A stretch of 28,969 nt of DNA, taken from IMG/VR virus record IMGVR_UViG_3300036859_000781, positions 1 to 28,969 of that record; one strand, 5' to 3'. The notes beneath the pieces are model-generated. The model made no database searches and had not been told where the DNA came from. It worked only from the letters and a program-made list of their open reading frames with translations. Source of the stretch: a virus. Positions 1 to 28,969 of this stretch are shown here, one piece after another. How positions within the stretch are numbered: position 1 is the first letter of the stretch; every line of letters starts with the position of its first letter. The position numbers were made by a program, and so were the translations under genes.

Positions 1-72
1 CGGGTAGGCCTTCCGCACAATCCGAGCCCAGGACGTAACCACTACCGGGCGCGCCGGGTCATCCTGAAGTAA
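1..72 (+). CDS. Probable 3' end of an upstream gene (partial)
   Basis: Frame 1 is open from the left edge and ends at TAA (70-72), giving 23 residues that finish in RARRVILK. Nothing in so short a tail identifies a family. The call rests on three points: the frame is open, the stop is followed at about 30 bases by a strong terminator-like hairpin, and the phage gene order would place the last tail gene here. The gene cut off at the right edge would also join this frame if the window were a circularised genome, but that cannot be tested from the window. It may equally be a chance open frame. Confidence 0.3.
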   Translation, partial: RVGLPHNPSPGRNHYRARRVILK

Positions 73-104
73 CAGGCAGCGCGCAACCGACCAGCAGCCA
101 CCCC

Positions 105-153
105 AGGGCCCTGGTTCCACGAGCACGAGGTGCTTCGATGGAACAGGGCCTTT
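105..153 (+). terminator. Terminator-like hairpin upstream of the lysis genes
   Basis: A long imperfect inverted repeat folds into about 21 base pairs. Arm 105-126 pairs with 130-152 around a GAG loop (127-129). From the tip outward the pairs are GCAC/GTGC, CGA/TCG, TTCCA/TGGAA and GGCCCTG/CAGGGCC, separated by single-base bulges at 134, 138 and 114. The outer end closes with G-U and A-U pairs to the T run at 151-153. It lies between the TAA at 70-72 and the endolysin start at 290. The GC-rich stem followed by TTT suits an intrinsic terminator ending the preceding transcript; an RNA-processing or regulatory role is possible. Confidence 0.6.
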
Positions 154-289
154 CGAACATCCCCCTCCAACACGATCGCCGAGGCCGCCGCGTGGGCGAG
201 GAGCGCCGCGCGGCGGGGCGTGCGCGCTCTGGCGTTTCATGGGCCGCCGGCCTGCGCGGCGGTTTCGGCGATCGTCGAGGGGTGCGCGC

Positions 290-862
290 GTGAAGGCGCC
301 GCACGGTCAGGCCGCGGTCTACGCCTTCGTCGGCTGGGATGCGTTCCTCCGCCAGCACTCCCACCTGAAGGGCGAGGAGTTCGAGAGGGCGGTCGCGGCC
401 GAGTGGGAGCCGCGGATGGTCCTGGTGGCGGCGCCGCCCGGCCGGCGGTTCTTCTACGACAAGGACGTCGACGGCGTCGAGGACCCGGGCGAGGGGAGCC
501 GCGGCGTCCGCGTTCACCCGATGATAGCCGACGAGACGACCGCGCTCCTGCTCGACATCTCCCGGGCGCACGAGCGCGGGCTGGCTGGCGTCGAACTCTG
601 GCCGTATGTGAGCTCGTGCGCGGGCGGTTACAAGTTCCGCCTGCAGAAGGGCTCGTTCGACAAGCTGTCCTGTCACGGGCTCGGTCTCGCCATCGACTTC
701 GACCCCAAGCGCAACGCCTACCGCAAGCCGGTCATCAACACGGCGCTCGGCACCATGCCGGGCCTCGACGTGGTCCGCGCGGCTGAGCGACGCGGTTGGA
801 AGTGGGGCGGGGACTTTTTCATGCCGGACGCGATGCACCTGCAGTTCGCGACCGGCTTCTAG
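290..862 (+). CDS. Endolysin, M15-family metallopeptidase
   Basis: This is a 190-residue zinc peptidase of the M15 (VanY / L-Ala-D-Glu endopeptidase) fold, expected to cut peptidoglycan peptide bridges at lysis. The zinc ligands are visible: H129 and D136 in SCHGLGLAIDFD, and H183 in the C-terminal MHLQF after a GWKWGGDF segment. Residues 57-68 (DKDVDGVEDPGE) match a calcium-binding EF-hand-type loop with D57, D59, D61, G62 and E68 in the expected places. T5 endolysin, a related M15 enzyme, is known to be calcium dependent. The GTG start at 290 is preferred over ATG 239 because GAGGGG (277-282) sits seven bases before it. There is no signal peptide, so export would need a holin; one candidate is encoded at 3184-3720. 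Confidence 0.88.
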   Translation: MKAPHGQAAVYAFVGWDAFLRQHSHLKGEEFERAVAAEWEPRMVLVAAPPGRRFFYDKDVDGVEDPGEGSRGVRVHPMIADETTALLLDISRAHERGLAGVELWPYVSSCAGGYKFRLQKGSFDKLSCHGLGLAIDFDPKRNAYRKPVINTALGTMPGLDVVRAAERRGWKWGGDFFMPDAMHLQFATGF

Positions 863-887
863 ACGGACGACGCAAAGGAGGACGTGC

Positions 888-1421
888 ATGAAGAGCAAGA
901 CGACCAGGGTCATGGGAGCGCTGCTGATGGCGGCGCTGGCGTATGCGTGCGCACCGATCCCGACGGAGCCCGACGGCGGAGGCACCGGCAGCGGCAACGG
1001 GAACGGGTCGGGAAACGGCAACGGCAACAACGTGACCATCAACCTGGTGGTCAACGGCAACGTCCCGGGCTCCGGAACGGGCACGGGGCCGAGCTCGGGG
1101 TGCGCGGCGATCGCGGACATCGGCGGGAAGCTCTACGGCAGCGTCGACACTCGAGGCATCGCCCTGAACGTCGGGCAGACCGCCAGCGCCGACTTCACGC
1201 CGAAGGACGCGCAGGGGAAGACGCGCGGCGGGACGTGCGACATCGACACGCCGGTCGAGTTCCTCGTCAGCGACGCGCTCGTCTGCCAGGTGATCCCCAA
1301 CGGGCCGAGCCCCTACGTTCCATCCATCAAGGGGCTCAAGGCCGGAACCTGCACGGTGAAGGCCCGGGCTGCTGGTGTCACGACCTCCGATGACAAGGCG
1401 GTCCGGGTGACGGTCTCGTGA
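888..1421 (+). CDS. Probable lipoprotein with Ig-like C-terminal domain
   Basis: This 177-residue protein begins with a lysine/arginine-bearing n-region and a hydrophobic core ending ALAYAC. C21 is a candidate lipidated cysteine, though the lipobox is imperfect (Ala at -3, Tyr at -2). Residues 29-68 are a low-complexity Gly/Asn/Ser/Thr linker. The C-terminal part from about residue 75 carries several cysteines and ends in a beta-rich segment (GTCTVKARAAGV... VRVTVS) like bacterial Ig-like folds. A strong AAAGGAGG (about 875-882) precedes the ATG. It sits between the endolysin and a series of overlapping small genes. It could be a superinfection-exclusion or outer-spanin-like lysis factor, but it is longer than typical o-spanins; no function is proven. 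Confidence 0.72.
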   Translation: MKSKTTRVMGALLMAALAYACAPIPTEPDGGGTGSGNGNGSGNGNGNNVTINLVVNGNVPGSGTGTGPSSGCAAIADIGGKLYGSVDTRGIALNVGQTASADFTPKDAQGKTRGGTCDIDTPVEFLVSDALVCQVIPNGPSPYVPSIKGLKAGTCTVKARAAGVTTSDDKAVRVTVS

Positions 1422-1657
1422 CGACCCGTGCCAAGTTCAAGGTGGCCGAGGTGCGCGCCCTGGAGGGCGGGGTCCGCATCGTCAAGGCGCTGCCCGTGGT
1501 CTCGGGCTCGGACGAGAACCGGTCGTTCTCCAAGTACACCCCCAGCGGTGCGCTCGAGCTCACCGTGACCCAGGCCGGCGCCATGAGCGACTTCGCTCCC
1601 GGCGTCGAGTTCTACGTCGACATGACGCCGTGCGCGACGGCTGAGGCGCCGAAGTGA
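1418..1657 (+). CDS. Small protein of unknown function
   Basis: A 79-residue soluble protein that I do not recognise. The GTG start overlaps the stop of the lipoprotein gene in the four bases GTGA, and its own stop overlaps the next start in the same way, so it is probably translated by coupling within one operon. It has no membrane segment or signal peptide. The sequence alternates charged and hydrophobic residues (KFKVAEVRAL, LELTVTQAGAM, VEFYVDM), which suggests a small mainly beta fold. The segment around SFSKYTPSGALELTV resembles generic small phage proteins encoded near tail or lysis genes. Codon use matches its neighbours, supporting a real gene. Confidence 0.65.
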   Translation: MTTRAKFKVAEVRALEGGVRIVKALPVVSGSDENRSFSKYTPSGALELTVTQAGAMSDFAPGVEFYVDMTPCATAEAPK

Positions 1658-2799
1658 CGGGCGCACCAGTCGGGCGCCGCGGGTTCATCGCAGCGCTGCT
1701 CGCGGTGGCCGCCGCTCCGGCGGTCGTGCGCTGGCAGGAGGCCGCCCGCGTACGCATCCAGGCGCAGATGGTCGAAGCCTGGAAGGGAATCGCCGAGGTG
1801 TTCGGTCTTCCGCTGCCGAAAGTACCGGCCGGGAGGTTCCTGTCGGCCAACGAGGTCCGCGCGCTCGAGGACCGCCTCGCAGACGACGTCGACCGCGTCA
1901 GCCAGGAGTGGCAGGCAGCTGGGCTCACGTGGAAGGACATCGACGCCGCGCGTGCGTCGAGCCCGGCCCTACGCCTCCTGGGCGCTCTCCTGCTCGCGTT
2001 CCTCTGGTCGACCGTCGCTTACGCGGGCGAGCCGTGCAAGAACGACGCGGGCCTCGAGATTGTCTGCCCCGACTACCTCGAGGAGCCCGCGGTCGTTCAG
2101 GCTCCTCCTTCGCCGGCGCCGTCACCCTCCCCGACGCCGACTCCCTCTCCAAGCCCGTCGCCCGACGCCGGGTTCAAGGTGGACGCCGGCGGCGGCGTGA
2201 TCGCGTCGCTGTCGAGCGAGACCAGCAAGGGCGAGCCGACGGCCGAGCTCGCGCTCGGCATCAACCTCGTGAAGGGGCAGAAGAACCCACCGCGCGGCGA
2301 GCTCCTCCTCCGCTACGGTGCCCTGCCGGGCGTGACCCCCAACCTGAGCGACCCCACGACCTTCCGCGCGTTCGGAGCCGAGGCCAGCGTGTCGAAGGCG
2401 CTGAGCGACAACCTGGTCCTGAAGCCGTCGCTGGTGTTCGGTGCGGACTTCCGGTTCAACGAGCCCGACGTCGAGCCCCGCCACCGCGCCGCGCGCTTCT
2501 TCTTCGTCGGGTTCCGAATCGACGGGGACCGAGGATTCCTGTTCCTCGGCGCTGGAGGCGACGAGCGTCTATCGACGACCGCGCGCGACCGACCCTCGTA
2601 CCTGCCCGCTGGCACCGCCACGTGGCGGCTGAAGGTCGGGGACGTGACGGGCAATCTCGCGGCCTACATCACGGGACGCGTCGTGCTGTTCCTCCGCCTC
2701 GGCTACACGGCGCTGGCCGCGGGGTCCGACATCGCGCAGCTGGGCGGCATGTTGGGCTGGGGAAACACCAAGCCGAAGGCGCGCGCGCGGGATAGGTGA
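1654..2799 (+). CDS. Exported or membrane protein with two hydrophobic leaders, Pro/Ser linker and beta-rich domain
   Basis: A 381-residue protein starting at GTG in a GTGA overlap. Residues 8-26 form a twin-arginine-like leader (RRGFIAALLAVAAAP). Residues 30-100 are helical and charged. A second hydrophobic stretch at 105-124 ends VAYAGEP, which looks like a classical signal-peptidase I site in the middle of the chain, followed by two cysteines (C128, C138). Residues 151-170 are a Pro/Ser/Thr linker. Residues 172-370 alternate like an outer-membrane beta-barrel or beta-sandwich (ELLLRYGALPG, FFFVGFRIDG, VVLFLRLGYTALA). No in-frame ATG, GTG or TTG is seen just before the second leader, so this looks like a fusion of a membrane-anchor protein and a secreted beta protein. 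Role unknown; it may act on the host envelope. Confidence 0.7.
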   Translation: MTGAPVGRRGFIAALLAVAAAPAVVRWQEAARVRIQAQMVEAWKGIAEVFGLPLPKVPAGRFLSANEVRALEDRLADDVDRVSQEWQAAGLTWKDIDAARASSPALRLLGALLLAFLWSTVAYAGEPCKNDAGLEIVCPDYLEEPAVVQAPPSPAPSPSPTPTPSPSPSPDAGFKVDAGGGVIASLSSETSKGEPTAELALGINLVKGQKNPPRGELLLRYGALPGVTPNLSDPTTFRAFGAEASVSKALSDNLVLKPSLVFGADFRFNEPDVEPRHRAARFFFVGFRIDGDRGFLFLGAGGDERLSTTARDRPSYLPAGTATWRLKVGDVTGNLAAYITGRVVLFLRLGYTALAAGSDIAQLGGMLGWGNTKPKARARDR

Positions 2800-2830
2800 C
2801 GGGGTGACAGCCCGTACGGAGGGGGTGCCA

Positions 2831-3187
2831 GTGTCAACGACGAAGACCAGCGCCGACGACGCCCGCGCACTCCTTGCGTCATTCGACGACCACCAGAAGC
2901 CGTGGTGGTCTCAGGTCAGCAAGCCGATGCTCGTCGGTCTGCTGACCGTTCTGGCGCTGGCCCTCCTCTACCACGAGAAGGGCTGGCGCGACGAAGTGAA
3001 CGCGGGCTTGCGCAGCGCGGCCTCGCGAGACGACCTCAAACGGGCACTCGACGAGGTGCAGGAGATCCGCGTCGAGCAGCTGAAGTTCTTCGCGTGGCAG
3101 GCGGAACGGATGGGCGACCGCGGGAAGGCCGCGGAGATCAATCAGCAGCTGGTTCGAGAGGGCGAGAAAGGAAAGGCGACCCCGTGA
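2831..3187 (+). CDS. Single-TM protein with coiled-coil tail, i-spanin-like topology
   Basis: A 118-residue protein with an N-terminal cytoplasmic segment, one membrane helix (about residues 32-48, PMLVGLLTVLALALLYH) and a charged helical tail (residues 52-112). The tail has heptad-like spacing (DDLKRALDEVQEIRVEQL). The GTG at 2831 is chosen over the upstream in-frame GTG 2804 because GGAGGGGG (2818-2825) is well placed for it. One TM followed by a periplasmic coiled coil is the topology of inner-membrane spanins, and the gene directly precedes a holin-like gene. The sequence itself is not recognised as a spanin family, and an unrelated membrane protein is possible. Its stop overlaps the next start (GTGA). 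Confidence 0.65.
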   Translation: MSTTKTSADDARALLASFDDHQKPWWSQVSKPMLVGLLTVLALALLYHEKGWRDEVNAGLRSAASRDDLKRALDEVQEIRVEQLKFFAWQAERMGDRGKAAEINQQLVREGEKGKATP

Positions 3188-3720
3188 ACGCTCAGGACGT
3201 CATGACCGTCTCCACCGTCGTGGTCGCGCTCGTCACCTATGCGAAGTGGTCCGGCGTTCCCGACGAGCAGGGCTCGCACTGGGTGCTCGCGCTGGCGTTC
3301 GTCGGCGTCGGCGTCTGGGCCTACAGCAAGGGCAACTTCTCTCGCGAGACGGCGTTCGACTACCTGGCGGGATACATCGCCGTCGTCACAAGCGCCGCGG
3401 GCGTCTTCGGATTCACGCGCCGGTACCGCGGGTCTCTGACCGCGACGAAGGAGCCGCCCTCGGACCCGGGCTTGATGACCCGCGAGAGCGGCGCGGCGCG
3501 GCTGGGCCTGGTGGTGTTCGTGCTCGCGTGCGTGATCGGCGGGGCCGGGCTCGTTTGCGCGGTCCTGGGGATCGACCCCGCCAGCCGCGCGGTGGCGGCC
3601 GAGCGCGCGCGCCTCCGCGCCGAGGCCTACGAGGAGGGCGTCGGCGACGGTCTCAGGCTCGCGACGGCGCTCGAGCACCCCTGCAAGGCGTCGACGCTCC
3701 CGCCGGAGCTCGCGCGGTGA
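3184..3720 (+). CDS. Holin-like membrane protein with four predicted TM segments
   Basis: A 178-residue protein whose GTG overlaps the previous stop in GTGA. Hydrophobic segments lie at about residues 5-21, 33-47, 60-77 and 106-129. The first three, with short polar loops, resemble a class I holin; basic residues (FTRRYRG) follow the third. A linker then leads to a fourth TM and an Arg/Glu-rich tail (residues 133-178). An in-frame ATG at about 3475 could allow a shorter product starting before the fourth TM, though no convincing ribosome site is seen. Its place after the spanin-like gene and in the same block as the M15 endolysin supports a lysis role. It is longer than typical holins (about 70-150 residues). 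Confidence 0.6.
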   Translation: MNAQDVMTVSTVVVALVTYAKWSGVPDEQGSHWVLALAFVGVGVWAYSKGNFSRETAFDYLAGYIAVVTSAAGVFGFTRRYRGSLTATKEPPSDPGLMTRESGAARLGLVVFVLACVIGGAGLVCAVLGIDPASRAVAAERARLRAEAYEEGVGDGLRLATALEHPCKASTLPPELAR

Positions 3721-4034
3721 TCGGCTGCACCTGGCGCCGTCGCGTCCTTCTGGCCGTCCTGTACTGCCCGCTCGAGGCGGGCCACCAGGGCGACCACAAG
3801 GAGGAGGTGCTGACGCAGGCTCGCGTAGAAGCCGCCGTCTTGCGCGACTTCGTGGTCCTCCTATCACGAGCCGAGAAGCTCTGCCTGTGCGTGTCCTGGC
3901 CAGATCTCCTGTGCCCACCGTGCGCGGCGAAGAAGGCCCTGGGCGACGCCGCGGCTGCGGCGGAGCGCGTCCGGACCGGAGAGGACCCGGGTCCCTGCCG
4001 CTGCGACCCGCCGCACGTGGTGGCGCAGCCCTAA
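3717..4034 (+). CDS. Small cysteine-rich protein, probable zinc binder
   Basis: A 105-residue protein starting at GTG within a GTGA overlap. It contains eight cysteines. C17, H23 and H27 lie in [14 protein letters not shown], a Cys-x5-His-x3-His pattern. Two further clusters follow: C56/C58 with CPPC at 66-69, and CRC at 94-96. Such spacing suggests one or two zinc sites or a compact metal knuckle. There is no signal peptide. I do not recognise a family, though CPLExGHxGxH-type motifs occur in small phage and actinobacterial proteins. It ends eight bases before the fibre gene and is probably co-transcribed with the lysis genes. Confidence 0.6.
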
Positions 4035-4041
4035 CGCGGCC

Positions 4042-6408
4042 ATGGACGCCCACAAGAACTTCGCGTACAGCACAGTCGCCTCCGCGCCCAGTCCGGCCGA
4101 TTCCGGGTTGACGCTCGCGGTGGCGGCAGGGCATGGCGCGAGGTTCCCGGCGCCGCCGTTCAACGCCACGGTGCACGCCGCGAACGAGATCCCGGTCCCC
4201 ACGAACGCCGAGGTGTTGCGCGTCACCGCCGTCGACGGCGACGAGTTGACGATCCTCCGGACGCAGGAGGGCTCGACCGCCCGCACGGTCCTTGTCGGCG
4301 ACTCGATCTTCGCGGCCATCACGGCGAAGACGCTTACCGACATCGAGGACGCGCTGCCCGGACCCACAGGGCCGACCGGCCCGACGGGACCCGCTGGCGC
4401 TATCGGACCCACAGGGCCGGCTGGTGCCGACTCGACCGTGCCTGGCCCCACGGGCGCCGCTGGCGCTACGGGTCCTGGAGGCCCGACTGGTCCCACAGGG
4501 CCGACCTCCACGGTGGCTGGTCCCACGGGCCCGACAGGTGCCACAGGCGCAACCGGGCCCACCGGACCAACAGGCCCCGCGTCGACGGTCGCTGGTCCAA
4601 CCGGCCCCACGGGCGCCAACAGCACCGTCGCAGGTCCAACCGGCCCCACGGGACCGACGGGACCTACGGGACCGACCGGTGCGAACTCGACGGTCGCGGG
4701 TCCGACGGGGCCTACCGGTCCGACCGGCCCGACAGGAGCGGGCTCGACCGTTGCCGGTCCCACTGGACCGACCGGCCCGACGGGAGCCACGGGTCCGACC
4801 GGTGAAAAGGGCGGGCTGCGCTACAACTTCTCGACGACGACGACGAACGCCGATCCCGGTCAGGGCGTATTCCGGTACAGCAACGCGACGATCGCCGCGG
4901 TGACCAGCATCTACATCGACCTGCTGGACCAAGGCGGCGTCGATCAGACCGCCTTCATCGACAGCTGGGACGACAGCAGCTCGACGGTGAAGGGCTACCT
5001 GGTCATCAAGTCCAACACCGGAACGATCGTCAACGTCTGGCAGGTGGACGGGTGGGTCACCCAGACGGGATACCGCCGGATCCAAGTCACCTTCGTCTCT
5101 GGAACGCTGCCTGCGAACGGTGAGGCGTGCGTCGTCGAGTTCATCCGCAGCGGAGACATGGGAACGGCAGGTCCCACGGGGCCGACAGGACCGACCGGTC
5201 AGACCGGCAGCACGGGGCCGACCGGACCCACGGGCGCGAACAGCACCGTGGCCGGGCCGACCGGGCCTACGGGTCCCACCGGAGCGACGGGAGCGACCGG
5301 GCCGACTGGAGCGAACTCGACCGTGGCCGGTCCCACGGGCCCGACCGGACCCACAGGCCCGACGGGTCCCACCGGCGCGCAGGGCGGGCTCCGCTTCAAC
5401 TTCTCGACGACAACGGCCGACGCTGACCCTGGCCAGGGCGTGTTCCGCTACAACAACGCCACCATCGGGAGCGTCACGTCCATCTTCATCGACCTCCTCG
5501 ACCAGGGCGGGGTCGACCACTCGGCGTTCATCGACTCGTGGGACGACAGCACATCCGCGGTCAAGGGCTACCTCGTCATCAAGTCGAATGCGAACGGCGA
5601 TGCCACGGTGAACGTGTGGCGCGTCGACTCTTGGACGACGGCCTCCGGATACCGGAAGATCGGCGTGACGTTCGTCTCGGGCGCGCTGCCGTCGGACACA
5701 GAGGCGTGCACCATCGAGTTCACGCGCACCGGCGACCTCGGCGCCACCGGGCCTACGGGACCCACAGGCCCGTCCGGCGCGACCGGGCCCACCGGGCCGA
5801 CCGGAGCGAATAGCACCGTCGCGGGTCCCACCGGCCCCACGGGACCTACCGGTCCGACGGGGCCCACGGGCGCGAGCGGGCCCACGGGTCCCACCGGGCC
5901 GGCAACGGCGTTCTACAACGCGAACTCGACTGACGTCGTCGCGAACGCTACCGACACCTACCTCACGGGGTCGGACATCAACGTCGTCGGCCACCTGAAG
6001 ATCGGCAGCATCCTCTACTGGCGGATGGTCGCGTCGAAGAGCTCGGCCGGAACGGCAGTCCCCGCCTGGAGCATGCGCGCTGGCAACGGCGGGACGATCA
6101 CTGACACCGCGCGCTGCACCGCGACGGGAGTGGCCCAGACCGCGCTGACGGATTTCGGCATCTTCGAAGTCACGGCAGTGGTCCGCGCGACCGGCGCCAC
6201 GACCGTCATCCAGTCCAATTTCAACTTCCGCCACTCGAACACCGTGTCGGGCTTCGCGAACCAGGCCCAGGAGATCATCCGCAACTCTCTCTCCACGGCG
6301 TTCGACGCAACCTCGCTGGGCACGCGCGTCGGGCTGTCGGTCAACCCGGGCACGGCCGGAGTGTGGACGTTCCAGATCGTCGCGGCCTACCTGGACAACG
6401 GCATCTGA
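4042..6408 (+). CDS. Collagen-like tail fibre protein with duplicated internal domain
   Basis: A 788-residue fibre. Residues 1-100 match the common phage tail-attachment domain ([52 protein letters not shown]). Three collagen-like Gly-Pro-Thr blocks follow at about residues 107-256, 376-449 and 568-621. They are interrupted at intervals by STVAG-type breaks (nine counted). Between the blocks are two copies of a globular domain (about 258-373 and 449-567), both starting GGLR(Y/F)NFSTTT and sharing [19 protein letters not shown] and FIDSWDDS. The C-terminal knob (about 622-788) is cysteine-poor and beta-rich. Collagen-like repeats form trimeric triple helices in phage fibres, so this is probably the host-contact fibre. 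Long open frames on the other strand here come from the GGNCCN repeats. Confidence 0.9.
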
Positions 6409-7475
6409 TGCGCTTCCACCTCCTGTCGCTTCCGAACGTCCAGACCACGAAGGCCTACTCGCTCGACGGATTCGCCATGGCGACGATCCGATTCGCGCGC
6501 CTGTTGAAGGGTCTTGGGCACACGGTATTCCTCTACGCCAGCGAGGAGAACGAGGCGCCGTGCGACGAGCTCATCACGACCATCACGAAGGAGGAGCAGC
6601 ACGTGCTGCTCGACGGCTGCGAATACCAGTACGCGGCCATGGAGAGCCGGTTTGCGCTCTGGGCGCTCGCCAACCCGCGGATGGTGGCCGAGATCGCCAA
6701 GCGGAAAAAGGAGCGCGACATCATCGCCGTCATCGGTGGCACATCCCACGAGCCGATCGCGAACGCGCACCCCGACCTGATGACGGTTGAATACTCGATC
6801 GGGTACGTCAGCAGCTTCGCCAAGTACCGCGTCTTCGAAAGCCACTACTGGCGCGCGATGACGCACGGGTTTCAGCAGGCCTGGGAAGGCCGCTACTTCG
6901 ACGCGGTGATCCCGCTGTTTTTCGATCCGGCGGAGTTTCAGTTCCGCTCGACGAAGGAGGGGTTCGCCCTCTATGTCGGACGGCTGATTCCTAACAAGGG
7001 ACTGCTGACCGCGTGCCTCGCGGCCCGCCACGCTGGAATCCCGCTGAAGGTGATCGGTCACGGCGATCCAGCGCTCGTGACGCACGGCGCGCAGTACCTG
7101 GGCGCGCTGCCGATGGCCGAGCGCAACGACCTCATGTCCCGGGCCACCGTTCTCATCTGCCCGACGCACTACGTGGAGCCTTTCGGGAGCGTCGCCGTCG
7201 AGGCCCAGATGTGCGGCACGCCCGTGGTGAGCACGGACTTCGGTGGGTTCGTGGAGACGGTCGAGAACGGCCGGACCGGGTACCGGTGCAGCTACCTGGG
7301 GGAGTTCGTTTCCGCCGTGCGTGCCGCGTCGTTGCTCGATAGGCACTACATCCGCGCGCGCGCGGAGCGGCTCTACTCGATCGAGGCGGTGGCGCAGCAG
7401 TACGAGGACTACTTCAAGCGCCTCCAACTGCTGTGGGGCGAGGGCTGGAACAGCCTCCAGGTGCTCGAATGCTAG
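6408..7475 (+). CDS. Glycosyltransferase, GT-B fold, family 4-like
   Basis: A 355-residue glycosyltransferase. The ATG shares one base with the fibre stop (TGATG), so translation is coupled to the fibre. The C-terminal half carries the GT4 nucleotide-sugar site: YVGRLIPNKGL, then VIGHGDP, LGALPMAERNDLMSRA, and EPFGSVAVEAQ with the E-x7-E pair E257/E265, then GTPVVSTDFGGFVETV and NGRTGY. The N-terminal half is an acceptor domain starting RFHLLSLPNVQTTKAY. It has no membrane segment, so it works in the cytoplasm. The acceptor is not shown by sequence. The coupling suggests it modifies the fibre, whose Thr-rich Gly-Pro-Thr repeats could take O-linked sugar; host glycans or phage DNA are alternatives. 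Confidence 0.85.
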   Translation: MRFHLLSLPNVQTTKAYSLDGFAMATIRFARLLKGLGHTVFLYASEENEAPCDELITTITKEEQHVLLDGCEYQYAAMESRFALWALANPRMVAEIAKRKKERDIIAVIGGTSHEPIANAHPDLMTVEYSIGYVSSFAKYRVFESHYWRAMTHGFQQAWEGRYFDAVIPLFFDPAEFQFRSTKEGFALYVGRLIPNKGLLTACLAARHAGIPLKVIGHGDPALVTHGAQYLGALPMAERNDLMSRATVLICPTHYVEPFGSVAVEAQMCGTPVVSTDFGGFVETVENGRTGYRCSYLGEFVSAVRAASLLDRHYIRARAERLYSIEAVAQQYEDYFKRLQLLWGEGWNSLQVLEC

Positions 7476-7732
7476 GAGGGGCGTGCTTCGGTCACGCGTA
7501 CCCGGCGGGCTCGGCATCGTTTCCGCTCGGTCCCACCGTCGGACTCGCGGTGCTGGGCGCTCTCGCGCTGGTCGGCACCCGTCTCGGTCCGGTCACCATC
7601 GCGGCCGCCGACCTGGGCGTCATCTCCATGACGGGCCCAGCCCTTGGCGCCACGACCATCGAGCGCGTCTCTGGCCTCGGAGACGTGACGCTGACGGGAA
7701 CGTGCCTCACGGACACGGAGCTGATCGGATGA
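7469..7732 (+). CDS. Small Gly/Thr/Ala-rich protein of unknown function
   Basis: An 87-residue product whose ATG lies seven bases inside the end of the glycosyltransferase gene and whose stop overlaps the next start (ATGA). It is rich in Gly, Leu, Ala and Thr, with repeating short beta-like units (LGPVTIAAADLGVI, GDVTLTGTCLTDTELIG). It could be a short beta-solenoid or a small virion protein. A hydrophobic stretch (VGLAVLGALALVG, about residues 23-35) might be a weak membrane segment, so a small membrane protein is an alternative. No clear ribosome site precedes the ATG, which fits coupling to the upstream gene. Family unknown. Confidence 0.6.
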   Translation: MLGGACFGHAYPAGSASFPLGPTVGLAVLGALALVGTRLGPVTIAAADLGVISMTGPALGATTIERVSGLGDVTLTGTCLTDTELIG

Positions 7733-8088
7733 TCTCGAACCTGCCTATCTACAACCAGGGCACGACCCAACTCATCACCACGACTCTGAAGGACGAGACG
7801 GGCGCGCTCATCCCGACGGCGGGCCTGACCGCGTTGACGGCCACTCTCACGGTCCGCACCACCGGGGCCGTCATCAACAGCCGCAGCGTGCAGGACATCA
7901 AGAACGCCAACGGCGGCACGTACGTCGATGGCGTGCTGACCCTGACCCTCTCGCCAGCCGATAGCCCGCACGCGGGTCAGAGCCCCATCGAGGACCACGT
8001 CCTCCTCCTGCGCTGGACCTACAACAGCGGTGCGTCCGCGGGCGTGCAGGAGATCCTCCTGCGCGTGCGCGACGTGGGGAGGGTGTGA
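7729..8088 (+). CDS. Small structural-type protein, probably baseplate- or fibre-associated
   Basis: A 119-residue protein from an ATG in an ATGA overlap. The N-terminus (LPIYNQGTTQLITTTLKDETG) and the later phrase VLLLRWTYNSGASAG... LLRVRDVG are typical of small beta-sandwich proteins in phage tail regions that describe strand-turn-strand units. It has no signal peptide or TM. Its position at the end of the fibre-glycosyltransferase run suggests a virion accessory or fibre partner. I cannot name a family. Its stop overlaps an ATG that opens a nine-codon frame reaching the HNH gene. Confidence 0.62.
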   Translation: MISNLPIYNQGTTQLITTTLKDETGALIPTAGLTALTATLTVRTTGAVINSRSVQDIKNANGGTYVDGVLTLTLSPADSPHAGQSPIEDHVLLLRWTYNSGASAGVQEILLRVRDVGRV

Positions 8089-8113
8089 TGGGCTTCCGCG
8101 TTGAGGGGCGCAC

Positions 8114-8431
8114 GTGAGCCGAGCCCGTACGGTTTGCTCGCAGGCGGTGTGCCTCAACCTGCAGCCCTGCGCCGACCACCCGCCCCGTCCTGCCTGGGAC
8201 CACGGCGGGCGCTCGCGTCAGGCTCGTGGCCTCGACGCTGAGTACGACCGCAACCGAGCGATCGTGCTGCGCGAGGAGACCCACTGCGGCATCTGCGGGG
8301 AGCCTGGCCTCGAGGACGACACGGCGGACCACAAGGTGCCCCGTGCGCAGGGCGGCGGCAATGAGCGCTCGAACCTGCAGCGCGCACACCGCGAGTGCAA
8401 CCAGCGCAAGGGCGGGGCCGCGCGATGTTGA
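8114..8431 (+). CDS. HNH endonuclease, terminase-associated
   Basis: A 105-residue HNH nuclease from a GTG start with GAGGGG (about 8104-8109) before it. Zinc ligands C58 and C61 lie in CGIC, D72/H73 in ADHKVP carry the metal-binding and general-base residues, N87 is the HNH asparagine in SNLQ, and H92/C95 replace the usual second CxxC, followed by NQRKG. An extra N-terminal Cys/His cluster (C8, C13, C19, H22) may form a second zinc site. HNH proteins encoded beside terminase are a known part of cos-type packaging (HK97 gp74 and relatives), cutting with the large subunit. Its location just before the terminase genes supports that role over a homing endonuclease. Confidence 0.85.
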   Translation: MSRARTVCSQAVCLNLQPCADHPPRPAWDHGGRSRQARGLDAEYDRNRAIVLREETHCGICGEPGLEDDTADHKVPRAQGGGNERSNLQRAHRECNQRKGGAARC

Positions 8432-8610
8432 AACCAACGCGCCGTCTCCAAATTCACGGAGGGGGCGGGGTCAAATGTGTAGGAGTTACCAGCTACAGGA
8501 CCGCGCTCCTTCCCGGTTTGCTGTCTGTACGGGTTCCAAACCCCGTACGGGACCCAAAAATCCAGGAAATCGGATCGGCTGACGATTTCAAGATCGAGGA
8601 TCGCGGCTGA
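8425..8610 (+). CDS. Possible small protein between HNH and terminase genes
   Basis: A 61-residue frame whose ATG lies inside the HNH stop (ATGTTGA) and whose TGA shares a base with the small-terminase ATG (TGATG). This fits the coupling pattern seen at most junctions here. Against it, the stretch is visibly lower in GC, codon use differs from neighbours, no good ribosome site precedes it, and the product matches no family I know. The DNA carries hairpins and a palindrome at 8527-8551, so it may be mainly a cis-acting site (for example cos) that happens to stay open. Confidence 0.35.
   Translation: MLKPTRRLQIHGGGGVKCVGVTSYRTALLPGLLSVRVPNPVRDPKIQEIGSADDFKIEDRG
8527..8551. repeat. Hairpin and 10-bp palindrome upstream of terminase
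   Basis: GTACGGG (8527-8533) pairs with CCCGTAC (8542-8548) across an eight-base loop. The second arm is part of the perfect palindrome CCCGTACGGG (8542-8551), so GTACGGG also recurs as a direct repeat. A further five-base stem (TGTAG 8478-8482 / CTACA 8493-8497) lies upstream. In DNA this GC-rich, stems of this size arise by chance many times in 29 kb, so only the position in an AT-richer gap between HNH and terminase gives weight. It may be a cos/pac element or operator. Confidence 0.3.
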
Positions 8611-9170
8611 TGCCGGGCCCGCCGCCCAAGGCACCGGGCCTGCGCGCGCGCCGCAACAAGGCGTCGACGCGCGCGCGTCTCGGCGCCGCTGCGCGCGGCG
8701 TGCGCACGCCGGCGCTGCCGATTCGCGGGTGTCCGTGCGGTGGGCCGAAGCCGGAAGCGCCCAAGCGAAAGGGGCCCGGGCGCCCGACGAAGAAGAAGCC
8801 GCCGTGCGATCTCTGCGATGACACCGGCGTCGTGCCCTGGAACACGCTGACCGTCGGATGGTGGCGCCGCCTGTGGTCGTCGCCGATGGCCGGCGAGTTC
8901 ATCGAGTCCGACATCGACCCGCTGTACACGCTCGCCTCGCTCAAGGACGAGTTCTGGACGCGATCGCCGGGCGACCCGAAGCTCGCCGCGGAGATCCGTC
9001 AGCAGGAGGCTCGGTTCGGGCTGACGCCGCTCGACCGCCGGCGCCTCGAATGGGAGATCCAGCAGGAGGAGAAGGACCAGGACGGAGGTGACGGCGCGCC
9101 GCCAACGAGCGATGAGGGCCCGCGCAAGCCGGTCGAAGACCCGCGGACGAAGATGAGGCTGGTCGGTTGA
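8610..9170 (+). CDS. Terminase small subunit-like protein
   Basis: A 186-residue protein beginning MPGPPPKAPGLRARRNKAS, the typical opening of many small terminase subunits. The central part (about residues 78-150: NTLTVGWWRRLWSSPMAGEF, then SLKDEFW and helical segments) matches the small-subunit helical core seen beside large terminases. Between these lies an unusual insertion with CPCG (C41, C43), a basic KGPGRPTKKK stretch like an AT-hook (54-63) and CDLC (C66, C69), which together could bind zinc and DNA. The C-terminus is charged and Pro/Asp-rich. The ATG overlaps the previous stop (TGATG), with GAGGA about nine bases before. It should recognise the packaging site and load the large subunit. 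Its stop overlaps the TTG start of that gene. Confidence 0.78.
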   Translation: MPGPPPKAPGLRARRNKASTRARLGAAARGVRTPALPIRGCPCGGPKPEAPKRKGPGRPTKKKPPCDLCDDTGVVPWNTLTVGWWRRLWSSPMAGEFIESDIDPLYTLASLKDEFWTRSPGDPKLAAEIRQQEARFGLTPLDRRRLEWEIQQEEKDQDGGDGAPPTSDEGPRKPVEDPRTKMRLVG

Positions 9171-10819
9171 TCCTCCACGTCCCGCCGCTCGAGGAGAACG
9201 GGAAGGAGTGGCCGTCGCTCGGGCCGCTGGTGTGCGACTACATCGAGGAGCGGTTCGTTTTCGGACCCGGCGACCTCTACGGCAAGCCGGCGGTGCTGGA
9301 CGAGGAGAAGAGGTTCCTCATCTGGCGGATGTACGAGGTCTACCCACCCGGCCACGAGCGCGCAGGCGCGGGCCGCCGCCGCTTCAACAAGTGCGCGGTC
9401 TCCGAGCCGAAGGGCAGCGCCAAGACGGAGCTCATGGCGTGGATCGCCGGCGTCGAGCTCGCGCCCGACTCGCCCGCGAGGTGCGACGGGTTCCGCAAGG
9501 ACGGCTCGCTCATCTGGCGGCCCGTCTCAAACCCCTATATCCCGCTGTGCGCGTACACCGAGTTCCAGACGGAGGAGCTCGCGTACGGCGCCCTGAAGTC
9601 GATCCTCGAGAAGATGAAGGACGCGGACCGCTACTACGACATCGGCCTCGACCGAATCATCCGCATCGGCAAGAACGGCAAGCCGGATGGGAAGTGCGAG
9701 GCGGTGGCGAGCGCGCCGGGATCGGCGGACGGCGCGCGAACCACGTTCCAGGGATTCGACGAGACGCACCGGTTCATCCGGCCCCAGCACCGCAAGGCCT
9801 ACCAGACGATGATGCAGAACATCCCGAAGCGGAAGCTGTCGGACGCCTGGAGCCTGGAGACCACCACCGCCTACCAGCCGGGCGAGCGCAGCGTCGCGGA
9901 GGCCACGCACCAGTACGCCAAGGCCGTCGACGACGGCCGTCTCAAGAACGCGCGCCTCTTCTACTTCCACCGCCAGGCGGGCGAGCACTACAACCTGGAC
10001 GACGAGGAGCAGCGTCGCGCGGCGGTCATCGAGGCGTCGGGTCCGATGGCGGGCTGGCGCGACATCGACGGCATCGCCGCCCAGTACGACGACCCGACCG
10101 TCGAGCGCGCGTACTGGATCCGCGTCTGGCTGAACCGGCCGATGAAGGGTGCCGACCGCGCGTTCGATCCCGAGGTCTGGAAGTCCAGAGCGAAAGCGGG
10201 AGAGATCCCCGGCGGTCGTCTGGTGTCCCTGGGGTTCGACGGCGGCCGAACGGACGACGCCACGGCGCTCATCGCGACGGACGTCATGACCGGATTCCAG
10301 CAGACGGTGAAGGTCTGGGAGCGCCCGCTCGAGCTCGCCCCCAAGGACCGCTGGGAGATCGACACCCAGGACGTAAACAAGGCCGTGGCGGCGTGCTTCA
10401 AGCGATGGAAGGTCGTGCGGTTCTACGCAGATCCGCCGCACTGGGAGGACGAGCTCGCCAACTGGTCGAACACCTTCGGCAAGGACATCGTGATCCGCTT
10501 CCAGACCCAGTGGCTGGACAAGATGGTGGTCGCCATCTGCGCGTTCCGAGACGCGATGCACAACGAGCAGCTGACGCACGACGGCGACGACGCGTACGCG
10601 CGTCACGTCGGGAACGCCGTGAAGCGCTACCACGAAAAGCGCGCCGAGCACGGCGAGCGGGTGTGGACGATCTACAAGGAACGCCCCGACTCGCCGCTGA
10701 AGATCGACGCCGCAATGGCCGGGATTCTCTCGTGGATGGCGCGCCTCGATGCGCTGCGCGCCGGGGTCGAGGCGCCTCGGCCGAAACAGGACTACGTGGT
10801 GGATTGGGTGGGTGCCTGA
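9167..10819 (+). CDS. terL: Terminase large subunit
   Basis: A 550-residue packaging motor with a TTG start in a TTGA overlap. The ATPase shows a Walker A variant (SEPKGSAKTEL, K86/T87) and a Walker B FQGFDETH (D198/E199). The RNase H-like nuclease domain has acidic residues D358 (LGFDGGRTDD), D422 (FYADPPHW) and D514 (KIDAAMAGIL). The length is normal for the family. It pumps DNA into the prohead through the portal and cuts concatemers, presumably with the nearby HNH protein. The large-subunit type resembles those of cos-packaging siphophages with an HNH neighbour, so cohesive ends are more likely than headful packaging, though this is inferred. Confidence 0.95.
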   Translation: MILHVPPLEENGKEWPSLGPLVCDYIEERFVFGPGDLYGKPAVLDEEKRFLIWRMYEVYPPGHERAGAGRRRFNKCAVSEPKGSAKTELMAWIAGVELAPDSPARCDGFRKDGSLIWRPVSNPYIPLCAYTEFQTEELAYGALKSILEKMKDADRYYDIGLDRIIRIGKNGKPDGKCEAVASAPGSADGARTTFQGFDETHRFIRPQHRKAYQTMMQNIPKRKLSDAWSLETTTAYQPGERSVAEATHQYAKAVDDGRLKNARLFYFHRQAGEHYNLDDEEQRRAAVIEASGPMAGWRDIDGIAAQYDDPTVERAYWIRVWLNRPMKGADRAFDPEVWKSRAKAGEIPGGRLVSLGFDGGRTDDATALIATDVMTGFQQTVKVWERPLELAPKDRWEIDTQDVNKAVAACFKRWKVVRFYADPPHWEDELANWSNTFGKDIVIRFQTQWLDKMVVAICAFRDAMHNEQLTHDGDDAYARHVGNAVKRYHEKRAEHGERVWTIYKERPDSPLKIDAAMAGILSWMARLDALRAGVEAPRPKQDYVVDWVGA

Positions 10820-10820
10820 C

Positions 10821-11075
10821 ATGCGATTCAAGTTTCCGCGGTTCAAGTGGCCGCGCCTGCGCTGGCCATCGTGGTCGATCGACAAGTGGGACGCGCTCAC
10901 GCTCGCGGGCACCGCGCTGCTGGGCGCAGGGGTGTGGATGCGTTGGGGCGCGCCCTGGGCGTTCATCCTGCTGGGCTCGTTCGCGCTCGGGCTAGCGGCG
11001 TTGCACGCGCTGATCCTGGCGCTGGTGGACGCGATCGCGGCGGCGCGTAATCGCCGCCAGGTGGGGAACCGATGA
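10821..11075 (+). CDS. Small two-TM membrane protein with basic-aromatic N-terminal repeat
   Basis: An 84-residue protein starting at ATG one base after the large-terminase stop. Residues 3-18 (FKFPRFKWPRLRWPSW) are a repeating aromatic-basic-Pro unit likely to lie along the membrane surface. Two hydrophobic segments follow at about 25-40 and 45-68, and the C-terminus is Arg-rich. Small membrane proteins of unknown role occur between terminase and portal in several phage groups. It may tether packaging or assembly to the membrane, or be an accessory lysis or exclusion protein. Its stop overlaps the portal start (ATGA). No catalytic motif is visible. Confidence 0.65.
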   Translation: MRFKFPRFKWPRLRWPSWSIDKWDALTLAGTALLGAGVWMRWGAPWAFILLGSFALGLAALHALILALVDAIAAARNRRQVGNR

Positions 11076-13018
11076 GCCTCCTGGCCGAAGTCTTCAACCC
11101 GCGGCCGCTCGCGTCGTCGGGCCCGGTCGCGCCGGCTTACGGCACCGAGCCGCTGAGCTCGTTCTGGTACACGTCCGACCCCAGCGGCTGGGTGAGCGAG
11201 CGCGGGCCTGTCGGCATGAGCGCTGACACCCTCCTCCGCTGTGGCACCGTCTACGCCGCCGTCGGGTTCCGCGGCGACTCGTGGGCGATGTCCCAGCCGT
11301 CCACGTTCAAGCGCACCGCGGACGGCCGTGAAGAGCAGCCGAACCACCCTTCGCAGATCGTGCTGCGAAAGCCGAACCGGTGGCAGACGGGGAACCGGTG
11401 GCGTCACCTCAACGGCGTGCGAATGGCGCTGTGGGGGAACGCCTACAACGAGATGAAGGGAGGCGACCGCTCGTTCGCCGACGAGCTCTGGCCTCTCGAC
11501 CCGTGGCGCTGCCGCGTGGTCGACCAGCGCAATGACGGGTCGCTCCTCTACGTGTACACCGACAAGGTCGATGGCGAGCGCCGGCTCGGCCAGGAGCGGA
11601 TGCTCCGCTTCCACGACCTGAGCACCGACGGGCTGCGCGGCGTCGACATGTACCGCCTCATCAGGAACATCGTAGGCATCGCGCTCCTGGCCGAGCAGCA
11701 CATGACCACGTTCCTGACGAAGGGGACGCGGATCTCCGGGCTGCTGGTTCCGACCGACCCGCTCGAACCCGAGCAGCGCCAGCAGCTGCGCGACAGCGTC
11801 AACAGCGACCTGGGCGGAGCCAGCAAGACGGGCACGCTCGGAATCCTGCCTTACGGCGTGAAGGTCGAGAAGATCGACACCACGCACCGCGACGCCCAGT
11901 TCCAGGAGCTCTCGGACGGCGTTGTCGGCGCGATCCTCCGTTTCCTGCGCGTGCCGGGGTTCGTCGTCGGCTACCAGGGTGACAAAGCGAACACGTACGC
12001 GAGCGCGAAGGAGACGGCCCAGGAGGCGCTCCGCCACACCGTGCTGCCGATCATCACGAACGTCGAGGCGGAGGAGGAGAAGGCGCTCCTGCCCGATGGC
12101 TCCGGTCTACAGATCAAGCACAACCTCGACATCCTCCTCCGCGTGAACACCAAGGACCGCTACGAGACCCTGGTGAAGGCGACCGGCCGGCCGTTCATGA
12201 CGGGCAACGAGGCCCGCACCGTCGAGGACATGGACCAGGTTACGGACGACCCGTCGATGAACCGCGTCCTCATGCCCTCCAACCACACGGACGGCACCGA
12301 TCCGGATGGCGAGGGCGAGGAGACGGACGCGACGCTCGAGGCCGCGCGCACCGCGCAGACGAGCGTGGCGGAGGCCCGGCTCACGGCCGCGGCGCTCACG
12401 ATCCAGAAAATCTACCTGGGCGTCGACATCGTGCTCACCACCGAAGAGGCCCGCGCGATGGTGACCCAGATGGGCTTTCCGCTGCCAGGCGACATCCCGG
12501 GCGGTCGCAAGCCTGCGGCGCCGCCGCCGTTCGGCGCTCCGGGCGCGCCGCGCCCCGCGCCCGCGCCGAGTGGCGCGCCCGAGCCCGACGAGGCGGAGGT
12601 CGAGGAGGACGCGGCGTCCGTCGCGAAGCGCGCGGAGTTGCTCGCGGTCCAGGCCGCGCTCCAGGCCGACGACCAACTCCAGGTGCTGCGCTCTCGCGCC
12701 GCGCGCGCCGAGTGGCTCGCGGCACAGGCCGCGCTGGTTGCGGTGCGACGGGAGATGAACACCGCGCGGGAGAAGGCTCCGAAGCTGGCGCGCGACGCGC
12801 AGCGCTGGAGCGCCTGGCTCGCGGACCTCTACCGCGGCCGCCACTTCGACTACCTGGTGAGGGCGCTCGACCTCCCGGTCGACGTCGCTCGGTCCTGGTG
12901 CGAGGCGCAGCTGGCCGCGCTGGCTGGCGGAGGCTTGGCGGTCATGGAGACGTGGGAGACGGACGCCGCGCCGCGGTTGGCGGCGCTGGTGCTGGGGGAA
13001 GGGGAGACGCGATGCTGA
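11072..13018 (+). CDS. Portal protein, HK97-type
   Basis: A 648-residue portal. The HK97 portal core covers about residues 45-400 (MSADTLLRCGTVYAAVGFRG, NGVRMALWGNAYNEM, FHDLSTDGLRGVDM, FLTKGTRISGLLV, FQELSDGVVGAILRFLRVPG, ETAQEALRHTVLPII). The C-terminal third is longer than usual: an acidic linker, an Ala/Pro-rich stretch near residues 480-515, then an Ala/Arg/Glu helical tail to the end. The dodecamer forms the packaging channel and joins head to tail. Start is ATG in an ATGA overlap with GGTGGGGA before it. The extended helical tail could serve as an assembly arm. The stop lies seven bases inside the protease gene. Confidence 0.93.
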   Translation: MSLLAEVFNPRPLASSGPVAPAYGTEPLSSFWYTSDPSGWVSERGPVGMSADTLLRCGTVYAAVGFRGDSWAMSQPSTFKRTADGREEQPNHPSQIVLRKPNRWQTGNRWRHLNGVRMALWGNAYNEMKGGDRSFADELWPLDPWRCRVVDQRNDGSLLYVYTDKVDGERRLGQERMLRFHDLSTDGLRGVDMYRLIRNIVGIALLAEQHMTTFLTKGTRISGLLVPTDPLEPEQRQQLRDSVNSDLGGASKTGTLGILPYGVKVEKIDTTHRDAQFQELSDGVVGAILRFLRVPGFVVGYQGDKANTYASAKETAQEALRHTVLPIITNVEAEEEKALLPDGSGLQIKHNLDILLRVNTKDRYETLVKATGRPFMTGNEARTVEDMDQVTDDPSMNRVLMPSNHTDGTDPDGEGEETDATLEAARTAQTSVAEARLTAAALTIQKIYLGVDIVLTTEEARAMVTQMGFPLPGDIPGGRKPAAPPPFGAPGAPRPAPAPSGAPEPDEAEVEEDAASVAKRAELLAVQAALQADDQLQVLRSRAARAEWLAAQAALVAVRREMNTAREKAPKLARDAQRWSAWLADLYRGRHFDYLVRALDLPVDVARSWCEAQLAALAGGGLAVMETWETDAAPRLAALVLGEGETRC

Positions 13019-14109
13019 GCCTGCTGCAGATGGTGGCCGGAAAGCCGTGGGCGATCCGCGGCGACATGGCGGCGCACGTTCACGGGATGGTGAAGCGCGA
13101 CGGCATCGCCGGCCTGCGCCACCTGGCGGAGTTCAAGGCGAAGGTGCACGCCTTCGACGACGACGACGGCGGAGCGCCGAGCGTCAACGCGATGCGCCCT
13201 CGGGTCCTGGGATCGGTGGGCGTCGTCTCCGTCCTCCAGGTGCTCACCGCGCGCGGCGACATCGTGGGCAGCGCGGAGACGCGCAGCACCATGGCAGTCG
13301 CTCGCGACGTGGCGGCGCTGGCGGGCGACTCGCGCATCGACGCGATCGTCCTCGAGCTCGACAGCCCTGGCGGGGAGGTCTCCTACATCCCGGAGGCCTA
13401 CGGCGTGATCGCCGCCGCCGCCAAGGTCAAGCCGGTGGTGGCCGTCACGAACGGCCAGGAGGCCAGTGCGACCCTCTACCTCGGGGCGGGGGCCACCGAG
13501 AAGTTCGTCACGCCGTCCGGTCAGATCGGATCGCTGGGCGTCTACATCCTGCACGTCGACGAGTCGAAGGCGCTGGACAACGAGGGCCTGGCGTTCGAGT
13601 TCATCGTCGCCGACGGATCGCCGTACAAGGTCGAGGGCAACAGCACCGGCCCGCTCAGCGAGGAGGCGCGCGCGCACCTCCAGAAGTGGGTGAACCACTA
13701 CATGGGCATGTTCGTCCGCGACGTCGCGAAGGGCCGCCACGTCTCGACCGGACACGTCCTGAAGCACTTCGGCCAGGGCCGGATGTTGAGCGCCGAGGAG
13801 GCGGTCGCCGCGAAGCTGGCCGACACGGTGGGCACGCTCGAGCAGGCAGTCCGCCGGGCCGAGCAGCTGGGCGCCGCCGCCAGGCGCGGACGCACCAGCG
13901 CCCCGCGCGCCGCGTTCGACATGGGCGCGCCGTCGGCCACGCACGAGTGCTCACGCTGCGCGGCTGGTGAGGCGGGCACGCACGCGGACCCGTCGGCGAC
14001 GTTCTCGCCCCACGAACCGCAGGAGCCGGCGGATGCGCCCCCCGTCGAGCCGGCCCCGGCCGTGGGCCTCACGCCTGCCCAGGCGCTGGCTCGGAAGCGC
14101 GCGCTGTGA
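13012..14109 (+). CDS. Prohead protease, S49 (SppA/lambda C) family
   Basis: A 365-residue serine protease of the S49 Ser/Lys type. Visible motifs are LELDSPGGEV (D117-V123), the nucleophile S152 in QEASATLYLG, the downstream QIGSLGVYILH, and K206 in GSPYKVEG, which lies in the position of the conserved lysine of lambda C (about 54 residues after the serine). The core ends near residue 280. The tail (about 300-365) is Pro/Ala-rich with a HECSRCAAGEAGTH Cys/His cluster and may act as a scaffold-like or regulatory region. A strong GGGGGAAGGGGAG precedes the ATG. It should cleave capsid N-termini during maturation, consistent with the long N-terminal region of the capsid protein. Confidence 0.9.
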   Translation: MLSLLQMVAGKPWAIRGDMAAHVHGMVKRDGIAGLRHLAEFKAKVHAFDDDDGGAPSVNAMRPRVLGSVGVVSVLQVLTARGDIVGSAETRSTMAVARDVAALAGDSRIDAIVLELDSPGGEVSYIPEAYGVIAAAAKVKPVVAVTNGQEASATLYLGAGATEKFVTPSGQIGSLGVYILHVDESKALDNEGLAFEFIVADGSPYKVEGNSTGPLSEEARAHLQKWVNHYMGMFVRDVAKGRHVSTGHVLKHFGQGRMLSAEEAVAAKLADTVGTLEQAVRRAEQLGAAARRGRTSAPRAAFDMGAPSATHECSRCAAGEAGTHADPSATFSPHEPQEPADAPPVEPAPAVGLTPAQALARKRAL

Positions 14110-14297
14110 GCGATGACGTGCCGGCCTCGACACGCCAGAAGGGTCGCCCGCGAAAGCCGGAGAGTGAGCGCCGCAGCGTGCGGCTGCGCGCCTACATGAC
14201 GCCCGACGAGGCCGAGCGGCTCTACCAGGCGGCGCGCGCGGAGCGCAAGACGGTTTCGGAGCTCATCGCCGATCGCTGCCTCCGGACAGTTTCGTGA
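14106..14297 (+). CDS. Ribbon-helix-helix DNA-binding protein
   Basis: A 63-residue protein starting at GTG within the protease stop (GTGA). After a basic QKGRPRKPESERR arm (AT-hook-like) comes one strand, SVRLRAY (24-30), and two helices, TPDEAERLYQAARAERK (32-48) and VSELIADRCL (50-59), the layout of ribbon-helix-helix (CopG/MobC-like) repressors. These bind DNA as dimers through the strand pair. A DNA-binding protein between prohead protease and capsid genes is unexpected; the structured leader immediately downstream (14298-14497) is an obvious candidate target. A role in capsid-gene regulation or in packaging is inference. Confidence 0.8.
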   Translation: MSDDVPASTRQKGRPRKPESERRSVRLRAYMTPDEAERLYQAARAERKTVSELIADRCLRTVS

Positions 14298-14497
14298 ACC
14301 CTCAAAAATACGGACCGGAGAAAGTGCTGCTAGCGTAGCCGCCGAACCGAGGACCCACCCGCCCGACGGCGCGAAGGGTCGCCCCGCGAGATCGCGTTTC
14401 CCCGACGAGGAGCGCTGAGCGGCAACCGAGAGCCAGATTTCTCGGTGCCCGCCAGCGCTCTTCGTGCTTCCGGGCACCCGCCCGGAGGAAACGTCCG
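14298..14497 (+). promoter_or_regulatory. Structured leader of the capsid gene with two competing hairpins
   Basis: This is the longest gap without a credible gene among the head genes. It starts with an AT-richer patch (14298-14335) that might hold a promoter, though no clear -35/-10 pair is seen. Then come nested repeats: GAGCGCTG (14410-14417) with CAGCGCTC (14453-14460), enclosing CCGAGA (14426-14431) with TCTCGG (14440-14445). An alternative hairpin pairs GGTGCCCG (14444-14451) with CGGGCACC (14471-14478), with AGC/GCT inside. The two folds share bases and cannot coexist. GGAGGA (14484-14489) follows, eight bases before the capsid ATG. Individual stems this short can arise by chance; the overlap and position make a regulatory leader plausible. 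Confidence 0.45.
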
Positions 14498-16150
14498 ATG
14501 CGCCTCATTCCGCCGCTCCTGCAGATCACGACCGTGATTCTGCTGACGCTGGCCGTGCTCGTCTCCATCCTGCTGTCGACCGCCGCCAGTCGCGGTGGTG
14601 GCTCCGTTGCGATCTTCCGCACCCTGCGCGCGGTCGGCTTCGACCAGCGTCGAGCCCGAAACATCGCGATGGCGGCGGCCGCTGTTCTGGCGATCCGGCT
14701 GCCGTCCTGGTCCACCTACCGCCTCGCCGGCGGCGCCGACAGGGTGAACGAGCTCCGCCAGGAGGTCATCAACTGCAAGGGCAACGAGAACAGCCGCCAG
14801 CGCGCGCTGGACGGACTGCTCGCTGAAGAGAGCTCGACCCGTACCGCGGTCAACGCGCTCCTGGAAAGGGTGGTCGCCGGTAAGGCGACACCCGAAGAGC
14901 AGGCCTCCGTACCGAACCAGGAGAAGGCCCTGGCCTCGTTCGAGGCGCGCATCAACGCGGCCCGGTCGCTGGTCGCGAACGCCGCAGACGACGTGCTGAA
15001 GGCGGAGAAGGCGCTCCTGGCGGAGGAGAAGCGGATCTCCGCCGAGGACGCTTCGCTCGCCGCGCGTCCCTCCGGCCGCGTCGAGGTGGTCGAGGACCAG
15101 GCGGCGAAGTGGGCCAAGGACCCGAAGCGCGGCTACGAGAGCCACAGCGACTTCATGACGGACGTCATGATCTCCAACTCCACGGGCCACATGGACCCGC
15201 GCCTGAAGCCGCTGGCGACCCAGGGCTCCGACGAGCAGCAGGGCGCCAGCAACCCCTACGGCGGGTTCTTCGTACCCACGGCGGTCATGCCCGGCGTGCT
15301 GAGCATCGGTCCCGAGCTCGACCCGTTCGAGGGTCGCGTCACGCCGATCCCGATGACGGCCCCGTCGGTGAAGTTCAACGCGCGGGTCGACAAGAACCAC
15401 GCGACGAGCGTCTCCGGCGGATTCCGCGTCTACCGGCGACCGGAGACGGTCGACGGTACCCCGAGCCGCGCAGCGTACGAGCAGGTCACGCTCACGGCCA
15501 ACGAGGAGACGGGCGTCGCGTTCGCCACCGAGTCGGTCATCAACGACTCGCCCGAGTCGTTCGTCGCGATCATCACCGCGGGCATCGCCGACGAGTACGT
15601 CGCGGCGGCGATCCAGGAGCGCGTGAACGGCACCGGCGTCGGCGAGCGGCAGGGCTACATGGTGACGCCCTGCAAGATCACGATCGACAAGGAGGCCAAC
15701 CAGGCCGCGGACACCATCACGGTCGAGAACATCGACAAGATGGCCTCCCGCTGCTGGCGGTACGGCCAGTCGATCTACCTCGCGAACCACACGACCCGCC
15801 CGTCGCTGCGCGGTCTCGTGCGCATCGTGGGGACGGGCGGCGTGCCGGTGCCCTACTTCACCCAGAACACCGAGGGACAGGAGTTCCTCGACGGCCGGCC
15901 GATCTTCTTCACCGAGTTCGCGCCGGCGATCGGAGACCTCGGTGACCTCGCGCTGATCGTGCCCTCCCAGTACCTCGAGGGCACCTACCAGAGCGAGCAG
16001 TTCGCGGAGTCGATGCACGTGCGCTTCCTCGCGAACGAGCGCGCGTTCCGGTTCTACCGCCGGAACGACGGTCAGTGGTGGTGGCGGACGGCGCTGAGCC
16101 CGAAGAACGGCCTATCGCTGTCGCCCGTCGTTCTGCTGGGCGCGCGGTAG
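14498..16150 (+). CDS. Major capsid protein, HK97 fold, with N-terminal membrane-like segment
   Basis: A 550-residue capsid protein. The HK97 fold runs from about residue 210: SDFMTDVM, NPYGGFFVPTAVMPGVL, VKFNARVDKNH, ATESVINDSPESFVAIITAG, EEFLDGRP-type (EGQEFLDGRPIFFTEF) and DLALIVPSQYLEG. Residues 83-190 are a helical delta-like scaffolding region expected to be removed by the S49 protease upstream. Residues 7-30 (LLQITTVILLTLAVLVSILL) form a strong TM-type segment, followed by a second weaker hydrophobic stretch near 57-67; such a front is unusual for this family. The start is supported by GGAGGA at 14484-14489. Codon use is uniform across the N-terminus, so it appears to be truly encoded. 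If a shorter start is used, ATG 14671 would remove the membrane segment. Confidence 0.93.
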   Translation: MRLIPPLLQITTVILLTLAVLVSILLSTAASRGGGSVAIFRTLRAVGFDQRRARNIAMAAAAVLAIRLPSWSTYRLAGGADRVNELRQEVINCKGNENSRQRALDGLLAEESSTRTAVNALLERVVAGKATPEEQASVPNQEKALASFEARINAARSLVANAADDVLKAEKALLAEEKRISAEDASLAARPSGRVEVVEDQAAKWAKDPKRGYESHSDFMTDVMISNSTGHMDPRLKPLATQGSDEQQGASNPYGGFFVPTAVMPGVLSIGPELDPFEGRVTPIPMTAPSVKFNARVDKNHATSVSGGFRVYRRPETVDGTPSRAAYEQVTLTANEETGVAFATESVINDSPESFVAIITAGIADEYVAAAIQERVNGTGVGERQGYMVTPCKITIDKEANQAADTITVENIDKMASRCWRYGQSIYLANHTTRPSLRGLVRIVGTGGVPVPYFTQNTEGQEFLDGRPIFFTEFAPAIGDLGDLALIVPSQYLEGTYQSEQFAESMHVRFLANERAFRFYRRNDGQWWWRTALSPKNGLSLSPVVLLGAR

Positions 16151-16178
16151 GCGCGTCGCTACAGGGAAGGAGCCTGAG

Positions 16179-16613
16179 ATGACCGCCTCGTACGACAAGC
16201 TGAAGTCGACCCTGGCCGTCCGCACGTACGCGGACGACCCGGCCGACGCGACCGTCGCCCGCAAGATCGCCTGGGTGCCGATGGGCAAGAACTTCCTCGC
16301 CCTCTGCACCTTCATCTCCGGCACGGGGGTCCTGACGTTCAAGATCTTCGCGGCCGTCGACAGCAACGGCACCACGCCGACGCTCGTCAAGGCGCATGCC
16401 GACCCCACGCCCGCCGACGCCGCTGGCGACCAGGTCCACCTCGAGGTCTCCGCCGAGGAGGTCAAACAGGCCCTCGCCGGCGCGCAGTACGTGTCGGTCG
16501 AGATGGACAACGACGCGGCCAACGACATCAACGCGGTGACCTACGTGATGGAGGGAGGCGGCGTCGGTGGCCGCTTCTCCTACGAAGGCCTGACGGGCGA
16601 CGTCATCTCGTAG
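16179..16613 (+). CDS. Probable head decoration-type protein, unknown family
   Basis: A 144-residue protein from ATG with GAAGGAGCC about ten bases before. No signal peptide or TM. It is beta-rich (ALCTFISGTGVLTFKIFAAVD, VHLEVSAEEV, YVSVEMDN) and lies directly after the major capsid gene, where head-decoration or accessory capsid proteins are usually encoded. A strong terminator-like hairpin starts ten bases after its stop, suggesting it closes a transcription unit that includes the capsid gene. Virion location is inferred from position only. Confidence 0.6.
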   Translation: MTASYDKLKSTLAVRTYADDPADATVARKIAWVPMGKNFLALCTFISGTGVLTFKIFAAVDSNGTTPTLVKAHADPTPADAAGDQVHLEVSAEEVKQALAGAQYVSVEMDNDAANDINAVTYVMEGGGVGGRFSYEGLTGDVIS

Positions 16614-16623
16614 TCCTCACCTC

Positions 16624-16657
16624 GAGCCCGCCCGGCGTCGGCGCCCCGGGCGGGCTC
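16624..16657 (+). terminator. Intrinsic terminator-like hairpin after the capsid genes
   Basis: GAGCCCGCCCGG (16624-16635) and CCGGGCGGGCTC (16646-16657) form a perfect 12-bp stem with a ten-base loop, followed by TTCC. A 12-bp perfect stem in this short gap is unlikely by chance. The T tail is weak, as often in GC-rich genomes. It separates the capsid transcript from the beta-helix gene. Confidence 0.72.
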
Positions 16658-16691
16658 TTCCAGCAGTGCGCCAAACAGAGGAGAGACCCTC

Positions 16692-17633
16692 ATGGCCCGC
16701 ACCGAATTGTTCGCCCGCAAACAGCCTGGCGGCGTCTTCACGATCGCCGGACTCGAGCGTCAGCCCGGCTCGATTTTCTTCGTGCACAGCGGCACCGGCA
16801 CGAACGCGGCCGGGTACGGCGACAACCCGGACTCTCCGGTCGCCACGCTGGACTACGCCATCGGGCTGTGCACCGCGAACAAGGGCGACGTCATCATGGT
16901 CCTGCCCGGCCACGCGGAGACGCTCGCGGCGGCCGACGGGTTCGACGTCGACGTCGCCGGCGTCAAGATCATCGGCCTCGGCTGGGGCGCGCAGCGCCCG
17001 ACGTTCACGTTCAGCCAGACGGCCGCGACGGCCGCGGTCGGCGCGGCCTCCGTGACGATCGAGAACCTGCGCTTCAAGGCGGGGATCTCGGCGGTGGTGG
17101 TCGGCCTCTCGGTCGAGGCGGCCGGAACCGACCTGCAGCTCCGCGGGTGCGACTTCCTGCAGGGTGCCGCCCACTCCACGACCGGCTTCGACTTCGTGGA
17201 CAGCGTCATCCTGGCGGCCGGCGCGCACCGGGCGCTGATCGAGAATTGCCGCTTCCTGGCGGAGGCGGGCGTCGCCGGTGCCGCGACCGCGATCAAGCTC
17301 TCGGGCGCCGTCCACAACGTGACCATCCGCAACTGCGAGCTGATGGGCGACTACTCGACGGCTTGCATCAACGGCATCACGACGCTGTCGCAGCACCTCA
17401 TCGTCAGCGGCAACTTCGTGCACAACACGGACGCGGCGGAGCCGTACCTCGAGGTGCTCACCGGCACGACCGGGATCATCGCGGACAACCGCGGCCTGGC
17501 CAGCGGCGCCACCATCGCGGCCAACGCCGTCGCGGACGCGATGAGCCACTGCGAGAACTTCGTGACCAACAGCGCCGGGGCCATCGCGATCATCAAGGGC
17601 GCCGGCGGCTCGCCCGCGCTGGACGCCGACTAG
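16692..17633 (+). CDS. Parallel beta-helix (pectate-lyase-like fold) protein
   Basis: A 313-residue protein with AGAGGAGAGA just before its ATG. After an N-terminal segment ending IFFVHSGTGTNAAGYG comes a run of short strand-turn repeats typical of right-handed beta-helices: VIMVLPGHAETL, VKIIGLGWGAQRPTF, VTIENLRFKAG, LQLRGCDFLQ, ALIENCRFLAEAG, NVTIRNCELMG, LIVSGNFVHNTDAA, TGIIADNRGL. No obvious catalytic Asp/Arg cluster of polysaccharide lyases is seen, so a structural spike or decoration is more likely than an enzyme; a lyase role cannot be excluded. It is not a signal-peptide protein. It stands between two terminator-like hairpins, so it may be a self-contained unit inserted among head genes. 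Confidence 0.75.
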   Translation: MARTELFARKQPGGVFTIAGLERQPGSIFFVHSGTGTNAAGYGDNPDSPVATLDYAIGLCTANKGDVIMVLPGHAETLAAADGFDVDVAGVKIIGLGWGAQRPTFTFSQTAATAAVGAASVTIENLRFKAGISAVVVGLSVEAAGTDLQLRGCDFLQGAAHSTTGFDFVDSVILAAGAHRALIENCRFLAEAGVAGAATAIKLSGAVHNVTIRNCELMGDYSTACINGITTLSQHLIVSGNFVHNTDAAEPYLEVLTGTTGIIADNRGLASGATIAANAVADAMSHCENFVTNSAGAIAIIKGAGGSPALDAD

Positions 17634-17640
17634 CGATCCT

Positions 17641-17668
17641 GGGGCCGGGCCATCGGGTCCGGCCCCCT
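17641..17668 (+). terminator. Intrinsic terminator-like hairpin after the beta-helix gene
   Basis: GGGGCCGG (17641-17648) pairs with CCGGCCCC (17659-17666). Three more pairs inside (one of them G-U) give an 11-bp stem with an ATCG tetraloop, followed by CTTC. It begins eight bases after the beta-helix stop and lies just before the ribosome site of the next gene. Confidence 0.65.
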
Positions 17669-17685
17669 TCATCCGAGGAGGTCGC

Positions 17686-18135
17686 ATGTTCGGCAGCACC
17701 GCAAAGCCCTTCCGGCGCGCGGCCGCTCTGGTCGCGGCGCTGGTACTGCTGGGCGCGCCCTACGCGCGGGCGGCCGGCACCGTCACCACCAACGAGACCA
17801 CCCACACCAGCGTCCGGAAGATCGTCTTTTCGTGGACGTCCGCCGTGGGCGGGGCCGCGGACGGAACGTCCACCGCCGTGTTCGACGGGAAGCTCCTGGG
17901 GCTTACGACCATTCCGTCCGGCGGCGGCACGGCGCCCGCCGACAACTACGACGTCGTCGTCAACGACGCGGCTGGCCACGACGTGTTGCTCGGCGCCGGC
18001 GCCAACCGCGACACGGCCACCACGGAGCACGTCGCGGGCGACAGCCTGGGCGCGATCGCCGGCACGAAGCTCACCCTGGGCGTCACGAACGCCGGCGACG
18101 CCAAGCAAGGCACCGTCATCCTCTACGTGCGGTAG
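17686..18135 (+). CDS. Small protein with apparent signal peptide, unknown function
   Basis: A 149-residue protein preceded by GAGGAGG. Residues 1-30 look like a Sec signal peptide: basic FRR at 9-11, hydrophobic core AAALVAALVLLGA and an ARAAG cleavage region near 29-30. The mature part is beta-rich, Gly/Thr/Ala-rich and cysteine-free (VRKIVFSWTSAVGG, NYDVVVNDAAGHDVLLGAGA, LTLGVTNAGDA, GTVILYVR), a layout seen in small phage virion proteins of the head-tail region. The signal peptide is at odds with a virion assembly role in the cytoplasm. Either the leader is only a hydrophobic N-arm, or this is an exported accessory (moron-like) protein. The terminators on its 5' side suggest separate expression. 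Confidence 0.65.
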   Translation: MFGSTAKPFRRAAALVAALVLLGAPYARAAGTVTTNETTHTSVRKIVFSWTSAVGGAADGTSTAVFDGKLLGLTTIPSGGGTAPADNYDVVVNDAAGHDVLLGAGANRDTATTEHVAGDSLGAIAGTKLTLGVTNAGDAKQGTVILYVR

Positions 18136-18145
18136 GCGGGGTTTC

Positions 18146-19105
18146 ATGGCCCTGGCCCCCTGCTCGATGGCGACGGTCGCGGAGTTCCTGGTCTTCTACC
18201 CGCTCGAGGGGAAGGGGACGGCGGACGCGATCGAAGCGTCGCTCGAGGACGCCTCGTTCGACATCGAGGGCGCAGGGCTGGGCGGTCGCCGCGGCGTCTA
18301 CCGGGGCCCGGTCGAGGACGATGCCAGCATCTGCGCCGCGCAGGCGATTGCGGACGGCGCGCTCGTGATCGCCGACCCGCCGGCGGCCGCGGGCCGAACG
18401 CTGGTTGTGACCAAGACGGACACCGACCGCTCGTTGACGGCAGGCATCCTGACGGTCAGCCAGGCGGATCCGCCGCTCTCGGAGACGTTTGACCTGACGC
18501 TCGGAAACCAGCTGCACGGGGTGAAGTTCTTCACCGCCGTGGTGACCGCGACGCTCTCGGGTGTCAACGGCGCGGGCTCGGGGGACACCGTCAAGGTGGG
18601 CACGTCCCCGGGCTACACCGAGCTCTACAGCCCCTCCGGCGGCTGCAGCCTCATCACGCCCCGCGAGTGGCCGGTCCTCTACGTCGCGGACGTGTTCTCC
18701 GACTACTACAGGGTTTTCGGAGCGGACACCCTCCTCCAGGAGGGCGTCGACTTCGAGCTCCGCAACGTCGACACCAGCAAGCGCTCCATCGCCCGCATCT
18801 CGAACGGACTCGACGTGCCGTGGGCCGCCGGGCACCGGACGACCAAGGCGCGGATGTCGGCGGGCTGGAACGGCGTCGCGCGCGTGCCGCGGAACGTGAA
18901 GGGCGTTTGCCTGGAGCTCGCGGCATGGCACTACCAGCACCGCGTGAAGAAGGAGCACGGGCTGGTCAGCCGCCAGGACCAGGGCGGCAACGTGACGCGT
19001 AGCGGCCCTCCGATGCTCACCCAGGGGATGCGCGCGCGCCTGTCGACGGAGTGGCGCCCGGACGCGATGCCCACCGCGGAGCGGTCCTGGAGCGAGTCCC
19101 GATGA
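18146..19105 (+). CDS. Head-tail connector (adaptor) protein
   Basis: A 319-residue protein; ATG 18146 follows a GGCGGGG element, and ATG 18167 is an alternative. The N-terminal region (TVAEFLVFYPLEGKGTADAIEASLEDASFDI) and the C-terminal region (VPRNVKGVCLELAAWHYQHRVK) resemble the helical gp6-type connector split around a long insert (about residues 40-200) that is beta-rich and includes TLVVTKTDTDRSLTAGILTV. It lies after the capsid module and before the neck genes, where the connector attached below the portal is expected. The insert makes it about three times the usual connector length, so it may be a connector carrying an extra beta domain. Confidence 0.68.
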   Translation: MALAPCSMATVAEFLVFYPLEGKGTADAIEASLEDASFDIEGAGLGGRRGVYRGPVEDDASICAAQAIADGALVIADPPAAAGRTLVVTKTDTDRSLTAGILTVSQADPPLSETFDLTLGNQLHGVKFFTAVVTATLSGVNGAGSGDTVKVGTSPGYTELYSPSGGCSLITPREWPVLYVADVFSDYYRVFGADTLLQEGVDFELRNVDTSKRSIARISNGLDVPWAAGHRTTKARMSAGWNGVARVPRNVKGVCLELAAWHYQHRVKKEHGLVSRQDQGGNVTRSGPPMLTQGMRARLSTEWRPDAMPTAERSWSESR

Positions 19106-19614
19106 TCGGGCCCATGACGCCCAACCAGCTGCGGATGCACCTCGCCAACAAGGCGGGGAAGGGCCTCGACAACCTCGTCAAGAACGCCCTGCGCCGCGGT
19201 GCCCGCCGGGTGAAGACGCGGGGCATCCGCCGCCTGGCGAAGAAGGGCATCGCGCACTCCATCTGGGGGAAGAAGCGGTCGGGCCTCAACCGCGCGGTCA
19301 AGGTCGGTCGCGCCGAGGAATCCGGCCAGGGCTGGTCCGTGGACATCGAGGCCAAGGGCATCCCCGCGTTGGTCGAGGAGGGCGGCCAGGGGAAGGGGCC
19401 CTATCCCATCAAGGCCCGCCGTCCCGCCCGCAACGGCCGGAAGCTGCTCTCGTTCCGCGGCTCTGGTGGTAGAGGCATCGCGGACGGGTCCGTGACCCAT
19501 CCGCCGCTCCGGGTCGCCAAGGACCCCTGGCTCTCGCCCTCGCTCGACGAGGAGTCGCCGTCGATTGAGCGCGACCTCGAGTTCTCGCTGGACCTGTTCA
19601 CGGAGGCGGACTAG
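19102..19614 (+). CDS. Neck/tail-completion protein, HK97 gp10-like
   Basis: A 170-residue basic protein with ATG in an ATGA overlap. The N-terminal half is Lys/Arg-rich and helical (ANKAGKGLDNLVKNALRRGA, VKTRGIRRLAKKG), then a KVGRAEESGQGWSVDIEAKG segment and a Pro/Arg-rich PYPIKARRPARNGRKLL stretch that resembles the conserved core of HK97 gp10-like neck proteins (where a loop binds the portal-connector ring). Its position between the connector and tail-terminator genes supports the call. Family assignment rests on position and pattern, not on a diagnostic motif. Confidence 0.62.
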   Translation: MIGPMTPNQLRMHLANKAGKGLDNLVKNALRRGARRVKTRGIRRLAKKGIAHSIWGKKRSGLNRAVKVGRAEESGQGWSVDIEAKGIPALVEEGGQGKGPYPIKARRPARNGRKLLSFRGSGGRGIADGSVTHPPLRVAKDPWLSPSLDEESPSIERDLEFSLDLFTEAD

Positions 19615-20177
19615 TGGTCGTGCGCGAACCGTTCGCGGAGCTCGTGACGCTGGCGCTGCTGACTCGCCTCCGCGAGATCGAAGGCGACGGTGGGCTGACC
19701 CGCTGGTACACGCCGACCGTCGTGACGCGCGCCGGCGCCTTCGTCTCCGAGGGCGAGGAGTCCATTCTCGACACGAGCATCGAGGGCGACAAGGTCATCC
19801 TCCTGCTGATCCCCGACACCACCGAGGACGAGGACTCGACCTACACCGAGGTCTCGACCACGAAGGCCTACGACCTGGTGGCGCTGAAGGTGTTCGACCC
19901 GGCGATCAAGAGCCCGCTGCACAAGGACTACGACACAGAGGAAAACCCAACGCGCGAGACGGTCCAGAACCGTCTGGAGGCGGACTGCAAGAACCAGCTG
20001 CGCGGGAACCTGACGCTCGAGGAGGAGGCGATCGACTTCGGGGCCAACCAGGTGCTGCACATCACGATCCCGATGACGAACAAGAGCGAAGAGGACACCT
20101 GGATCGAGGGCGCCGGCTGGGCGGCGGTGTTCATGCGCATCGAGGTGCAGTGCAACCACGCGGACACGGCGGCATAA
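19614..20177 (+). CDS. Probable tail terminator / minor tail protein
   Basis: A 187-residue protein whose GTG shares one base with the previous stop (TAGTG). It is acidic, without TM or signal peptide, and mixes helix and strand (PFAELVTLALLTRLREIEGDGGL at the start, DLVALKVFDPAIKSPLHKDYD later). In this order (connector, gp10-like, then this gene, then the tail tube) the tail terminator that caps the tube is expected here. Confidence is limited because no sequence motif identifies it. Confidence 0.55.
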   Translation: MVVREPFAELVTLALLTRLREIEGDGGLTRWYTPTVVTRAGAFVSEGEESILDTSIEGDKVILLLIPDTTEDEDSTYTEVSTTKAYDLVALKVFDPAIKSPLHKDYDTEENPTRETVQNRLEADCKNQLRGNLTLEEEAIDFGANQVLHITIPMTNKSEEDTWIEGAGWAAVFMRIEVQCNHADTAA

Positions 20178-20194
20178 ACGCGAAGCGGCAGGCG

Positions 20195-20208
20195 CCGGCC
20201 CGGGCCGG
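20195..20208. repeat. 14-bp perfect GC palindrome
   Basis: CCGGCCCGGGCCGG reads the same on both strands and lies in the gap after the probable tail-terminator gene, directly before a small gene. In DNA this GC-rich, a few 14-bp palindromes are expected by chance in 29 kb, so no function is claimed. Confidence 0.4.
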
Positions 20209-20215
20209 AGAGGAG

Positions 20216-20404
20216 ATGGTCAGCATCCGGCGCAGCGTCCTCGACGCGCTGACCCTCGAGGTGGGGACGCTGCGCACCCAGGTGGATGCGGCCGTCGGCG
20301 CCCTGGCGGAGGTCGAGACGCCCGGCCCGAAGGGCGTGCACGCGGGCTGGAAGCGGTTCAGGGAGAAGGCGCGGGCGCAGGCGGACGAGCGCCGCGGGAG
20401 GTGA
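20216..20404 (+). CDS. Small helical protein of unknown function
   Basis: A 62-residue protein from ATG (20216). It is helical and charged (SIRRSVLDALTLEVGTLRTQVDAAVGALAEVE, then a basic tail KRFREKARAQADERRGR). GGAG at 20206-20209 is placed for translation. Its GTG-overlapping stop (GTGA at 20401-20404) links it to the next gene. The amphipathic helix could form a small coiled coil; no family recognised. Confidence 0.5.
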   Translation: MVSIRRSVLDALTLEVGTLRTQVDAAVGALAEVETPGPKGVHAGWKRFREKARAQADERRGR

Positions 20405-20409
20405 GTTCG

Positions 20410-20709
20410 ATGAAGGTCAAGGAGAACAAAGCCGACGAGACGGGCGAACAGGCCGCAGGCGGACCGGAAGCGGCCGCGACGCCTCCCGCCGCACCGGCGC
20501 CGAAGGTGCCCACGTACCGGGCGCTGAAGGGCTTCAGCTGGCCGCTCCCGAAGCCGGAGACGGGGGACCACACGAAGGCCGACGGCACGGTCGTAAAGAA
20601 CCACGTCCGCCGGTCGGTGCACGTCGAGGAGGGCTCGACGAAGGTTTCGGTGCCGGAGGCCCATGTCGAGGCCCTCCTGGCGATGGGCGCAATCGAGAAG
20701 GAGGGCTAG
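20410..20709 (+). CDS. Small protein of unknown function upstream of the tail tube gene
   Basis: A 99-residue product from ATG 20410, preferred over GTG 20401 because GGGAG (20396-20400) is well spaced for it. The N-terminal third is disordered and Ala/Pro/Glu-rich. The C-terminal part (PTYRALKGFSWPLPKPETGD, then VEEGSTKVSVPEAHVEALLAMGAIEKEG) ends in a short helical motif seen in small phage proteins that precede tail tube genes. Its role is not known. Confidence 0.6.
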   Translation: MKVKENKADETGEQAAGGPEAAATPPAAPAPKVPTYRALKGFSWPLPKPETGDHTKADGTVVKNHVRRSVHVEEGSTKVSVPEAHVEALLAMGAIEKEG

Positions 20710-20713
20710 GGCG

Positions 20714-21889
20714 ATGTCTCTGGCGCACGGCAAGAAGACGTATTTCGCGCTCGACACGCTGGCGGGCGCGCTGACGAGCGTCAAGGGGGCGGGCGACTCC
20801 GTCACCTACACGCCCGCGACCGACCAGCCGGACACCACCGTGTTCGGTGACCGCTCGATGAAGCGCGGCCTGGTCGGGAAGAACCGCTCCCGGTTCCAGT
20901 TCGCCGGGTTCGTGAAGGGTTCGCTGGCGGGGAGCTCCGGCCAGGTGCACGGGAAGAAGACGCGTGTGCTCCTGAACGAGTTCGCGCCGTCCACCCAGAT
21001 CGAGACCACGACCGTCGCGCGGTCGATGCCCGCGGTCACCACCGACGGCTACGGCGTCGACAACGAGGAGAACGATCTCAAGGGCCACATCGACGGCTCG
21101 ATCACGTTCAGCGGTGGCTACCGCGGCGCCGCGGGCGAGATCGACACGATCCTCCGCACGATCCGGGCCTCCGAGACGCGCGGCGTCATCTCCATCGCTC
21201 CGAGCGGGTTCGCCGTCGGGAACCTGGTCGACATGGGCGCGCTGGCGATCACCGAGAAGGGCGTGCAGTCGCCGCTGCAGGGCAAGGCGATGACGTCCGT
21301 CACCGCGCCGTGCGACGGCGAGGTCGACCTCGGCGTGTCGCTGCACGACACGACCGCGGAGACGACGACCTTCGACGGCACCGCCGTCGACGAGACGGCG
21401 GCTACCGCCAACGGGGGCGTCGGGCATCTGCACTGCACGGCGTTCACCGGCACCACGGGCACGTGGAAGATCCAGCACTCGCCCGACAACAGCGCGTGGT
21501 CCGACCTCATCGCGTTCGCGGCGGTCACGGCCGTCGGCTCCCAGCGGATCGAGCTCGCCGAGGGCACGGCGGTCGAGCGCTACGTGCGGGCCATCTGCTC
21601 CAACGACAACTTCTCGACCGCGATCGTCGCGATCGTGTTCGGTCGCCGGGACTTCGCCTACGGAACGGCGGGCACCCATCGCCACTTCGTCGGGCTCGTG
21701 CACAAGGACGCCGCCGCAGGCGCGTCGACGTCCGCGTCGTACGGCGCCGAGGGCAACGCGACCGGCAAGCCCAGCGTCACGTGCGAGGTCTACTGCGTCA
21801 GCTACAGCGTGACCTACCCGCACAACGCCCCCTCGAAATTCACGGCGGATTTCGTCGCGACCGGCGCGGTCGCTGACGGCACGTACTAA
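20714..21889 (+). CDS. Major tail (tube) protein with extra beta domain
   Basis: A 391-residue protein whose ATG starts four bases after the previous stop. The N-terminal half (FALDTLAGALTSVKGAGDSVTYTP, RSMKRGLVGKNRSRFQFAGF, ITFSGGYRGAAGEIDTIL) fits tail-tube proteins, which carry a beta-sandwich fold forming hexameric rings. Residues about 215-310 (HLHCTAFTGTTGTWKIQHSP, DNSAWSDL, then IELAEGTAVERYVRAIC) form a separate beta-sandwich like the Ig/carbohydrate-binding-type decoration domains found in many siphophage tube proteins. The next genes encode the chaperones and tape measure, as expected. Alternative identity as an unrelated virion protein is unlikely given this order. Confidence 0.78.
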   Translation: MSLAHGKKTYFALDTLAGALTSVKGAGDSVTYTPATDQPDTTVFGDRSMKRGLVGKNRSRFQFAGFVKGSLAGSSGQVHGKKTRVLLNEFAPSTQIETTTVARSMPAVTTDGYGVDNEENDLKGHIDGSITFSGGYRGAAGEIDTILRTIRASETRGVISIAPSGFAVGNLVDMGALAITEKGVQSPLQGKAMTSVTAPCDGEVDLGVSLHDTTAETTTFDGTAVDETAATANGGVGHLHCTAFTGTTGTWKIQHSPDNSAWSDLIAFAAVTAVGSQRIELAEGTAVERYVRAICSNDNFSTAIVAIVFGRRDFAYGTAGTHRHFVGLVHKDAAAGASTSASYGAEGNATGKPSVTCEVYCVSYSVTYPHNAPSKFTADFVATGAVADGTY

Positions 21890-21913
21890 CCCGGAGAGGA
21901 GCGCAGCAAGCCT

Positions 21914-22351
21914 ATGGCTCGAATCGTGACGGTGTCGCTGGGCGGGGAGGACCGCGTTCTCAAGTTCACGGCGGCGGAGGCGATGGAGCTCAACCGCCAC
22001 TTCAACAAGCCCATGCGGCGCCTGATGGCGGAGGACATCTGTCCGACCGACGGGGCCGGACAGCCCACGTACGACTTCAACCACGAGGCCGTCATATACG
22101 CGCTCTACATGGGCCTGCGCCACATCCGCAAGATGTCGCTGGAGCTCGCCGTCAGGTGGTTCACGGAGGCCATCGGAGAAGGCGGCGACGGGGCGGTCAG
22201 CATCACCAACCAGATCATCGACGCGATGTACCTGAGCGGGATCGTGCGCGGCTACTCGGTCGACCTCCACAAGGAGATGGAGCCCGAGAAAGCCGCGGCC
22301 GAGGACGAGACGCCGGAGGGAAAAGCCGTGCGGCCGCCCGACGCGCCCTGA
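21914..22351 (+). CDS. Tail assembly chaperone, gpG-like (0-frame product)
   Basis: A 145-residue protein, the G-type chaperone normally found between the tube and tape-measure genes. It starts IVTVSLGGEDRVLKFTAAEAMEL, is largely helical, and ends in a charged tail (EPEKAAAEDETPEGKAVRPP). It would coat the tape measure during tail assembly and is not part of the virion. Near its 3' end is the slippery heptamer GGGAAAA (22318-22324), in the reading frame needed for a -1 slip. An SD-like GGAGAGGAG lies somewhat far (about 13 bases) from the ATG. Confidence 0.82.
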   Translation: MARIVTVSLGGEDRVLKFTAAEAMELNRHFNKPMRRLMAEDICPTDGAGQPTYDFNHEAVIYALYMGLRHIRKMSLELAVRWFTEAIGEGGDGAVSITNQIIDAMYLSGIVRGYSVDLHKEMEPEKAAAEDETPEGKAVRPPDAP

Positions 22352-22683
22352 TCGAGCGGCTGGCGGAGGACCCCGCGTTCCTGCGCCAGCACGTGCTGGA
22401 GCTCGGGTATCGGTTGGGGCTGAAGCCGTGGGAGATCGCGCAGCTTCAGCCCGTCGACATCTGGGAGATGACCGACGGGTGGCGCTGGCGGTTCAGCCGT
22501 GAGCTCGAGGTGGCGGCGATGATGGCGTCCGCGATCATCAACCGGATCCCTCTCATTGCCGAGCCCGTCAGCCTGTTCGACCTGGCGGAGCGTTTCCCCC
22601 AGTACGAGCCTACGGGCGGCGGTTTCTCGCGCCCTCCTGAAGACGACGACGTAGCCGAGGGCCAAGAGGAGCCGGAGGCGTGA
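21914..22683 (+). CDS. Tail assembly chaperone GT fusion made by -1 frameshift
   Basis: The overlapping frame 1 is open through the G gene's stop to TGA at 22681-22683. After slipping at 22318-22324 the fusion has 256 residues: 137 from the G frame, then 119 starting SRAAARRALIERLAEDP. The T part is helical (FLRQHVLELGYRLGLKPWEI, RWRFSRELEVAAMMASAIIN, SLFDLAERFPQ) and ends acidic. No ATG with a ribosome site is seen that could start T alone near 22325, although an ATG at 22156 exists in the frame well inside G. In lambda the GT form binds the tube protein and G binds the tape measure; the same roles are inferred. The stop overlaps the tape-measure GTG start. Confidence 0.8.
22318..22324 (+). 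promoter_or_regulatory. Programmed -1 ribosomal frameshift site (GGGAAAA)
   Basis: The heptamer GGGAAAA has the X XXY YYZ form, and its GGA and AAA are zero-frame codons of the chaperone gene (codon GGA at 22319). Slipping back one base re-pairs to GGG AAA and continues into the overlapping frame that stays open to 22683. This is the conserved G/GT arrangement of lambda-like tails. A following GC-rich stretch, including the GCGGCCGC palindrome (22330-22337), may help pause ribosomes. Confidence 0.82.
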
Positions 22684-25600
22684 GCGCCGCGACGAAATCC
22701 GTCAAGTACAAGCTGGAGGCGGACCCGTCCGGGTTCAAGGCGGGCTACGCCGCGGCCCGCAAGGAGGCCGACGGCTTCGTAGAAGACCTCGGCGCCAAGA
22801 CGGGCAAGCTCCACTCGATCCTGTCGGCCATGGGCCCGGCCGGAACCGCGGCCGCCGCCGGCATTGGCCTGTTCGTGGGCGCGATGACGCTCGCGGCCAA
22901 CGTCACCATCGACGCGACGAAGCACGCGGCCGCCTACTCCGACAACCTGATGGCCCAGCAGGAGCGGACGATGATGTCCGTCTCCGCCCTCCAGAAAATG
23001 GAGGTCGCGGCCAAGCTGGGGAATGGGTCGCTCGAGGGCCTGGCCGCGGCCAGTGACAAGGTCCAGACCGCCCTCCAGAACGGCGACACGGCGTTCGCGA
23101 AACTGAACCTCAGCGTCGAGCGCCTCAAGAACGAGTCGCCCGACGGTGCCCTCCGCGACTTCGCCAGGGCGCTCCAGGACATCCACGATCCAGCGGAGCG
23201 GGCCGCTGCCCGCCAGGATCTCCTGGGCCGCAGTGCGGGCGCTTTGCAGGCCAGCCTGAACGCCCTGACGAGCAGCGCCAGCGACCTCGGGGGCGAGCTC
23301 GACGGGGAGTCCGTGGCGGCGGCGGCGAACTTCCAGGACAAGCTTGACCTCCTCGACACGGCACTCGAGCGCGTGGAGCTGCAGTTCGGCGCCGCGATCG
23401 CGAAGTCGCCGGAGCTCGCCGGCGCCATCGAGGACGTCACCGAGGCCGTGGTAGGGCTGGCCGAAGGGATCGCTGAAAACCGGGACACGCTGGCGTTCCT
23501 GTTTGACGCCCTGGGCAACGGCGTGGGCCAGGTGCCCACCATCATCCGCGGAATCAAGCGCCAGGGCGACATCGCCGTCGCGGCTTCCGACGTCTTGACC
23601 GGCCGCGAGCGGTCCGGGCCCAACGTCGCCCGCGGCCAGGGCGGCATCTTCGATCCCGCCAGCATCGGCACCGCCGGCCCCGCGGGCGACGCCGCGGCAC
23701 GCCTCCTGGCCAGCCAGATCACCGAGTCCGAGGCCGCGTTCAGAAAGCAGGACGCGGCTGCAAAGAAGGTGGCCGACGCGGAGCTGGCCCGCATCGAGCT
23801 GGTGAGGAAGGCGCGCATCGAAGAGCAGCAGACGCGCGTGAAGCTCCAGGACGAAGCGGACAAGCGGCAGCAGCTGAGCCTGCAGAACGAGATCAAGTTC
23901 GCGGAGCAGCGCGTCGAGGCGCGCCAGCGGGAACAGGACGAGCTCGAAGCGGAAGAGGACCGTCGGATCGAGCAGGAGGAGCGGATCGCCGAGGCGACCG
24001 CCAACCGACGAAAGATCGAGGCGGAAGAGCACCGCCAGCACATCACTGATCTAAGCGCTGTGGCGGCAGGTCTCGACCGGATGGGCGACGCGGCCGGCGG
24101 CGCCTTCGGGACGATCCTTGGTCTCGGGGCGGGCTCGATCGACGTCTTCACGAACCTCGACAAGAAGACGCGCGACAGCATGACCGGGCTGCAGAAGTGG
24201 GCCGGCGTCGCGAACGCGGCAGCAGCCATCATGTCCGGCCCAGGGGGCGCGAAGGGGGCGCTCTCCGGTGGCATGGCGGGCGCCTCCGCCGGCGCGGCGT
24301 TCGGCCCCTGGGGCGCTGCGATCGGTGGCGGCCTGGGCGCGATCGGCGGTGCCCTGTTCGGTGGGCCGTCTGAAGCGGACAGGCGCGCGCAGAGCGACCG
24401 CGCCCGCGAGGCGGGTCTCACCTCCAGCGAGATCCAGAGGCTGTCGGGCGACTTCGAACGCTTCGGCAAGCAACTGGACGTTCTGCAGAAACAGAGCGGC
24501 GTCCTGGAGAGCCTGGCGTCGAAGCTCGACGCGATCCGGATGGACCGCACCGAGCGCGGCATCGCGGGCCTCACCGCGCAGTTCCAGCACATGACCAACG
24601 AGGCGAAGCTCTCCGCGTCAGAGCTCGCCCGCGTCGACGAGCGGATGGACCGCTTCGCCGACAAGCTGAAGAAAGCAGGCGTCGAGGGCGCGGACTTCGA
24701 CAAGGCGATGCGGGCCCGCCGGAACGCGCTCCAGAGCGGCGCCGAGGGCGCTGACCTCGAGGAGCAACAGGCGCGCATGAACCGCCTGTCGCTCTTCGCC
24801 GCGGCGATGTTCCAGGACCTGAAGAACCAAGGCCTGTCGACGTCCGAGGCGTTCGAGAAGATGGGCCCCGCCATCGACGCCGCGATCGAGGCGGCGAAGG
24901 CTCACGGCGTCGAGATCGGCGGGACGCTGGGGATGCTGGCGGAGTTCCAGCAGAAGGTGGCCGCCAGCCCGGAGCTCGCCCGGGCGGCAGAGTCCTGGGG
25001 CGACATCGTCAACGCGATGCGCTCCAGCGGGTCCCTCGACCAGACGGGCGCGAACGCGGTCATGGAGGAGATGGCCGCCCAGGTCCAGGAGCTCACGGAG
25101 AAGGGCTTCACCGAGGCGCAGCAGTCCGCCCTGATGGCCCAGGGCCTGATGGCCCTGCGGGACGCGGCCGCGGCTGGCACCATCGCCCTCGACGACCAGA
25201 CGCGGGCCATGATCGAGCGCGCGGAAGCGCAAGGCGCCTTCGAGGGTCTCGAGGACCCGATGAAGGAGCAACTCGAGGTCCAGCGCTTGATGCTGGAGGC
25301 GATCGCGGCGCTGACGGTGGCGTTCGGCAAGACCCTCCCGGAGAGCGTCCAAAAGTACATCGACAAGCTCAACGACATCCCCAACGTGGGCGGCCCGACC
25401 GGCTACGAGGGCAGCGGCGGTGCGCGACCACCGCGCGACGAGGGTCTCGACTCGCCGGGCACCGGGTACGCCACCGGCTACTACAACGAGTCCATGCCCC
25501 CCGGGCCGCTGCCGGGCGGCGGCACGCCGATGACCGTGCATCCCGGCGAGGAGGTATCCGTCATCCCGCGCGGCGGTCGCCGCAGCGGCAACACCGGGAT

Positions 25601-25763
25601 CACCGGCGGAGGCTGGGGCGGCGAGGGCGGCATCAACATCGTTGTTCAGAACGTCTGGGACGGCCGGGTCGTCGACGAGCACCACGTCGAAGGCCTGCGC
25701 AACAACCGCAGCGGCATGGCAACTGAGACGCGCCGCCATGCCGGCACGCGGCTGGGGATGTAG
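22680..25763 (+). CDS. Tape measure protein
   Basis: A 1027-residue protein, GTG start in a GTGA overlap with GGAGG before it. The N-terminus (SVKYKLEADPSGFKAGYA) and a hydrophobic helix at about 49-75 are typical. Residues 340-460 are a long charged coiled coil (AKKVADAELARIELVRKARIE and on). Residues about 500-565 form a hydrophobic Gly/Ala-rich block (GALSGGMAGASAGAAFG, then GAIGGALFGG) like the membrane-active segment of tape measures. The C-terminus (MTVHPGEEVSVIPRGG, NIVVQNVWDGRVVDEH) is typical. By the usual ruler relation of about 1.5 angstrom per residue, tails of about 150 nm are predicted. It sets tail length and helps deliver DNA through the cell envelope. Confidence 0.93.
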   Translation: MSAATKSVKYKLEADPSGFKAGYAAARKEADGFVEDLGAKTGKLHSILSAMGPAGTAAAAGIGLFVGAMTLAANVTIDATKHAAAYSDNLMAQQERTMMSVSALQKMEVAAKLGNGSLEGLAAASDKVQTALQNGDTAFAKLNLSVERLKNESPDGALRDFARALQDIHDPAERAAARQDLLGRSAGALQASLNALTSSASDLGGELDGESVAAAANFQDKLDLLDTALERVELQFGAAIAKSPELAGAIEDVTEAVVGLAEGIAENRDTLAFLFDALGNGVGQVPTIIRGIKRQGDIAVAASDVLTGRERSGPNVARGQGGIFDPASIGTAGPAGDAAARLLASQITESEAAFRKQDAAAKKVADAELARIELVRKARIEEQQTRVKLQDEADKRQQLSLQNEIKFAEQRVEARQREQDELEAEEDRRIEQEERIAEATANRRKIEAEEHRQHITDLSAVAAGLDRMGDAAGGAFGTILGLGAGSIDVFTNLDKKTRDSMTGLQKWAGVANAAAAIMSGPGGAKGALSGGMAGASAGAAFGPWGAAIGGGLGAIGGALFGGPSEADRRAQSDRAREAGLTSSEIQRLSGDFERFGKQLDVLQKQSGVLESLASKLDAIRMDRTERGIAGLTAQFQHMTNEAKLSASELARVDERMDRFADKLKKAGVEGADFDKAMRARRNALQSGAEGADLEEQQARMNRLSLFAAAMFQDLKNQGLSTSEAFEKMGPAIDAAIEAAKAHGVEIGGTLGMLAEFQQKVAASPELARAAESWGDIVNAMRSSGSLDQTGANAVMEEMAAQVQELTEKGFTEAQQSALMAQGLMALRDAAAAGTIALDDQTRAMIERAEAQGAFEGLEDPMKEQLEVQRLMLEAIAALTVAFGKTLPESVQKYIDKLNDIPNVGGPTGYEGSGGARPPRDEGLDSPGTGYATGYYNESMPPGPLPGGGTPMTVHPGEEVSVIPRGGRRSGNTGITGGGWGGEGGINIVVQNVWDGRVVDEHHVEGLRNNRSGMATETRRHAGTRLGM

Positions 25764-27127
25764 TGCCCGGCCTGCTCTCCGCGGCGATGCTCGCCGAGCT
25801 CCGGAAGCGCAGCGGAGCGGACGTCCATCCCGTGTTCTCGCTCATGCTGGACAGCGGGACGCGCGTGTACGCGAACACGCCCGGTGGATCGAGCACCCTG
25901 GGGAAGTTCTGGCCGCGGGTGATGCCTGGCGGCTGGGGTCGCGTCAAGCGCCAGGTCTCCGACGATCGCGGCGGGCTCATCTTCAACAACACCAGCGTCA
26001 CGATCCAGGACCCTGACCGAGCCTTCGCGCGCCTGGTCGCTTCCTCGCAGGCGCGCACGTTGCGCGGCACGCGGTGCGTCTCGCAGCTGGTCTCGCGCCG
26101 GGTCGACCCGGGCGACTGGTTCACCTTCTACGACGGTTACCTCGAGAACAAGGAGATGGTCTCGCCGTACACCTGGAAGCTGAACCTGCACCCGAACGAC
26201 CAGCCGCTCCGCGGCGTGTTCCCCAAGCTGGCGATTCCGCAATCGGACTTCCCGAACGCGGGCGACAAGACCGTCTATGCGCAGTTCCCGAACGTGATCT
26301 ACGGCGTCCACGACTCTCGGGCCTCGAGCGACCACGGCATGATCCCGTGCCCCTACGTCGATCGCCTGAACCCCTACCGCTACCTCGTGTCGCTGGGCTG
26401 GACGACGGTGCAGCGGGTTTACGTGGACGGCACCCAGACCAGCGCGTCCAACTACACGATCACGCACCCGACGATCGGCGGGCGCCTCTACACCCTGATC
26501 GTCTTTGCGGCCGACCAGGGGACGGCCGAGATCACGGCGGACGTCACCGGCTACACCACGAATGCGGACGGGACAGGGGGCGTCCTGATGGGCGTCCAGG
26601 CCCTCCTGCACCCGCTGGTCAACTTCGTCTGGGGCGACAGCCCCGGCGTCGCCTGGCTCTCCTCCGCGACGGCGCCGGTCAGCACCGCCGCGTTCGCCGT
26701 GGCGCAGAATTTCCTGGAAGCCATCGGCCGCTCGAAGGTCTCGCGGCGTTACGGCGGCGCGCAGCAGTCCACCGGCCTGGGTGTCATCGGGGAGTTCTGC
26801 TCGAGCGAGACGCAGTTGAAGGCGTTCTTCACGGCGGACGGCCTACTGGCGCTCGCGCCCGACGACCACAGGGTCACGACGCTCTGGCACACCGGGTCGC
26901 AGCTGGTCCGTCCAGCCCGTCAAGAGCTCGGCCAGCGTGGCACGGCCGGGAACCTGCGCCTGCCCTATGACCGCGACTCGATCGCATCGCGCATCACGTC
27001 CCAGTTCATCTACGACGACGTGCGCGGCCAGTTCGCCAACACGCTCGAGGTTCGCGACCTGTCGTCCCCCGAAGATGCCGCGACGGATCTCCCGATCCCC
27101 TGGTCGCACGCGAGCTACGCGGCATGA
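25763..27127 (+). CDS. Probable tail-tip/baseplate (distal tail or hub) protein
   Basis: A 454-residue protein whose GTG shares a base with the tape-measure stop (TAGTG). It directly follows the tape measure, where the distal tail or hub protein is encoded. Residues 1-130 include VFSLMLDSGTRVYANTPGG and an aromatic-rich segment (FTFYDGYLENKEMVSP) like phage tail-tip beta domains. Residues about 220-260 (VYVDGTQTSASNYTITHPTI) and 330-450 are beta-rich. No peptidase or carbohydrate-active motif is seen. The exact family (Dit, Tal or hub) cannot be fixed from sequence alone. Confidence 0.65.
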   Translation: MPGLLSAAMLAELRKRSGADVHPVFSLMLDSGTRVYANTPGGSSTLGKFWPRVMPGGWGRVKRQVSDDRGGLIFNNTSVTIQDPDRAFARLVASSQARTLRGTRCVSQLVSRRVDPGDWFTFYDGYLENKEMVSPYTWKLNLHPNDQPLRGVFPKLAIPQSDFPNAGDKTVYAQFPNVIYGVHDSRASSDHGMIPCPYVDRLNPYRYLVSLGWTTVQRVYVDGTQTSASNYTITHPTIGGRLYTLIVFAADQGTAEITADVTGYTTNADGTGGVLMGVQALLHPLVNFVWGDSPGVAWLSSATAPVSTAAFAVAQNFLEAIGRSKVSRRYGGAQQSTGLGVIGEFCSSETQLKAFFTADGLLALAPDDHRVTTLWHTGSQLVRPARQELGQRGTAGNLRLPYDRDSIASRITSQFIYDDVRGQFANTLEVRDLSSPEDAATDLPIPWSHASYAA

Positions 27128-27136
27128 GGAACGCGC

Positions 27137-28969
27137 GTGGCTGAGGTCTACCTCCTCCCGGACGAGACGATCGCCTCGGGCACCTGGACTCCGGTAGGCG
27201 CGGCCACGAACCACGCCGCGACCGACGACCCGTCCGGCGGGGACGACGACAACACCAGCTATTCCCAAGGCTCGGACACCACCTGGTCGGATCTCATCAT
27301 GGGCGTCGGCCCCATGACAGACGCGGTCGAGATCACGGCGGTCGAGCTCCAGGTCCGGTTCAACAACGCGGGCGGCGGTGCCAACCAGGAGTTCGACTTC
27401 GGTATCCGCCTCGGCGGCGTTAACTACCTAAAGGGCGCTCAGTTCGTCGTCTCGGCGGTCTACGCGAACGACCTGAAGGTCTGGACCGCCAACCCGGCAA
27501 CGGGCGGACTGTTCACCAAGACCCAGCTGGACGACGTCCAGATCATCCTGCGGACGCAGGACGGCGGCGCCCCGCCGATCGACTCGGTGCGCGTGACCAG
27601 CGCTCGGCTGAAGGTCACCTATCAGCCGCTGTCCGCCGAGATCGAGGCGGAACGCCATCGGGCGACGGCACGACTACGTCGCTACAGCGAGGAGATCCCG
27701 ACGGCCGTCATTCGGTCCATGCCAGAGGTGCTCGACAACGAGCTCATGGACAACATCACGATCGAGCACCCGGCGGCACCCTGGGAAGAGACATTGAACG
27801 GCGAACCCCTGGGCCGGCTGCACTCGGTGCGGTCGATCGACTTCGACCCGAACACGTTGGCGGTCGAGCTCATGGGCTGGGACCAGCGGCGGTTCCTGTG
27901 CATGGCCTACGACTCGGGCCGCACGGCGCGCGGCACCAGCATCGACGAGCAGGGCGTCGCGCGCATGTCCGCCGGCGGGGTGTTCTCCACGACGCGCGCC
28001 TCCAACATGTGGGTCGCCGACTGCGAATCACGCCTGGTCGTGGCGAAGGGGACCAACCAGCGCGGCTACGACTTCGTCGGGACCCTGGCGGACGCGGCCG
28101 CGACGCGATATGGCGCGGCCCTGATCGAGAGCGCGTCGACCAACCTGCTGAAATACTCCTCGGCGGTGGAGGGCTCCGGCGCCATCGGCGTCGGGAAGAT
28201 CGTGGCGACGGGGGCCGCCGGCACCTTCGCCGAGGAGGCGTCCCCGGCCCAAGCGCTCTGGGACGCGAGCGTCTCGGGCTTCGCCTACAAGTTCACGGCC
28301 GGCAGCCCGCACAGCGCCGACAAGCGCGCGACGTGGCCGGCCACGGCGAGCCAGGCCGCGAACACGATCGTGCGGTTCTCGATCGACTACATGAACACGG
28401 GCACCGTCTCCGCTGACCGCCTGCGCTGGGCCCTGCAGCGGGCGTTCGACTCCTGGTGGTGGAACGACAGCACTGGCGCCTGGCAGTCCGGAGCCGTCGA
28501 CAACCCGCTGGTCCTGGTAGCCACGCGCAGCAAAGACACCCGGGCGAAGTCGAAGGCCATCAATGTTGGCAGCAACAGCACGACGCTGACCCTGTCGCTG
28601 GCGGCGCTCTCGGGCGGGACGGCCGCCCGCGTCGACCGCGTCTACCACGTCCAGCTGGAGAACAAGGCCTGGCCCACGTCGCGGATGGTGACGGGCGCCG
28701 CGACGTACACCCGCGCCTCGCAGCTGGACTCCTGGTCCTCGCCCGCGATCTCCGCGACGAGCGGGACGTTCCTGGGCCGCTTCATCCCGGAGTTCAGCGC
28801 GGCCGACGTGGTCGCGGCCGGCGCCACCATCACGTTCTTCGACATCCAGTGGGACTCGGACAACGGGCTCCGCTGCGAATACGACGGGACCGACCTCAAG
28901 TTCACCATCCTGGAGAACACAAACACGAGCACGGCCAGCAAGGCGTGGACGGCGGTCGCGGGGACAGAG
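27137..28969 (+). CDS. Large tail-tip/fibre-type protein, partial at right edge
   Basis: The frame from GTG 27137 is open for all 611 codons to the window edge, preceded by GAGGA six bases upstream (27126-27130). The visible part is mostly beta: an N-terminal jelly-roll-like domain (about residues 1-165: VYLLPDETIASGTWTPVG, AVELQVRFNNAGG, IDSVRVTSARLKVTY), a short charged helical linker (AEIEAERHRATARLRRYSEE), a middle region (190-260) and a C-terminal beta domain (about 315 onward: STNLLKYSSAVEGSG, RVYHVQLENKAWPTS) resembling carbohydrate-binding-type modules of phage tail proteins. It is probably the next tail-tip or receptor-binding component after the hub protein. No enzyme motif is seen. 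The true stop lies outside the window. Confidence 0.75.
   Translation, partial: MAEVYLLPDETIASGTWTPVGAATNHAATDDPSGGDDDNTSYSQGSDTTWSDLIMGVGPMTDAVEITAVELQVRFNNAGGGANQEFDFGIRLGGVNYLKGAQFVVSAVYANDLKVWTANPATGGLFTKTQLDDVQIILRTQDGGAPPIDSVRVTSARLKVTYQPLSAEIEAERHRATARLRRYSEEIPTAVIRSMPEVLDNELMDNITIEHPAAPWEETLNGEPLGRLHSVRSIDFDPNTLAVELMGWDQRRFLCMAYDSGRTARGTSIDEQGVARMSAGGVFSTTRASNMWVADCESRLVVAKGTNQRGYDFVGTLADAAATRYGAALIESASTNLLKYSSAVEGSGAIGVGKIVATGAAGTFAEEASPAQALWDASVSGFAYKFTAGSPHSADKRATWPATASQAANTIVRFSIDYMNTGTVSADRLRWALQRAFDSWWWNDSTGAWQSGAVDNPLVLVATRSKDTRAKSKAINVGSNSTTLTLSLAALSGGTAARVDRVYHVQLENKAWPTSRMVTGAATYTRASQLDSWSSPAISATSGTFLGRFIPEFSAADVVAAGATITFFDIQWDSDNGLRCEYDGTDLKFTILENTNTSTASKAWTAVAGTE

Follow-up and report, generated by a model that had tools for sequence, protein, structure and literature searches.

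The usual picture of HK97-type head assembly is one of soluble subunits coming together. The major capsid protein (MCP) encoded in one virus record (IMGVR_UViG_3300036859_000781, positions 1 to 28,969; these 28,969 bases are the window analysed here) opens with a strongly hydrophobic, membrane-type segment. We asked whether this segment is genuinely part of the capsid precursor, whether other phages carry anything comparable, and what it could do in head assembly.

The capsid gene and its start codon

The head genes and the parts of the MCP discussed below are located as follows.

11072-13018: portal
13012..14109, + strand: S49-type head maturation protease, directly upstream in the head module (PF01343, E = 1.6e-28; PHROG 53, E = 1.1e-53)
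14106-14297: NikA-like ribbon-helix-helix ORF of 63 aa between protease and MCP (PF21983, E = 9.9e-6, slightly below the cut-off)
14407..14463, + strand: strong hairpin in the MCP 5' leader (-47.4 kcal/mol, z = -6.0)
14484..14489, + strand: Shine-Dalgarno sequence GGAGGA, 8 nt ahead of the ATG (from the sequence)
14498..16150, + strand: MCP precursor of HK97 type, 550 aa, with N-terminal membrane-type module (PF05065, E = 2.2e-15)
14516..14587, + strand: predicted TM segment 1, residues 7-30 (Wimley-White -11.0, Kyte-Doolittle 2.53; model helix 6-32)
14588..14644, + strand: basic linker, residues 31-49, with a short helix 35-45 (charge count; model)
14645..14719, + strand: second, weaker hydrophobic segment, residues 50-74, including Arg67 (Wimley-White -2.5 for 56-74; helix 50-66)
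14735..15064, + strand: delta-like scaffolding coiled coil, residues 80-189 (pLDDT about 95; alignment with relatives)
15260..16075, + strand: Pfam-matched part of the HK97-fold capsid body, residues 255-526 (PF05065; model; fold search)

The start of the protease (ATG 13012) was picked by eye within an ORF that opens at 12712.

The MCP reading frame (14498-16150) is open throughout, and its N-terminal extension is genuinely coded, starting at 14498. GC content by codon position is 0.67/0.56/0.86 in frame across the extension versus about 0.67/0.73/0.67 upstream, and the codon-usage log-likelihood is +25 for 14498-14743 in frame versus -27 for the preceding 246 nt. The synonymous-only coding score of the extension (13.1) was matched by none of 2000 shuffles. 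The GGAGGA that the first-pass annotation had cited in support of this start is confirmed, and its position matches the GGAGG of relatives that lack the TM segment. The leader as a whole, made up of hairpin, GGCACCC, GGAGG and ATG, aligns with that of four such relatives (L018, L019, L149 and L138), whose MCPs use the same ATG and then pass straight into the coiled coil. The module was therefore inserted directly behind the start codon, or lost from that place in the kin. Two codons further in could serve as starts, ATG 14669 (residue 58) and GTG 14744 (residue 83), and neither has a Shine-Dalgarno sequence ahead of it. No internal start with a ribosome site was found at the beginning of the MCP body either, so the module should be present on every copy of the protein.

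Most homologues do begin near the equivalent of residues 80-83, where the coiled coil starts, as an alignment of their starts had been expected to reveal if the segment were spurious. The observation stands, and the refutation drawn from it does not, since the segment has been inserted immediately after the start codon and since hydrophobic extensions occupy this N-terminal position in 11 MCPs (see below).

None of 200 shuffles of the leader hairpin was as stable. The hairpin is also found in L018 and, in a looser alignment, in L019, L149, L002 and L138, all of them relatives without the TM segment; it has no match in Rfam. Many other MCP leaders (L121, L108, L105, L064 and L026) contain a terminator-like hairpin and U-run just 5' of the ribosome site, an odd position ahead of a highly expressed gene.

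Hydropathy and predicted structure of the precursor

The MCP matches PF05065 with 57.3 bits (cut-off 24.2) and also PHROG 10. Its AlphaFold model (mean pLDDT 85, from a 55-sequence alignment) has the HK97 fold, with three N-terminal helices (6-32, 35-45 and 50-66) followed by a coiled coil (80-126/132-189) and the HK97 body. A search of the PDB with this model returned HK97-type capsids at the top, the RcGTA capsid first (E = 7.8e-14) and HK97 itself (1ohg) with E = 3.7e-11. About 80 residues thus precede the delta domain, comprising a strong TM-type helix (7-30) and a weaker hydrophobic one (~50-74).

Hydropathy, coding signal and model agree with the first-pass annotation that a TM-type segment stands at the front of the MCP, beginning at 14498 and preceding the delta-like coiled coil, and that a second, weaker segment follows residues 7-30. 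On the Wimley-White octanol scale, residues 7-25 reach -11.0 kcal/mol, which makes them the most hydrophobic 19-mer among the window genes tested (Kyte-Doolittle maximum 2.53); the weaker stretch is that at residues 56-74 (-2.5). The portal has no strong hydrophobic segment, its best 19-mer scoring only -1.6. Residues 26-55 contain six K/R versus one D/E. Given the composition of the sequence, the clustering of hydrophobic residues is only moderately unlikely, 228 of 10,000 residue shuffles being equally good. The real evidence for the extension is its comparison with 118 MCP N-termini together with the purifying selection seen in L003 and L004, not hydrophobic clustering alone. That the segment spans a membrane is predicted from hydropathy and the model.

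Membrane-type modules on other head proteins

We surveyed 118 distinct MCP N-termini, collected in searches for proteins similar to the MCP of the window and of its kin. About 11 of them have a hydrophobic 19-mer with a strongly favourable score in front of the body (window, L003, L004, L020, L049, L064, L105, L106, L107, L121 and L148), a proportion that is somewhat enriched because a TM-bearing MCP served as the query that brought in L105, L106 and L107; the others start with a polar coiled coil. Segments of several carriers have TM length and score between -9 and -13 kcal/mol. In nearly all carriers there are at least two hydrophobic segments, and the last of them ends near the delta helix; L148 scores three, and the second segments of some carriers are weak. 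No TM-type N-terminus was seen in 33 prophage MCPs from genome contigs or in about 25 more from whole genomes, and the nearest cultured relatives (Bradyrhizobium phage ppBdUSDA122-1, Streptomyces phage Dagobah and Caulobacter phage Kronos) are without the segment.

A tree of 113 shell bodies cannot accommodate the trait with fewer than eight changes, and every one of these is forced by well-supported branches. The row closest to the window (L012) lacks it, and the near-identical shell bodies of L048 and L049 differ in that L049 has a TM-type insert directly after the ATG, which is absent from L048. The extensions are under purifying selection, strongest toward their N-terminal ends: dN/dS for L003/L004 is 0.30 over 100 codons and 0.10 over the first 25, and that for L064/L105 is 0.23, with 0.05 in the first 26 codons.

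Two module types recur. Module a consists of TM - VxVxxxxMGxEHxxPW - TM and is found on the MCPs of L003, L004 and L020. Module b consists of RDKRKWFAANFGRxYFxSxPL followed by two hydrophobic segments; its carriers are four PF05065 MCPs from different branches (L064, L105, L107 and L121) and the MCP of L108, which belongs to another sequence family (PF25209; PHROG 4523). Module b thus spans two MCP families that share no sequence, and in our scan it was always at the MCP N-terminus. Scores between members of a module reach z of 7-13 (block shuffles and shuffled Smith-Waterman). L049, L148 and L106 each have a module type of their own. In L171 and L172, module a sits on a lambda-D-like decoration protein, encoded between a ClpP-like protease and a lambda-E-type MCP:

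L172:3968-5263: decoration protein D-like gene with module a

The theme thus extends beyond the delta domain of the MCP.

Residues 1-82 of the window MCP gave no significant score in hhalign or shuffled Smith-Waterman comparisons against module a (MGxEHxxPW), and none against module b with its R(D)KRKWFAANFGRxYF motif before TM1; kinship of the window module with either was rejected on these scores. Direct relatives of the window N-terminus were found neither in IMG/VR nor in cultured phages, and searches of Pfam and PHROGs with the modules gave nothing meaningful. A scan for module b in 398 genomes of Bradyrhizobium's phylum yielded one weak match, which was rejected since it resembles an NADH-dehydrogenase (NuoN-type) membrane protein.

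Without exception, the prohead protease is followed by the carrier as the next head gene. This protease is of S49 type for the window, L003, L004, L020, L049, L121 and L148, ClpP-like for L064, L105, L106 and L172, and of S78 type for L107 and L108. The modules are portable and recur on head proteins encoded directly after the protease. Tentatively, we regard them as one class, which may take in a decoration protein and two MCP families that have no sequence in common, each time immediately after a prohead protease. The earlier suggestion that release would depend specifically on the S49 protease is not supported: module b adjoins S49, ClpP-like (L064, L105) or S78 (L107, L108) proteases, and many phages with S49-type proteases have no TM segment on their MCP.

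Two neighbouring loci deserve mention. Directly 3' of the L108 MCP (4806-6056) lie three tandem, similar ORFs of 128 aa (MTATGTGF...), perhaps decoration or fibre proteins. The gene 5' of the L172 decoration gene (63-2432) has a signal-peptide-like beginning.

Membrane anchoring and the alternatives

The explanation we favour, with belief and doubt about equally divided, is that the module is a membrane anchor on the head precursor, one that collects precursors at the inner membrane and that the prohead protease takes off together with the delta domain. The MCP would be made as a three-part precursor of anchor module (residues 1-79), delta scaffolding coiled coil (80-189) and HK97 shell body. 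The two hydrophobic helices of the module would enter the host inner membrane during translation, and two crossings would leave the delta domain and body in the cytoplasm. Head precursors would thereby be concentrated at the membrane, where the procapsid would start or assemble; the protease encoded just upstream would then cut off delta and anchor, freeing the shell for DNA packaging. Membrane insertion, topology, assembly site, membrane-bound procapsids and cleavage are all steps that we infer; the segment itself is coded, lies at the start of the MCP and, in comparison with close kin, is an insert following the start codon. Pieces of this kind on other head proteins, even unrelated ones, point to a tethering of head building to the cell membrane in some phages. 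As a general scheme, which we put forward with some reserve, portable anchor modules grafted behind the start codons of head-shell proteins may tie head building to the membrane, and maturation cleavage may undo the tie.

The main difficulty is one of topology. Delta domains of HK97-type proheads point toward the procapsid interior, which is a problem for assembly on a flat membrane, and anchors on every subunit would therefore need an internal membrane patch or an enclosed vesicle. It is more likely that only nucleating subunits stay anchored, or that anchors are pulled out during shell closure. If the delta domain is cytoplasmic, the basic linker behind TM1 of the window MCP is in poor accord with the positive-inside rule. 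The second segment of the window is weak and holds an arginine (Arg67), and a scaffold anchor offers no easy account of the fusion to a decoration protein. Most relatives do without the module, and that of the window has no detectable relative. In favour of an anchor stand the coding evidence, the strongest hydrophobic segment of the window, the TM-type N-termini of other MCPs with mostly two or more segments, the repeated changes of the trait on the tree, purifying selection, module swaps, the lack of an internal start and the T4 precedent (see below).

The swapping of modules among unrelated head proteins, the decoration protein included, would also be expected if the module were a small membrane protein in its own right, carried by an abundant head protein and freed by the prohead protease. 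The conserved polar motifs of modules a and b, needless for a plain anchor, and the position of all modules directly downstream of the protease favour such a polyprotein. However, no free-standing module was found in IMG/VR or the phage collection, no cleavage site is known, and a TM ORF just 5' of the MCP is nearly absent from those relatives without a TM segment that were checked (the exception being a marginal frame of 209 aa in L006), on which ground we also rejected the fusion of a small TM gene that is separate in relatives. We consider a polyprotein unlikely, and a holin-like protein, a superinfection exclusion protein or a host-membrane effector to be doubtful candidates for its product.

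A role without any membrane is rather improbable. Here the hydrophobic helices would meet inside the procapsid as an added scaffold core and be removed with delta, an arrangement that suits their place at the end of an inward-pointing domain. The TM length and strength of the segments in several cases (above) and the basic-aromatic stretch typical of a membrane interface with which module b opens argue against it, and module a on an outer decoration protein would make no sense.

A mis-called start, with translation from GTG 14744 or ATG 14669 and the TM segment an artefact, would agree with the starts of most homologues and is very improbable, being rejected on the strong coding signal and codon usage from 14498 on, the homologous leader and ribosome site before that ATG, the lack of such a site at the inner starts, and the conservation at protein level of like extensions in L003/L004 and L064/L105.

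If membrane anchoring is right, it has partial precedents. T4 heads assemble on the inner membrane and are freed after maturation cleavage (PMC9958956; PMC3185693), a process that involves the portal gp20, the chaperone gp40 and YidC (PMC9958956). T4, with its portal starter on the membrane, is the known membrane-bound head assembly of a tailed phage that we met in this analysis. Membrane-started heads freed by cleavage would work alike in the window phage; in T4, however, the portal initiator binds the membrane surface, whereas here the hydrophobic segment lies within the shell precursor itself. The major coat protein pVIII of filamentous phages likewise has a TM helix and waits in the inner membrane (PMC3185693). 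It differs from the window MCP, whose segment is predicted, in its unrelated fold, in keeping the TM helix in the virion and in the extrusion of the phage, whereas the window encodes a tailed-phage precursor from which the segment is probably removed.

The scaffold domain of an HK97-type capsid has been described (PMC3185693). HK97-type MCPs with a delta domain (PF05065: HK97 gp5, T5 pb8 and the RcGTA capsid) share fold, coiled coil and upstream protease with that of the window. Ordinary PF05065 MCPs start directly with the coiled coil, whereas the window MCP adds about 80 residues with a strong and a weak TM-type helix. The lambda-type decoration protein D (PF02924) of L171 and L172 has a similar module layout, sharing MGxEHxxPW with L003, L004 and L020, but its module is not on an MCP and has no detectable sequence link to that of the window. 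A full-text literature search, with most subscription papers outside its reach, brought up no account of HK97-type MCPs with TM segments, and the novelty of such segments is likely, if not proved.

Were the anchor reading true, membrane-tied head assembly would be a recurring strategy, with many gains or losses of the segment and its exchange among unrelated head proteins, and prohead proteases would act as release switches. It would also call for caution against trimming such MCP starts during annotation.

Two further features of the window were noted. A small protein encoded three genes 3' of the MCP (17686-18135) has a signal-peptide-like start (KPFRRAAALVAALVLLGAPYARAA) and no PHROG match. 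In the tail-side region, a collagen-like-repeat protein is encoded beside a glycosyltransferase (4042-6408 and 6363-7475).
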